Shown here piece by piece: positions 1 to 64,000 of a stretch of DNA of 64,000 bases. The stretch is from Deltaproteobacteria bacterium. GTDB taxonomy: Bacteria > Desulfobacterota > Desulfarculia > Desulfarculales > Desulfarculaceae. The stretch covers positions 23,743-87,742 of the forward strand of contig JAHLLJ010000003.1 of the NCBI GenBank assembly GCA_020444205.1, written 5' to 3'. The stretch's first letter is position 1. Every line of letters begins with the position of its first letter. The translations under genes and the position numbers were made by a program. The notes below the pieces were generated by a model. It was not told the DNA's origin and did not search any database. It saw only the letters and a list, made by a program, of their open reading frames with translations.

Positions 1-684
1 ATCGCCGGGCGGCGGCAGCGGCCCTACACGGGCTTTGACGACTTTTTGCTCCGGGTGCGCCCCGCCGAGGACGAGGCCCGGTCCCTGATCCACGCCGGGG
101 CCTTCAGCGAGCTGCACCCGGGCGCGGACCCGGCCGAGCTGCTCTGGCGCTTGGCCCGCACCCGCCGCCTGCGCGAAGCGGCCGCCAAGGAGCGGGGCCT
201 GTTTTCCGCCCCGCCTCCGGTAAACGCCCCGTCTTTGCCGCCCGGCGACCAACTGGAGCGCCTGCGCCGCCAGTACGCGGTGCTGGGCTTTTTGCCCAGC
301 CGTCACCCCATGGTGCTTTTCGCCGAGGGCCTGCGCGGCCGAAAGATCATCAAAGCCCGCGATCTGGCCCGCCATATCGGCCGCCGGGTGCGCCTGGCCG
401 GGTGGCTGCTTACCGGCAAAACGGTGTGGACCAAAAGCGAGGAGCCCATGCAGTTTCTCAGCTTCGAGGACGAGACAGGCCTGGTGGAAACCACTTTTTT
501 TCCGGCCGCTTACCGCCGCTTCGCCATGATGCTGGACTGGTCTCGGCCCTATCTGCTGGAAGGGCGGGTGGAGGAGAACTTCGGGGCGGTTACGGTGAAC
601 GTGGAGCGGGTGCTGGGACAGCCTCAAAGCAGCAATTGGGCCCCAAGCTCAAGCAAGCCTGCAAAATGTTTATATAGTAACTAG
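1..684 (+). CDS. DNA polymerase III alpha subunit (DnaE-type), C-terminal fragment, 5' truncated by window edge
   Basis: Frame is open from base 1 (IAGRRQRPYTGFDDFLLRV...); FDDFL, LGFLPSRHPM and a C-terminal OB-fold-like region (VRLAGWLLTGKTVWTKSEEPMQFLSFEDETGLVETTFFP) are typical of DnaE C-termini. Confidence 0.85.
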   Translation: MAGRRQRPYTGFDDFLLRVRPAEDEARSLIHAGAFSELHPGADPAELLWRLARTRRLREAAAKERGLFSAPPPVNAPSLPPGDQLERLRRQYAVLGFLPSRHPMVLFAEGLRGRKIIKARDLARHIGRRVRLAGWLLTGKTVWTKSEEPMQFLSFEDETGLVETTFFPAAYRRFAMMLDWSRPYLLEGRVEENFGAVTVNVERVLGQPQSSNWAPSSSKPAKCLYSN

Positions 685-725
685 TCAAATATAAAAAATA
701 AATTACGGAGACACAATTTTGTTAC

Positions 726-751
726 TTGACATACATTCATGTATGTATATC
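726..751 (+). promoter_or_regulatory. Promoter/operator: TTGACA -35-like element overlapping palindrome ACATACAT-TC-ATGTATGT (729-746), AcrR/TtgR-like operator
   Basis: Perfect 8-bp inverted repeat upstream of a TetR gene; half-site resembles the E. coli AcrR operator (TACATACATT...AATGTATGTA). Confidence 0.75.
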
Positions 752-791
752 TTTTCCGTACGGACCGAACACCAGTGCGAAAGGAGGCGCA

Positions 792-1403
792 GTGGCCCGT
801 AGGACCAACGAACAAGCCCAGGAGACCAGGGAGAAAATCCTGGAGGGCGCCCTAAACGTGTTCAGCGAAAAGGGCTTTTCCCGCGCCACCCTGAGCGATA
901 TCGCCAAACGCATAGGTATGACCAGAGGAGCGGTCTATTGGCACTTCAAAGATAAGCGGGAGCTCTTGGTGGAGTTGATCGAGGCCATGAATGCCAAGGA
1001 GAAGGTTTTGTTGGCCGAGAAAGTTCCCACGCTTGAGTCCCTGGACGACTTACTGGCCCAGTTTCTGGCTAGAATCGACTACTTGGAAACCAATAAAGAG
1101 TTTCGCAAGTATATTTACTTCATGTCCATGCAAGTGGAGTGGGCCACTGAGAAGCAGATATTTAACCGGCTACGTGACGAACAAGCACGCAATGCACCTT
1201 TCATGGAGTGCAATAAGGCGTTGAAGCTGGCCCAGGAGCGGGGTGAGATACGCCCCGGGGTGGACCTGGGGCAAGTTTTTGACAGTTTAGTGGGAATGTT
1301 CACCGGAATAGTGCGCTATTACCTTTATGGAATGGCCAGTGCTCCGTTGCGTCCCACTATTAAAATGGCCATGCAGGCGTACATCGCCAGCATCCGCGCC
1401 TGA
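792..1403 (+). CDS. TetR/AcrR-family transcriptional regulator
   Basis: N-terminal HTH (REKILEGALNVFSEKGFSRATLSDIAKRIGMTRGAVYWHFKDKRELL); GTG start at 792 preceded by AAAGGAGG. Confidence 0.93.
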   Translation: MARRTNEQAQETREKILEGALNVFSEKGFSRATLSDIAKRIGMTRGAVYWHFKDKRELLVELIEAMNAKEKVLLAEKVPTLESLDDLLAQFLARIDYLETNKEFRKYIYFMSMQVEWATEKQIFNRLRDEQARNAPFMECNKALKLAQERGEIRPGVDLGQVFDSLVGMFTGIVRYYLYGMASAPLRPTIKMAMQAYIASIRA

Positions 1404-1462
1404 ACTAATTTTGTGAAGGGGCGGTGTGTATCCCCCCGGAAGAACTAAGGAGATTTCTTACG

Positions 1463-2725
1463 ATGCGTGTTTTAAAACCCATCGTCATCGGTGTTGCGTT
1501 ACTGGCCCTGGTGGCCGTAGGTTGGGTGGTCCGCGGCCTGGTCTCCAGCGGGCAGCCCGGCGAGGGCAAGAGCATGGCTGCCATGGCCGGCCGGGGAGGA
1601 GCCCCACAGGTTACGGTCGCCAAGGTCCAAGAGGCTTCCCTGAAGCCGCCCAAAAAGTACGTGGGCCACGTGGAGGCCATCCAGGACGCCGAGATATATG
1701 CCCAGGTGTCCGGCACCATCAAGCAGGTCCACTTCAAGGAAGGCGCCATGGTCAAGGAGGGCGACCTGCTGTTCACCATTGATCCCGACCGCTACCAGGC
1801 CAGGGTAGAGCTCTACCAGGCTACCCTTACCCAGGCCAGGGCCAGCCTGGCCGCGGCCAAGGCCAATTTGGAGTCGGTTCAGGCCCAGCTTTCCTACGCC
1901 GACAGCTACCACAAGCGTTTAAAGAGCGCGGGGGCGCGCAGCGTGGTGCAGGCCGACGTGGACAAGGCCGATAGCGCGGTGCGTCAGCTCACGGCGGCCC
2001 AGCAGGAGGCCAAGGCCAAGATCGAGCAGTTAAAGGCTCAAATCAAGCAGTCCGAGGCCAACCTCGAGGTGGCGCGCATTGATCTTGACTACACTCAGGT
2101 GCGCTCGCCCATAACCGGACGCATCGGCAAGGCCGAGGTCACTGCCGGCGACTATGTGAGCCCCGGCGCGGTGATGTTGGCCCGGGTGGTGCAAGTGGAC
2201 CCGGTCAGGGTGCGTTTCGCCATGAGCGACCGCGACTATCTGGACCTGCTCAAGATTAAAAAGCGCGACGGCATAGAGGCCATCCAGGCCAAGCTGCAAC
2301 TTGCCAATGGAGATTACTTCCGGGGAGAAGGCGCCCTGGACTTTGTGGGCAACCGCATGAACCTCACCACCGGCACCATTGTTTTGCGCCTGCGCTACGG
2401 CAACGCCGGCGATGAGCTGGTGCCCAACAGCTACGTCAAGGTGTTCGTGGAGACTCCCGGCACCTCCCGCAGCCTGGTCTTGCCCCAACAGGCGATCTTG
2501 ACCGATCCAAAAGGTGAGTACGTCTATGTAGTCTCTGACAAGGGCACGGCCCAAAAGCGTTACGTGGAGCTGGGTGACAGCGTTCAGGGCAAACGCATAA
2601 TCATTTCCGGCCTCAAGTCCGGCGAGTCCGTGGTGGTCCAAGGCCTGCAAAAAGTGCGGCCCGGCCAGCCGGTCAAGGTGGCCAAGACCACGGCCGCCAA
2701 GGGTGGAGAGGATCGCCAGTCATGA
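1463..2725 (+). CDS. RND efflux periplasmic adaptor (MFP, AcrA/MexA family)
   Basis: [43 protein letters not shown] and coiled-coil hairpin; ATG 1463 with upstream AAGGAG. Confidence 0.95.
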
Positions 2726-5700
2726 TCTCGCGCTTGTTCATAGAACGGCCCCGCTTCGCCATGGTCATAGCCATCGTGCTGACCCTGGCTGGAGCCCTGG
2801 CCCTGTCTACGCTGCCTATAGAGCAGTACCCCCAGGTTACCCCGCCCACGGTGGTGGTGGAGGCTTTCTATCCCGGCGCCAGCGCAGAGGTGTTGGCCAA
2901 AACCGTGGCCACGCCCATTGAGCAAGAGATCAACGGCGTGGACAACATGATCTACATGGAGTCCAAGAGCGACAACCAGGGCAACTATCAGCTCACGGTA
3001 AGCTTTGAGGTGGGCACTGATTTGGACATCGCCTTGGTCAAGGTGCAGAACCGCTTGCAGCAGGCCACCTCCAAGCTGCCCCCCGAGGTGACCCAACAGG
3101 GTCTCACCGTGGAGACGCGTTCTTCCAGCGTTTTGTGCTTCATGGCCGTCTACTCCCCGGACAACTCCCGCGACGAGTTGTACCTGAGCAACTTTGTACA
3201 TGAGCGGCTCAAGGACCCCCTCAAGAGGGTGCCCGGCGTGGGCGGAGTCACCGTTCTTGGCGGCCAGTACTCCATGCGGGTGTGGCTCAACTCCGACCGG
3301 CTGGAGGCCCTGGGCCTGAGCAGCCAGGACGTGGTCAACGCCATATCCTCTCAGAACATCCAGGCCTCCATCGGCTCGGTGGGCGCGTCTCCCGGCGCCG
3401 ATGACATAAAACTGGTCTACACCCTGAAAACCCAGGGCCGCCTCAACGACCCCATCGACTTCTCCGAAATCATCTTACGCACCGATCCCCAGGGTGGCCA
3501 GGTGCGCCTGAAGGACGTGGCCCGAGTGGAGCTGGGCCGTGACTCCTACGCCTACAGCGCCAACTACGACAACATGCCCTCCGTGGCCATTATTCTGGCC
3601 CAAACCCCGGGCTCCAACTCCCTAGCCACCATGGAGGGAGTGAGGGCGGAGATGAAGAGGCTTGAGAGCACCTGGCCCGCTGGGGTGACCTATGCCATGG
3701 CCTATGACGCCACCCTTACCATCACCGCCTCGGTGGAGGAAATTCTCTACACCTTGTTACTGACCTTCGCTCTGGTGGTGTTGGTCTGCTTCGTCTTCCT
3801 GCAGGACTGGCGGGCCACCCTGATTCCGGTGGTGGCCATTCCGGTGTCGTTGTTGTCCACCTTCGCGGTGCTCATGGCATTGGACTACACCATCAACCTC
3901 TTGACCCTATTCGCTCTTGTTTTGGCCATTGGACTGGTGGTGGATGATGCCATCGTGGTGGTGGAGCGCGTCTATCACCTCATGGAGAACGAGGGCTTGG
4001 GGCCCAAGGACGCGGCCATCAAGGCCATGCGCGAAGTCAGTGTGGCCATCATCGCCATCTCCCTGGTGCTCTTGGCCATCTTCGTGCCCGTGGGCTTTGT
4101 GGCCGGTCTGACCGGCCAGATCTACCGCCAGTTCGCGGTGACCGTATCCACCTCGGTGCTGTTCTCCGCCATCGTGGCCTTGACCCTAAGCCCGGCCCTG
4201 TGCGCCATCCTGCTGCGCAAACAACACGGCATCACCCGTGGACCCCTGGCCTGGTTCAACCGGGCCATGGACAAGGGGCGCGACGGCTATGTGGTGTGGT
4301 CCATGTGGCTGGCCAAGCGCCTGGCCTTTCCGGTGGTGATCCTTTTGGCCCTGGCGGCCATCAGCGGCCTGTTCTTCTACACCACACAGACCTCGCTCAT
4401 CCCCCCGGAAGACCAGGGGGTCATATTCACTGACGTCCAGCTACCCGAGGGGGCCACTTTGGCGCGCACCAAGGCGCTCATGAAGCGGATATCCGAGTCC
4501 ACGCGAAAGCTCGATGGAGTCAAATCGGTGATGGACCTTTCCGGATACAGCATCATCGGCGGCAGCGGCGAAAACGTTGGCTTCATGGTCACCCACTTGG
4601 TCGATTGGGACGAGCGTAAAACAGCTGAGATGCAAATAGATGCTTTTGTCAGGAAATTGCAGATCAACGCCGCTCAGATGCCCGAGGCCAGGATCAGCAT
4701 TTTCACCCCGCCGTCCATCATGGGGCTGGGTTTGAGCAACGGTCTGGACATCCGCTTGCAGAGCATCACCGAAAGCGATCCCCAAAAGCTGGCCCAGGTG
4801 CTGAGGAACTTCCTCATGCGCCTGAACACCTCGCCGGAGATCATGGTGGCCTTTTCCTCCTATGCGGCCGACACCCCGCACCTGTACCTGGAGGTGGACC
4901 GCGCCAAGGCCGAATCCCTGGGGGTTTCGGTCGGGAGCCTGTTCACCACCCTGCAGAACTACCTGGGCTCGCGTTATGTCAACGACATAAACCTCGGCAA
5001 CCAAGTTAACAAGGTCATGGTGCAGGCCGACTGGCCATTCCGCAAGAGTCTGGAGGACATAGGCGAGCTGAACGTGAAGAACAGCGCCGGGGAAATGGTG
5101 CCGGTGTCCAGCCTGGTCAGGATCAGGCCCACTGCCGCGCCGCGCATGCTGCTGCGCTTTAACCTGTTCCCCAGCGCCTCTATCACCGCCCTGACCGCTA
5201 ACGGAGTCAGCACCGGTGCGGCAATCGCCGCGGTGGAGCGCATGGCCAAACAGAGCCTGCCCAAGGGCTACACCCTGGACTGGTCGGGCATGAGCTATCA
5301 GGAACGTAAGGTGCAGAGCCAGGGCGTCATGCTCATGGGCCTGTCCCTGCTCTTCGGCTACCTCTTGTTGGTGGCCCAATATGAAAGCTGGACCGTCCCG
5401 GTGCCGGTTATGCTCTCCATCACCGTGGCCGTGGCCGGAGCCCTGGCCGGTCTTAAGCTCATGGGCCTGTCGCTGAGCATATACGCCCAACTTGGCTTGA
5501 TCCTGCTGGTGGGCTTGGCCAGCAAAAACGCCATACTTATCGTGGAGTTCTGCAAGACTCAACGCGAGAAGGGCCGCACCATTTTGGAAGCGGCGCGTAT
5601 CGGCATCCACGAGCGGTTCCGGGCGGTGCTCATGACCGCCTTTACCTTCATCCTAGGCACAATGCCCATGATCTTCGCCACCGGCGCGGGCGCCAGCAGC

Positions 5701-5880
5701 CGCCAGGCAATCGGTCTGACGGTGTGCGCGGGCATGGTGGCGGCCACGGTAATGGGCATTCTCATAGTGCCCCCCCTGTACGTCCTGTTCCAAGGACTGC
5801 GTGAATATATCAAGGGAACCCTGTTTGCAAGCAAGGAGCAGCCCCCCCAACAAGAGGCCGCCAAGGGGAACCTCTCATGA
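2722..5880 (+). CDS. RND efflux inner-membrane permease (AcrB/MexB, HAE1 family)
   Basis: 1052 aa; [56 protein letters not shown]; overlaps the adaptor stop. Confidence 0.97.
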
Positions 5881-7379
5881 AGATGAAATTTTTAATCATA
5901 CCCATGTTGTGCCTGACCCTCGCCGGGTGCGTCACGGTGGGTCCCAACTATCAAGAGCCTCCCGCGCCCAAGGCCGACGTCTCCGATGTGAACGACGCCT
6001 CCACTCAAAAGGGGCGCCGGGCATCCATAACCAAGCAAGACTTGGTCTCCTGGTGGACGGTCTTCAATGATCCCCTGCTCAGCGCGCTGATCCAAGAGGC
6101 GCTCAGCGGCAATCTGGATGTACGCCAGGCCAAGGCCAAGGTGCGCGAGGCCAGGGCCCAGTTGGTCATCAGCCGGGCGGGCCTGTTCCCCGCGGTGGAC
6201 GCCGGCGGCTCCTACCAGCAGGCCAGGAGCATCACCAGCTACAATGCCGACGATGAGGGCGTGCGCACCGAGAACACCTATTATAACGCCGGATTCGACG
6301 CTTCCTGGGAGATCGACATCTTTGGCGGCACCCGGCGCGCGGTGGAGGCGGCCAAGGCCGACATCCAAGCACAGCAAGCGTCGCTGGAGTCGGTGTGGGT
6401 TTCCATGGCCGCCGAGGTGGCTCAAACCTATGCGGCCATTCGTTCCTATCAGCAACGGCTCAAGGTGGCCGAGAACAACCTCAGGGCCCAGGCCGACACC
6501 CTGGATATATTGGAGACCAGGCTGCGAGCCGGGCTAAGTGACGAGTTGGACGTGCAACAGGCGCGTTACAACCTGGAAAATAGCCGCTCCACTATTCCCA
6601 GGCTCAAGAGCGGCTTGGAAATCTCCTTAAACGCCCTGGCGGTGCTGGTGGGCAAGATGCCCGGCAAGCTGCAAAAGCGCCTGGAAAAATCCACGCCCAT
6701 ACCGGTCGCGCCCTTTGATGTGGTGCTTAAGATCCCGGCCGACACCTTGCGTCAACGGCCCGACATCCGCCGGGCCGAGCGGGCTTTGGCCGCCCAGAGT
6801 GCGCGCATAGGCGAGGCCACGGCCGAGCTATACCCCAAATTCTATTTGATCGGCTCTATCGGGCTGGAGTCCATGAAGTCGGCCAAGCTGTTTAACGCCG
6901 AAAGCAACGTGTGGAGCATCTTGCCCACCGTGACTTGGCCATTGTTCCGCGCGGGCTCCATCCGGGCCAACATAGAGGTGCAAAACGCCAAGCAGGAGCA
7001 GATGGCCGCGCAATATGACAAGGCCGTGCTGGTGGCGGTAAAGGAAATCCGCAACTCGCTGACCACCTTTAACCAGGAGCAGCAACGCTTGGCAGCCCTG
7101 ACCGCCGCGGTGGACGCAGCCCAAAAGGCGGCGGATATAGCTCAGCAGAAGTACCGCCACGGCCTGGTGAACTTCAACGACGTGCTGGACGCCCAGCGCT
7201 CCTTGTTCTCCTATGACGATCAACGCATCACCAGCCAGGAGGCCATAACCAACGACATCATCAGCCTGTACAAGGCCCTAGGCGGCGGCTGGCAGCACAT
7301 GCGGACCAATACCTCGCGAGAACCCTCTGCTGCCGCACCCAAGACGGCCCAGGCATCTGGTGTTGTCGCCCGTCAATAA
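5877..7379 (+). CDS. RND efflux outer-membrane factor (OprM/NodT family lipoprotein)
   Basis: Lipobox [17 protein letters not shown]; TolC-like coiled-coil repeats; ATGA overlap with the permease. Confidence 0.95.
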
Positions 7380-7410
7380 AACAACCGGTTAATACATCAC
7401 TCGGGCGGCA

Positions 7411-7450
7411 AACAGGGGGCCGGGAGCAATCCCGGCCCCCTGTTTCTTTT
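7411..7450 (+). terminator. Rho-independent terminator of RND operon
   Basis: AACAGGGGGCCGGGA-GCAA-TCCCGGCCCCCTGTT, perfect 15-bp stem with GNRA-type tetraloop, then TCTTTT. Confidence 0.93.
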
Positions 7451-7514
7451 AGATAAACCAACTCCTTGAGCCTCGGGAGGTTCCGCGTCCTCAATGAAAA
7501 AACTACACAATTCA

Positions 7515-7542
7515 TTGATCTTTTATATTATGCTTGTATAAA
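7515..7542 (+). promoter_or_regulatory. Putative sigma70 promoter (TTGATC-N16-TATAAA)
   Basis: AT-rich -35/-10 arrangement in an intergenic region upstream of the histidine kinase. Confidence 0.45.
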
Positions 7543-7877
7543 CCCGCATCTTTTCATGCGGGCTAGCCATGGACTCCGCCAATGGCTTAATCATCACCGG
7601 GCAAGGCGCCGACAACACAAAGCGACAAACTTCTGGGTGAGGGCGTCCGCCCAGCGATCTAACTTAAATGGCGTACTTTATGGTTTTCCAAGCCAAGCCG
7701 GGGGGCTCTGCCCGGGAGGCTAATTTTCTGCCCGCACCAAATGTAAATCCTCATCAAACAACCTCCAGCGCGAGCCAAGGCCAAAGCAAGTGTTACCCTC
7801 ACCGGCTTTGGCCTCGTAAAAATCCATTAATCATTCCGCGTCCCTAGCGCGTTCGGCGCGGGTCAGCTTGAGGTCAA

Positions 7878-9560
7878 ATGACCGATACTAATAGGCAAAC
7901 TCCTGAGAAGTTCAAGGATCATTATGTGGAACTGCTCAAGAGCCGCCTGTCGGTCGGTTTCGCGGTGGGCATGGTGCTGGTGCCGCTTTTCGCGGTGGTG
8001 GATTGGCGCCTGGCCCACGGCTTTTTTAGTATGTTTTTGGGCCTGCGTTTTGCGGCGGCGGCGATCATGGGTGGGCTGTGGCTGCTGAACCACTGGCGGC
8101 GCGGCCAGGTCTGGCAGGAGGGATTGACCATCGCCGGGGCCCTCACCGTGGGGATCATGCTGGAAATCATGCTGGTGGTCATGGGCGGCACCGGGGGCAA
8201 TTATTACGCCGGCCTGACCCTGGTTTTAATAGCGGCCATAGTGCTTATTCCCATCCGCTTGGGGGTGGCGCTATCTCTGGTGGCGTCGTTGCTGATGGTG
8301 TACCTGGTGCCCTTGGCCATCGCCAATACACCGCTGTTGAGTGGGAATGAGCTGCTCCACAACACCGGCACCCTGGCCTCGGCCAGCCTGCTGCTCCTTG
8401 GCGCCAATTGGCTCCACCGCATGGCCCTGCTGAGGCAGTTCAAGCTACGCGCTCAGGTTCAGGAGCGCGAGCGCCAATTGGATGCCCTGAACGCTTCCCT
8501 GGAAGAGAAGGTAACCTCACGTACCGCCGACTTGGAGCGTTCCGAGGCCCGCTACCGCTCCCTGGTCAACTCCAACCCCCAGCTTATCTACACTCTGGAC
8601 ACCAGCGGGGCCTATTCTTTTGTGGGCCCCAAGGCCGGGAGGTTGATGGGGTATGAGCCTGAGGAAATGCTGGGCAAATACTTCATCGCTTTTGTGCACA
8701 AGGATGACCACCGCCATTGCGTGCGGGCCTTCAAGAAGGTCCGCGATGAGGGGCGGGTGCTGCAGGATGTGGAATACCGGGTGATTCGGGCGGATGGCAA
8801 GGAGAGGATTTTTTTCTCTTATACCGCGCCGTTGGTGGACGACAAGGGAAAGGTCAACGGCATGATCGGCACAGCGGTGGATGTGACTCGCCAGCGGCAA
8901 CTCACCGCCGAGCTAGTCAAGGCCGAGGACCAGGAGCGGAGGCGTATCGCCAGGGACCTGCACGACGGCGTGGGCCAGTATCTGGCGGTGAGCAAACTCA
9001 AGCTCTCAAAGGCCGCCGAAAGCGCCAACCCCGCCAACCGGCAAAGAATAGAGGAAGTTCTGGAGTTCCTGGGCCAAGCCATAAGCGACACCAGGTCGCT
9101 CACCGCCAGGTTGAGCCCCCGGGTTTTGGACGAAATAGGCCTGGCTCCGGCCCTGCAATGGCTGGCCGAGCAGGGGAGCGACCGTTACGGGATGCAGGTT
9201 GAGTTCACTTGCTCCGGCGAGGTGGAGGTAAACAACGCCCATTTGCGTAGTTTTTTGTTCCGGGCGGTTTCCGAGCTGTTGCTCAACGCTGCCAAGCACG
9301 CTCAGGCAGAGAGGGTGGACATTACCCTTTCCGGCGATGAGCGGGAGTTGACTATAACCGTGGGCGACAACGGGATCGGATTTGATCCCGCCCAACATAC
9401 CGATTCCGGCACTGGGTTGGGGTTGTTCAGCCTGCGTGAACGTATGGATCTCCTGGGGGGAAAGTTGGACTTTCTTACCCCCAGCCGGGGGGGGAGTCTT
9501 ACATGCTTGACAGTGCCTTTGGTCTCAGCAGCCGAGGACCGGGAGAAAAATGATGAATAG
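7878..9560 (+). CDS. PAS-domain sensor histidine kinase (HisKA_3 / NarX-NreB type)
   Basis: N-terminal TM segments, PAS domain, EDQERRRIARDLHDGVGQYLA (HisKA_3), HATPase (ELLLNAAKHAQA, DNGIGFDP). Confidence 0.93.
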   Translation: MTDTNRQTPEKFKDHYVELLKSRLSVGFAVGMVLVPLFAVVDWRLAHGFFSMFLGLRFAAAAIMGGLWLLNHWRRGQVWQEGLTIAGALTVGIMLEIMLVVMGGTGGNYYAGLTLVLIAAIVLIPIRLGVALSLVASLLMVYLVPLAIANTPLLSGNELLHNTGTLASASLLLLGANWLHRMALLRQFKLRAQVQERERQLDALNASLEEKVTSRTADLERSEARYRSLVNSNPQLIYTLDTSGAYSFVGPKAGRLMGYEPEEMLGKYFIAFVHKDDHRHCVRAFKKVRDEGRVLQDVEYRVIRADGKERIFFSYTAPLVDDKGKVNGMIGTAVDVTRQRQLTAELVKAEDQERRRIARDLHDGVGQYLAVSKLKLSKAAESANPANRQRIEEVLEFLGQAISDTRSLTARLSPRVLDEIGLAPALQWLAEQGSDRYGMQVEFTCSGEVEVNNAHLRSFLFRAVSELLLNAAKHAQAERVDITLSGDERELTITVGDNGIGFDPAQHTDSGTGLGLFSLRERMDLLGGKLDFLTPSRGGSLTCLTVPLVSAAEDREKNDE

Positions 9561-10221
9561 CCGCATTATTCTGGTTGACGATCACAAAATCATGCGCGAC
9601 GGCATAAAGAGCCTGTTGTCCGAGGAGCCCGACATGGAGGTGGTGGGCGAAGCTGACAACGGACGCGAGGCGGTGCAGCTTGCCAGACGCCTCGGCCCGG
9701 ACTTGGTGGTTATGGACATCTCCATGCCCGAGCTCAACGGCATTGAAGCCACCCGGCAAATCCTCTCGGAGATGGATGGGGTCAAGGTGTTGGCCCTTTC
9801 CATGCACCGCGACCCGCGCTTCGTGGCCGGGGTTTTGGAAGCCGGGGCCAATGGTTACATGGTCAAGGATTGCACCGCCGACGAGTTGACCTCGGTAATC
9901 CGGCTGGTGGCCCACGGTAAGACCTATCTCAGCCCCGAGGTGGCTGATTTGGTGGTAAAGGGTTTTGTGGGGCGCTTGAATGAGGATGTGGCTCATCCCC
10001 CGGCCTCGGTGCTCAGCCCCAGGGAGCGGGAGGTCCTGCAGCTGTTGGCGGAAGGCTACAAGGTCAAGGAAGTAGCCGAAAGGCTGCACCTTGGCGTGAA
10101 AACCGTAGAGACCCACCGGCGTAACCTAATGGAAAAACTGGATATAGATAATCTGGTCGACCTGATCCGCTATGCCCTGCGCGAGGGGGTCACCTCCCTG
10201 GATGACTGGCTGGCCTACTAG
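9550..10221 (+). CDS. LuxR/NarL-family response regulator
   Basis: Receiver (IILVDDHKIMRDGIKSLL) and GerE HTH (LSPREREVLQLLAEGYKVKEVAERLHLGVKTVETHRRNLMEKL); overlaps the HK gene. Confidence 0.95.
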   Translation: MMNSRIILVDDHKIMRDGIKSLLSEEPDMEVVGEADNGREAVQLARRLGPDLVVMDISMPELNGIEATRQILSEMDGVKVLALSMHRDPRFVAGVLEAGANGYMVKDCTADELTSVIRLVAHGKTYLSPEVADLVVKGFVGRLNEDVAHPPASVLSPREREVLQLLAEGYKVKEVAERLHLGVKTVETHRRNLMEKLDIDNLVDLIRYALREGVTSLDDWLAY

Positions 10222-10346
10222 CCGGCTTCGCCAGGCCCCACATGGCGGCGTTGTCGGCGACACTCGGTCCTCGGCGTATATAACAATACGCCTGCGTCCC
10301 TCGTCCGCCTGCCGCCTTGCCCTGCGGTGTCTGGCTGTGCCGGGTA
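10222..10346. repeat. Dispersed palindromic intergenic repeat, copy A
   Basis: CCGGCTTCGCCAGG...CACTCGGTCCTCGGCGTAT-ATAACA-ATACGCCTGCGTCCCTC...CCTTGCCCTGCGG...GTGCCGGGT; recurs at 32658-32784 and 32785-32876. Confidence 0.8.
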
Positions 10347-10551
10347 GCGTTGGCCGGTGCGAGGTAACAATTTTACGAAAAAAGAGGTTGTCGCCGCGGG
10401 GAGCGTTGCGACGAAGCAGCCCCTGCCCGTTAGCAAGTGCTTACCAAATGGCATGAACCGCTTTTCTCGGCGTTCGGCCGCGCCGAAAAACCATTGCCTG
10501 TTGTTTGCGTCTGATCCGCAGGCGCTTTGCTCCTTTTCCTTACCCCCATTT

Positions 10552-10656
10552 AACCAAACCTCCTAACGCCTCTTTTTGGTTTGGGCCTAGCCTGGACTTA
10601 AATGAGGATGCAAAAGGTCATGGGCATCCTCGGCAACCCAAACCGGGGAGAGAAAA
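10552..10656 (+). promoter_or_regulatory. Structured 5' leader with mutually exclusive pairing segments
   Basis: CCAAACC (10554-10560), GGTTTGGG (10578-10585), CCCAAACC (10637-10644); inner stem GAGGATGC (10604-10611)/GCATCCTC (10624-10631); RBS GGGGAGAG follows immediately. Confidence 0.5.
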
Positions 10657-11238
10657 ATGAGAAAAATTACTTTAAGCCTGATGGCCTTTTTGACCGCCGC
10701 CCTCATTTCTTGGGGCTTTGCCCCCGCTCAGGCCCTGGCCCAGTCCCGGGCGCCGGAGTTCGTGCTGGTCAAGCTGCATAGCACCAGCTTGCTGGCCGCC
10801 CAAAATGGTTGCCAAGTGAAGGCGGAGAAGTTGACTCTCGAGGACATCATGAAGCTGGCCAGCTCCCAGTGCCTTCAGGTGCGCAGCGTGGCCATCTACT
10901 CCCTTGGGGAGATCCGCGACGAGCGCGCGGTGAATATGCTGATCAACCTTCTGCAGGATCCCGATTGCCACATCCGGCGCATCGCCGTGCGCGCCCTGGG
11001 CAAGATCGGAGACAAGCGGGCGGTGACGCCCCTGGTCGCCGTGCTCTCCAAGCAAGGTGAAAACCTCTCGGTTCGCCGTACCGCCGCCTGGGCCTTGGGC
11101 CAGATGAGCGATCCGCGAGCCTGCCCGGCTTTGGAGATAGCCGCTTGCGCCGATGACGTCCCCCTGAGTAACGCCAGCCGCGAGGCAGTGAACAAGCTGG
11201 AGGGCAGCCGGACCAACCTCACTAGCAGCAACCTGTGA
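10657..11238 (+). CDS. Secreted/periplasmic HEAT-repeat protein
   Basis: Signal peptide (MRKITLSLMAFLTAALISWGFAPAQALAQ) and HEAT repeats (VRSVAIYSLGEIRDERAVNMLINLLQDPDCHIRRIAVRALGKIGDKRAVTPLV). Confidence 0.85.
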   Translation: MRKITLSLMAFLTAALISWGFAPAQALAQSRAPEFVLVKLHSTSLLAAQNGCQVKAEKLTLEDIMKLASSQCLQVRSVAIYSLGEIRDERAVNMLINLLQDPDCHIRRIAVRALGKIGDKRAVTPLVAVLSKQGENLSVRRTAAWALGQMSDPRACPALEIAACADDVPLSNASREAVNKLEGSRTNLTSSNL

Positions 11239-11258
11239 GGCGTCGCAAGGGTGGGGGG

Positions 11259-11301
11259 CTACATCCCCGGCCGCATTGGCCGGGGGTGTAGTTTTTTCTT
11301 T
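11259..11301 (+). terminator. Rho-independent terminator
   Basis: CTACATCCCCGGCC-GCATT-GGCCGGGGGTGTAG followed by TTTTTTCTTT. Confidence 0.88.
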
Positions 11302-11312
11302 GAATCTCGAGC

Positions 11313-12782
11313 TTAAAAAGTGAATTTGGTGGTGAGCTGCAAGCGGGTATCGTCACCGGACGCTCCGTCCTTATCCTCCCTCTCGCCCCATAGCAGCTCC
11401 CCTCCCAGCAGCCACCAACTGGTTGGTTGCCAGATCAGGTTGACGCAAGAATATTGGGTGGAGTGCAAGGAGTCCGCCGGCTGATTGTCCAGGTTGTCCA
11501 CTTGTAAAGCCGCATAAAGAATCACCGAACTGAGGGCCTTGGTCCATTTATGTTCATAGCCCAGATAATAACCCCACACCGGCAGGGCCTCCAGGCTGTT
11601 GTCGGTGGGGTCGTAGAAGGCGTCGGGCGGCGAGTCGTTGATGGTGGAGCCCATGCCCCGGCCGTAGTTGATGGAAAAGGTCAGGTTGTCCCCCTGGCGC
11701 AGGAAGGGCAGGCCCAGGCTGCCGTTGGCCAACAGGCCCCAGCCCACGGCGGTCTCGGTGGGGCCGTTGTTCCGGCTGGCCCGCAGATCGCGCACAATGG
11801 CCGATCCCTGGAACTTCAGCGCTCCGTGCAACCATTCCAAGGAAACCACCCCGTCGGGCCAGGTGCTTAGCACGTCCGCGCCCTGGATGGCGTGATCACC
11901 AGGGGATTCCGCCCCCAACTTAAGGGTAAGGCCGTCGTCCAGGGCCCGGCTCCAGCGGATCTGGGGCAGACGCTGGCCCACCTCGGCGCTGGGGCCTTCG
12001 TAGTCCAGGATATTGGGGCAGGCGTTGTCGTAGTAAATGGTGGACCAGGCCTGCCCGGCCAACAAATCCCCGCCCAGGACATACTTGGTAAGTTCGCTGT
12101 AGGCCTCACGCAGCTGGAAATCGGGATCCGTGCTTTGGGAGTTGCCGAAAAAATCCATGGATACATAGGTTCTCAGGCGGCCATGGCTCACCGGAGTCCT
12201 GGTTTCGAACCAAAGCTGGGTGGCCTTGACGCTGAAGTTGGTTTTGCCGTCCGAGCCCTGGGCCTTGGTGGCGCCCCGGGTGACGATGTTGGCGGTAACA
12301 AAGTCGCCCGGGGTGGTGATGGCCCCGGAGTCGTAGATCACGTCCAACTGGGCAAAGCCGCCCAGGGCGAAGCGGGTCTTGGTGCCTTGCAGAGCAAAGG
12401 AGCCTTGCCAGTCGCTGGGGGGCTCGGGGGAGGCCGGTTTGGCGGTGGCCACGGCCGCCGGACCAGGCGCGGTCACCGGTGCGGTCTTGGCTTTCATAAG
12501 GCCGCCCACCTGCTCTTGCAGCGACTGGAGCATTTTGCTTTGCTGTTCAAGCTGCTTTTGCTGGGCCTCAAGCTGGCGCTGCTGCATCTTGATAACTTTT
12601 TGTAGCTGCCGCACCTGTTCAGCGTAGTCCGGCGTTGAGCTCTGCTGAGCCAGGGCGCTGGGAGCAGCCCCCACCAAGAGCAAAGCCGCCGCCATCAGCG
12701 TCAACAACAACAGCCTGTGCAAACTTGGTCCCAGCCCGGAGGCTAAAAACGTTATTTTGAGCATCGCATCCAACCTCTGCAA
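11313..12782 (-). CDS. DcaP-like outer-membrane porin
   Basis: Signal peptide, N-terminal coiled coil (QVRQLQKVIKMQQRQLEAQQKQLEQQ), beta-barrel with FALGGFAQLDVIYD and terminal aromatic F (LTTKFTF). Confidence 0.75.
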   Translation of the reverse strand: MQRLDAMLKITFLASGLGPSLHRLLLLTLMAAALLLVGAAPSALAQQSSTPDYAEQVRQLQKVIKMQQRQLEAQQKQLEQQSKMLQSLQEQVGGLMKAKTAPVTAPGPAAVATAKPASPEPPSDWQGSFALQGTKTRFALGGFAQLDVIYDSGAITTPGDFVTANIVTRGATKAQGSDGKTNFSVKATQLWFETRTPVSHGRLRTYVSMDFFGNSQSTDPDFQLREAYSELTKYVLGGDLLAGQAWSTIYYDNACPNILDYEGPSAEVGQRLPQIRWSRALDDGLTLKLGAESPGDHAIQGADVLSTWPDGVVSLEWLHGALKFQGSAIVRDLRASRNNGPTETAVGWGLLANGSLGLPFLRQGDNLTFSINYGRGMGSTINDSPPDAFYDPTDNSLEALPVWGYYLGYEHKWTKALSSVILYAALQVDNLDNQPADSLHSTQYSCVNLIWQPTSWWLLGGELLWGEREDKDGASGDDTRLQLTTKFTF

Positions 12783-13127
12783 TTTTGCTGGTATTGGACC
12801 CCCCGAATCTGGCGCATGGCTCTGTATCAGCCTCCGGCGCTACGCAAGGACCAACTGATGTCCGAGGCTGTTGCGCCGGGGCCAGGCGTGATGCCGGCTT
12901 CCCAAGCTCCGCGTACAGTAGGCCATTTTTGGGCTGCTTCAATCAACCAGGTATTTTCAAGTACGTGTCCCGCTCCTGAGCCTGTGGCGATGAATCGTTG
13001 CCTTCAGGCTGCCTTTCATCGACTGGGTGGGCCTTGATGTATTACAATTTGGTTCTGCTGAATCGCGACAACGCCGTAGGCATACGGCACGGCGGATAAT
13101 CTTCTGTACACGAATGGGGTGATTTGA

Positions 13128-14099
13128 ATGAGCAAGGAAGTTGGGTCCAGCGGCGTAGGGCAAGAGGCGATTCCCGTGGCGGTGATCGGAGCGGGCATCA
13201 TGGGACACGGCATAGCCCAGATCTTCGGGCTGGCCGGTCACCCGGTCAGGCTGTTCGATCCCAATCCCGAGGTTCTGGCCTCGGCCAAGCAGCGGGTGCG
13301 CGAGAGCCTGGACAGCTTTGTGCAGGCCCAGATGGTGAGCGAGGAGGACGCCGTCGGTTGCCTGGAAAACATCGCCACCCACCCCGAACTGGCCTCGGCC
13401 TGCCAAGGCGCGGGCCTGGTGGTGGAGGCGGCGCCCGAAAAGATGGAGCTGAAGCAGAAGCTGTTCGCCGAAATCGAGCCTTTGGTGGAGCCCGATACCA
13501 TCTTGGCCAGCAACACCTCGGCCCTGGTCATAAGCGAGGTGGGAAAAAATTTGGCCGAGCCGGGGCGCTTCGTGGGCACCCACTTCTGGAACCCACCCCA
13601 GGTGATCCCCTGCGTGGAGGTGATACCCGGCGAGCGCACCGACCCCCAGGTCTGCGAGCGCATAGTGGAGCTGCTGGAGGCGGCGGGCAAGGTGCCGGTG
13701 CGCCTCAAGCACGATATCCCCGGCTTTTTGGGCAACCGGCTCCAGCATGCCCTGCAGCGCGAGGCCCTGGCCCTGGTGGAGCAGGGGGTGGCCGAGCCCG
13801 AGGACGTGGACCGGGTGGTGCGCTACGGTTTTGGCCTGCGTATGGCCTTGATGGGCCCCCTGGAGCGGGCCGACTTCGCCGGCCTGGAAACCACCCTGGC
13901 GGTGCAGCGCTATTTGCTGCCGCTTTTGGAAAAGCGCATTGAAGGCTCGCCCTCGCTGGTGGCCCAGGTGGAGCAGGGCAGGTATGGGGTTAAGAGCGGC
14001 GGCGGTTTCTATGACTGGCCGCCGGAAAAGGCTGCCAAGCGCCAGACCCAGCGGGACCGGGCCCTGCTGGAGATCATCAAGCTTACTCGCGATATGTAG
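13128..14099 (+). CDS. 3-hydroxyacyl-CoA (3-hydroxybutyryl-CoA) dehydrogenase
   Basis: VAVIGAGIMGHGIAQIFGLAGHPVRLFD; ASNTSALVISEV; GTHFWNPP motif. Confidence 0.92.
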   Translation: MSKEVGSSGVGQEAIPVAVIGAGIMGHGIAQIFGLAGHPVRLFDPNPEVLASAKQRVRESLDSFVQAQMVSEEDAVGCLENIATHPELASACQGAGLVVEAAPEKMELKQKLFAEIEPLVEPDTILASNTSALVISEVGKNLAEPGRFVGTHFWNPPQVIPCVEVIPGERTDPQVCERIVELLEAAGKVPVRLKHDIPGFLGNRLQHALQREALALVEQGVAEPEDVDRVVRYGFGLRMALMGPLERADFAGLETTLAVQRYLLPLLEKRIEGSPSLVAQVEQGRYGVKSGGGFYDWPPEKAAKRQTQRDRALLEIIKLTRDM

Positions 14100-14110
14100 G
14101 GGGCTGCGGC

Positions 14111-15532
14111 CTAGTCCCGCACCGATTTTTTCAGTTCGATGCCCAGGCGGTTCATGCGGTTGTAGACCGTGGCCCGGCTGACGCCCAAAAGCTTGGCCGC
14201 CTTGGTCTGGTTGCCCCTGGCCGCCCTTAGGGCCTCCACCAGGTCCCGGCGCTGCCGCTCATCCTCGGGGGTATTGCGGTGGCCGCTGCTTACCGGAGAG
14301 GCCGGCGCGGCTTGCGGTGGGGATGCCTGCCGGGACGTGGAGGCGTCCAAGTGGGGCGGCAGCTGGTCCAGATCGATGAGCCCGTGATCGGCCAACACAA
14401 AGGCATACTCCAATGAGGTGCGCAGCTCGCGCACGTTTCCCGGCCAATGATAAGCAGCCAAGCGCTCCATGACCGGGCGTGAAACCCCGGCTATGTCCTT
14501 GGAGGTACGCCGGCGCAGGCGGGCCAAAAAGTGCTCCACCAGAGCGGGGATGTCCTCCATGCGCTCGCGCAAAGGCGGCAGGTGTATGGGGATCACGTTG
14601 AGGCGGAAGTATAGGTCCTCGCGAAACTGCCCCGCCTGGAGCATGGCTCCCAGGTCCCGGTTGGTGGCGGCGATGAAGCGTACGTCCACAAACAGGGTGC
14701 GCTGATCGCCCACCCGCTCAAAGTGTTTTTCCTCCAGCACCCTGAGCAGCTTCACCTGGGAGCTCACCGGCAGCTCACCGATCTCGTCCATGAAAAAGTC
14801 GCCCCCATGGGCTGATTCCAAACGCCCGGCTCGGTGGCGGTGGGCCCCGGTGAAAGCTCCCTTCACGTGGCCGAACAGCTCGCTCTCAAACAGCGACTCG
14901 CTGAGCGCCGCGCAGTTGAACACCACGTAAGGACCTTCCCGCCGCTCGCCCAGGTCGTGGATGGCCCGGGCCACCAGCTCCTTGCCCGTGCCGCTTTCTC
15001 CGTGGATCAAGACCGGGGCATGGCCTCGGGCCGCTTTTTCCACAAGATGATAGACCCGGCGCATGGCAGGGCTCTGCCCCACCATGCCCATGAAGTCTTC
15101 CTCCCCGGCCAGTTGATGGGACAGCTCGTCTATCCTCTGGTCCCTGCGGCTTATGGCCGACAGGTCGGTTACCGTTTCCACCGCGCCCAGTAGGCGGCCG
15201 TCAGCGTCGCGCAGCAGAGCGGCCACCTTTATGGCCGGCAGGTAATTGCCATCCTTGCGGATCAGGCGGCAGGATATCTCCCGGTTTTCGGGCTGCTCGC
15301 CGGAAAACAGTTCGCACCAGCCGCCCCGCTGGGGCTGGCGGGTGCGGGCGCAGGCGTCGCAATTGAAAACGGTGCAGGGCTGCCCCACCAGCTCCCAGTC
15401 CTCGTAGCCGGTGAGGCGGCACATGGCCTGGTTGACCATGAGCACCTTGCCGGAGGGTTCAATAATGGCCACCCCGTCGCTGAGGGTGTCCAAGATGCTG
15501 CGCCAGTGCCTGCCGAATTCCTGGGGAGCCAT
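14111..15532 (-). CDS. PAS-containing sigma54-dependent activator (Fis-type HTH)
   Basis: AAA+ domain with [15 protein letters not shown] and GAFTGA; C-terminal Fis-like HTH ([25 protein letters not shown]); start assigned to internal ATG 15532 with GGAGAG upstream. Confidence 0.93.
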
Positions 15533-15542
15533 ATTCTCTCCA

Positions 15543-15562
15543 ACAAGTGTTTTGACACTTGT
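15543..15562. promoter_or_regulatory. Candidate upstream activating sequence ACAAGTGT-TTTG-ACACTTGT
   Basis: Perfect 8-bp inverted repeat about 100 bp upstream of a sigma54 -24/-12 element and beside an activator gene. Confidence 0.6.
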
Positions 15563-15663
15563 AAATATAAACGTAAAAAACATATAGGGCAATTAGTAAA
15601 TAGCCGGTTGGCTTGTCTTTGGAATGTACCAATATTTATAGGAAATTAAGCTTTGCAGATTAC

Positions 15664-15680
15664 TGGCCCGCCAATTGCAT
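15664..15680 (+). promoter_or_regulatory. Sigma54 promoter TGGCCCGCCAATTGCAT
   Basis: Matches TGGCACG-N4-TTGCAT with GG-N10-GC spacing; upstream of the Fe-S/NrfD/cytochrome operon. Confidence 0.75.
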
Positions 15681-15771
15681 TAGATTGAGCGAATCACTTA
15701 AGCATACGAAAATAGTGGTTATTTTCCCTACCAATAAGCTGGTTGTTTGCTGCGCTGGAAAGGATTGGCAA

Positions 15772-16686
15772 GTGGAGATAAACAGAAGGAGATTTCTGGG
15801 GCTCACCGGAGCGGCCCTGGGGGCCGGAGCCCTGGGCAAACCCGGCCGGGCCCAAGCGGCCCGCGCTTATCAGCCGCCGCCGGACGCCTACGGGTGCCTG
15901 GTGGACTTGAGCGTTTGCGTGGGCTGCCGCAAATGCGAGCAGGCCTGCAACCAGGTGAACCACCTGTCCGAGCCCGAGCGCCCCTTTGACGACCTGACCG
16001 TGCTGGACGCCAAGCGCCGTCCCGGTCCCGAGGCCTTTACCGTGGTCAACCGCTACTACACCGGCCGCCGCGACGAGCGCAACCAGATGGTGCCCACCTA
16101 CGTCAAGGTGCAGTGCATGCACTGTCAGGACCCGGCCTGCGCCAGCGCCTGTATCGTGGGCGCCCTGAGCAAAAAGCCCAACGGCGCGGTGCACTACGAC
16201 GTGGACAAGTGCATCGGCTGCCGCTACTGCATGGTGGCCTGTCCCTTCCAGATCCCGGCTTATGAATACCACGACCCCCTGACCCCCCGGGTTCGCAAGT
16301 GCACTTTGTGTTTTGAGCGCATCTCCAAGGAGGGCGGCAAGCCCGGCTGCGCCCAGGTGTGCCCGGTGGAGGCCATCACCTTTGGCAAGCGCTCGGAGCT
16401 GATCAAGCTGGCCAAGCAAAAGATGGCCGAGGATCCCGGCCGCTATCAACCCCAGATCTACGGGGAAAAGGAGGTGGGAGGCACCAGCTGGCTCTACATC
16501 TCCCGCGAGCCCTTCGCCAAGGTGGGCTTTCTCAAGCTGCCCGAGCAGCCCATGCCCCACCTCACCGAGACCATACAACACGGCATCTTTTCTTATATGT
16601 GGGCACCCCTGTCGCTGTTCGCCCTGCTGGGCGGGGCCATGGCCGTGTTCAACCGCAAGCACGACAAAGGGGAGGACGATTCATGA
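15772..16686 (+). CDS. TAT-exported four-cluster ferredoxin-like subunit (HybA-like) with C-terminal TM anchor
   Basis: NRRRFLGLTGAALGAGAL Tat motif; four Cys clusters (CVGCRKCEQAC, CMHCQDPACASAC, CIGCRYCMVAC, CTLC...GCAQVCP); GTG start with GGAAAGGA. Confidence 0.9.
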   Translation: MEINRRRFLGLTGAALGAGALGKPGRAQAARAYQPPPDAYGCLVDLSVCVGCRKCEQACNQVNHLSEPERPFDDLTVLDAKRRPGPEAFTVVNRYYTGRRDERNQMVPTYVKVQCMHCQDPACASACIVGALSKKPNGAVHYDVDKCIGCRYCMVACPFQIPAYEYHDPLTPRVRKCTLCFERISKEGGKPGCAQVCPVEAITFGKRSELIKLAKQKMAEDPGRYQPQIYGEKEVGGTSWLYISREPFAKVGFLKLPEQPMPHLTETIQHGIFSYMWAPLSLFALLGGAMAVFNRKHDKGEDDS

Positions 16687-17912
16687 GCGCGCACAGCCAC
16701 GCGGCGCCCCTGCAAGGCCGGGCGCGCTTTTGGAGCCCCGGGGCCCTGGTAATGGCCGCCCTGGCCATTACCGGCTTTTTGTTCGTGTTGGGCCGCTACA
16801 CCGGCGGCCTGGGCGCGGTTAGCCATCTTAGCCAGTCCCACCCCTGGGGCCTGTGGATCGGGGTGGATGTGGCCTCGGGCGTGGCCCTGGCCGCCGGCGG
16901 CTTCACCACCGCCGCCCTGGCCCACATCTTCGGGCGCCACGCCTACGAGCCGGTGGTGCGCCCGGCCCTGCTCACCGCCCTTTTGGGATATGTGTTCGTG
17001 TCCCTGGCCCTGTTCGTGGACATCGGCCGCTCCTGGGCCATCTGGAAGCCCATGATCTTTTGGAACTCCAACTCGGTGCTCTTCGAGGTGGCCATGTGCG
17101 TGATGGTCTACACCGCGGTGCTGCATGCCGAGTTCCTGCCCATAGTGGCCGAGCGCTTTAAAGACGGCTTCAAGGCCTCGCTGACCAACCACTCCTGGCC
17201 GGTGGTGGCCCTGGCCGAAGGCGTGGGCGGAGTGCTGACCTTTTTAAACCGCAACCTGAGCAAGGTCATGTGGGCCTTTATCATCGCCGGAGTGGTGCTC
17301 TCGTGTATGCATCAGTCCGGCCTGGGGTCCTTGCTGCTTATCGCCCCCACAAAGATGCACGCCCTGTGGTATACCCCCATCCTGCCCCTGCTGTTCCTCA
17401 CCTCAGCCATCGCCGTGGGCTTCCCCATGGTGGTTTTTGAAAACACCCTGGTGAGCGCATCCTTTGACCTGGCGGACGAGATGCACATCCTCTCACGCAT
17501 GGTGCGCATCACCATCTTGCTTCTGGGCATCTACGGCGCGCTCAAGATCGGCGACGTGATCCTGCGCGGGGTGTGGCCGCTCATCTTCGACGGCTCGGTG
17601 CAGGGCCGCTCCTTTGCGGTGGAGATGCTCTTCGGGGTGATCATCCCCTGGGTCATGTTGCTGTTCCCATGGGCGCGGAATCATCGCACCCCGTTGTTCA
17701 TCGCCGCCTGCCTGGTGGTGGGCGGAGTGATCGTCAACCGCATGAACGTGTTCCTGGTGGCCTTTCAACCGCCTTATCCGGTGCAGTCCTACTTCCCCTC
17801 GGTGGGTGAGTTGGCCATAACCGCCGGATTCATCGCCACTCTCATGCTGGCCTATCGCTTCACGGTTTACTTCTTCCCGGTTCTTTCCCCCGCAGGAAAG
17901 GAGGCCAACTAA
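16683..17912 (+). CDS. NrfD/HybB-like integral membrane quinone-interacting subunit
   Basis: ATGA overlap with Fe-S subunit; multiple TM helices; FHPWGLWIG-like motif (SHPWGLWIGVDVASGVALAAGGF). Confidence 0.88.
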   Translation: MSAHSHAAPLQGRARFWSPGALVMAALAITGFLFVLGRYTGGLGAVSHLSQSHPWGLWIGVDVASGVALAAGGFTTAALAHIFGRHAYEPVVRPALLTALLGYVFVSLALFVDIGRSWAIWKPMIFWNSNSVLFEVAMCVMVYTAVLHAEFLPIVAERFKDGFKASLTNHSWPVVALAEGVGGVLTFLNRNLSKVMWAFIIAGVVLSCMHQSGLGSLLLIAPTKMHALWYTPILPLLFLTSAIAVGFPMVVFENTLVSASFDLADEMHILSRMVRITILLLGIYGALKIGDVILRGVWPLIFDGSVQGRSFAVEMLFGVIIPWVMLLFPWARNHRTPLFIAACLVVGGVIVNRMNVFLVAFQPPYPVQSYFPSVGELAITAGFIATLMLAYRFTVYFFPVLSPAGKEAN

Positions 17913-20128
17913 TGAGTGCCCGCCGCAAGAAATACCTGACCGTGTGGCTGGTGGGGGTCTTGGTTGGCCTGGGCCTGGTGCTCTATGCCTACCAGGGACC
18001 CACCGCCGCCACCCCGGCCGCGCCCAAGCCTTTTGACCCCGTGGCCGCGGCCAAAAAGTGGAAAAAACCGCCGCCGCCTCCCCCGGCCAAAGTGAACCCC
18101 GACGGCACCCCCTGGGTGCCCCTGGACCAAGTGGCCGCTCTCAAGCGGGCCCACCAGGTCCCGCCCTTGGTGGTCAAGGCCTTGGAGGAGAGCCAGCGCC
18201 AGCGCCACCTGCGTCTGGGCGACAAGATGCCCAAGCTGGCGGACATGAAGCACTCCTACCTGGTGCTGGACAGCCCGGTGGTCAACAAAGAGGGCGACAT
18301 GTACGAGGCGGTGCGCTTCATGCACAAAAAGCACGCCGCGGTGCTTCAGGGCCAGTGCTTTACCTGCCACCATGCCAAGCCCGCCACCAAGGACGCCTCG
18401 GAAACCACCCGCTGCGTGGCCTGTCACCAGAGTTCTTTCAACCCTGAGATGCCCGGCCGCCTGGGGCTCAAGGCCGCTTTGCACCGCCAATGCATGGGTT
18501 GCCATGAAAAGCGGGGCCAGGGTCCGGTGGGTTGCACCGACTGCCACGCCAAGAAGGTGCCCGACCACCGCCAGTTGGTGAAGCTGCCGGACAAGCCCGA
18601 CCCCATCACCGTGACCAAGGAGTGCCTGCGCTGCCACCAGGAGCAGGCCGACCAACTCCACAGCGCGGCCCACTGGCAGTGGAAGGGCCCCTCGCCCTTT
18701 ACCGTGGAAGGCGAAAAGCGCATCGACATGGGCAAGGCCACCAACACCATCAACAACTTCTGCGTGGCCCTGCCTTCCAACTGGCCCCGCTGCACCTCCT
18801 GCCACGCGGGCTATGGCTGGAGCAACGCGGAGTTCGACTTCAACGACCAGACCCGCATGGACTGCCTGGTGTGCCATGACACCACCGGCACCTATCGCAA
18901 GGTGCCCATTGCTGCCGGTTGGCCCTTCCTGGAGCTGGACCTCAAGAAGATCGCCCAGAGCGTGGGCCACCCCAGTCGCAAAAACTGCGGCGACTGCCAC
19001 TTCCAAGGCGGCGGCGGCGACGCGGTCAAGCACGGGGACATGAACGGCATCCTCTATTACCCCTCCAAGAACTGCGACGTGCACATGGGGGGCATGGACT
19101 TTGCCTGCCAGGAATGCCACAAGACCCGCAACCACAAGATCAGCGGACGCTCCCTGTCACTGCCCGTGGCCGAGGGTTCGCGCTCCTGTCAGGATTGCCA
19201 CACCGACAAGCCCCACAACGGCAACTCCCTGCTGGATCACCACCTGAACCGCCACGTGGAGCATTTGTTCTGCGTCACCTGCCACAGCCCGGTGTACGCC
19301 AAGTGCCGGGCCACCAAGACCTGGTGGGACTGGTCCAAGGCGGGGCACAAGGAGCGCAAGCCCAAGAAGGATCGCTACGGCATGCCTGACTACGCCTGGA
19401 AAAAGGGCGAGTTTATGTGGAAGGAAAGCATGAAGCCCGCCTATGCCTGGTACAACGGCAAGGTGGAGCGGGTGCTGTTGGGTGACAAGATCGATCCCAA
19501 AAAGGTGGTGAACATCACCAAACCGGTGGGTGGCTTCCGCGACCCGGCCAGCCGTATCTATCCCTTTAAGCTCATGGAGGGCATCCAGGCGGCCGACGCC
19601 AAGAACCACCTGCTGCTGGTGCCCCACCTTTTTGGCCCCGGCGGCTTTTGGGCCACCATAGGAAAGACCAAGGCCCCGGTGCCGGAGGTGGCCATCGATA
19701 AGGCCTGGCACAAGGCCTTTGCCAAGGGCATGGCCGAGGCCATCAAGGTGAACCCGAACAACCAGGGGCTCAAGCCCTACAGCGGCCAGTATGAGTGGGT
19801 CAAGACTCGCATGTACTGGGGCCTGACCCACGAGACCATGCCCGCCAAGGCGGCGTTGGGCTGCGCTCAGTGCCATGAGTCTCTGGCCCAGGAAAAGACC
19901 TGCTGCCGCTGCCACACGGACCAGCGCCACGTGGACTTCAAGAAGCTGGCCCACCGGGGCACGGACTTCGAGTGGATGAAAAAGCAGGGCAGGGATGTGC
20001 AGGATCTGATCGGCAAGACCGACTACCTGAACTTTAAGGCCCTGGGCTACAAGGGCGACCCCATTGTCTACGGCGGCCGCCTGAAGAAGCTGCCCCTGGC
20101 CAGCACCATTGACCGGGAGTGCAAATAG
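17912..20128 (+). CDS. Membrane-anchored multiheme cytochrome c (13 CXXCH), octaheme tetrathionate reductase (OTR)-like core
   Basis: 13 CXXCH motifs counted; segment NCGDCHFQGGGGDAVKHGDMN...NCDVHMGGMDFACQECHKTRNHKISG resembles OTR-family cytochromes; single N-terminal TM. Confidence 0.88.
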   Translation: MSARRKKYLTVWLVGVLVGLGLVLYAYQGPTAATPAAPKPFDPVAAAKKWKKPPPPPPAKVNPDGTPWVPLDQVAALKRAHQVPPLVVKALEESQRQRHLRLGDKMPKLADMKHSYLVLDSPVVNKEGDMYEAVRFMHKKHAAVLQGQCFTCHHAKPATKDASETTRCVACHQSSFNPEMPGRLGLKAALHRQCMGCHEKRGQGPVGCTDCHAKKVPDHRQLVKLPDKPDPITVTKECLRCHQEQADQLHSAAHWQWKGPSPFTVEGEKRIDMGKATNTINNFCVALPSNWPRCTSCHAGYGWSNAEFDFNDQTRMDCLVCHDTTGTYRKVPIAAGWPFLELDLKKIAQSVGHPSRKNCGDCHFQGGGGDAVKHGDMNGILYYPSKNCDVHMGGMDFACQECHKTRNHKISGRSLSLPVAEGSRSCQDCHTDKPHNGNSLLDHHLNRHVEHLFCVTCHSPVYAKCRATKTWWDWSKAGHKERKPKKDRYGMPDYAWKKGEFMWKESMKPAYAWYNGKVERVLLGDKIDPKKVVNITKPVGGFRDPASRIYPFKLMEGIQAADAKNHLLLVPHLFGPGGFWATIGKTKAPVPEVAIDKAWHKAFAKGMAEAIKVNPNNQGLKPYSGQYEWVKTRMYWGLTHETMPAKAALGCAQCHESLAQEKTCCRCHTDQRHVDFKKLAHRGTDFEWMKKQGRDVQDLIGKTDYLNFKALGYKGDPIVYGGRLKKLPLASTIDRECK

Positions 20129-20156
20129 CACGTCCCTAAGATATAGACCCTGATCA

Positions 20157-20192
20157 CGGGGCTTCCGCGCGGGTGCGGGAGCCCCGTTTTTT
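20157..20192 (+). terminator. Rho-independent terminator
   Basis: CGGGGCTTCCGC-GCGGGT-GCGGGAGCCCCG then TTTTTT. Confidence 0.88.
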
Positions 20193-20307
20193 AGCTTAAT
20201 CAAGTTGTGACAAATTTAATTAAAAATATGACTAACAAAAAGGTATATAATCTAGCCTTGCCGCAACGCTCCGCGCCGGGTTTTGAAGACATCAGGAGGA
20301 AAGCCAC

Positions 20308-21627
20308 ATGCTAAAAGGCCTGTTCAGTGGGCCCCAGCCCCGGTTCTATTATGGATGGGTCATCGTTGGGGTTTGTTTTTTAAACCTGTCCGTCGCCTTT
20401 GGCATCTGGTACTCCTTTTCGGTATTTTTCCTGGCCCTGATGAGAGATTTCGGGTGGGGCCGGGCCACGGCCTCTTCCATTTTTTCGGTTTTCATAATTT
20501 GTAGCGCCCTCACCGGTCCCCTGGCCGGCCGCCTGTTGGACCGTTTCGGCCCCCGCCTGGTAATGCCCATGGGCGCGGCGCTGTTGTCCCTGGCCCTGTT
20601 TTTGGTCAGCTTCACTCAGAGCCTGTGGTTTTTCCGGCTTACTTACGGGGTCCTGGCTGGAGCAGGGGTGAGCCTCATGGGATTCACCACCAACTCGGCG
20701 ATTCTTTCGCGCTGGTTCGAGCGCCGCCGGGGCACGGCGGTCGGCATCGCCATCGCCGGGGTGGGTATGGGCATGACCATTTTTACCCCGCTGGCCGAGC
20801 GCTGGATCGCTGCCTTCGGCTGGCGCGGGGCCTATCTGTACCTTGCCGCCCTGGTAGCCGGCTTGATAATACCCCTGAACCTGTTCCTGGCCCGGCCAAA
20901 CCCCAATTCCATGGGGCTGGAGATGGAAAACGGCGCGAATGGCGGCGGAGGTAAACGTAAGTCATCCCGCTGGGAGATAAAGATCTTGAACCATGAATGG
21001 GCCGAGCGGCCATGGACTCTGGCCCAGGCGGTGAGAACCAGACCCTTTTGGCTGCTTATGGGTGCCTATTGCTTCAGTTCTATGTGCTACCAATCGGCGC
21101 TCATCCACGCGGCCTCGGCCATGGTGGATGCCGGATACACTCTGCATATCGCTGCGGTGTACCTGGGCATGGTTGGCATCCTCAGCTCGGGGGGAAAGGT
21201 GCTCTTCGGCTTTCTTTCCGACCGCCTGGGGAGGGAACTGGCCACTTTTTTAACCGTGTGCATTTGCACCTTGGGGCTATTGGCCCTGATGTTCATCACC
21301 CCGCAATACACATTCTTGGCTCTGGGCTTCATGGTTCTTTTCGGTATCGGTTATGGAGGGTCCACTCCGATATACCCCGCCACAGCGGCCGACCTGTTCA
21401 TGGGCGGCTCCTTTGGGCTCATCTTCGCGGTAATTTTTTTGGGCACTGGCGTGGGCGGCTCCATAGGCCCTTACCTTGCCGGCCTGCTGCGCGATGTCAC
21501 CGGAAACTACCTGCTCAGCTTCTGCCTTTGCATCGCCTCCTTGTGGACCTCTTGCCTGCTCTTGTGGAAGTCAGGGCCCGGCAAGGTGCGCCGCATGATG
21601 CGCATCCAGGAAAATACACCTAATTAG
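20308..21627 (+). CDS. MFS transporter (oxalate/formate antiporter-like family)
   Basis: 12 TM pattern; FYYGWVIVGVCFLN start and ILSRWFERRRGTAVGIAIAGVGMG. Confidence 0.85.
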   Translation: MLKGLFSGPQPRFYYGWVIVGVCFLNLSVAFGIWYSFSVFFLALMRDFGWGRATASSIFSVFIICSALTGPLAGRLLDRFGPRLVMPMGAALLSLALFLVSFTQSLWFFRLTYGVLAGAGVSLMGFTTNSAILSRWFERRRGTAVGIAIAGVGMGMTIFTPLAERWIAAFGWRGAYLYLAALVAGLIIPLNLFLARPNPNSMGLEMENGANGGGGKRKSSRWEIKILNHEWAERPWTLAQAVRTRPFWLLMGAYCFSSMCYQSALIHAASAMVDAGYTLHIAAVYLGMVGILSSGGKVLFGFLSDRLGRELATFLTVCICTLGLLALMFITPQYTFLALGFMVLFGIGYGGSTPIYPATAADLFMGGSFGLIFAVIFLGTGVGGSIGPYLAGLLRDVTGNYLLSFCLCIASLWTSCLLLWKSGPGKVRRMMRIQENTPN

Positions 21628-21950
21628 CAGCCGATATTCTTTTTTCTTTCCCTGGCGGTTCGTCCAACGGCAATTCATACTGTGTTTATAGGACAAGACG
21701 GGCTGTCCCCAGCGGTGCTTTTTAGCGGCAGTAGACAAAATTGTCTCTTGACGTACATACTCCTTACATACACAATAAATAAAAACGATATCCCGGTGAC
21801 CGCCCGTTGGGCATTTTTAGGAGTTTTATCGGGATGGGGGGCCCGGAGACACAGCCGGAGCCATGGGCGCCGGAGTTGCGGCCGTGGTGAATAAACAATG
21901 CTGATTGCTGAACGCTCGGCCTATTCTCCCCCGGGCGAGGAGTCATTAAG

Positions 21951-23264
21951 TTGCCGTTTACCGTAAAAGAAATATTGAAAATGGAGGTCGCGCCGGCCCT
22001 GGGCTGCACCGAGCCGGTAGCCATCGCCCTGGCCGCCGCCGCCGCCTCATCTTTATTGCCCCAGCGCGGCTTCGACCGCCTGGAGCTCTGGGTGGACCCC
22101 AACATCTATAAAAACGGCATCGCCGTATCAATCCCCGGCACCGGCGGCCTATCCGGGCTGGATATGGCCGCGGCCCTGGGCGCCCTGGGCGGCGACCCCG
22201 CCCTGTCCATGGAAGTTCTGGAGCCCATCAACGACGAGGCGGTTTCCCTGGCCAAAGAGGCTTTGGCCGAGGGCAAGGTCAAGGTGAACCTGAGGGCCGA
22301 GACCGGCCTTTACATCAAGGTAGTGATCACCTCCGGAGAAGATCAGGCCGAGGCGCTCATCAGCGAGTTGCACGACAACTTGGTCTACCTGGCTTTCAAC
22401 GGCGAGGAAATCAAAGACCATCCCCTGCTTGGCGACAAAGAAGGTGGATCGGCCAACCAGCTCTCGGAGATGGAAAGCTGGTTCAAGGAGCTTCCCCTGT
22501 CCAAGCTGCTGGAGATGATTGACGACTTTGACCAGGAGGACATGGACTTCCTGGAGCAAAGCGTCAAGGTCAACCTCAAGCTGGCCGAGTACGGCCTCAA
22601 GCACGGCTCGGGCCTGGGCATAGGCCGGGCCCTGGAGCGGCTGGTGCGCCAGGGGCTGATCAAAAAGGACATGATCCTGTCAGCCAAAATGTTGGCTTCG
22701 GCCGCGGCCGATGCCCGCATGGCCGGGGTAAAGCTTCCGGCCATGGCCTCGGCGGGCAGCGGCAACCACGGGCTCACCGCGGTGCTGCCCATCTGGGCCC
22801 TGCGCGACTACCTGGAGGTGGACGACCAAGAGGTGCTCAAGGCCATAGGCCTCAGCCACCTGGTCACCGGTTATGTAAAGGCCCACACCGGCCGGCTTTC
22901 AGCGGTGTGCGGCTGTTCCATCGCCGCCGGGGCCGGAGCGGCGGCTGGAGTCACCTACCTGTTGGGCGGCAGCTTGCACTACATCGCCGGGGCCATCGTA
23001 AACCTCACCTCGGATCTGGCCGGAGTCATCTGCGACGGGGCCAAGGCCAGCTGCGCGCTGAAGCTCTCCACCGCCGCGGGCACCGCGGTGCAGGCGGCCC
23101 TGTTCGCCCTGCAGGGAGTGAGCGTGCAGCCTACCGACGGCATTGTGGGCGGTACCCTGGAACAGACCACTAAAAACGTGGGCATCCTGAGCACCGAGGG
23201 CATGGTGGAGACCGATCGCACCATTTTGAAGATCATGCTGGAAAAGCATTTTGCCGAATACTGA
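21951..23264 (+). CDS. cyuA: L-cysteine desulfidase / serine dehydratase-like protein (UPF0597, CyuA family)
   Basis: KMEVAPALGCTEPVAIALAAAAA; MASAGSGNHGLTAVLPIWA; conserved Cys pattern; TTG start. Confidence 0.85.
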   Translation: MPFTVKEILKMEVAPALGCTEPVAIALAAAAASSLLPQRGFDRLELWVDPNIYKNGIAVSIPGTGGLSGLDMAAALGALGGDPALSMEVLEPINDEAVSLAKEALAEGKVKVNLRAETGLYIKVVITSGEDQAEALISELHDNLVYLAFNGEEIKDHPLLGDKEGGSANQLSEMESWFKELPLSKLLEMIDDFDQEDMDFLEQSVKVNLKLAEYGLKHGSGLGIGRALERLVRQGLIKKDMILSAKMLASAAADARMAGVKLPAMASAGSGNHGLTAVLPIWALRDYLEVDDQEVLKAIGLSHLVTGYVKAHTGRLSAVCGCSIAAGAGAAAGVTYLLGGSLHYIAGAIVNLTSDLAGVICDGAKASCALKLSTAAGTAVQAALFALQGVSVQPTDGIVGGTLEQTTKNVGILSTEGMVETDRTILKIMLEKHFAEY

Positions 23265-23374
23265 TCAAGGATAAAAAGCGGCGCCTTGCTGGGCCCTCTG
23301 TGCCCGCCGGTTATAGCCGCTGCGTGCTGGGCCCTTGGGGGCCAAAGATATAGCAATCGTTTGAGGAGGCTGAG

Positions 23375-24268
23375 ATGACCGAGAAATTTGACGAACTACA
23401 TTCTTCCGGCAGCGCGGACACCGTGCGTTGGCTTTATGGCGAATACACCAGGCAGGACCTCATGGAGATGGACCCCACCTGCCTCAGGGCCCTGTTCCGT
23501 GAGCGGGTGCACCATACCATAGAGGTGGAGATCTACCCCATCTTGGTGGGAGACAAAGAGGCCACCCCCATCTTCGGCACCCAGGCCCAGATCTGCTGGG
23601 AGGTGCTCACCGAGCGCGGCTTCCCCATGGATGATCCCGACATGCAGTGGGGCAAAAAGTACCTTGACCTGGCCGCCAAGATTAGGGCCGGGGAAAAGGT
23701 GACCATCGACGAGCCGTTGCCCGAGAAGTTCAACAGCGACGAAATGGCCGTGGTCAACAAGCTTATCTGGGACCGCCACTCCATCCGCGACTGGGTGGCC
23801 GACAAGCCGGTGCCTGAGGAGATGCTCGAGCAGATCATGGAGGCCGGTCGCGCCGCCCCCAACGGCTGCAACCTCAACGTGGTGCGCTTCGCGGTGATCA
23901 AGAAGCCCGAAGAGATGAAGATGGTGTGGAGCGACATTCCCACTCCGGCCGACCGCTGCACCCTCATCGTGATCTGCTATGACAAGGCCATCTACGAGAC
24001 CGTGGGTCACGACCGCCTGGTGCCTCACAACATGATGCTCGACTGCGCCGCGGCCGGCGACCACATGTGCCTGATGGCCCATGCCCTGGGCCTGGGCGCG
24101 GTGTGGCTCACCTGCACCGACAAGACCGCTGCCCGCTTCAAGAAAAAGTATGGCCTGCCCGAGAACATCGAGCCGGCCCTGCACCTGGCCATCGGCTGGC
24201 CCTCCATCGCCTCCATCAAGTCCCTGCGCATGCCGCTCAAGGACATGATGCTCACCAAGGGCAACTAA
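23375..24268 (+). CDS. Nitroreductase-family protein with about 125-aa N-terminal extension
   Basis: IWDRHSIRDWVADKPVPEEMLEQIMEAGRAAPNGCNLN nitroreductase signature; LGLGAVWLT near C-terminus. Confidence 0.85.
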   Translation: MTEKFDELHSSGSADTVRWLYGEYTRQDLMEMDPTCLRALFRERVHHTIEVEIYPILVGDKEATPIFGTQAQICWEVLTERGFPMDDPDMQWGKKYLDLAAKIRAGEKVTIDEPLPEKFNSDEMAVVNKLIWDRHSIRDWVADKPVPEEMLEQIMEAGRAAPNGCNLNVVRFAVIKKPEEMKMVWSDIPTPADRCTLIVICYDKAIYETVGHDRLVPHNMMLDCAAAGDHMCLMAHALGLGAVWLTCTDKTAARFKKKYGLPENIEPALHLAIGWPSIASIKSLRMPLKDMMLTKGN

Positions 24269-24292
24269 GGCCGCACAGGCGAGAGGAAGCAA

Positions 24293-24766
24293 ATGGCTCA
24301 GGACATTAACCAGGTGAATCTTTTGACCCGCCGTGAGATCGAGGCCCGCACCGCCGGGCCCCTGATCGAGCAGTTTATTGAGGCCATGGGCAAGGACAAG
24401 GCCTTGGCCGAGGTGGACAAGGTGGTGCAGCGCCTGGCCGGGGAGGCCGGGGCCCAGATGGCCCAAACCCTGGGCGGCAACACCATGGAGCATTTCCACA
24501 AGGCTCCGGACATGTGGAAACAGGGTGGGGCCCTGGAGATCGAGCTTGAGGAGATGGACAAGGACAAGCTGGTTTTCAAGGTCACCCGATGCCGCTACGC
24601 CGAAATGTATCGCGAATTAGGCTATGAGGAGCTCGGACAGGTCCTTTCCTGCGGAAGGGACGCGGCCTTTGCCCAGGGGTTCAATCCCGGCATCCGCATG
24701 ACCCGCACCCAAACCATCATGTCCGGCGGGAGCCATTGCGATTTCAAATTTGAGTTAGTGAGATAG
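24293..24766 (+). CDS. L-2-amino-thiazoline-4-carboxylic acid (ATC) hydrolase family protein
   Basis: RCRYAEMYRELGYEELGQVLSCGRDAAFAQGFNPGIRMTRTQTIMSGGSHCDFKFE resembles the ATC_hydrolase family signature. Confidence 0.75.
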   Translation: MAQDINQVNLLTRREIEARTAGPLIEQFIEAMGKDKALAEVDKVVQRLAGEAGAQMAQTLGGNTMEHFHKAPDMWKQGGALEIELEEMDKDKLVFKVTRCRYAEMYRELGYEELGQVLSCGRDAAFAQGFNPGIRMTRTQTIMSGGSHCDFKFELVR

Positions 24767-24828
24767 TAAAGGGTAAGCATCAGGAGAAGACTCACTGGTT
24801 GAACCAAATAAGCGGAAAGGTAGGAAGC

Positions 24829-25827
24829 ATGCGAAAACCTAAGTCCAAACTAATCGGGATCATCGCTATCGCGGTGTTGTGTCTGGCTCTGAGCGGCCAG
24901 GCCATGGCCGCCGACTCCGGCCCCCAGAAACTGTCCTTTGCCACCTTCAAGAGCGGCAGCGGCTGGTACATCATGGCCCAGACCATGGGCAAGATCATGC
25001 TGGGAGCCCTGCCCAAGGGAACCACGGTTGACGTGCTGCCTTACAGCGGCGGCGTGGGCAACCCCATGCTGCTGGCCAAGGGCAAGGCCAATATCGCCCT
25101 TGGCTTCCCGGTGGAGACCGGCCAGGCCATCAAGGGTGAGTCGCCCTACAAGACCAAGGCGCCTGGGATTAAGATGCTGGTGGGCAACCTGGATACCTAT
25201 TGGTACCTGTTCTCCGTGCGCGGCGACGTGCCGGTAACCAGCTTCGAGGAACTCAAGGCCAAAAAGTTCCCCCTGCGCCTGGTGCTGCTGCCCAAGGGCT
25301 CCAGCGGCGAGTGGGCCACCAAGACGGTGCTGGGGGCCTATGGCATCACTTATGAGGACATCGAGTCCTGGGGCGGCAAGGTCACCTTTGTTTCCTTCCC
25401 CACCGCCGTGGAGATGATGAAGGACGGCCAGGCCGACGCCTTTGCCCACGTGTCCACCCCGGGTCACCCCTCCTGGACCCAACTTGCCACCCTTACCAAG
25501 ATCCGCTTTTTGCCCATGGGCGCCAAAGTGGGCGCCAAGCTGGTGGGCAAGTACGGCTACCGTATGAGCACCCTGCCCAAGGGCGCCTTCCGGGGCGTGG
25601 AAAAGCCGGTGCAGGTGCTGGGCTTCGCCACCCTGCTCATGGCCACCGACAAGATGCCTGAAGACATCGCCTACAAGATCACCAAGGCCGTCTGCGAAAA
25701 CCGCGACGAGCTGGTGGCCACCTACAAGGGCGCCGGCGCTTTCCGGCCCCAGAACGCTCCCGACGTGCCCCTGCCCCTGCACCCCGGAGCCAAGAAGTAC
25801 TACAAGGAAGTCGGCTACATCAAGTAG
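24829..25827 (+). CDS. TAXI-family TRAP transporter solute receptor
   Basis: Signal peptide; GPQKLSFATFKSGSGWYIMAQTMGKIM; C-terminal LHPGAKKYYKEVGYIK. Confidence 0.9.
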   Translation: MRKPKSKLIGIIAIAVLCLALSGQAMAADSGPQKLSFATFKSGSGWYIMAQTMGKIMLGALPKGTTVDVLPYSGGVGNPMLLAKGKANIALGFPVETGQAIKGESPYKTKAPGIKMLVGNLDTYWYLFSVRGDVPVTSFEELKAKKFPLRLVLLPKGSSGEWATKTVLGAYGITYEDIESWGGKVTFVSFPTAVEMMKDGQADAFAHVSTPGHPSWTQLATLTKIRFLPMGAKVGAKLVGKYGYRMSTLPKGAFRGVEKPVQVLGFATLLMATDKMPEDIAYKITKAVCENRDELVATYKGAGAFRPQNAPDVPLPLHPGAKKYYKEVGYIK

Positions 25828-25848
25828 AGGATGACCTGCACGGGTGAA

Positions 25849-25875
25849 GGCCCCCGGTCCCTTGGACCGGGGGCC
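25849..25875. other. Perfect hairpin without T-tract between SBP and permease
   Basis: GGCCCCCGGTCC-CTT-GGACCGGGGGCC. Confidence 0.75.
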
Positions 25876-25899
25876 GCGCCCTACCAAGGATCACGCGGT

Positions 25900-27774
25900 A
25901 TGCAACTCACGGCCAAAAGTTACGTTATATCCACGGTGGCAATAGCCTGGTCCGTAGTCCAGCTCTATAACTCCATCACCTTTGACCTGGATATCCTGCA
26001 GCTAGAGTTCATGCACCTGTCCTTTGCCCTGATCTTGGCTTTCTTGCTCAAGCCGGGACCAGCCAAGATTAATCAAGGCAATTGGTCGGACTATCTGCTG
26101 GCCCTGGCTTCCTGCGGGGCGGGCGTGTACATGATGGTCAGCTACACCAGGATCGCCGAGCGCATCCGTTTCGTCTCCGACGTGGAGATGGGCGATGTGG
26201 TGGTGTGCGTGGTCCTTATTTTCCTGGTGCTGGAGGCTGGGCGCCGGGTCATGGGTTGGGGGCTTACCATCCTGGGCCTGGTGGCCATCGGCTACGCCTT
26301 CTTCGGTTTCCTTTTGCCGGGCAACGTGGGCCACAGCTCGGTGACCGGCGAGAGCTTCACCGAGTTTATGGTGCTCACCCAAGAGGGCATCTTCGGCATA
26401 CCGCTGAGGGTTTCCACCATATACGTTTTCTTGTTCGTGCTCTTCGGGGCCTTTTTAAAGTACGGACGCCTGGGTGAGTTTTACAACGACCTGGCGGTAT
26501 CCGTGGCCGGCGGCCTCAAGGGCGGCCCGGGCAAGGTGGCGGTGATCAGCTCCAGCCTGTTGGGAACCATCAGCGGCAGCGCGGTGGCCAACGTCTCCAC
26601 CTCGGGCACCTTCACCATCCCCATGATGAAGCGGGCCGGTTATCAACCGGCCTCGGCCGCGGCCATCGAGGCCCTGGCCTCCACGGGCAGCCAGATCGTG
26701 CCGCCCATCATGGGCGCGGCGGCCTTTATCATGGCCGAGCTAACCCAGATTCCCTATTGGTCCATCGCCGTAGCCGCCATCATACCCTCTGTCCTGTACT
26801 ACGTGGTGGTGTACTCGGTGGTGCACTTTGAGGCAGTCAAGCACAACCTGGAAACCTCGGATGATGACCGCAAGGGCTTCTGGAAGATGGCCCTGGCCAA
26901 GAGCTACATGTTCATCCCGGTAGTGGTGATCGTCTACTACCTGTCCGCGGGCTACTCCATCACCCTGGCCGCCACTATGGCCATCTTGAGCGCGGTGGTG
27001 GTCTCGGCCATACCCATAGCGATAAACCGCCAATGGAAAGAGTTCGGCCTGTTCGTCAAGGCCCTGGAGGACGGGGCCAAGGCCTGCGTGGCCGTGGCCA
27101 TACCCTGCGCCATAGCGGGCATCATCGTGGGAGTGCTCACCCTGACCTCCCTGGGGCTCAAGTTCAGCGACCTGATCCTGGCCTATGCGGGCGACAGCAT
27201 AGTGTGGCTTTTGATCATCACCTCGCTGATCTGCATGGTGCTGGGCATGGGCATGCCCACCAGCGCGGCCTATATCACCGTGGCCATTCTGGCCATTCCC
27301 GCCTTGGTAAAGGGCGGGGTGCCGGTGATCACCGCCCACTTCTTCGGCTTTTTCTTCGCCAACCTGTCCATGATTACCCCCCCGGTGGCCTTGGCCGCCT
27401 ATGCCGGGGCGGGCATCGCCGGGGCCAACAGCTCCCAGGTTGGCCTTAGGGCCTGTTGGATGGGCCTGACCGTCTACGCCATCCCCTTCCTGTTGGCCAC
27501 CTATCCGGGGCTTATGCTCATAGGCGGCTGGCCGGAAATAATCTTCGACCTGGTGAAGGTGGCGCTTATTGTTGCCAGTTTTTCCGCCGCGATCATGGGA
27601 GTTTTCAGCGCGCCCCTCAAGGGCTACCAGCGCGGGCTCTTTTTTGGGGCGGGAGTTGTATTGTGGGCCAGCCTGTCTTCGCTGGTCCTGAACGTGGTCG
27701 GCTTCGCAGTGTTGGCGGCCGCCTTATTTTGCGCTTACAAGTTTCGCCCGGCCCAACCAGCCGCAATGGGCTAG
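25900..27774 (+). CDS. TRAP transporter fused permease (DctQ-DctM type)
   Basis: Multiple TM helices; TRAP DctM motifs (SGSAVANVSTSGTFTIPMMKRAGYQPASAAAIEALASTGSQIVPPIMGAAAF). Confidence 0.93.
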   Translation: MQLTAKSYVISTVAIAWSVVQLYNSITFDLDILQLEFMHLSFALILAFLLKPGPAKINQGNWSDYLLALASCGAGVYMMVSYTRIAERIRFVSDVEMGDVVVCVVLIFLVLEAGRRVMGWGLTILGLVAIGYAFFGFLLPGNVGHSSVTGESFTEFMVLTQEGIFGIPLRVSTIYVFLFVLFGAFLKYGRLGEFYNDLAVSVAGGLKGGPGKVAVISSSLLGTISGSAVANVSTSGTFTIPMMKRAGYQPASAAAIEALASTGSQIVPPIMGAAAFIMAELTQIPYWSIAVAAIIPSVLYYVVVYSVVHFEAVKHNLETSDDDRKGFWKMALAKSYMFIPVVVIVYYLSAGYSITLAATMAILSAVVVSAIPIAINRQWKEFGLFVKALEDGAKACVAVAIPCAIAGIIVGVLTLTSLGLKFSDLILAYAGDSIVWLLIITSLICMVLGMGMPTSAAYITVAILAIPALVKGGVPVITAHFFGFFFANLSMITPPVALAAYAGAGIAGANSSQVGLRACWMGLTVYAIPFLLATYPGLMLIGGWPEIIFDLVKVALIVASFSAAIMGVFSAPLKGYQRGLFFGAGVVLWASLSSLVLNVVGFAVLAAALFCAYKFRPAQPAAMG

Positions 27775-27881
27775 GCCTAGGGACGTTGCGCCGTGCCGCA
27801 GTCTTGGCCTTTGATTCGCCGGGCCGGGGCTCGGTGGAACTGGGCATGGCATAGTGCTTACCCAGCAGAAAGGTAAATGAA

Positions 27882-29324
27882 ATGGCTAAAAATTTGAGGA
27901 CATATCTTGAGCAACTGGAGAAGGAAAAGCCGGAGGTGATCCTTAGGGTGGAAAAGCCCATGAAGGTCGCCTACGAAATTTCCGCGCTGCAGCGTAAACT
28001 GGACGCCTTGCGCAAGTATCCGGTGATCATCGTTGAAAACCCCATCCTGGACAACGGCGAGAAAAGCGAGTTCCCGGTGGTGACCAACCTCACCGCCAGC
28101 CGCGAGCTGTGCGCCGAGGCCCTGGGCCTGGACCATCGCCGCATTGCCATGGACTATGCCGAAAAGATGTCCCACCGCCTGGATCCCATCGAGGTGTCCA
28201 GGGACGAGGCTCCGGTCAAACAAGTGAAAGAGACCGGCGAGGACGTGAACCTCTTAAAGTTCCCCATCCTCACCCACAACTACATGGACCCCGGCCCCTA
28301 CATCGGCACCGGCTTTGTGTGCAACTACGACCCGGACACCGGCGTGGACAACTGCTCCTTGCAGCGCATATGGGTGAAAAGCCCCCGGCGCACCGGCTAT
28401 TGGCCGGCGGTTACCAGCCATAGCATGCAAAACATTTGGAAGTGGTGGGGCAAGGGCGAGGACATGCCCGTGGCCATATGGATCGGGCACCACCCGGCGG
28501 GCATCTCCGGCGCCCAGTCGCGCCTGGGCTACCCGGTTAGCCACTACCCCTCCATGGGCGGGGTCATGGGCGAGCCGGTCAAACTGGTGCCCAGCGAGCT
28601 GTTCGGCAAGGACATTATGGTCCCGGCCGACGCCGAGATGGTCATCGAGGGCTACGTTCCCCGCGAGGTGTTCGAGGCCGAGGGCCCCTTCGGCGAGTAC
28701 CCCGGCTACATCGGTCCCCAGCGTCCCAGCCCGGTTATCGACGTCAAGTGCGTGACCTATCGCAAGGACGCCATCTACCACGGCATCGGGGTTGGCCTGG
28801 CCGACCACCTGGTGCTTCTGGGCAACTTCCCCTTGGAGGCGCGCATCTACAACGTGGTCAAGAGCGTGGTCCCCGAGGTGATGAACGTGTTCGTGCCCAT
28901 CTCCGGGCGGCGCAACCACGTCTACGTGCAGGTCAAGAAGACCCGGCCCGGCATCGGCAAGGAAGTCATCATGGCCACCCTGCCTTGCGACAGCCGCCTG
29001 AAGCACGTGTTCGTCATCGACGAGGACATGGACCTGTTCAACGAGAGCGACATCATGTGGTCGGTGGCCTACCGCAGCCAATGGGACCGGGACCTGGTGG
29101 TGGTGGAAGGCGCGGCGGTGTTCCCCTTGGACCCCAGCGTCCCCTCGCCGGGCAACATCGGCACCCGTGGCGGCATCGACGCCACCATGCCTCCGCCCAT
29201 TGGCAACGGACTGCCCCGTTTCTACCAGATGGTCAACAAAACCCCCGAGGATGTGGCCGAGGCCATACAGCTCGAGGACTTCGTGGACCCCGACCTGTTG
29301 GGCAATTACCCCACCTCTTCCTAG
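27882..29324 (+). CDS. UbiD-family decarboxylase
   Basis: EVFEAEGPFGEYPGYIGPQRPSPVIDVKCVTYRKDAIYH; catalytic ExxxxE (EGPFGE) and SLQRIW arginine retained. Confidence 0.93.
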   Translation: MAKNLRTYLEQLEKEKPEVILRVEKPMKVAYEISALQRKLDALRKYPVIIVENPILDNGEKSEFPVVTNLTASRELCAEALGLDHRRIAMDYAEKMSHRLDPIEVSRDEAPVKQVKETGEDVNLLKFPILTHNYMDPGPYIGTGFVCNYDPDTGVDNCSLQRIWVKSPRRTGYWPAVTSHSMQNIWKWWGKGEDMPVAIWIGHHPAGISGAQSRLGYPVSHYPSMGGVMGEPVKLVPSELFGKDIMVPADAEMVIEGYVPREVFEAEGPFGEYPGYIGPQRPSPVIDVKCVTYRKDAIYHGIGVGLADHLVLLGNFPLEARIYNVVKSVVPEVMNVFVPISGRRNHVYVQVKKTRPGIGKEVIMATLPCDSRLKHVFVIDEDMDLFNESDIMWSVAYRSQWDRDLVVVEGAAVFPLDPSVPSPGNIGTRGGIDATMPPPIGNGLPRFYQMVNKTPEDVAEAIQLEDFVDPDLLGNYPTSS

Positions 29325-29348
29325 GCGGGGCTGAAAAGGATAGACGTC

Positions 29349-29531
29349 ATGATCACTATAGAGAAGGTTGGAAACCCCAAGGACGTCTGGGTCACCTGCC
29401 CGGGCTGCAAAGAGCTCTACTACATTGACCGGCTTTTCTACGAGCCGCAGTATGACAAGATCCCGTTGCACTGCCCCTTCTGCCACCTGGAGTTCGCCAA
29501 AGAGGACTCCCCCATGACCTGGGGCGAGTAG
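29349..29531 (+). CDS. Small double-CxxC zinc-ribbon protein (60 aa), UbiD-associated
   Basis: VTCPGCKELYYIDRLFYEPQYDKIPLHCPFCHLEFAKEDSP; paralogous to the 39029-39256 product; directly downstream of ubiD. Confidence 0.8.
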   Translation: MITIEKVGNPKDVWVTCPGCKELYYIDRLFYEPQYDKIPLHCPFCHLEFAKEDSPMTWGE

Positions 29532-29552
29532 GCGGCAGGTATCGAGCGGACG

Positions 29553-29594
29553 AAAAAACGGGCGGAGCGAACCCCGCGCGGGTTCGCTCCGCCC
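29553..29594 (-). terminator. Perfect 15-bp hairpin with T-tract only on minus strand
   Basis: GGGCGGAGCGAACCC-CGCGC-GGGTTCGCTCCGCCC preceded by AAAAAACG on + strand (CGTTTTTT on -). Confidence 0.7.
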
Positions 29595-29685
29595 ATGGCG
29601 CCGCCCCAAACGCAAAGGGGCTCGCGCACGCGGCCAAGGAGGCGAGGGCCGGTGAGTTTGACCGAAAGAGCCAACGGGGAAGGGC

Positions 29686-30951
29686 ATGAATCGCAGCGGT
29701 TATTATCGCTGGTTGCTGATGGGCGCGGCGGTATGCGTGAAAATGATCATCAGCATCTACCAGTACTCCTGGTTCCTGTTCGCCTTTGCCATCGCCCAGG
29801 AAGAGGGCTGGTCCCCGCAGCAGTTGGGCCTCACCTTCACGGTGCTCATCTTGGCCGCCACCCTGGTGCAACCCTTTTCAGGCCTGTACGCCGACGCCGC
29901 CGGGCCCCGCAAGCCCTGCCTGCTGGCGGCCTGCCTGGTGGGCGCGGGCATGCTGGCCGCCTCCTACGCTGCCAGTCCTTGGGAGTTGTGCCTGTATTAC
30001 GGCTTGGGCGGCCTGGGCGTGGGGGCGCTGAACGGCATCTCCACCGCCACCTCCCTCAAGTGGTTTCCCCTTAAAAGGGGCCTGGCTACCGGGGTGGTGG
30101 AGTTTGGCTTTGGAGCCGGCACTTTGTTTTTCAACTTCTTCCTCCAGGACAGCCTGGAGCTTGTCGGTTGGCGGGAAACGTTTTGGTTCCTTTCGCTGGC
30201 CATGGCCGTGGTACTTGTGCCCCTGGCCCTGCTCTACTCCTACCCCCCCGCGGATTGGGAGCAGCGCCTGAGAGCCCGGCGGCCGGGAGGGCACGCCGCT
30301 TCGCGGCCCGCCTCGGCGCAGTACCGGCCGGTGCAGATGGTGGTCACCCACCAGTGGCAGATAATCTACCTGGGCTTTACCCTTATAATCGCCACAGTGC
30401 TGATGTTCGCCTCGCACCTGAAAATGATCGCCCAGGAATTCGGCATAAGCGGCTCGCTGTTCGCCTTCGTGATGGTGGCTTTTCCATTGGGCAATGGCTT
30501 CAGCCGCATTGTGGGCGGGCTGGTTTCGGACTACCTGGGCCGGGAAAGAACCATGCTGCTGTTCTTCAGCCTTTTGGGGCTGTGCATGCTGTCCCTGGGG
30601 CTTTTCGGCACCCAGCCATGGCTGTTCGTGGTAGTGGTGTTCTTGGCCGGGCTGTTGGGGGGCGCGCCCTTTGTGCTCTACGCGGCCATGGTGGGCGACT
30701 ATTTCGGGGCGGGCAACGCCACGGCCAACTGGGGGCTTACCATAACCGGCAAAGCCTGGGCCGGGCTTATCGCCGGATGGTTCAGCGGATTCTTGGTGTC
30801 CCTGTCGGGCACCTACCAGACCCCGCTCCTGGTGCTGGCCCTGTGTTGCTTTGTGGCCGCGGCTCTTTCCAGCCCCCGGCTGCTCAGGAATCCCGGCCCG
30901 CCGGGCCGCAACGCGGCTCCGGCCACGGCCGGGCCAGGCGGCCAAAGTTAA
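29686..30951 (+). CDS. MFS transporter (OFA-like)
   Basis: 12 TM pattern; SLKWFPLKRGLATGVVEFGFGAGTLFFNFFLQ. Confidence 0.87.
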   Translation: MNRSGYYRWLLMGAAVCVKMIISIYQYSWFLFAFAIAQEEGWSPQQLGLTFTVLILAATLVQPFSGLYADAAGPRKPCLLAACLVGAGMLAASYAASPWELCLYYGLGGLGVGALNGISTATSLKWFPLKRGLATGVVEFGFGAGTLFFNFFLQDSLELVGWRETFWFLSLAMAVVLVPLALLYSYPPADWEQRLRARRPGGHAASRPASAQYRPVQMVVTHQWQIIYLGFTLIIATVLMFASHLKMIAQEFGISGSLFAFVMVAFPLGNGFSRIVGGLVSDYLGRERTMLLFFSLLGLCMLSLGLFGTQPWLFVVVVFLAGLLGGAPFVLYAAMVGDYFGAGNATANWGLTITGKAWAGLIAGWFSGFLVSLSGTYQTPLLVLALCCFVAAALSSPRLLRNPGPPGRNAAPATAGPGGQS

Positions 30952-30980
30952 CCTGACGACTCTTGGCCAGGAGGATAATC

Positions 30981-31547
30981 ATGGCTGACAACGCCAAACC
31001 AATCATCGTGGGCATCACCGGAGCCAGTGGAGTCATTTACGGAGTGCGCCTGCTGGAGGTGCTGCGGGACCTGGGCCGAGAGACCCACCTGGTCATGAGC
31101 GACGCCGCCCGGCTTAACCTGACCATCGAGACCAAGTACCACCCCCACCAGGTGGAGTCGCTGGCCAGCAAGGTCTACCCGGTGGGAGATATGGCCGCGG
31201 CGGTTTCCAGCGGCTCGTTTCTCACCGAAGGCATGGTCATCGCTCCCTGCACCATTAAGACGCTTTCGGCGGTGGCCAACTCCTTTAACTACAACCTTAT
31301 CGTGCGCGCCGCCGACGTGTGCCTTAAGGAGCGCCGCCGGTTGGTGCTGATGGTGCGCGAGACTCCCCTGCACGCCGGGCATCTCAGGCTCATGTCCCAG
31401 GCGGTGGAGATAGGGGCCACCATCCTGCCGCCTATTCCGGCCTATTACCACGGCCCCCAGAGCATTGCCGACCTCATTGACCAGAGCGTGGGCAAGACCC
31501 TGGACTGTTTCGGCATTGAGCATCAACTATTCAAGCGCTGGTCATGA
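30981..31547 (+). CDS. ubiX: UbiX-family flavin prenyltransferase
   Basis: IIVGITGASGVIYGVRLLEVL; APCTIKTLSAVANSFNYNLIVRAADVCLKERRRLVLMVRETPLHAGHLRLM; RBS AGGAGG. Confidence 0.95.
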   Translation: MADNAKPIIVGITGASGVIYGVRLLEVLRDLGRETHLVMSDAARLNLTIETKYHPHQVESLASKVYPVGDMAAAVSSGSFLTEGMVIAPCTIKTLSAVANSFNYNLIVRAADVCLKERRRLVLMVRETPLHAGHLRLMSQAVEIGATILPPIPAYYHGPQSIADLIDQSVGKTLDCFGIEHQLFKRWS

Positions 31548-31572
31548 CCCGCGCCTCGCGAGGACAAAAGCA

Positions 31573-31968
31573 ATGAGCAAGAATAAAACCATTACCGCTG
31601 AAAATGCCCCCGCCGCGGTGGGCCCCTATAGCCACGCCTGCTGGGCGGGCGAGTTGTTGTTTGTGTCCGGTCAGCTGGGCCTGGACCCGGCCACCGGAGC
31701 CATGGCCGAGGGCGGGGTGGAGGCCCAGGCCAAACAGGCCATGCAAAACTTCCAAGCGGTGTTGAGCGCCGCGGGCCTGGGTTGGAACCAGGTGGTCAAG
31801 ACCACTATCTTCCTGCAGGACATGGCCGACTTCCCGGCGGTGAATGCAATTTACGCCGAGTACTTGTCGGCTGAGGAAGGCTATCCCGCCCGGGCCTGCG
31901 TGCAGGTGGCCAAGCTGCCCTTGGGCGGTTTGGTGGAGGTGGAGGGTGTGGCCCATGCCGCGCGCTAG
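31573..31968 (+). CDS. RidA-family (YjgF/YER057c) deaminase
   Basis: APAAVGPYSHACWAGELLFVSGQLGLDP; YFPARACVQVAKLPLGGLVEVE-type C-terminus. Confidence 0.93.
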   Translation: MSKNKTITAENAPAAVGPYSHACWAGELLFVSGQLGLDPATGAMAEGGVEAQAKQAMQNFQAVLSAAGLGWNQVVKTTIFLQDMADFPAVNAIYAEYLSAEEGYPARACVQVAKLPLGGLVEVEGVAHAAR

Positions 31969-32018
31969 GCGCATGGCGGGGAAGGCTTAGAGAAACTGTG
32001 GAAGGAAGGTGAACGCCA

Positions 32019-32657
32019 TTGCCGGAAAGGAAGGCAAGGTTGGACCCCAGAGAAATATTTGAAGATCTCAAACACCGGGTCGTCAGCCTGGACATAGAGC
32101 CGGAGGCCAATCTTAACCTGAGCGATCTGGCTGCCTACTACGGGGTCAGCCGTACCCCGGTGAAGGAAGCCATCATATACCTGGAGGCCGAAGACTGGGT
32201 ATACCGCAATGGCAATCACTTCACGGTCAGCCCCCTGACTCTGGACCGCATGCGCGACACCACCGAGATACGTCTGATTTTGGAGGTGGAGGCCAACGTA
32301 CTGGCTCTGAGACGCATGACTCCGGATACCTTGGCCATCTTGGACCGGATCCTGGAAAAAATATCCAACCTGGACAAGGTGGAGGACAACCAGGAGTTGT
32401 CGCGCTTGGACACGGAGTTTCACCGCGTGCTCTACCAGGCCACGGGCAACAAGCAACTGGCCGCCCTGCTGGAGCGCATGCTCTCCGGTTATCTGCGTTT
32501 TTGGCGCTCCCGGCCGAAGAACGTCATGAGCGGCAGCTTTTTTCATCAGGCCCAAGAAATCATCAAGGCCATCAAGGACAAGGACGAGGCCAAGCTGCGC
32601 GAGCTGAGTGTGACTCATATTATGCAGTCGATGAACGCCATCATGGGCATGTACTAG
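32019..32657 (+). CDS. GntR-family regulator (FCD domain)
   Basis: LSDLAAYYGVSRTPVKEAIIYLEAEDWVYRNGNHFTV winged HTH and helical FCD C-terminus. Confidence 0.88.
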   Translation: MPERKARLDPREIFEDLKHRVVSLDIEPEANLNLSDLAAYYGVSRTPVKEAIIYLEAEDWVYRNGNHFTVSPLTLDRMRDTTEIRLILEVEANVLALRRMTPDTLAILDRILEKISNLDKVEDNQELSRLDTEFHRVLYQATGNKQLAALLERMLSGYLRFWRSRPKNVMSGSFFHQAQEIIKAIKDKDEAKLRELSVTHIMQSMNAIMGMY

Positions 32658-32784
32658 CCCGGCTTCGCTAGAGGCCGCATGGCTGCGTTGCGGGTTTTGC
32701 TCACCTCCTCGACGTATTACGATATACGCCTGCGGGTTTCGCTCACCCGACGCCCTTGCCCTGCGTCCTCTGACTGTGCCGGGT
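32658..32784. repeat. Dispersed palindromic repeat, copy B
   Basis: CCCGGCTTCGCTAGAGGCCGCATGGCTGCGTTG...GACGTATTACGATATACGCCTGCGG...CGCCCTTGCCCTGCG...CTGTGCCGGGT; begins immediately after gntR stop. Confidence 0.8.
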
Positions 32785-32876
32785 CCGGCTTCGCCAGGCA
32801 GCGCCATGGCGCGTTACTAGCGTCACTCGGTCCTCGGCGTATGTAAAAATACGCCTGCGTCCCTCTCTCGGTAACG
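32785..32876. repeat. Dispersed palindromic repeat, copy C (tandem to B, truncated)
   Basis: CCGGCTTCGCCAGGC...CATGGCGCGTT...CACTCGGTCCTCGGCGTATGTAAAAATACGCCTGCGTCCCTC; near-identical core to copy A. Confidence 0.8.
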
Positions 32877-33800
32877 CTAATCCAGGGCCAGGGTGAGCCC
32901 CACGGTGGTGAAGGGGCAGCGCGCGCCCAGGCGGTTGCGCATCACCTGCTGGGCCAGGGCGCCGGTGCAGTGCATGGGCAGCACCAAGCCGGGGTTTTCT
33001 TCGATGAGACCGGCCACGATGCCTTCCAGTTGCTTAGTATCCAGGAAATTCAGATGCAGCCCGCCTACCAAGGCGTACAGGGGCACCCCGGGGCAGATGG
33101 CCTGGGCCGCGGCGATGGTGTTGAACACTCCGGCGTGGCAGCAGCCGGTGATCACCACCAGGCCCCGCCCGGCCAGGTTTATCACCAAGGCCTGGTCGTC
33201 CTCCAGGGAGTCGGGCTGCCACTGGCCGTCTTGACGGCGCAGGCCGCCGGGCCAAAGCACGTCGCGCGAGCTTTGCCTGGGGATGCCTCCGCTCACCCAC
33301 AGGCCCGGCCCCAACTGGGTGGGCCGGTCGGCCAGGATGGGCTGGCTGCCCAGCCAGGTGGCGATTTCTTCCTGGTTGAGAACCCAAGGGCCGGCCACGC
33401 CGCCTCCTGCCTGGCGCACTCCCCGCTCACCGAAGGAACGGGGGTGGGTGACCAAGGGGGTGCGCAGGTTGTACTTGGCGGCCAGGTAGGATAGGCCGCC
33501 GTAGTGATCTATATGCCCGTGGCTGAGCACCAGATAGTCGGCCTGATTGGGGTCGATGCCCAGTATTTCCAGGTTATGGGGCAGTATGGTGCCGCCTCGG
33601 CCGAAATCGTAGAGCATGCGCACCGTCTCGCCGTCAGAGCCTTCCACCTCCAGCCAGGCGGAAAAGCCCTGGGCGGCCAGCAGCATGGACTTGGGGCCGG
33701 GCTGGGGATAGTGCAAAGGGCCCTGGCTGGATAAAAAGACGTCCACGTTGTTGTCGACCACCACGGTAAAGCTAAGGCGTACAGCTTGCTCGGCGGGCAC
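32877..33800 (-). CDS. MBL-fold metallo-hydrolase
   Basis: LVLSHGHIDHYGGLSYL (HxHxDH); VITGCCHAGVFNTI; similar to dihydropterin/RFAP-synthase-like MBL proteins. Confidence 0.85.
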   Translation of the reverse strand: MPAEQAVRLSFTVVVDNNVDVFLSSQGPLHYPQPGPKSMLLAAQGFSAWLEVEGSDGETVRMLYDFGRGGTILPHNLEILGIDPNQADYLVLSHGHIDHYGGLSYLAAKYNLRTPLVTHPRSFGERGVRQAGGGVAGPWVLNQEEIATWLGSQPILADRPTQLGPGLWVSGGIPRQSSRDVLWPGGLRRQDGQWQPDSLEDDQALVINLAGRGLVVITGCCHAGVFNTIAAAQAICPGVPLYALVGGLHLNFLDTKQLEGIVAGLIEENPGLVLPMHCTGALAQQVMRNRLGARCPFTTVGLTLALD

Positions 33801-33875
33801 GGCGTTTCTCCCGGTAAAAGGCGGGGCAGGCCCGGCGAACCGGGCCCACCCCGTGGGGGGGCTAATGCAAAAGAG

Positions 33876-34850
33876 CTACTTGATCCAGCCCTTTTCCTTG
33901 TAATACTTCACCGCGCCCGGGTGCATGGGGATGCCGATGTCCTTGGCCATGTCCTCACGCTTGCCCAAGCGCATGGCCTTGATCATCTTGCCGTAGCGGT
34001 CAAAGTTCTGGTCGATGCTCTTGACGATGGCATAGGCCACCTCGTCGGGCATGTCCTTGCTGGCGATGACCGTCACGTTGGCGATGATGCCGGGCATCTC
34101 CTGGTCGATGCCGGGGTAGCAGCCCTTGGGCAGGGTGTAGGGCTCCAGGCCCTTGTGCTTGCTGACCAGGGTGTCGATGACCTCCTTGGAAAGAGGCAGC
34201 ATCTTGATCTTGCGCTGGCTTCCCGCGTTAACGATGGGCGGGGCGGGATAGGCCATGGCGCCGTAGAAGATGGCGTCAATATGGCCGTCGATGAACTGCT
34301 TGCCCGCTTCGGCAAAGCTCAAAAAGCGGGTGTCGATGCTCTTGAAACTCATGCCGTAGGCTTCCAGCACGTAGCGCGAGACCACCGAGATGGCGCTGCC
34401 CTTGGGGCCGGGGGTGACCTTCTTGCCCTTGAGCTGGGCAATACTGTCTATGCCCGAGTCGGCGCGCACCACGATCTGGGTGGGCTCGGGGAAAATGACC
34501 GCCAGCCCACGGATGTTGGTGAGCTTGCCTTGCTTTTTAAAGTACTCGATGCCCTGCCAGGCTTCGGCCGCGGTGGTGGAAAAACTGAAAGCGGCGTTGA
34601 TCTTACCGGCGTTGGTGGCGATGACGTTGGCCGCCCCGCCAATGGGCATGGTGGAACCCTTGAGCTTGGGGTTGGCCTTGATGGTGTCTTCCACCATGGC
34701 CGTGCCCAAGGCCTGCCACACACCTCCGGCCGGGGCGGTGCCCCAACGAATGTCGTAGGCTCGCGCGTCCTGCGCTCCCACGCTCAAGATGCCCACGGCC
34801 AGGAGCAGGCTCAGGGCCAGGCTGGTTGCCAACCATTTTTTAGCTGCCAT
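33876..34850 (-). CDS. TAXI-family TRAP transporter solute receptor
   Basis: Signal peptide; YDIRWGTAPAGGVWQALGTAMVEDTIKANP; C-terminal MHPGAVKYYKEKGWIK. Confidence 0.9.
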   Translation of the reverse strand: MAAKKWLATSLALSLLLAVGILSVGAQDARAYDIRWGTAPAGGVWQALGTAMVEDTIKANPKLKGSTMPIGGAANVIATNAGKINAAFSFSTTAAEAWQGIEYFKKQGKLTNIRGLAVIFPEPTQIVVRADSGIDSIAQLKGKKVTPGPKGSAISVVSRYVLEAYGMSFKSIDTRFLSFAEAGKQFIDGHIDAIFYGAMAYPAPPIVNAGSQRKIKMLPLSKEVIDTLVSKHKGLEPYTLPKGCYPGIDQEMPGIIANVTVIASKDMPDEVAYAIVKSIDQNFDRYGKMIKAMRLGKREDMAKDIGIPMHPGAVKYYKEKGWIK

Positions 34851-34863
34851 GACGGCCTCCTTA

Positions 34864-36774
34864 CTATTCGGGAATTACGGTTAAGGGGGATTTTTTTCTC
34901 CGGTATAGCTGCCAAAGCACCAGCAGGGCCAAAAGGGCCAGCCCAACCAGGCTGTATGCCTTTACCGGCATGATCAACAAAATGCCGATTACAAAAGCCA
35001 GGCCGCGCTCGGGGGCGTTGAGCTTGCCCAGCAGGTAGCCCACCCCGGACACCGCAAAGCAGCCCGCGCCCACGATGGCGGTGCTCATGTCCAAGGCCAT
35101 CTTGCCGATGGGGCCCTCCAAGAGCAGGCTCTGCTCATAGGCAAACATGAAAGGCACCACAAAGGCAACAATGCCTATGCGGGTGGCGGTCCAGCCGGTT
35201 TTCCAGCCGTCGGCTCCGGCTATGGCCGCGGCGGTAAAGGCCGCGGCGGCCACCGGCGGGGATATGAGCGACAGGCAGGAGAAGTAAAAGGCGAACAAGT
35301 GGGCCACGTGGGCGGGAAGGCCCATGGCCATCAGGGCGGGTATTACCGTGGCCACTTGCACAATGTAGGCCGGGGTGGTGGGCATACCCGCGCCCAAAAC
35401 CAGGGCGATGACCATGGCCATCAAAAGGCCTAGAAGCAGGTGTCCTCCAGCCAGGTCCACAAACACGGTGCCCAGGCGGTTGCCCAGACCGGTGAGGTCC
35501 ACGCTGCCCACGATGATGCCCGCTGCCGCGGTGGAGATGGTCACGATGAGCATGCCTCTGCAGCCCGCTTCCAGGGCGTCGAGTATGCCCGCCGCGTTGA
35601 GGCGGGTGGTGGGCCGGAATTGGCAGATGACCAGGGCCGAGACCACGCCCACCCCTCCGGCCAGGCTGGGGGTGTAGCCCGCCACCAGCATGTAGACCAG
35701 CAAGCCCAGGGGAATGAGCATGTGGCCATAGTCGCGCATGGTCTGGCTGGGGGTGACGTCCACCTTGAGGCCGGGCAGGCGGTGCTTGCGGGCCTCCAGG
35801 TCCACGGTGATGAACACGCTGATGAAATAAAGCACCGCCGGGAACAGGGCATAGTAGATGATGGTGGAATAGGGGATGCCCGAAAAGGCGCTCATCACAA
35901 AGGCCGCCGCGCCCATTACCGGAGGCATGAGCTGCCCGCCGCAGGAGGCCACCGCCTCTACCGCTCCGGCAAACTCGGGGCGGTAGCCCGCGTTTTTCAT
36001 CATGGGGATGGTCACCACGCCGGTGGTGGCCACGTTGGCCGCGCCGCTGCCGGTGATGGTGCCCATTAGCGAGCTGGCCACTACCGCCACCTTGGCCGGG
36101 CCGCCCACCATGTTGCCGGTGAGGGTGGTGGCCAGGTTGCTGAAAAGCTTGGCCCCGCCGCTGTGCAAAAGCACCGCGCCGAAGATCACGAACAGGGCGA
36201 TCTCGGTGGCTGACACTCCCAGGGGGATGCCGAAGATACCGCCCAGGGACAGGTAGTTGAAGTCCACTATGTCGCTGAAGGTCAGGGGAGAGGTGTGGAA
36301 AGCTCCCCAAAGATAGGGTCCGGCAAAGGGATAAAGTAAAAAGGCCAGCACCACGAAGAACAGGCCTTTGTTGAACATGCGCCGGGTGGCCTCCAGCACG
36401 ATGAGCACCACGGCGATGCCCAGGATCATCTCCCAGGCCGAGAGTTTGCTGATGAGCGGGAAGCGCTCCTCGGTGACCCAGTCGTAGTTGAACACCAGAT
36501 AGGCCGTGGCCGCGGCGGAGAAGGCCAAGAATATCCAGTCAAGCCAAGAGGGGCGGGGCTTGCTTTTGGCTTTTATCAGGCCGGGCCGCACCAAGAACAG
36601 GAGGATCAGGCCCAGGCCCAAGTGAATGGAACGTTGAATCAAGGCATCAAAGGCCCCGAACAGGGCGGTGTATATCTGGAACAGGGCCAGCACCAAGGCC
36701 ACCAGGGTGGCGCATTTGGCTTCCCAGGATTTGCCGCCCCAATACTCACGCCAGCTTTTGCGCTGCTCAATCAC
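34864..36774 (-). CDS. TRAP transporter fused permease
   Basis: TM-rich; SGAANVATTGVVTIPMMKNAGYRPEFAGAVEAVASCGGQLMPPVMGAAAFVM; probable GTG start 36774 overlapping upstream TGA (GTGA) with RBS AGGAAC. Confidence 0.92.
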   Translation of the reverse strand: MIEQRKSWREYWGGKSWEAKCATLVALVLALFQIYTALFGAFDALIQRSIHLGLGLILLFLVRPGLIKAKSKPRPSWLDWIFLAFSAAATAYLVFNYDWVTEERFPLISKLSAWEMILGIAVVLIVLEATRRMFNKGLFFVVLAFLLYPFAGPYLWGAFHTSPLTFSDIVDFNYLSLGGIFGIPLGVSATEIALFVIFGAVLLHSGGAKLFSNLATTLTGNMVGGPAKVAVVASSLMGTITGSGAANVATTGVVTIPMMKNAGYRPEFAGAVEAVASCGGQLMPPVMGAAAFVMSAFSGIPYSTIIYYALFPAVLYFISVFITVDLEARKHRLPGLKVDVTPSQTMRDYGHMLIPLGLLVYMLVAGYTPSLAGGVGVVSALVICQFRPTTRLNAAGILDALEAGCRGMLIVTISTAAAGIIVGSVDLTGLGNRLGTVFVDLAGGHLLLGLLMAMVIALVLGAGMPTTPAYIVQVATVIPALMAMGLPAHVAHLFAFYFSCLSLISPPVAAAAFTAAAIAGADGWKTGWTATRIGIVAFVVPFMFAYEQSLLLEGPIGKMALDMSTAIVGAGCFAVSGVGYLLGKLNAPERGLAFVIGILLIMPVKAYSLVGLALLALLVLWQLYRRKKSPLTVIPE

Positions 36775-39029
36775 GGGTTGCCGTTCCTTTGCTCCCGCCG
36801 CCGGCGGTTGAGAATCTGCCACAGGGTTTCAGCGGAAACCGGGTTGCGATAGGTGTACTCGCCCAGGGCGGCGGCCACCGCGTTGTGCACTGCCGGGGCG
36901 GTGGGCAACAGGGCGGGCTCGGCCACGCCCTTGGCTCCGTAGGGGCCGGTGGGCTCGGGCTCCTCCACCACGCGCACCACCACCTCGGGAGCGGGCCAGG
37001 CGTGGGGGAGCTTGTAGTCCAGGAAGTGGGGGTTGGTGATGCGTCCTTTGTCCAAGAGCACTTCTTCGCTGAGCGCGTAGCCCAGGCCCATCATGGACGC
37101 GCCTTGGATCTGGGCGGCCAGGTTCACCGGGTGGATCACCTTGCCCACGTCATGGCAAGCCACCAGGCGCAGCACCTCGATGCGGCCGGTGAGCTTTTCC
37201 AACGCCACCTGCACCGCGTGCACCGCAAAGGCATAGGTGGCATAAGGCGCGCCCTGGCCGGTTTCCGGATCAAGCTTGCGGGTGGGCGGGTCAAAGGTGC
37301 CCTCCACCTGCAAGGGCTCGCTTAAAAAGCGCGCCGCCGCCTGTTCCAGGGAGAGGCTATCGCCGTCCACCCTCAGACAGCCGTCTTGCCAGCCAACCTC
37401 GCCGGAGGCCGTGGCCTGTTTGGCCAGCTCCACCAGGCGCTCGCGCATGGCCGCTCCGGCCCTTTTCACCGAGCTGCCCACCACATAGGTGAGGCGGCTG
37501 GCGGTGGAGGTACCGCTATTAGGGCAGGCCGCGGTGTCCCCGGCCAATATATCCACCTGAGTGGGCTCCAGGCCCAACTCCTGGGCGGCGATCATGGCCA
37601 TGGTGGTTGATGCGCCCTGGCCGCCGTCGCCGGTGCCGATCCTCAGGCTAATCGAACCATTGGGGCTAAGAATGATGCGGGCCACCCCCGGGTTGGGTAG
37701 GCCGGTAAGGCCGATGCCGTAGTGAGTGGAGCCCATGCCCCAGGCAGTGAGCCAGTCCGGGTCGCTTTCCCGGGGGTGGGGAGGAAGCTCGCTTTTGGCC
37801 TGCTCCACCTGGTCCAGGCATTGGCTCATGCCTACCGAGGCGGTGAGCTGTTGCCCGGCGGCGGTGCTGTCGCCGGGCTTGAGGAAGTTGATGCGCCTGA
37901 TCTCGGCCGGGGTCTTGCCGCAGGCGGCGGCCAACAGATCCATCTGGCACTCGTGGGCAATGGCCACCTGGGGCACCCCAAAGCCGCGCATGGCTCCGCA
38001 CACCGGGTTGTTGGTGTAGGCCAGGCGGGCGTGCACCTCAACGTTAGGCAGGTTATAAGGCCCGGCGCAGTGCACCACCGAGCGGGTGATGATGGAGGGG
38101 CCGTAAGAGGCGTAGCAGCCGGTGTCGGCCAGAATCTCGGTTTTTATGGCCTTTAGGCGGCCGTCCTGGTCCGCCCCGGTGGTCATGGTCACCACCATGG
38201 GGTGGCGCTTGGTGCTTACCTGAAAGGACTCCTCGCGGCTGTAGGTCATGCGCGCCGGGCGGCCGGTGAAAAAGGTGGCCATGGCGCAGTAGTAGCCCGG
38301 TGAGAGGCATTGTTTGTCCCCAAAGTAGCCGCCCATGGTGGCGCAGATGATGCGTAGGCGCTCTGGCGGCAGGCCCAGCACCCGGCCCAGCTCGCCTTGC
38401 TCAAAGTGGGCGTGCTTGGTGGGCAGCTTGACCACCAGCACATCGCCTTCCCACCAGGACAGACCGGCCTCGGGCTCCAAATAGGCGTGCTCCATCATCT
38501 GAGTGCGATAGGTGCGCTCAATGACGATGTCGCAATCTTGCAGAGCATCCGCGCCCCGGCCCTTGCGCAGGCTGCGGGTGAACACCAGGTTGGCCTCGCC
38601 GTTGACCACCGGCGCGCCGGGGGCCAGGGAGTCCTCGGCGCTGAATACGCCGGGCAGCTTGGCGAAGCTCGGCTTGATAAGCTCGACGGCGGCCTGGGCC
38701 TCTTCCAAGGTCTTGGCGGCCACCAGGGCCAGGGGATCGCCCACCCGGCGTACCTTGTCAAAGCACATCACCGGCTCGTCCTTGATGCGCGGGCCCACCA
38801 GGCGCTCGCCGGGTATGTCGTCCGCGGTCCACACCCCCTTCACGCCTGGCGCGGCCTTGGCCGCGGAGGTGTCTATGCCTTTTAGCTCGGCATGGGGCTC
38901 ATGGGAGCGGGCCACGGCCAGGTGCAGGGCGCCTTCGGGCTGGTGGTCCCCTGCATAACGGACCTTGCCGGTTACCTTGTCCCAGGCATCGGGTTTGAGA
39001 ACTGGACGGCCAATGCTGTCAATGGCCAT
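36771..39029 (-). CDS. Xanthine dehydrogenase/aldehyde oxidase family molybdopterin-binding (large) subunit
   Basis: VTGKVRYAGDHQPEGALHLAVARSHEPHA; GGYFGDKQ; CGAMRGFGVPQ; GAKGVAEPALLPTAPAVHNAVAAALG. Confidence 0.92.
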   Translation of the reverse strand: MAIDSIGRPVLKPDAWDKVTGKVRYAGDHQPEGALHLAVARSHEPHAELKGIDTSAAKAAPGVKGVWTADDIPGERLVGPRIKDEPVMCFDKVRRVGDPLALVAAKTLEEAQAAVELIKPSFAKLPGVFSAEDSLAPGAPVVNGEANLVFTRSLRKGRGADALQDCDIVIERTYRTQMMEHAYLEPEAGLSWWEGDVLVVKLPTKHAHFEQGELGRVLGLPPERLRIICATMGGYFGDKQCLSPGYYCAMATFFTGRPARMTYSREESFQVSTKRHPMVVTMTTGADQDGRLKAIKTEILADTGCYASYGPSIITRSVVHCAGPYNLPNVEVHARLAYTNNPVCGAMRGFGVPQVAIAHECQMDLLAAACGKTPAEIRRINFLKPGDSTAAGQQLTASVGMSQCLDQVEQAKSELPPHPRESDPDWLTAWGMGSTHYGIGLTGLPNPGVARIILSPNGSISLRIGTGDGGQGASTTMAMIAAQELGLEPTQVDILAGDTAACPNSGTSTASRLTYVVGSSVKRAGAAMRERLVELAKQATASGEVGWQDGCLRVDGDSLSLEQAAARFLSEPLQVEGTFDPPTRKLDPETGQGAPYATYAFAVHAVQVALEKLTGRIEVLRLVACHDVGKVIHPVNLAAQIQGASMMGLGYALSEEVLLDKGRITNPHFLDYKLPHAWPAPEVVVRVVEEPEPTGPYGAKGVAEPALLPTAPAVHNAVAAALGEYTYRNPVSAETLWQILNRRRREQRNGNP

Positions 39030-39256
39030 CAGCTCTCCTCCTCAACGGGGCGGTAGATGGTTTCCTTGGTGAGCCCGCCGGGCACCTTGGCCACCGCGGC
39101 CGAATTGGCGTTGCCGGTTATCACCAGGGGACTGTTCTCTTTGTAGAAGTACACGCCGCAAAAGGGGCAGTGCAGCTCCACCGGCAGGGAGTAGAGCAGC
39201 ATGTCCGCGTAATACTCGCGGCCGCAGGAGGGACAGGTAACGCTGAAGATGTCCAT
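39029..39256 (-). CDS. Small double-CxxC zinc-ribbon protein (75 aa), UbiD-associated
   Basis: VTCPSCGREYYADMLLYSLPVELHCPFCGVYFYKENSP; paralogous to 29349-29531; TGATG overlap with next CDS. Confidence 0.8.
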   Translation of the reverse strand: MDIFSVTCPSCGREYYADMLLYSLPVELHCPFCGVYFYKENSPLVITGNANSAAVAKVPGGLTKETIYRPVEEES

Positions 39257-39257
39257 C

Positions 39258-40646
39258 TCAGCCCTCCAGGTAATCGTCGAGGTTCAGGTTTTGCCGCAGC
39301 TCTTTGGGCACCTCCCCCCGCCGGGGAAAGGGGCGGTCCAGGGGCCGGGTGGCGTCGATGACCATGCCCGAAGTCTTGATCTCGTGGCGTAGGCTCGGGT
39401 CCAGCACCTGGCCTTGCAGGTTTCTAAGGATGCTCAGGTCCTGGTCGGCCTGCACCCGGCTGGACAGGGCCCACATGACCTGGGTGAGGTCCTCGGGGTC
39501 CACATCGTCGTCCACCAGGATCACGTGCTTTATGAAGTTGCTGGCGCTGATGGCGGCCAGGGCGGCGCGCATGGGCTCGCCCTCGGTTTTCTTTTTCAAG
39601 CTGATGATCATATTGAACGGACCGCCCGAGCCCACCCAGCAGGTTTTGACCACGCCGGGGGCGGCCTGCTTGGCCCGCTGGTAGATGCTGGCCTCGATGG
39701 GCAGGTGAGCGTTCATGTGCTCGGAGTAGCAGGGGAAGATGTCGATGATGGTGGGGCGCGCCTTGCCGTAGACCGCGCTGATTTCCACCACCCAGGACAG
39801 GCGCTGAGGGCCGGCATAGCCGGTGAACTCGCCAAAGGGGCCTTCCACGCAGCGTTTGCCCGCCAGGATGCGCCCTTCCAAAACCAGCTCAGCCTCGGCA
39901 GGAACCAAAAGCTCCTTGCCGAAGCTCAGCGAGGGAATCAGTTCCAGGGGCTCGTTCATGACCCCGCCGGCCACCGCGTATTCATCGGCCTCCAGGGGGG
40001 TGAGCAGGGCTCCGGTGAGATGGAAAGCGGGATGGTGGCCCAGCACCACCGCGATGGGCAGGTCGCGCCCGTCGGCCTCGGCCTCGGCGAAGTAGGCTGA
40101 TAAATGGCGCGGGGACATGTAGATGGCCAGGTGGTTGGGGTCCAAGTACTGCATGCGGTTCCAGGAGACGTTATAGCGCCCCTGGGGAGTGCGGCTCACC
40201 ACGATGGGGGTGAGGTAGGGGCCGCCGTCCAGCTCGGTGTGGCGGATCAGGGGCAGGCGGGTCAGGTCTACCGCCTCTCCCTGCTGGGCCCATTGGCGCA
40301 CCGGGGCATCGCCGGGCTCCACCATCACCGGTTCCAGGCTACGGCCGGACAACTGAAGCATGCGCTCCATGAGGGGCATGCGTTGGTCGGTGTCCATGCC
40401 CAGGGCCAAGGCTATTTTCTTGAAGGTGCCAAAGGTGTTGTTGAGGATGCGGCAGTCGGTGGGGCGGCCCTCGAGGTCGCGCACCTGCTCAAAAAGAACC
40501 GCCGGGTAACGCTTCTGGTGCTCTAGAGCGTCCACCACCGCGGCGCTTTCAAAACTGGCGGGCTCCACCGGGCGGCGCACCGTCACCAGCTCCTGGGGAG
40601 CCTCGGCAGCCAGCCGATCCAGCCAAGATGTCAGATTCATTCCCAT
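39258..40646 (-). CDS. UbiD-family decarboxylase
   Basis: EGPFGEFTGYAGPQRLSWVVEISAVYGKARPTIIDIFP; SWNRMQYLDP; IVVHQDHV-type C-terminal. Confidence 0.92.
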   Translation of the reverse strand: MGMNLTSWLDRLAAEAPQELVTVRRPVEPASFESAAVVDALEHQKRYPAVLFEQVRDLEGRPTDCRILNNTFGTFKKIALALGMDTDQRMPLMERMLQLSGRSLEPVMVEPGDAPVRQWAQQGEAVDLTRLPLIRHTELDGGPYLTPIVVSRTPQGRYNVSWNRMQYLDPNHLAIYMSPRHLSAYFAEAEADGRDLPIAVVLGHHPAFHLTGALLTPLEADEYAVAGGVMNEPLELIPSLSFGKELLVPAEAELVLEGRILAGKRCVEGPFGEFTGYAGPQRLSWVVEISAVYGKARPTIIDIFPCYSEHMNAHLPIEASIYQRAKQAAPGVVKTCWVGSGGPFNMIISLKKKTEGEPMRAALAAISASNFIKHVILVDDDVDPEDLTQVMWALSSRVQADQDLSILRNLQGQVLDPSLRHEIKTSGMVIDATRPLDRPFPRRGEVPKELRQNLNLDDYLEG

Positions 40647-40661
40647 GGGGCCTTTCTTTCT

Positions 40662-41363
40662 CTATTGCCAGAAGGTGGCCATCTGGGTTACGTGGCGGGT
40701 CATGGCCTCCTGGGCTGCTTTGGGATCGCCTTCGCGCACTGCTTCAAAAATTTCGACGTGTCCATCCAGGCCAAGGCTGCGGTTGTCCGAGGGCAGGCGG
40801 CGCTGACGCACGTTGGTGTAGACCAAGGGAACCAAGGCCCGCGCGATCAAGTTGAGCACCGGATTGCCGCAGGCGTCGGCCAGGGCCAGGTGAAAGTCCA
40901 AATCGCGGATGCTGCGCGCCAAGTCCTGCTCCACCACTTCCCGGTACTTGGTTATGGTTTCTTTTAGGCGGGCCACGTCTTGGGCGGTGGCCAATTGGGC
41001 GGCTTGGCGGGCCACGTGGGGCTCGATGATAAGGCGAGCCTGGGTGAGGTCGGCAATGCTGGCCTGGCCCAAACGCAGCATCAGGGTTAGGGCCTCGCCC
41101 ACCGGCTCGGGGCTGGGCTCACAGACGAATACCCCCCCGCCGGCTCCCCGGCGGCTGGTCAACAGGCCCATTTGCTGCAGGCTTATCATGGCCTCGCGCA
41201 CCGGCACCTTGCTCACCCCCAACTGGCGGGCCAGCTCGTTTTCCGTGGGCAGGCGATCGCCCACCTTCAACTCTCCGGCCAGGATCAAATTGGTGATCTG
41301 CTCCCGAACCCCGTCGGAAACTCTACCCTGCTTGACGCTTTCCAAAGATATCTTGGTGGTCAC
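40662..41363 (-). CDS. GntR-family regulator (FadR subfamily, FCD domain)
   Basis: LKVGDRLPTENELARQLGVSKVPVREAMISLQQMGLLTSRRGAGGGVFV. Confidence 0.93.
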   Translation of the reverse strand: MTTKISLESVKQGRVSDGVREQITNLILAGELKVGDRLPTENELARQLGVSKVPVREAMISLQQMGLLTSRRGAGGGVFVCEPSPEPVGEALTLMLRLGQASIADLTQARLIIEPHVARQAAQLATAQDVARLKETITKYREVVEQDLARSIRDLDFHLALADACGNPVLNLIARALVPLVYTNVRQRRLPSDNRSLGLDGHVEIFEAVREGDPKAAQEAMTRHVTQMATFWQ

Positions 41364-41440
41364 TTTCTCATCCTGTTCCTTATAGCCACCGCGCGGCCGG
41401 TTGGGCTCTAACTGGGCAGTGGATATAATGATTAGACGAT

Positions 41441-41475
41441 AAACCTAATATTAGGTTTTTATAGGTTAGGTTAGT
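41441..41475. promoter_or_regulatory. Operator candidate: AAACCTAATATTAGGTTT palindrome plus TAGGTTAGGTTAG tandem half-sites
   Basis: 18-bp perfect palindrome upstream of divergent-facing gntR-led operon. Confidence 0.65.
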
Positions 41476-41550
41476 GAGAGCCTACTGGTCAAGAAACAAT
41501 ATTGTACGATCCGGTAGGGTTTTTGGAACACTTTTTTGTCGTACCACAAA

Positions 41551-41585
41551 TAAAAAAAACGGGCCGTCCCGTCTGGGACGGCCCG
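41551..41585 (-). terminator. Rho-independent terminator of LarA-like gene
   Basis: CGGGCCGTCCC-AGAC-GGGACGGCCCG followed by TTTTTTTT on minus strand. Confidence 0.9.
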
Positions 41586-41610
41586 AATTGCCTAATAAAT
41601 TTTGAATTTG

Positions 41611-42891
41611 CTAACTGGGGAACACCGTGTAGCGGCCGTAGGGCACAAAGGCTACCTTGGCGTCGGGGCCATGTTTTTTCATGGCCTCGTCAAAGGCTTG
41701 TTGCAAGCTGGCGGTGGCATTGATGCCCACACCCTTGGCCATTTCCAGGTTTTCTTCCATGGTCACCACCTGCACGTCGCGCTGCATCAGCACCCGATAC
41801 AGGGGATACCAGATGCAACCGGCCCACAATTCGCGCTCGCCCTTGATCAAGGCGTCCATGGCCTTGATGTGGTTTTCCTCGTTGGCGGGCATGTACTCCT
41901 GCATCAGATCCATGAGGGCAAAGCCGGGCCAGTCGCCGTAGCCGGGGCAGGGGCTGCAGAAGATGATGCTGCTGTCGTCGTGGGTCAGGGGCTCCACGTT
42001 GACGATGGCCCAGTTGGTGTGGAAGAAGAGGTGGTTGGTGGGCGCGGTGGAGCCCGTGATCACGATGTCGGGCGTTTCTTCGGGCACGAATTTATAGATG
42101 TTGTCATAAAAGGACACCGCGGCCATGTGCGACTCCACCGGGTCGCCGGCGTTGACGTAGATGATGTCCCAGTTGTTGGCCACCACCACGTTGATGCCCA
42201 CGTCCACGCCCACCATGTCCAGGGCCTCGTACTTGTCCTGCTGCATGCGGCAGTAGTTGTTGCCGGGCAGGCAGTCCGGGGCCATGCTCATCACATGGTT
42301 GACCTCGATGGTGTCGTTGCCCGCAACCGCCGGGATGATCATGCCCGAGCCGCCATAGCCCCACAGGGTGGCCTGGGTGGTACTGATGGTGATGACCACG
42401 TCGGCCTCGGCCACCGGCTTCAGCACCCACAAGGGGGTTCCCGCCGAGGTGGTGCCCATGTAAACGTAGTTGTCCGGATTGCTTACGTCGTTGCACTGTA
42501 CCGGCACGCCCTTGTCCATGACCTCCGGGCCCAGCTTTTCGGCGATCTCCTCCGGCGAAAGAGGGGGCACCTTGCCGCATCCGATGGCGATGGATGCGCT
42601 GCCGCCCGCCGCCTGAACCATATCCAGCAGGGTGGGCAAAAATATTTTGGCCTGGGCGGCACGGAATTGGTTCTCGGTGATGATGCATACCTTGCATCCC
42701 GGAGTCAGCAACTGGGAGAGTTTCTTGCCTCCCACCGGGTTTTCCACGGCCTGGAGCATGGTGGCCACTGGGTCGGCCAGGGCAGGAGGCTCCTGTGCTT
42801 CGTAGGTGGTCAGGTTTTGGTCAGGGACTTCAAGCTCTAGAACTACTCCGAGCTCCTCGGCCGTTTCATACGGCACTTTTATCAGGGCCAT
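41611..42891 (-). CDS. LarA-like (DUF2088, nickel-dependent lactate racemase superfamily) protein, divergent active site
   Basis: MALIKVPYETAEELGVVLELEVPDQNL; TIEVNHVMSMAPDCLPGNNYCRMQQDKYEALDMVGVDVGINVVVANNWDIIYVNAGDPVESHMAA. Confidence 0.65.
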   Translation of the reverse strand: MALIKVPYETAEELGVVLELEVPDQNLTTYEAQEPPALADPVATMLQAVENPVGGKKLSQLLTPGCKVCIITENQFRAAQAKIFLPTLLDMVQAAGGSASIAIGCGKVPPLSPEEIAEKLGPEVMDKGVPVQCNDVSNPDNYVYMGTTSAGTPLWVLKPVAEADVVITISTTQATLWGYGGSGMIIPAVAGNDTIEVNHVMSMAPDCLPGNNYCRMQQDKYEALDMVGVDVGINVVVANNWDIIYVNAGDPVESHMAAVSFYDNIYKFVPEETPDIVITGSTAPTNHLFFHTNWAIVNVEPLTHDDSSIIFCSPCPGYGDWPGFALMDLMQEYMPANEENHIKAMDALIKGERELWAGCIWYPLYRVLMQRDVQVVTMEENLEMAKGVGINATASLQQAFDEAMKKHGPDAKVAFVPYGRYTVFPS

Positions 42892-43035
42892 GTATTGCGC
42901 TCCATATTCTTGAGGTTCAACCGGCGCCCACCTTCCTGGCCGGCGCCGCATGGCGTATCCGCTTTTGATATTTTAATACTATCAAATAGACGGACTCGCA
43001 AATCCCCAAATCTATGTGGGCAGACAATTTTTATG

Positions 43036-43074
43036 CGCCGCGGCGCCCGGCCTGTGACCGGAGCGCCGCGGCGG
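43036..43074 (-). terminator. Probable terminator of ABC SBP gene
   Basis: CGCCGCGGCGCTCCGG...CCGGGCGCCGCGGCG hairpin followed on minus strand by ATAAAAATTG. Confidence 0.6.
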
Positions 43075-43081
43075 CTAAGGA

Positions 43082-44359
43082 TTACTGAACCAGGAAGGGC
43101 TGCCCCACGCTGTTGATGCCCCGGGCTCCCAGGTAGGGAGTGGTCCAGCGGCCCAGGTCGGCGATGATGTCGGGCACCACACCCGAGCCCTGCTTGACTA
43201 TCTTGCCGATGTACATGGGCTGCACCAAGTCGTGGTTGACGTCGAGCTCCACCGGACCGCGCGGGCTGTCCAGCTTCATGTGCTCCAGGGCCTTGACGAT
43301 CTTGGCCGAGGCGGTGTCGCCGCCGGTGGTTTTCACCGCCTTGAGGATCATCTGCCCGGCGTCGTAGCCGTGCACCGAGCTCATGGACACCGACACGTTG
43401 GGGTCGTTCTTGGTGAACTTGTCGTAGGCCTTGACGAACTCCTTGTTCACCGGGTTGTCCAGGGTGATGGCCCAGTTGAAGCCGCAGTGCCAGCCCAGGG
43501 CCGCGTCCTTTTGGGCCATCAGGAGGTTGCGCTCAAAGAACCAGCCGGTGGTGGTCATCTTGACCTTCTTGTTCAGACCGAACTGGGCCGCCTGGCGGCA
43601 GTAGTTGACCGCGTCGTTGCCCGCGAACCAGCCGAAGTAGACGGGCGCGCCGGACTTGGACAGCTTGGTCAGGTAAGGAGCATAGTCTTTTTCATTGAGC
43701 GGCGGATAGGCCGAACCCACGATCTTGCCGCCTTTGCCCCTGAAGGCCATGGTGAAGGCCCATACCTCGTGGTGCCCGGCGGCGTAGTTGGCACCGCCCA
43801 CAAAGCACTGGTCGCCCAGGTTGTCCTTGACCCATATTCCGGTGGGGTGGGCGAAGATCCAGTGGCTGATGGAGGAGCGGAACACGTAGGGGCTGTAGAG
43901 GTTGCCCGACAGCTCCACGTTGCCCGCGGTGGGGATGATCATGGGGACCTTTTTCTCGTTGGCGTAGTTGCGCATGGCCACGCACACCGCGCTGCTCACC
44001 GGCCCCACCAAAAAGTCCACCTTGTCCTTGTCCACCAGCTTGCGGGTCTTGGTCAGACCCACGTTGGGCTTCATTTCCGAGTCTTCCTTGATGACCTCGA
44101 ACTTGCGGCCCTTGTAGGCCCCGCCCGCCTGGTTCAGGGCCAGCTCCAGCCCGGCCACCACCCGGTCGCCGATGACCTTGTAGGCCCGTGAGAAGGGCAG
44201 GATCACCCCGATCTTGATGGGTCCTGAGCCGCTTGCGGCATAAGCGGGGGCGCCGCTCAAGAGGTTGCCGGCCATGCCGCTGATGGCCGCGGCGCCGGCC
44301 ACGGTGGCCGACTTTTTCAGGAAACTTCTTCTAGTGACGTCCTTTTTCTTTTCGTCCAC
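43082..44359 (-). CDS. Branched-chain amino acid-type ABC transporter substrate-binding protein, Tat signal
   Basis: DVTRRSFLKKSATVAGAAAISGMAG; PIKIGVILPFSRAYKVIGDRVVAGLELALNQAGG. Confidence 0.92.
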   Translation of the reverse strand: MDEKKKDVTRRSFLKKSATVAGAAAISGMAGNLLSGAPAYAASGSGPIKIGVILPFSRAYKVIGDRVVAGLELALNQAGGAYKGRKFEVIKEDSEMKPNVGLTKTRKLVDKDKVDFLVGPVSSAVCVAMRNYANEKKVPMIIPTAGNVELSGNLYSPYVFRSSISHWIFAHPTGIWVKDNLGDQCFVGGANYAAGHHEVWAFTMAFRGKGGKIVGSAYPPLNEKDYAPYLTKLSKSGAPVYFGWFAGNDAVNYCRQAAQFGLNKKVKMTTTGWFFERNLLMAQKDAALGWHCGFNWAITLDNPVNKEFVKAYDKFTKNDPNVSVSMSSVHGYDAGQMILKAVKTTGGDTASAKIVKALEHMKLDSPRGPVELDVNHDLVQPMYIGKIVKQGSGVVPDIIADLGRWTTPYLGARGINSVGQPFLVQ

Positions 44360-44456
44360 GAGTCCCTCCTTTTTTATTGATTTATAAACCGGCCCCCGGA
44401 GATGCCTCCTGCCGTGGAAAATGCTCCAGGGGAATTTTCCCGTCCCAAGCGCGTCC

Positions 44457-45194
44457 CTAGCCGGGGGGCTCGCATTCGGCCACCGAAGTGGACACGCCCA
44501 GGGTTTGAATTAAAATGTCCTCATTGCAAGCCAGATCCTCGGTGGTGCCGCTGAAGCGGATTTCGCCCTTTTCCAGGATGTAGTGCCGGTCGCAGGCGCT
44601 GAGCGCCATCTTCACGTTTTGCTCGGATAAGAGAATGGTTATGCCCGTGGTCTTGATGTCCAGGATCAGGTCCCTGAGCTCCTGCACCACCAGGGGGGCC
44701 AGCCCCTCGCTGGGCTCATCCATGAGCAATACGGAGGTGTCGCCCAACAGGGCCCGGGCGATGGCCAATATCTGGCGCTGCCCCCCGCTGAGGCCCCGCA
44801 CCTTTTGGTGACGCTTTTCCCCCAGCATGGCGAAACGGTCATAGGCCTTTTCTATCTCCGCGTTACTGTCTTGGCCCCGTTGGGCCACCAGGGCCAGGCG
44901 CAGGTTTTCCTCCACCGTGAGCTTGGGGAACACCCCGCGCCCCTGGGGACACAGGCGCACCCCATGGCGGAACACGTCATGGGGCTTGAGCTTGGTCAAC
45001 TCCACCTCGCCACCCACCAAGATCGATCCGTTGCGGGGTGGAGTGAGCTGCATCACCGAGCGCATCAGGGTGGTCTTGCCCGCCCCGTTGCGCCCGATCA
45101 AGGAAACCGCCTCGCCCTTGGCCAAGCTGAGGTTCACGCCGTGCAGCACGTGGCTGAGTCCGTAAAAGGTGTGCACATCACTTAGTTGCAACAT
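44457..45194 (-). CDS. livF: Branched-chain amino acid-type ABC transporter ATP-binding protein (LivF-like)
   Basis: Walker A GRNGAGKTT; LSGGQRQILAIARALL; LLMDEPSEGLAP. Confidence 0.93.
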   Translation of the reverse strand: MLQLSDVHTFYGLSHVLHGVNLSLAKGEAVSLIGRNGAGKTTLMRSVMQLTPPRNGSILVGGEVELTKLKPHDVFRHGVRLCPQGRGVFPKLTVEENLRLALVAQRGQDSNAEIEKAYDRFAMLGEKRHQKVRGLSGGQRQILAIARALLGDTSVLLMDEPSEGLAPLVVQELRDLILDIKTTGITILLSEQNVKMALSACDRHYILEKGEIRFSGTTEDLACNEDILIQTLGVSTSVAECEPPG

Positions 45195-45196
45195 GG

Positions 45197-45931
45197 CTAC
45201 AGCCCTCCCAGATACACGCGCTGCACTTCCTCGTTGGCTTCAATTTCACTGGGCGGCCCCTCGGCGATCTTTTCGCCGTAATGGATCACCAGGATGCTGT
45301 CGGACACCTGCATGACAAACTCGATGTCATGCTCGATGAGCACGATGGTCACCCGCTCGGAGAGCTTTTGGATCAGCTCGATCATGGACATGCTCTCAAA
45401 GCGGCTCATGCCCGAGGTGGGTTCGTCCAACATGAGCAAGGCCGGGTCGGTGGCCAGGGCCAGGCCGATCTCCAGCTTGCGCTGGTCGCCGTAGCTAAGC
45501 TCCTGAGCCAGGCGTTGGTGGTGCTCGGCCAGGCCGGTCCACTCCAGCACCTCATCGGTCTTTTCCTTTAGGCGGTCGGACGGGGAGATGTCCCGCCATA
45601 TGCTGGTGCGGCGCTCCAGGCGCGACTGCACGGCCAGCTCCAGGTTTTGGCGCACGTCGAGGTTCAAGAAAAAGTTGTTGATCTGAAAGGAGCGGGCCAG
45701 GCCCAGGCGCGAAAGATGGTCCGGCTTGGCTCCGGTGACGTCCTTGTCCTGGAAGGTCACCTTGCCTTCGTCCGGAGGGAAGCGGCCGGTGATGACGTTG
45801 AACAGGGTGGTCTTGCCCGCCCCGTTGGGCCCGATAATGGCCTTCAACTCGCTGCGACGCACCTCGAAGTTGAGGTGGTTGAGGATTTGCAGCTGGCTGA
45901 AGCTTTTGCTGAGGTCGATCACGTTGAGCAT
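45197..45931 (-). CDS. livG: ABC transporter ATP-binding protein (LivG-like)
   Basis: MLNVIDLSKSFSQLQILNHLNFEV; GPNGAGKTT; LSYGDQRKLEIGLALATDPALLMLDEPTSGMS; ORF extension upstream of 45931 rejected because it overlaps livM. Confidence 0.93.
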   Translation of the reverse strand: MLNVIDLSKSFSQLQILNHLNFEVRRSELKAIIGPNGAGKTTLFNVITGRFPPDEGKVTFQDKDVTGAKPDHLSRLGLARSFQINNFFLNLDVRQNLELAVQSRLERRTSIWRDISPSDRLKEKTDEVLEWTGLAEHHQRLAQELSYGDQRKLEIGLALATDPALLMLDEPTSGMSRFESMSMIELIQKLSERVTIVLIEHDIEFVMQVSDSILVIHYGEKIAEGPPSEIEANEEVQRVYLGGL

Positions 45932-45933
45932 GG

Positions 45934-46893
45934 CTATTTCCTCCACCACCGGGCTTTGGAGGCCAGGCCCATGACCCCCTCGGGGGCGAAAATGATCATC
46001 AATACGAAGAAGCCGCCGATGAAGATCATCCAGTTCTCGGTGAGGGAGCTGAGCTCGTCGCCCAGCAGAATGACGATGGCTCCGCCCAGCACCGGCCCCA
46101 GCAGGGTGCCCATGCCGCCCAATACGGACATGAGGATCAGGTCGCCGGACAGGCTCCAATGCAGCATGCCCGGGGACACGAAATCCTGGTAGGCGCCAAA
46201 GAGCACCCCGGCCACCGTGGCCAGGCACACCGAGATCATGTAGCTCTTGATCTTCATTTTGCGGATGTTGTAGCCCAGGTAGCTCACCCGCTCGTCGTTT
46301 TCGCGGATGGCCACCAGGACCTTGCCAAAGGGGCTGGTGATGACCCGCCTACAGACGAAATAGGCGGCCACAAAGAAGCCCAGCACCAGGTAGTAGAAAC
46401 CATAGGGCCGGGTGACCTCGGTTATCCACAGCCCGGGGATGCCCACGGTGGCCTTGGCTATGGAGATGCCGTTGTCTCCGCCGGTGACCGTGGTCATGTT
46501 AAAGGCGGCCAGATAAAAGAACTGGGCAAAGGCCAGGGTGAGGAACACGAAGAAGATGTCCTTGGTCTGGGTGGAGAAAAAGCCCACGAACAGGCCCACG
46601 ATGATCGCGGCGGCCAGGGCCACCAACAACACCGGGGCCAGGTTGGTGCTCAGGTTGTTGATGGTAAAGGCGGCGGCATAGCCCCCCAGGCCAAAGAAAA
46701 GGGCGTGCCCCAGGCTGACCAGGCCGGTGTAGCCGGCCAGGATGTCAAAGCCCAGGAGCATGATCCCGAAGATGAGGACCTTGGTGAACAGGTCCAGGTA
46801 GTAGTCGGAGAACAGGGCCGGGGAGCCCAAGGGGAGCAGCACCAACAGCAGCAGCACCGCCAGGAGATAAAATCGTTTGGCACCCAACATCAT
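45934..46893 (-). CDS. livM: Branched-chain amino acid-type ABC permease (LivM-like)
   Basis: ILAGYTGLVSLGHALFFGLGGYAAAFTI; TM-rich. Confidence 0.92.
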   Translation of the reverse strand: MMLGAKRFYLLAVLLLLVLLPLGSPALFSDYYLDLFTKVLIFGIMLLGFDILAGYTGLVSLGHALFFGLGGYAAAFTINNLSTNLAPVLLVALAAAIIVGLFVGFFSTQTKDIFFVFLTLAFAQFFYLAAFNMTTVTGGDNGISIAKATVGIPGLWITEVTRPYGFYYLVLGFFVAAYFVCRRVITSPFGKVLVAIRENDERVSYLGYNIRKMKIKSYMISVCLATVAGVLFGAYQDFVSPGMLHWSLSGDLILMSVLGGMGTLLGPVLGGAIVILLGDELSSLTENWMIFIGGFFVLMIIFAPEGVMGLASKARWWRK

Positions 46894-46935
46894 TGCTTCA
46901 GCCCTTTATGAACACGCTTGATGACACCCATGGCC

Positions 46936-47802
46936 CTACTCCGTTTCCGGCACCAGGCCGGAAGGCCGGAACAGCAGGATGGCGGCCATGACGATGTAGA
47001 TGGCGGCGTCGGCGAATCCGGTGAGGAACACCGCGCCCAGCTGCACCGCCTGGCCGATGATCAAAGCCCCGATCACCGCCCCGCGTATGCTGCCCAAGCC
47101 ACCCACGATGACCACGATGAAGGCGTCGATGATGATGTCCACGCCCATCTGGGGATATACGGTGCGCATGGGCGCCACCACCGCCCCTCCCACCGCGGCA
47201 AAGGCGGCGCAGACCACGAACACCACGGTGAACACCTTGCGGGTGTCAATACCGTGAGCCTCCAGGGTTTCGATATCCTCGGTGCCCGCGCGCACCACCA
47301 CTCCCCAGCGCGTCTTGGAGATCAAAAGCCATATGGCCACGGCCAAGACCACGCTGAACAGCAGCACGAACAAGCGGTAAGTGGGGTAGTAGACTCCGAA
47401 AAGGCTGGTGGCTCCGGCCAAAAATCCGGGCATCTCTATAGAATAGATGTCGTTGCCCCAGATGAACTTGATGGCGTTTTGCACGATGAGGCTGATGCCG
47501 AAGGTAAGCAATAGGTGATGCAATGGCGGGCGGCCGTACAAGGGCCGCAGGGAGAAAAACTCTATGACAAAGGCCACCACGCCCACCGCGATGGGCGCGG
47601 CCAAAAGGCCCAGCCAGAAGTTGCCGGTGAAGGCCACGACCGTGTAGCCGAAGTAGGCCCCCAGCATGTACAGCGAACCGTGGGCAAAGTTGAGAACCTC
47701 CAGCATCCCGAAGATGATGGTAAGGCCGCCGGCCACCAGCATGAGGACCATGCCCAGGGTCAGGCCGTGCAAAACGGTGGTGATCAGGGTGGAAAAATCC
47801 AT
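46936..47802 (-). CDS. livH: Branched-chain amino acid-type ABC permease (LivH-like)
   Basis: LHGLTLGMVLMLVAGGLTIIFGMLEVLNFAHGSLYMLGAYFGY. Confidence 0.93.
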   Translation of the reverse strand: MDFSTLITTVLHGLTLGMVLMLVAGGLTIIFGMLEVLNFAHGSLYMLGAYFGYTVVAFTGNFWLGLLAAPIAVGVVAFVIEFFSLRPLYGRPPLHHLLLTFGISLIVQNAIKFIWGNDIYSIEMPGFLAGATSLFGVYYPTYRLFVLLFSVVLAVAIWLLISKTRWGVVVRAGTEDIETLEAHGIDTRKVFTVVFVVCAAFAAVGGAVVAPMRTVYPQMGVDIIIDAFIVVIVGGLGSIRGAVIGALIIGQAVQLGAVFLTGFADAAIYIVMAAILLFRPSGLVPETE

Positions 47803-48299
47803 CAGTGCCGCCGCAATCTAAAGGTGTAATCAGGGCCGGTGCCTTTGCGGCCCCGGCCGTGTATATGGAATTTCCGGTCGTGCCACCTGGCCCGCGTTGC
47901 ACCAATAGCTGGTGCGCAGTGGGCGCAGCATCGCCCAGGGGGGCGCCGAAACAGGCGGGCTATGACACGAAAGCAACGGGGCCGCCGGATTAAGCGGGTT
48001 TTCCGCCGCGTTTTCCAAATGTCCGCGTTATATTCATCTGGTGAATAGTGCGGTTTTTTTCAGCGTACGGCGTGATTGGGCACGGCTGCAAAAGCAGGCG
48101 ATGCCTAGGGCAAAAAGGAAGAGCGGCGTAGAGCGGGGTGCGAAGCCGGCAACGAGCTAGGTGAGTTATTCGGTTGGCGCCGGCGGAGCGCGAACGATCA
48201 GGTGTCGCGTTACTTGCCCTTTGAGGGGTTCATTATGTGAACCGTTCGTTTCTTAAATCATAATAGTAAAGTGGCGCCTTTTGTGTCAAGGCAAAATTG

Positions 48300-48328
48300 A
48301 AAACGCCGCCTCAACTGGAGGCGGCGCC
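48300..48328 (-). terminator. Probable terminator of OlsF-like gene
   Basis: CGCCGCCTC-CAGTT-GAGGCGGCG followed by TTTTCAATTTTG on minus strand. Confidence 0.7.
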
Positions 48329-48354
48329 TGATAAACGTCTTGCGCGCCGGGGTT

Positions 48355-50181
48355 TTAAGCGCAACGGGGCAGGGCCACAAACCGCTCGTCCTGGTGTCTG
48401 CGATGGTAGGCTTGTTCATCCTCGGGGCCCAAGTAGCGGGCCATGTACTTGCGGTCGGCCTCTATGAGGTCGGCGGCCATGAGGCAGTCCAGGGCGTTGC
48501 CAAAGTTTGAGTCCACGTTCCAGGCCACGGCCTTGGCCGCCAGCTTGGTGTACTGCTTGATGAGTATGGGCAGGCCCCAGCCGCTGGGCTCGATGTCGCT
48601 GATAATCTCCGAAAGCTCGTCCAGGTCCTCAACGCCCTCAAGCACCTGCTCGGGCCGCTTGGCGGCCGGACGGGGCCGCTCGGGCGGGCGGCGTGGGGTG
48701 GCCAACCCGCTGAGAGGCGAGGCGTAGTGCCGGTCCAGGAAAGCCTGGATCAGGCGGCGGGACAGGGGGCTGTAAAGGTTGGATATGCTGACCGGTCCCA
48801 GGATGTAGCGGTAACGGGGCATGGCGGCGATAAGGCAGCCGATGCCCTTCCACAACAACAGCAAGCCGGAGTAGGAGCGCTGGTATTTGGAGTCTAGGAA
48901 GGAGCGGCCCAGCTCCATTGCCGGGTGGCATTTGGCGAAAAACTCTGAGTCGTAATCAAACAGGGTGCTGGTATAGAGCCCCTTGATGCCCTGCTCGGCC
49001 AGTATCTCGTCCACCAGGCCCAGGCGGTAGCCTCCGGCAAGCTCCTGCTCCTTGTGGTTCCACAGGCACAGGTGCAGGTAGTAGTCGTCATATTGGTCAA
49101 GATCACGTTGGCGGCCGGTGCCCTCGCCCACTTGACGGAAATTGAGTTCACGCACCCGGCCCACCTCGTCCAAAAGGTGGGGGGCCTGCCGAGCTCGGGC
49201 GTAGAGTACGGTGAACTCTCCGCTGATAATGAGCTTTTGCTCTTGGGGCAAGGACGCAACCTCGGCCCCGGCGGGCCGGCTCCGCGAAAGAGTGGGGCGG
49301 GGCATAAGCCCGGCGGGGGGCTCGGGCGGCTGGTCGGGTTGCAGTCCCTTGACCGCGCCCAACAGATAGACCCGGCGCCGCAAGTACTCGCTGGCCTCGC
49401 GGGCGCTGCCCCGGGCGGCCAGGCGCTTGTAGGCAATGGGCGAGCCGATGCGCAGGTTTATTTCACTGCCGATTTTGTTGACCAACTCTCTGGGCAGCAG
49501 GGCGGTGCGCAACCGGGGGTGAGCCAAGCCGGCCAGTTGGAACAACACGCTGTTGCGGCCGGGGAAAAACACCGGCAACACCTTGGCCTTGGCCCGGCGG
49601 GCCATGCCTGCGGCCATGGGGCTCCAGGAGGGGTCTTCCACCCGCCAGCGCTTCCAGGCCACGCTGGCCACCTCCCCGGCCGGGAAAACCACCAGCATGC
49701 CGCCCTGCTCCAGCCAGCGCACCGCGTCGCGTAGGGGACGGAAGTTTTGCTCCACTGCCCGGTTGGTAGAGAAGGGGTCCACCAGCAGAAACAGATCGCG
49801 CAGCTCGGGCACCCGGCTGAGCATGTAGTTGGCCATGACCTTTATGTCCGGGCGCACCTTGAGCAGCAGGCGGGCCAGGATAAGCCCCTCCAGGGCGCCG
49901 TAAGGATGATTGGCCACCACCACCACCGGGCCCTTGGCGGGCACGCGCTCCAGCTCCATGGGCGAAACCAGCCACTGGACGCCCATCTGCTCCAAGACCG
50001 CGTCGATGAAGGCCAGTTGGCCCTCCTGGGTGTGGTTGACTTGACGGTAAATGGATTCCAGGCGGGCCAGGTAGAAAAGGCGGCTGATGGCCGCGCCCAT
50101 CTTGTCGGCCACGGGCCCGGGCACGGGTCGGGGCCAGTTAAAGGCGGGCCGGAAAATGCCTTCCGCGCTGGTCGGTGCCAT
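48355..50181 (-). CDS. Bifunctional acyltransferase: N-terminal PlsC-like plus C-terminal GNAT N-acyltransferase (OlsF-like, ornithine lipid synthesis)
   Basis: VVVVANHPYGALEGLILARLL; C-terminal hemolysin/OlsB-like FDYDSEFFAKCHPAMELGRSFLDSKYQRSYSGLLLLWKGIG. Confidence 0.82.
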   Translation of the reverse strand: MAPTSAEGIFRPAFNWPRPVPGPVADKMGAAISRLFYLARLESIYRQVNHTQEGQLAFIDAVLEQMGVQWLVSPMELERVPAKGPVVVVANHPYGALEGLILARLLLKVRPDIKVMANYMLSRVPELRDLFLLVDPFSTNRAVEQNFRPLRDAVRWLEQGGMLVVFPAGEVASVAWKRWRVEDPSWSPMAAGMARRAKAKVLPVFFPGRNSVLFQLAGLAHPRLRTALLPRELVNKIGSEINLRIGSPIAYKRLAARGSAREASEYLRRRVYLLGAVKGLQPDQPPEPPAGLMPRPTLSRSRPAGAEVASLPQEQKLIISGEFTVLYARARQAPHLLDEVGRVRELNFRQVGEGTGRQRDLDQYDDYYLHLCLWNHKEQELAGGYRLGLVDEILAEQGIKGLYTSTLFDYDSEFFAKCHPAMELGRSFLDSKYQRSYSGLLLLWKGIGCLIAAMPRYRYILGPVSISNLYSPLSRRLIQAFLDRHYASPLSGLATPRRPPERPRPAAKRPEQVLEGVEDLDELSEIISDIEPSGWGLPILIKQYTKLAAKAVAWNVDSNFGNALDCLMAADLIEADRKYMARYLGPEDEQAYHRRHQDERFVALPRCA

Positions 50182-50437
50182 GAGTCAATCCTCCAAACCG
50201 AACGTTATTGGCATCAACAAGGGGGGCCTGATCGGAGCCCTCCCTTGGGTTAGTTATTTCTAGGACGGGCAGATGACGATTGGGTGGAGGCTGGATTGCA
50301 TTTTCCCGACAAACCATGGGCCGTCCGGCCCAGCGGACGGGGAGTTGGTTTTGTCTGGGCCGGGCCCGGTGGGTTATATTGGTAAATAGTTCTAAGGTCC
50401 CAAGTAAAAGGCGTTTTGTCGGCGAAAGGAATCAAGG

Positions 50438-52468
50438 ATGGATTCTTGGCTACCCAGCGTTTGTCCCTTTGACTGCCCAGACACCTGCGGCCTTTTGGTG
50501 CGGGTGGAGGGGGGCAAGGCCACCGCGGTGAAGGGCGACCCGGATCACCCCTTCACCAAGGGTTTCATATGCCAAAAGATGGCCCAGTACCCCGCCAGGG
50601 TGCATCATCCTCATCGGCTCACTTCCCCGCTGCTGCGCACCGGACCCAAGGGATCGGGACAGTTTAAGCGGGTCACCTGGGACGAGGCCCTTTCCCTGGC
50701 CGCGGACAAGCTGGGCGAAACGGCGGATAGGTATGGGCCCGCCTCGGTCCTGCCCTATTCCTACGCCGGGCACATGGGCCATGTGCAGCGCAACGCGGGC
50801 AACGCCTTTTTTCATCGCCTGGGGGCCAGCAAGCTGGGCCGCACCATATGCAGTTCCACCGCCTCGGCCGGCTATGCTTTTAGCCTGGGCTCCGGCCCCG
50901 GCACCGATCTCAGCCAGAGCCGCCAGGCGGACCTGATCCTGGTCTGGGGCTGCAACATTCTGACCACCAACCTGCACGCTTGGCCCTGGTTCCAGGAGGC
51001 CAAAAAGCGCGGGGCCCGCCTGGTGGTAATCGATCCCTATGCCAACGAGACCGCGCGCAAGGCCGACACCCATATCAAGCTGCGTCCTGGGACCGACGCA
51101 GCCCTGGCCCTGGGCCTGATGCAGGTCATTATCAGCGAGGATCTGCTGGACCGGGAGTTCATCCAGGCCCACACCCTGGGTTTTGCCGAGCTCAAGGAGC
51201 GGGCCGCCCAGTACCCACCGGAGCGGGTGGCCGAGATCGCCGGGGTGCCCGAGGAACAGATCGTGGAGTTGGGCCGGGCTTATGGCCGGGCCAAGGCCCC
51301 TTACATCCGCACCGGTTGCGGGCCGGCCCGCCAGCTAAAGGGGGGCATGGCCATGCGCACCATCGCCCTTTTGCCTGCCCTGGTGGGGGCTTTCGAGCGC
51401 CCGGGCGGGGGTATTTTACGCAGCATCGGGGCTGGCGATTGTTTGGACCTTTCCCGCCTGAACGCTCAGGAGCTTTCCCCGGAGGGCACCCCCACGGTGA
51501 ACATGGTTGAGCTGGGTTCGGCCCTGGCTTTGGATACGCCCCGGCCCATCAATCTGCTGTGGGTGTATTTGTCCAATCCGGCGGTGGTGGCCCCGGACAC
51601 CTCGGCGGTGCTGCGGGGGCTGGCCCGGGAGGATCTGTTCCTGGTGTGCCAGGAGATGTTCTTGACCGAGACCGCCCGCTGGGCCGATCTGGTCTTACCC
51701 GGAGCCAGTTCCCTGGAGATGACCGATCTGCACACCGCCTATGGCCACCGCTGCGTGCAGATGGCCAAACCCATCATCGATCCGGTGGGTGAGTGCCGAT
51801 CCTTGTGGTCGGTGTTCCGGGAGATGGCCGGGCGCCTGGGCTTTGAGGAGGAGGTGTTCACCGCCGACGAAGAGCAGCACATCGCCTGGATGCTGGAGGG
51901 CGGCTCGCCCTGCCTGGAGGGCATCACTATGCAAAGCCTGGCCCAAGGCCGCCCCTTGCAGGCCGACATTCCGGCCAACCCCTACTCACGAGGCTTCCTC
52001 ACCCCCTCGGGTAAGGTGGAGTTCTACTCCGAGGCCATGGCCGCCCTGGGGCTGGACCCCTTGCCCAGCGGCGAGCCCAGCCGCGACGACGACCACGGCG
52101 GGGAGTATCCTCTGCAGCTCATCACTCCGCCGCGCAAGCAGTTTTTAAACTCCACCTTTAACGAGGTTGCCACTCAGCGGGAGCGGGCCGGGGAGGCTGA
52201 CCTTTTCTTGCATCCCCTGGACGCGGCGGCCCGGGGTATCGGCGACGGCGGCCTGGTTAGGGTGTATAACCGCCGGGGCGAGTGCCTGCTCAGGGCCAAG
52301 GTGAGCGACGCGGTGCTGCCCGGAGTCACCGTGGCCGAGGGACTGTACTGGGGAGCCCACACTCCCGGCGGCAAGGGCGCCAACCATCTCACCTCCCAGG
52401 CCCTGGCCGACGTGGGCGGCTCCAGCGCTTTCCACTGCAACCAGGTGGAGGTGGCCCCGGCGCCCTGA
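50438..52468 (+). CDS. Molybdopterin oxidoreductase (DMSO reductase superfamily) with N-terminal [4Fe-4S] motif
   Basis: VCPFDCPDTCGLLVRVEGGKA...GFICQK; ADLILVWGCNILTTNLHAW; NSTFNE C-terminal domain. Confidence 0.93.
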   Translation: MDSWLPSVCPFDCPDTCGLLVRVEGGKATAVKGDPDHPFTKGFICQKMAQYPARVHHPHRLTSPLLRTGPKGSGQFKRVTWDEALSLAADKLGETADRYGPASVLPYSYAGHMGHVQRNAGNAFFHRLGASKLGRTICSSTASAGYAFSLGSGPGTDLSQSRQADLILVWGCNILTTNLHAWPWFQEAKKRGARLVVIDPYANETARKADTHIKLRPGTDAALALGLMQVIISEDLLDREFIQAHTLGFAELKERAAQYPPERVAEIAGVPEEQIVELGRAYGRAKAPYIRTGCGPARQLKGGMAMRTIALLPALVGAFERPGGGILRSIGAGDCLDLSRLNAQELSPEGTPTVNMVELGSALALDTPRPINLLWVYLSNPAVVAPDTSAVLRGLAREDLFLVCQEMFLTETARWADLVLPGASSLEMTDLHTAYGHRCVQMAKPIIDPVGECRSLWSVFREMAGRLGFEEEVFTADEEQHIAWMLEGGSPCLEGITMQSLAQGRPLQADIPANPYSRGFLTPSGKVEFYSEAMAALGLDPLPSGEPSRDDDHGGEYPLQLITPPRKQFLNSTFNEVATQRERAGEADLFLHPLDAAARGIGDGGLVRVYNRRGECLLRAKVSDAVLPGVTVAEGLYWGAHTPGGKGANHLTSQALADVGGSSAFHCNQVEVAPAP

Positions 52469-52516
52469 AAAAACCCCTTCATCCCGGCAAAATGCTGGAC
52501 TCATGGGCCCGAAAAA

Positions 52517-52554
52517 GTGTATCAATGGGTATACATGTATACCTGTTGATACAC
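52517..52554. promoter_or_regulatory. 38-bp near-perfect palindrome immediately upstream of sigma54 activator
   Basis: GTGTATCAA-TG-GGTATACATGTATACC-TG-TTGATACAC; inner 16 bp perfect, outer 9-bp arms perfect. Confidence 0.8.
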
Positions 52555-52564
52555 CGGAGGGGCC

Positions 52565-53965
52565 ATGGAGCAGGAGAGCAGGGAGCAGGAGCTGGCCCGG
52601 CTGCGTAAGGCCGTGCGCATGTACGAGCTGATCTTCAACAGCATCCACCACGGGGCCATGGTTACCGACGCCCAGGGGCGCATCACCCATTTCAACAAGC
52701 CTTACGGTCAGTTCCTGGGCCTAGACCCCACGGAGCACCTGGGGCGGCACTGCACCGAGACGGTGGAAAACACCCGCATGCACCTGGTGGCCCAGACCGG
52801 CAAGGCGGAGATCAACGCCACCCAGGAAATCAAGGGTCAGAGCATGGTGGTGCAGCGCATCCCCATCCGCCAGGACGGCAAGGTCATCGCGGTGTACGGC
52901 CAGGTGGTGTTCAAGGACGTGCGCGACGTGGGCCGCCTGGCCAAGAAGCTTTCTCTGCTGGAGTCCAAGGTCAAGCTCTACGAGCAGGAGCTGATCAACC
53001 TGCGCTCCACCCGCTACACCTTCCAGAGCATCGTGGGGGGCAGCAAGGCCATGCGGGCCCTGAAAAAGGAGGCCCTTAAGGCGGCGGCCAACGATCTACC
53101 GGTCTTGCTCACCGGCGAGAGCGGTACCGGCAAAGAGCTGTTTGCCCAGGCCATCCACCAGGGCAGCCCCCGCAAGATGCACCCCTTTGTGCGCATCAAC
53201 TGCGCGGCCATTCCGCGAGACTTACTGGAGTCGGAGCTGTTCGGCTATGAGAAGGGGGCCTTTACCGGGGCCCGGGCCGGAGGCAAGCCGGGCAAGCTGG
53301 AGCTGGCCCACCGGGGCACCCTGTTCCTGGACGAGATCGGCGATTTGCCCCTGGAGATGCAGCCCAAGCTCTTGCGGGCCTTGGAAGAAAAGGAGTTCGA
53401 GCGGGTGGGGGGCACCAAGCCGCTGCGCTCGGACTTCCGGGTGGTGGCGGCCACCAACCAAAGCCTGCAAGAGATGATCGCCCAGCGCGCCTTTCGCAGC
53501 GACCTATTCTATCGTCTCAACGTGATCCCTTTGCGCATTCCGCCCCTGCGGGAGCGGCGGGGAGATATCGGTGAACTGGCCGGGCACTTCCTGGCCCAAA
53601 TGGCCGGGGAGATGGCCCTGCCGAGTATCAAGCTGGACCCCGAGGCCGGGCGGGTGCTGGGCTCCTTTGCCTGGCCGGGCAACGTGCGCGAGCTGAGCAA
53701 TGTCTTGGAGCGGGCGGTGTTCAACCTGGAGGGCGACACCATCCGCCTATCTCATTTGCCCCTGTATCTGCACCGGGAGGCGGGGGATGGGGATTTGGGC
53801 GGGGCCACCATCAAAAGCGTGCAGGCCCAGGCCGAGGCCGACGCCATACGCATGGCCTTAAAAGAATCGGGCTACAACAAGGCCCTGGCCGCCAGGCGCC
53901 TGGGCATCCACCGCACCCTTTTATATAAGAAAATGAAAAAGTACGGCCTGCCCCTTAAACCGTAA
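52565..53965 (+). CDS. PAS-containing sigma54-dependent activator
   Basis: [48 protein letters not shown]; Fis-like C-terminal HTH (NKALAARRLGIHRTLLYKKMKKYGL). Confidence 0.95.
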   Translation: MEQESREQELARLRKAVRMYELIFNSIHHGAMVTDAQGRITHFNKPYGQFLGLDPTEHLGRHCTETVENTRMHLVAQTGKAEINATQEIKGQSMVVQRIPIRQDGKVIAVYGQVVFKDVRDVGRLAKKLSLLESKVKLYEQELINLRSTRYTFQSIVGGSKAMRALKKEALKAAANDLPVLLTGESGTGKELFAQAIHQGSPRKMHPFVRINCAAIPRDLLESELFGYEKGAFTGARAGGKPGKLELAHRGTLFLDEIGDLPLEMQPKLLRALEEKEFERVGGTKPLRSDFRVVAATNQSLQEMIAQRAFRSDLFYRLNVIPLRIPPLRERRGDIGELAGHFLAQMAGEMALPSIKLDPEAGRVLGSFAWPGNVRELSNVLERAVFNLEGDTIRLSHLPLYLHREAGDGDLGGATIKSVQAQAEADAIRMALKESGYNKALAARRLGIHRTLLYKKMKKYGLPLKP

Positions 53966-53991
53966 AAGCAAAGCGTATCAAATTTGCTACA

Positions 53992-56010
53992 TCAGCAGGT
54001 AGGCTTGTTCCACTCCCGCAAGGCCTGGCGGGCCCGCTCGCCGCTTGAATGCATGCCCGGCTCCAGGCGAAGCCTTTGCAGGCAGTCGCCCAGGTGCATG
54101 CGCAAAAAGGCGTTGGCCGAGTAGCGGGTCACCTTGGCGTAGTAATGTTCAACTAAGTACTTCACCATCTCCAAATAAGGGGGCACCAGCTCCGGGGTGA
54201 TGGAGAAGTTGTCGTAGTTGACGATGGCGTCCACCTTGCGGCCCAGCGGGGCCACCACCGCGGCTACCGCCTGCTTGATTTGGTCGATCTTCAGCCAGCT
54301 GTTTACGCTCAAGCCGTCGAAATTAACAAAGAAAAGGTTCTGATTTTCATCGTAGCTCAGGCGCTGGGCCAGGCTCAGGCTGGAGTTGACGTCCTCCTTG
54401 AGGCCCATGGGCTCCTTACGGAACAGGCGCTGGTCCATGGTCTTGAGCTCCGGAGCCATGGCCGGCTTGAAGGTCATGTGGGCCAGGATGTCGCGCTCCA
54501 GATCCACCCCCGGGGCGATCTCGCTGAGCACCAGGCCCTCGGGGCCCAGGGTGAACACGCAACGTTCGGTGACGTACAGGGCGGGCTGGCCCAGGCGCTG
54601 GGCGTAGTCGCCGGAAAAGGTTACGTGCTCCACCTGCTCCACGAACTTGACCTCGCTGCCCTCCTTTTCGATGGTCAGAGTTCCATCATTCACTTTAACT
54701 TTCAGGCCGCAGGCGGTGAAGGTGCCTACGAACACGACTCTTTTGGCGTTTTGGCTGATGTTGATGAAACCGCCGGCCCCGGCCAGGCGAGGACCGAAGC
54801 GGCTCACGTTGAGGTTGCCCCGGCGGTCGGCCTGGGCCAGGCCCAGCACCGCGATATCCAGGCCGCCCCCATCGTAGAAATCGAACTGATAGGGCTGGTC
54901 CACCACCGCGTCGGTGTTGCTGGCCGCCCCGAAGTTCAGGCCCCCGGCGGGCACCCCGCCCACCACCCCCGGCTCGGCAGTTATAGTAATTGATTTAAGT
55001 ATGTCCTCCTCGTTGGCCACGCTGGCCACGCCCTCGGGCATGCCGATGCCCAGGTTTACGATGTCGTGGGGCCTTAGCTCCTGGGCCGCCCGGCGGGCGA
55101 TTACCTTGCGCGGGCTCAAAGGCATGGGGGCGATGTCCCGGCTGGGTACCTTGATCTCCCCGCTAAAGGAGGGGTTGTAGACCTCAGCGAAGGTTTGCCA
55201 GTGATTTTCCGGCCTTGCCTTGACCACACAGTCCACGTGGATGCCCGGCACCTTCACCTCGCGGGGCTTCAGGGTGCCCCGCTCGGCGATGCGCTCCACC
55301 TGGGCGATGACCAGGCCGCCGGAGTTCTTGGCCGCCATGGCCAGGGCCAGGCTCTCCAGGGTCAGGGCCTCCTTTTCCATGGTCAGGTTGCCGTCGGTGT
55401 CCGCGGTGGTGGCCCGGATGATGGCCACGTCGATGGGCAGAGTCTTGTAGGCCAGGTACTCGCGGCCATCGAACTCGATAAGCTCCACCAACTCCTCGGT
55501 GGTGATTTCGTTTATCTTGCCGCCGTCCAGGCGCGGGTCCACAAAGGTATTGAGGCCCACGGTGCTGATGGTGCGCGGCTTGCGGGCGGCGATGTCCCGG
55601 TACATGTGGGCGATGATGCCCTGCGGCAGGTTGTAGGCCTGTATTTTGTTTTGCAAAGCAAGCTGTTGCAGCTTGGGCACCAGGCCCCAGTGACCGCCCA
55701 CCACCCGGCCCACCAAGCCCTCATGGCCCAGGTGGTTCAGGCCTTTCTCACCCCCGTCGCCTTGGCCCGCGGCATATACCAGGGTAAGGCCGCGCGGCGC
55801 GCCCTCGTCCAAGAAGCGCTCCTCCAGGGCGATGGCCAACTCCTCGGGAAAGCCGATGCCCACAAAGCCGCCGGTGGCCACGGTGTCGTGGTCCTTGATC
55901 AGGGCCACCGCCTCTTGGGGGGTGACCACCTTGTTCTTGGGCCTGCCTACCGGCGAGAGCTCGCCGAGCAAGGGGTGGTTTTTGGAGTTGGGCTTTTTAC
56001 CGGGGTTCAT
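53992..56010 (-). CDS. Fused acyl-CoA:acetate/3-ketoacid CoA-transferase (propionate CoA-transferase-like) with C-terminal extension
   Basis: Alpha domain [23 protein letters not shown]; beta domain [11 protein letters not shown]...[16 protein letters not shown]; start assigned to ATG 56010 with AAGGAG. Confidence 0.9.
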
Positions 56011-56064
56011 GTTGCTGCTCCTTATCGAGTTGGGATAGGCCGCCAGGGCGACGGCCATCTCATG

Positions 56065-56080
56065 ATGCAAAAAAGGTGCC
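56065..56080 (-). promoter_or_regulatory. Sigma54 promoter GGCACCTTTTTTGCAT driving CoA-transferase
   Basis: GG-N10-GC spacing, -24 GGCAC, -12 TTGCAT. Confidence 0.75.
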
Positions 56081-56106
56081 TCGCATCTCAACCGCTTCCT
56101 TGACAA

Positions 56107-56122
56107 GGGCACAGGACTTGCT
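56107..56122 (+). promoter_or_regulatory. Sigma54 promoter GGGCACAGGACTTGCT driving SDR
   Basis: GG-N10-GC spacing, GGCAC and TTGCT; about 66 bp from start codon. Confidence 0.75.
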
Positions 56123-56187
56123 TGGTCTGATATGGTATTGACCACCCCGGATGGGGACGGAGATTTGAGTTATACGAGGAGACGAGC

Positions 56188-56973
56188 ATGTTGCAGATAA
56201 AAGACGCGGTGGCGGTGATTACCGGAGGGGCAAGCGGCATCGGCCTGTCCCTGGCCCAATACTGGGCCTCCCGGGGCGGCAAGGTGGTGCTGGCCGACCT
56301 GTTCCCCGAGGCCCTGGCCCAGGCCAAGGAGCAGATCGACGGCCCGGTGCACACCGTGGCCTGCGACGTTACCAAGGAAGAGGACAACACCCGCCTGGCT
56401 GCCGAGGCCATAGAGGCCTTTGGGGCCATCAACCTGGTGGCTCCTTTCGCGGGCATCATCAAGGACGGCCTGTTCCTGGGCGCGGACCGCGAGGGCAAGC
56501 AGGTGCTGCGCAAAATGCCCCTGGAGCAGTTCGAGAGCGTGATCAAGGTGAACCTCACCGGGGTGTTCCTCACCGTGCGCGAGTGCGGCGAGCAGATGGT
56601 CAACCACGGCTGCCGGGGCCTGATCTGCTTCATCTCCTCCACCGGCTCTCTGGGCACCGCCGGGCAGATAAACTACGCCTCCACCAAGGCGGCCATGTCG
56701 GTGATGCCCAAGGTGATCACCGGCGAGTTCATGCGCCGGGGCCTGTCCGGGCGCATCCGCTGCGTGGCCGTGGCTCCGGGCTACGTAGGCACGGCCATGG
56801 TCAAGGGCATGAACCAGAAGGCCTTGTATAAGATTCTGGACGAGGTGCCCATCGGGCGGCTCATTGAGCCCGAGGAGGTGGCCTCCCTGGTGGGCGAGCT
56901 GTATCGCAACGAGGCCCTGAGCGGGGAGGTGTACTTCATCCACGGCGGCCTGCGCCTGGGGTCACGCGGATAG
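56188..56973 (+). CDS. Short-chain dehydrogenase/reductase
   Basis: AVITGGASGIGLSLAQYWASRGGKVVLADL; NYASTKAAMSVM (YxxxK); TGxxxGxG. Confidence 0.93.
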   Translation: MLQIKDAVAVITGGASGIGLSLAQYWASRGGKVVLADLFPEALAQAKEQIDGPVHTVACDVTKEEDNTRLAAEAIEAFGAINLVAPFAGIIKDGLFLGADREGKQVLRKMPLEQFESVIKVNLTGVFLTVRECGEQMVNHGCRGLICFISSTGSLGTAGQINYASTKAAMSVMPKVITGEFMRRGLSGRIRCVAVAPGYVGTAMVKGMNQKALYKILDEVPIGRLIEPEEVASLVGELYRNEALSGEVYFIHGGLRLGSRG

Positions 56974-56990
56974 CCAGGTTTCAGCCTCAA

Positions 56991-57022
56991 AAAAGGCTCC
57001 CGCCGGACCGCCCGGCGGGAGC
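56991..57022 (-). terminator. Rho-independent terminator of HD-GYP gene
   Basis: GCTCCCGCCGG/CCGGCGGGAGC stem with TTTTTT on minus strand. Confidence 0.85.
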
Positions 57023-57041
57023 TTGGCTTCTGGGCGTTAGC

Positions 57042-58304
57042 CTAAGCAGGCCGCAGAGAAAATTCATCCTGATAGAACTCACCGGCCTTGGCCTGCTGGT
57101 CGGCCACCTGGTGGGATATCTCGGCGAAGTCATCCCCCACCAGATCCACAAACTGCCGGTCCAGATGGTCCCGCCCGGCCATGCCCTCCAGGATGGCCAT
57201 GACCTTGTCCTTGCCCAGGGACTCGCGGTAAGGCCGCTCCTCGGTAAGGGCGGTGAACACGTCGGCCACGGACATGATGCGCGCCCCCAGGTTCAGGCTG
57301 TCGCGGTCGTGATGAAAGGGGTAGCCCGAGCCGTCGAGCTTTTCGTGGTGAAAGGCGGCCCATTCGGCGATCTGCTGCATGCCCTCGATGTTGTTGATCA
57401 CCTCATAAGAGTGGTAGGTGTGGGCCTTCATCACCGCCATCTCGTCTTCGTCCAGCTTACCGGGCTTTTCCAGGATGCGGTTGGGCACGGCCATTTTGCC
57501 GATGTCGTGCAAATTGCCCGCGATCTCCATGAGCTTGACCTCGTTGTTGGTGAAGCCGTGCAACCGGGAGATCAGCTTGGCCGCCGCGGCCACCCCGGAG
57601 GAGTGGGTGGCGGTGAAACGGGAGCGGAAGTCGATGACGCTACAGAAGAGCTTGGCCACGTCCTCCACCACGTCCAGGCCCACGTCCGCCTTTTTGTAGG
57701 GGCCCCGGTTGAGCAGCAGGGAGTACATGCGGGGCGCGGCCAAGTCCAGCCAAAACTCCTCGCGGCGCGCCGCTTCCAGGAATAGCTCCACCACCTGGGG
57801 ATGGACGGTCCAGCCTGAGAGCGCCTGGACTCGCTGGATCACCTTTTGGTGCTGGTGCAGGATGTATTGCCCACGATCCACCCAGCGCTCCACGTGGTCG
57901 GCCAACAGGATGACCTGGGCGTTGAACACGGTGGGGTTTTCAAGAGACTCGTCCCAGTCGGACCACCGGCGGTGGTGATACAGCACCGCCTCGGCCTCCT
58001 TGGCCAGCCAGGGCACGCTCTTGAATAAGAGCCAGCCCCTGAGACAGTGCTCCCCGGCGTCGTTCTCCTCGAAACGATGCAGGGCCTCCATTTCCTCCAC
58101 CGAGGTGGCCCCTATGTCGTGCAACACGGCGGCGGAGAAGATGTTCTCCAGGCTTTGTTGATTAAGGTTAGCCACCCGGCCCATTTCCCAGACAATGAAG
58201 GCGGTCCGCAGTTGATGCTGGGACAATTCCGGGTTGGCCAGATCCATGGCGTTGGACAGGGAAAGAATGATGTTGCCTAAATTGATGGAAAAAGGCCGCT
58301 GCAT
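57042..58304 (-). CDS. HD-GYP domain protein with second N-terminal HD domain (cyclic-di-GMP phosphodiesterase-like)
   Basis: HDIGKMAVPNRILEKPGKLDEDEMAVMKAHTYHS...HHEKLDGSGYPF; N-terminal VLHDIGATS. Confidence 0.9.
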   Translation of the reverse strand: MQRPFSINLGNIILSLSNAMDLANPELSQHQLRTAFIVWEMGRVANLNQQSLENIFSAAVLHDIGATSVEEMEALHRFEENDAGEHCLRGWLLFKSVPWLAKEAEAVLYHHRRWSDWDESLENPTVFNAQVILLADHVERWVDRGQYILHQHQKVIQRVQALSGWTVHPQVVELFLEAARREEFWLDLAAPRMYSLLLNRGPYKKADVGLDVVEDVAKLFCSVIDFRSRFTATHSSGVAAAAKLISRLHGFTNNEVKLMEIAGNLHDIGKMAVPNRILEKPGKLDEDEMAVMKAHTYHSYEVINNIEGMQQIAEWAAFHHEKLDGSGYPFHHDRDSLNLGARIMSVADVFTALTEERPYRESLGKDKVMAILEGMAGRDHLDRQFVDLVGDDFAEISHQVADQQAKAGEFYQDEFSLRPA

Positions 58305-58552
58305 GATCGCACCCCCCACAGTATTGGCAGTAGTCGTGAGGCTGCTGATGCAAGCCCGTGCCTAAGGGAGATCCTTGGTGCTGCGGGGTGGCGAACAGCA
58401 ACCGTCCAGTTGGGAACACCTCTAAACGAGTTGAACCAACCGTTCTAATGATAGCTTAGCAATTACCGCTAAGTATAAGCCTATTAACCAATACTGGTAA
58501 CCTATTTCCTGATTACCTTTCCAGCCGATTGAGCGGGGAACAGGACCTAAGA

Positions 58553-58587
58553 AAGGCCCGGACGCCTCTGGAGAGCGTCCGGGCCTT
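58553..58587 (-). terminator. Probable terminator of MFS gene
   Basis: AAGGCCCGGACGC / GCGTCCGGGCCTT stem followed by TCTTAG on minus strand. Confidence 0.6.
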
Positions 58588-58620
58588 GGCGGGCCAGGGA
58601 AGCTTAGGGCCCTTATTTGC

Positions 58621-59979
58621 TTATTTGAGCATCTGGCGATAGGTGCTCTTGTTACCCAGGTTGGGGCGGCCAGTGGCCAGGGGGCCGGGCCGCACCACCG
58701 AGGTGAGCGCGCCAACCGGACGGCGGCTGCGCGCGGGCTGGGCCTCGGGAACCTCGGCGGTAACCGGCTTGTCCAGCACCACGGTCATGCCCGCGCCCAT
58801 GATGAGCAGCACCGCCGCGGTGAGGTAGGCTGACTCATAGGAGCCGGTGGCGGCCACTATCATCTGGGAGACCCGGGGCAGCACGAAACCGCCCGCGCCC
58901 CAGGCGGTGAACACCAGGCCGTAGTTGACGCCAAAGTTCTTGAGCCCGAAGTAGTCCTTGGTGGCCGAGGGGAACAGGGAGAGGTTGGTGCCGTAGTTGA
59001 AGCCCACCAGGGCGGCGGCCATGACCATCACGATGGCCTGCTCCTTGCCCACCATCATCAGGGAGAACAGCAGCAAGGACTGGAAGCAGAGCATGATGGC
59101 CAGGGTCTGGGTGCGCCCGATTTTGTCCGAGAGCGTCCCGGCCACGATGCGGCCGCCCGCGTTGCCCACGGCCATCAGGGCCACCACCACCCAGGCCATG
59201 TCGCCCAGGCTGGCCTTGGCCATGCCGGCCACGTTGCCGATGATCATCAGGCCCGCGCCCGCGCCCACGAAGTAGGTGAACCACAACAGGTAGAAGGTCT
59301 TGGTGCGCAGCATGGCCGAGGGAGCGAAGTCCAGCCCCTTGGCCTTGGGAGCCGCCTGGGCCTTGGGCTCGGACTCGGGATTGTAACCCTTGGGCGGGTT
59401 GACCAAAAACTGAGCCAGCCCGCAGACCACGATGATAAAGGCGCCGCCGAAGATCATCATGGCCGAGCCGAGGCCCAGGGTGTGGATGAGGTAGTTGCTC
59501 AGGGGAGCGATGTACACCGAGGCCAGGCCGAATCCCGAGACTACCAGCCCGGCGATGAGGCCGGTCTTGGCCGCGGGGAACCACTTGATGGCCGGCGGGG
59601 TGGCCGAGGCATAGCCGAAACCCAGGCCGGTGCCGGTGAGCACGCCAAAGCCCAGGACCCACACCCACAGGGAGTAGGACTGGCTGATCCACATCAGGCC
59701 CAGGCCGGTGAGCACCCCGCCGATGACCGCGGTTATGCGCGGCGAGAATTTATCTTGCAGGCGCCCGGCGAAGATCATGCTGAAGGCAAAGGCCAGACAG
59801 CAGACCGCGTAGGGGTCGTTGAGGGAGGAAAGGCTCCATTCAAAACGGCCGTCGCCGGCCACAATGGAGTCCTTGATGGCCATCTTGAACATGCTCCAGG
59901 TATAGAGGATGCCCAAGGCCAGGTTTATGCCGATTCCGGCCGTGGTCACCGACCATCCGCGATTCTTGACCTTTTCCAT
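58621..59979 (-). CDS. OFA-family (oxalate/formate antiporter-like) MFS transporter
   Basis: NLALGILYTWSMFKMAIKDS; GLGFGYASATPPAIKWFPAAKTGLIAGLVVSGFGLASVYIAPL. Confidence 0.92.
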   Translation of the reverse strand: MEKVKNRGWSVTTAGIGINLALGILYTWSMFKMAIKDSIVAGDGRFEWSLSSLNDPYAVCCLAFAFSMIFAGRLQDKFSPRITAVIGGVLTGLGLMWISQSYSLWVWVLGFGVLTGTGLGFGYASATPPAIKWFPAAKTGLIAGLVVSGFGLASVYIAPLSNYLIHTLGLGSAMMIFGGAFIIVVCGLAQFLVNPPKGYNPESEPKAQAAPKAKGLDFAPSAMLRTKTFYLLWFTYFVGAGAGLMIIGNVAGMAKASLGDMAWVVVALMAVGNAGGRIVAGTLSDKIGRTQTLAIMLCFQSLLLFSLMMVGKEQAIVMVMAAALVGFNYGTNLSLFPSATKDYFGLKNFGVNYGLVFTAWGAGGFVLPRVSQMIVAATGSYESAYLTAAVLLIMGAGMTVVLDKPVTAEVPEAQPARSRRPVGALTSVVRPGPLATGRPNLGNKSTYRQMLK

Positions 59980-60180
59980 GGCTCTTTTCTCCCTCCGGGC
60001 CGTGCCCTGTGCTTTGGATTCGCCTCCTATTAGTTCAAGTTCCGGGCCAACGCGCGGTAAAAGGAGATTAGTTCAGTTGTAACGATTACTTATAAATATA
60101 TGGCCGCTCCGGAGGAGCGGCCTGGGAGCGGCCAAAAGCGGCTAAAAAGTAGAAAATTTTCTAGATTTGTGGAAGTTTTT

Positions 60181-61566
<1,386 letters not shown>

Positions 61567-61572
61567 GGTCTC

Positions 61573-63789
61573 CTATCCGTGGGAGTCGTAGCCCCAATAG
61601 GCCGAAGCAGGCAGCTCCATGGTAAACATGGCCCCTCCCCAGCGGCTCTGGCTCACGCTGAGCTTGCCGCCGTGGTCGCTCACTATGCGGTGGCACAGGC
61701 TCAGCCCAATGCCCGAGCCCTCACGGCGGCCGGTGAAAAAGGGGTCGAACACCTTTTCCCTCAGGGCCTGGGGCACGCCGGGGCCGGAGTCGGACACCCG
61801 GATTACGATGCGGTCCATCTCCAGGGAGGAATCCAGGCCGATCTTCTTTTCCCCATCCACCTCGCTCAGCGCCTGCACCGCGTTGGTGATCAGATTCATG
61901 AGCACTTGTTCCAAAAGCTGACCATCGGCGTGGGCCAAGGGAAGATGGTCGGCCAGGGAGGCCTCCAGGGTGATGCCCGCCTTGCGCAGGGTCACCGCCG
62001 ACAGCTCCATCACATTGGTCACCACCTGGTTCAGGTTGATCAGCGAGACCTTGGGCGCGGTGGGACGGCTGAAGTCCAGCACCCGTCTGATCACCCCCTC
62101 GATGCGCTGGCTGGCCGCCTGCATCTTGGCCACGATCTCCTCGACTTCGGCCATGCCCTGGGTCTTGCCGCTCAGGGCGCTGAGGTACAGGTTGATGCCC
62201 GATAGGGGGTTGCGTATCTCATGGGCGATGCCCGCGGCCACCCGCCCCAGGGAGGCCATCTTGTCCTGGATGCTAACCAGGCGCTCCAGCTCCCGGGCCT
62301 TGGTGATGTCGAGCATGATGATCAGCCTGGCTTCGCTGCCCTGGTAAACGATGCTCCCGGCCCGGCAGTGCACCCAGCGGGCCGCGCCGCCGGTATGGTC
62401 CTCGCCGTTTAAAAAGCCCAGGTCCAAATCCTGGCCCTCTTCCGCCTCGGGGCCGGCTTGCTGGTCCGGTTTTTTGGACAACTCCAATAACTTGGCCAGG
62501 CGGGGATCGCCCTGCCGGCCCAAAGAGGCCAGGTCAAAGGGCGTTTCGGCCGGGCCAAGGACGCGGGTGGCCTCTGGGTTGCAGTACACCACCTGTCCGC
62601 CCTGTACGATGGCGATGCCCACCTGGGCATTTTCCACCAAGGTGCGGAAGCGGCGCTCGCTTTCGGCCAGGGCCCGGTCCATCTCCCGGCGGCGGGTGAT
62701 GTCCTCATAGGTGCACAGCACTCCCACCACCCGGCCTTGGGGCCCGCGCAGGGGGATGCGGTTGGCGTCCATCCACAAGGTGGAGCCGCCCGGCCCCTGC
62801 TGGGGCTCGATAACGTGGTGCTGCACCTCGCCGGTGGCCATGACCTCCTGCTCGGCCCGCTCCAACAGGGCGGCCTCGGCTGGAGGGCGGGGCAGCTCGT
62901 GGTCGTGCAGGCCTTTTATCTGGGCCGGGTCGGACAGGCTTACGTGAGCGGCAAAGGCGCGGTTGCACCCCAGATAGCCGCCCCGGCGGTCCTTCCAAAA
63001 GATGAGCTGGGGAATGTTATCCATAACCAGGCGCAGCATGCCCCGGGAGCGCTGGGTTTCCACCTCGGCCCGGCTGCGGCGGCGTTCGGCCCTTAGGCTT
63101 TGGGAGATGATGTATAGCTCCAGCAGGGCCACGATGGCCACGATAGCCAGGCTGACCCAGGTGAGCCGCCCGGTGATGGCGGCCATTTGCTGGGAAACGT
63201 CCTCCACGTAGATGCCGGTGCCCACCACCCAGCCCCAAGGAGCGAACTCCTTGACAAAGCTGACCTTGGGCACCACATGGGCCGGGTCGTCCTTCCACTG
63301 CCACATGTAGTCCACGTAGCCCTTGCCGCTTCCCTTGACCACCTTGACCACCTCGGAAAACAGGCGCTTGCCGTGAGGGTCGCGGAAATCGGCTACGTTT
63401 TTGCCTTCCAGGTCCGGGCGGTAGGGATGCATCACCATGCGGGGCTCCAGGTCGTTGACCCAGAAGTAGTCCTTGCCCTCGGCCCCGTAGCGCATGGCCC
63501 TGAGCTGCTGCTTGGCTCGTACTTGGGCCTGGTTCCTGGTGAGCAGGCCCTTTTCCTCCTGGGAATGGTAATAGGCCAGCACGTCCCAGGCGCTTTGGGT
63601 GAGCTCGCGGATCATCTCCCGCTTGCGGTCCATGAAGGCGTTTTCCACCGAAGGCAGGATCACCGCGAAAAAAGCGGCAGAGAAAAGCAGGATGGTGAGC
63701 ACCGAGGGCAGCACCAGGCGCAGCAGTGCGCCGGGCCACCAACGGCCGGGCACCGGCGGAGCTTGTTTTGGCGCGCCCGAGGCGGACAT
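61573..63789 (-). CDS. Cache-domain, dual-PAS sensor histidine kinase
   Basis: Periplasmic Cache (GKDYFWVNDLEPRMVMHPYRPDLEGKNVADFRDPHGKRLF), PAS domains, HisKA (AAGIAHEIRNPLSGI), HATPase (DSGPGVP...GSGIGLSLCHRIV). Confidence 0.95.
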   Translation of the reverse strand: MSASGAPKQAPPVPGRWWPGALLRLVLPSVLTILLFSAAFFAVILPSVENAFMDRKREMIRELTQSAWDVLAYYHSQEEKGLLTRNQAQVRAKQQLRAMRYGAEGKDYFWVNDLEPRMVMHPYRPDLEGKNVADFRDPHGKRLFSEVVKVVKGSGKGYVDYMWQWKDDPAHVVPKVSFVKEFAPWGWVVGTGIYVEDVSQQMAAITGRLTWVSLAIVAIVALLELYIISQSLRAERRRSRAEVETQRSRGMLRLVMDNIPQLIFWKDRRGGYLGCNRAFAAHVSLSDPAQIKGLHDHELPRPPAEAALLERAEQEVMATGEVQHHVIEPQQGPGGSTLWMDANRIPLRGPQGRVVGVLCTYEDITRRREMDRALAESERRFRTLVENAQVGIAIVQGGQVVYCNPEATRVLGPAETPFDLASLGRQGDPRLAKLLELSKKPDQQAGPEAEEGQDLDLGFLNGEDHTGGAARWVHCRAGSIVYQGSEARLIIMLDITKARELERLVSIQDKMASLGRVAAGIAHEIRNPLSGINLYLSALSGKTQGMAEVEEIVAKMQAASQRIEGVIRRVLDFSRPTAPKVSLINLNQVVTNVMELSAVTLRKAGITLEASLADHLPLAHADGQLLEQVLMNLITNAVQALSEVDGEKKIGLDSSLEMDRIVIRVSDSGPGVPQALREKVFDPFFTGRREGSGIGLSLCHRIVSDHGGKLSVSQSRWGGAMFTMELPASAYWGYDSHG

Positions 63790-63899
63790 GGACCATGCTC
63801 CAGAGTGGAGGAGGGGCGATGCCCCCCGGCATCACCCCTCACATGGTTTCATTTTGCCGCCGCAAGATCAAGCAAGGAAATGGGCTATGACCGGGTGGG

Positions 63900-64000
63900 C
63901 TATATGCGCTCCCTAACCACGTGGAACTCGATGGTCGCGGCGGTGACCTTGCTGGCCCCCGAGTAGATCAGGCTGACCGTCCACAGACCTTGCAGGCTGA
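63900..64000 (-). CDS. C-terminal end of an unidentified protein, truncated by window edge
   Basis: Open frame ...SLQGLWTVSLIYSGASKVTAATIEFHVVRERI* reading off the window end. Confidence 0.5.
   Translation of the reverse strand, partial: SLQGLWTVSLIYSGASKVTAATIEFHVVRERI

Follow-up and report, generated by a model that had tools for sequence, protein, structure and literature searches.

Some UbiD enzymes are little active without small accessory proteins, the known ones being VdcD, LpdD and the small subunit of phenylphosphate carboxylase, which share no similarity with one another (PMC8379154). VdcD (ShdD), on which activity depends, holds one zinc through two CxxC pairs and associates 1:1 with VdcC in a hexamer (PMC8379154). 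LpdD, another small protein associated with UbiD, forms a dimer resembling Pba3/4, binds prFMN in its reduced form and helps UbiD to become active; prFMN itself requires oxidative maturation (PMC10865409).

The 64,000-nucleotide stretch of DNA analyzed here (the window) holds two ubiD genes, each with a small gene encoding a presumed zinc ribbon at its 3′ side. The products of ubiD A (27882-29324, + strand; PF01977, E=2.7e-56) and ubiD B (39258-40646, − strand; PF01977, E=2.6e-48) are UbiD (de)carboxylases of 480 and 462 residues that keep the Arg-Glu-Glu triad. Ribbon A, a 60-residue protein recognized from its ORF, the family alignment and an AlphaFold2 model, is encoded at 29349-29531 on the + strand; its ATG lies 24 nt past the ubiD A stop codon (29322-29324) and 8 nt past the end of a ribosome-binding-like AAGGA read from the sequence (29336-29340, + strand), and its Cys pairs are residues 17/20 and 42/45. 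Ribbon B (39029-39256, − strand; ORF and alignment) has 75 residues and a C-terminal tail that ends in IYRP, and it starts 1 nt past the ubiD B stop codon (39258-39260). The first-pass annotation had read a motif shared by these two products and had placed both ORFs immediately 3′ of ubiD; both points hold, given the short gaps behind genes that match PF01977 and an above-chance match of ribbon B (E=1.2e-8) when ribbon A is used as a genome-wide query. The two ribbons are ~45-50% identical, with an invariant CPxC...CPFC plan. A third copy, on contig C5 of the same assembly (4.4 Mb, 342 contigs), is found by this query at E=3.3e-30 and is likewise 3′ of a ubiD that shares 81% identity with ubiD A, and three of the four UbiD genes of the host genome carry a ribbon. 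In the alignment of the three genomic copies 18 columns are invariant, all four Cys included. Among genus orthologues dN (~0.01-0.30) is far below dS (0.3-2.8), so the ribbon ORFs behave as real genes, and they are under purifying selection.

The surroundings of the two pairs differ. Cassette A comprises a nitroreductase, an ATC hydrolase-like protein, TAXI/TRAP transport, ubiD, ribbon, MFS, ubiX, Rid and GntR/FCD genes. On its + strand we find a TAXI-type TRAP solute-binding protein (24799-25827; PF16868), a putative fused TRAP permease that reads in translation like fused 4TM/12TM proteins (25831-27774), an MFS transporter between ribbon A and ubiX (29686-30951; PF07690), a UbiX-type flavin prenyltransferase, the maker of the prFMN cofactor (30963-31547; NCBIfam TIGR00421 and PRK06029 over cut-off), and a GntR/FCD regulator identified by a profile match (32019-32657). 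The product of 24293-24766, adjoining the nitroreductase, resembles L-2-amino-thiazoline-4-carboxylate hydrolase (PF14196). Cassette B comprises GntR/FCD, ubiD, ribbon, a xanthine-dehydrogenase-type molybdenum subunit, TRAP and a TAXI protein; its regulator (40662-41363, − strand; profile match) lies upstream of ubiD B, and the molybdenum large subunit directly follows ribbon B (36771-39029, − strand; PF02738/PF20256/PF01315), its pucD-like match staying below cut-off. Beside this last gene there are no genes for FAD or 2Fe-2S subunits. Judged by their gene content, both cassettes look like inducible units for the uptake and conversion of aromatic or heteroaromatic carboxylates. Elsewhere in the window (17810-20125), an octaheme cytochrome of the tetrathionate reductase family (TIGR04315 over cut-off) is encoded after an NrfD-like gene.

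The described system that the ribbons most invite comparison with is VdcD/BsdD/ShdD (NF041205; PDB 7ae4), likewise small, built on a CxxC...CxxC plan and encoded by the gene immediately 3′ of a UbiD gene; like it, the ribbons are presumed to be zinc ribbons and partners of UbiD. Two CxxC knuckles are present throughout the ribbon family, the Cys pairs of ribbon A are 21 residues apart as in VdcD, both have an aromatic residue and acidic residues behind the second pair, and the conserved Pro-containing C-terminal tail of the B-type ribbons recalls the Pro-rich tail through which VdcD contacts VdcC. The ribbons nevertheless lack the Trp-Arg...Glu signature that follows the second CxxC of VdcD, and although 85 of 86 of them share the UbiD-adjacent gene position of vdcD, the neighboring UbiD is not of the VdcC type: VdcC/ShdC is remote from the ribbon-linked UbiD clade described below, with many ribbon-less UbiDs in between. 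Model NF041205 has no match in the host genome at E<=1 and is absent from the NCBIfam matches of 14 ribbon members at E<=0.1, hhalign gives a probability of 5.4% for 53 ribbons against nine VdcD sequences, and the 50 top Foldseek matches listed for ribbon A do not include ShdD. Homology to VdcD was rejected on the NF041205 and hhalign results, and the initial impression that the ribbons differ from BsdD is thereby borne out, their cognate UbiDs also falling in a different clade from VdcC. Together, the hhalign comparison and the UbiD tree indicate that a zinc ribbon was most likely recruited to UbiD a second time, independently of VdcD. LpdD, also a small UbiD-associated accessory protein, is set apart by its other fold and its lack of a CxxC plan, as follows from its description (PMC10865409).

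Nor do the ribbons belong to another named family in the libraries searched. Generic zinc-ribbon models of Pfam and NCBIfam match them below cut-off only, the closest being YnfU (NF038384), MJ0042 (TIGR02098) and Zn_ribbon_4 (PF13717); ribbon A scores 12.2 bits against TIGR02098 (cut-off 20.9) and 15.2 bits against PF13717 (cut-off 30.3), and the best of the 14 members reach E=5.1e-5 and E=1.4e-4, respectively. A comparison of the ribbons with an MJ0042-type set by hhalign gives 97%, a value that is partly circular because the set was retrieved by the ribbon profile; the Pfam and NCBIfam matches are independent of it. Most of the MJ0042-type matches in this survey are parts of longer proteins encoded at a distance from ubiD, unlike the ribbons, which are stand-alone and tied to ubiD. 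The search for a clear match to an unrelated family thus yields only this distant relation to MJ0042/Zn_ribbon_4. Identity with rubredoxin or a ribosomal ribbon was rejected, all such matches being subthreshold (rubredoxin PF00301 against ribbon B, 14.2 bits, cut-off 23; Foldseek, E ~0.5). Searches of the PDB with the ribbons gave nothing credible, the top profile matches having been dropped as multi-finger proteins with scores summed over repeats, and a Foldseek search with the AlphaFold2 model of ribbon A (built with 53 relatives; pLDDT 79) gave no significant match. In an AlphaFold2 model of a ubiD A-ribbon A read-through fusion (56 sequences; pTM 0.84), in which the ubiD A stop codon is read as Gly purely as a modeling device and which serves as a readout of fold only, the ribbon is well formed (pLDDT 78-93) and the UbiD part matches HmfF, with a TM score of 0.95 on the target. 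HmfF, a 2,5-furandicarboxylate decarboxylase (6h6v), is the closest solved relative of both UbiD A and UbiD B; it differs in lying just outside the ribbon-linked clade, and no ribbon adjoins its relatives in the sample, L081 and L180.

With profiles made from the ribbons we searched relatives (98 genomes), a spread across the phylum (395) and the class of genome G253 (148), a survey of ~570 Desulfobacterota genomes in which members were found by sequence alone, neighbors ignored. The pooled, nonredundant family occupies 89 places. Three lie at contig ends, and 85 of the 86 with enough flanking sequence adjoin a ubiD, so that homologs are not mostly found away from ubiD; 83 are directly 3′ of it on the same strand and two directly 5′. 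At the 83 loci the spacing ranges from a 38-nt overlap to 249 nt, its end points being the last UbiD sense codon and the first position of the profile match. As a control, none of the 19 MJ0042-type ribbons caught by the same profile is beside a ubiD. Family members are stand-alone proteins of 48-105 residues, and the four Cys are invariant in the 53 that were aligned. A separate contig scan returned four ribbon loci, all in near relatives; two queries found no ribbon in a plasmid collection, and the UbiDs on plasmids of aerobes leave no room for one. The single unlinked ribbon, L065 (1087-1248, G253:C69), has a nearly identical twin in L066, a linked ribbon, and a ribbon-less sister of the L066 UbiD, L219 (G253:C156), is encoded in the same genome, which makes it plausible that L065 acts in trans on a UbiD of G253. 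L065 ends an operon that, as read from translation, encodes xanthine-dehydrogenase-like FAD and 2Fe-2S subunits and an enoyl-CoA hydratase-like protein. At L078 (5388-5777; G006:C1 near 2888461), a cassette has decayed with an N-terminal UbiD remnant and the C-terminal half of a ribbon still together.

A tree of 138 sampled UbiDs and two structural references places all 76 ribbon-linked UbiDs in one clade of 87 tips (SH support 0.993), with 10 further tips lacking a ribbon and one undetermined; of the 51 sampled UbiDs outside the clade, none has a ribbon downstream, in a sample that is not a census, since ribbon-positive loci were fetched via their ribbons and ribbon-negative ones were drawn from top Pfam/profile matches. 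As a partial remedy for this bias, a UbiD profile was run against four genomes: above 520 bits, 13 of 17 matches have a ribbon directly downstream, and two of the four exceptions are in genome G543, beside a ribbon-bearing subclade; among the next-ranked loci, 13 were examined and one has a ribbon downstream, and another UbiD of this rank, L212, lies just 3′ of the ribbon at G096:C252. UbiD and ribbon distances are correlated with r=0.94 over 73 pairs and with r=0.45 for pairs whose UbiDs are <60% identical, where the highest value among 2000 permutations is 0.15; shared species history contributes to this correlation, which thus supports an interaction and does not prove one. Genomes G253, G548, G559, G096, G546 and G543 each encode 34-64 UbiD family proteins, an unusually large expansion. 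The UbiD-rich genomes have only one to six ribbons each, and most of their UbiDs are without one. The Arg-Glu-Glu triad is substituted in 16 of the 76 ribbon-linked UbiDs (to THD, RCD, RND, KVE, KCE or KEE). Substituted loci include L064, L136-L139 and L142; L077 and L144-L146; and also L024, L026, L039 and L129. At several of them a second UbiD follows the ribbon, with REE intact in each of the nine second UbiDs so placed; substituted and intact UbiDs may, to judge by this pairing of genes, form heteromeric complexes.

We consider it probable that ribbon A is a small subunit of UbiD A, of MJ0042 kind, recruited once and independently of VdcD, and that it supports the active prFMN state of the enzyme. 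The first-pass annotation had proposed a distinct accessory or structural subunit of UbiD, and this proposal gains support from the linkage, the restriction to one clade and the lack of a named family. These observations, along with the co-variation of ribbon subtype with UbiD subclade, the purifying selection and the lack of detectable VdcD homology, describe the genes directly; the role of the protein is drawn by analogy, the precedent for a zinc-ribbon subunit being the 1:1 binding of VdcD to VdcC that activity requires (PMC8379154). We posit that the ancestor of one UbiD clade recruited a CPxC/CPxC zinc ribbon of the MJ0042/Zn_ribbon_4 kind, which has since co-evolved with its partner. Ribbon A would bind the UbiD protomer, its metal, to go by the Cys plan, would be zinc, and, like VdcD with VdcC, it would support the prFMN enzyme in its catalytically competent state. 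The 10 clade members without an adjacent ribbon imply that the ribbon is not strictly obligatory or acts in trans, and the substituted triads imply that its function goes beyond the one suggested for VdcD, namely to order the Glu-Arg-Glu residues; a role in loading or oxidizing the prFMN cofactor is possible.

Such a role need not be that of a lasting subunit. The ribbon could be a maturation factor that helps UbiD to acquire or mature prFMN, as proposed for LpdD, which assists activation and binds the reduced cofactor (PMC10865409); the apparent action in trans for one UbiD of G253 and the UbiX gene in cassette A would fit, and we regard this reading as unlikely but worth retaining. LpdD, however, is a Pba3/4-like dimer and not a zinc ribbon, and the one-to-one pairing of ribbons with UbiD subclades, together with the presence of up to six ribbon paralogs per genome, is easier to reconcile with a dedicated subunit than with a shared chaperone. 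That most of the many UbiDs in the same genomes make do without a ribbon also argues against a maturation factor.

Considerably less probable is a redox role, in which the four Cys bind iron and the ribbon, as a rubredoxin-like electron acceptor, serves the oxidative maturation of prFMN without oxygen. We know of no identified agent of anaerobic prFMN oxidation, and most bacteria in the phylum of the hosts are anaerobic; a redox partner of one UbiD clade, enabling strict anaerobes to oxidize prFMN to the active iminium without O2, would meet the need for oxidative maturation, yet we give this idea little credence. It draws on the CPSCG...CPFCG knuckles of B-type ribbons, on weak Pfam matches of rubredoxin type (PF00301, E=0.045; PF21349, E=0.003) and on the presence of rubredoxin B among the top, nonsignificant Foldseek matches. 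Against it, the spacing of the Cys pairs is within the range of zinc ribbons and below that of rubredoxins, the MJ0042 zinc-ribbon class is the nearest neighbor among the profiles, none of the fold matches reaches significance, and conservation does not extend to the Gly that follows the second Cys in each knuckle.

Slightly less probable still is that the ribbon is an unrelated small zinc-ribbon protein, for example a regulator or an RNA-binding protein, that merely shares the operon. Many MJ0042-type ribbons with other functions do exist, but 85 of 86 ribbons of this family are linked to ubiD, in operons with differing other neighbors (MFS/UbiX in cassette A; a xanthine-dehydrogenase-type enzyme and TRAP in cassette B), and among the sampled UbiDs they are restricted to a single clade. 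Finally, a diverged ortholog of VdcD/BsdD is the least probable reading of all: the same gene position, similar size and four-Cys plan, the 21-residue gap of ribbon A and the aromatic and acidic residues after the second pair favor it, and extreme divergence from a common ancestor is conceivable for such short proteins, but the silence of NF041205, the hhalign probability and the distance of VdcC/ShdC from the ribbon-linked clade, with ribbon-less UbiDs between, all speak against it.

With ribbon A as a dedicated small subunit, the ribbon family would provide the partner gene so far missing for an entire clade of UbiDs of anaerobes, including those in genomes with 34-64 UbiD paralogs. If this is true, these UbiDs expressed without their ribbon would yield poorly active enzyme, which offers a testable recipe for characterizing them, and zinc-ribbon activation of UbiD would have arisen at least twice.
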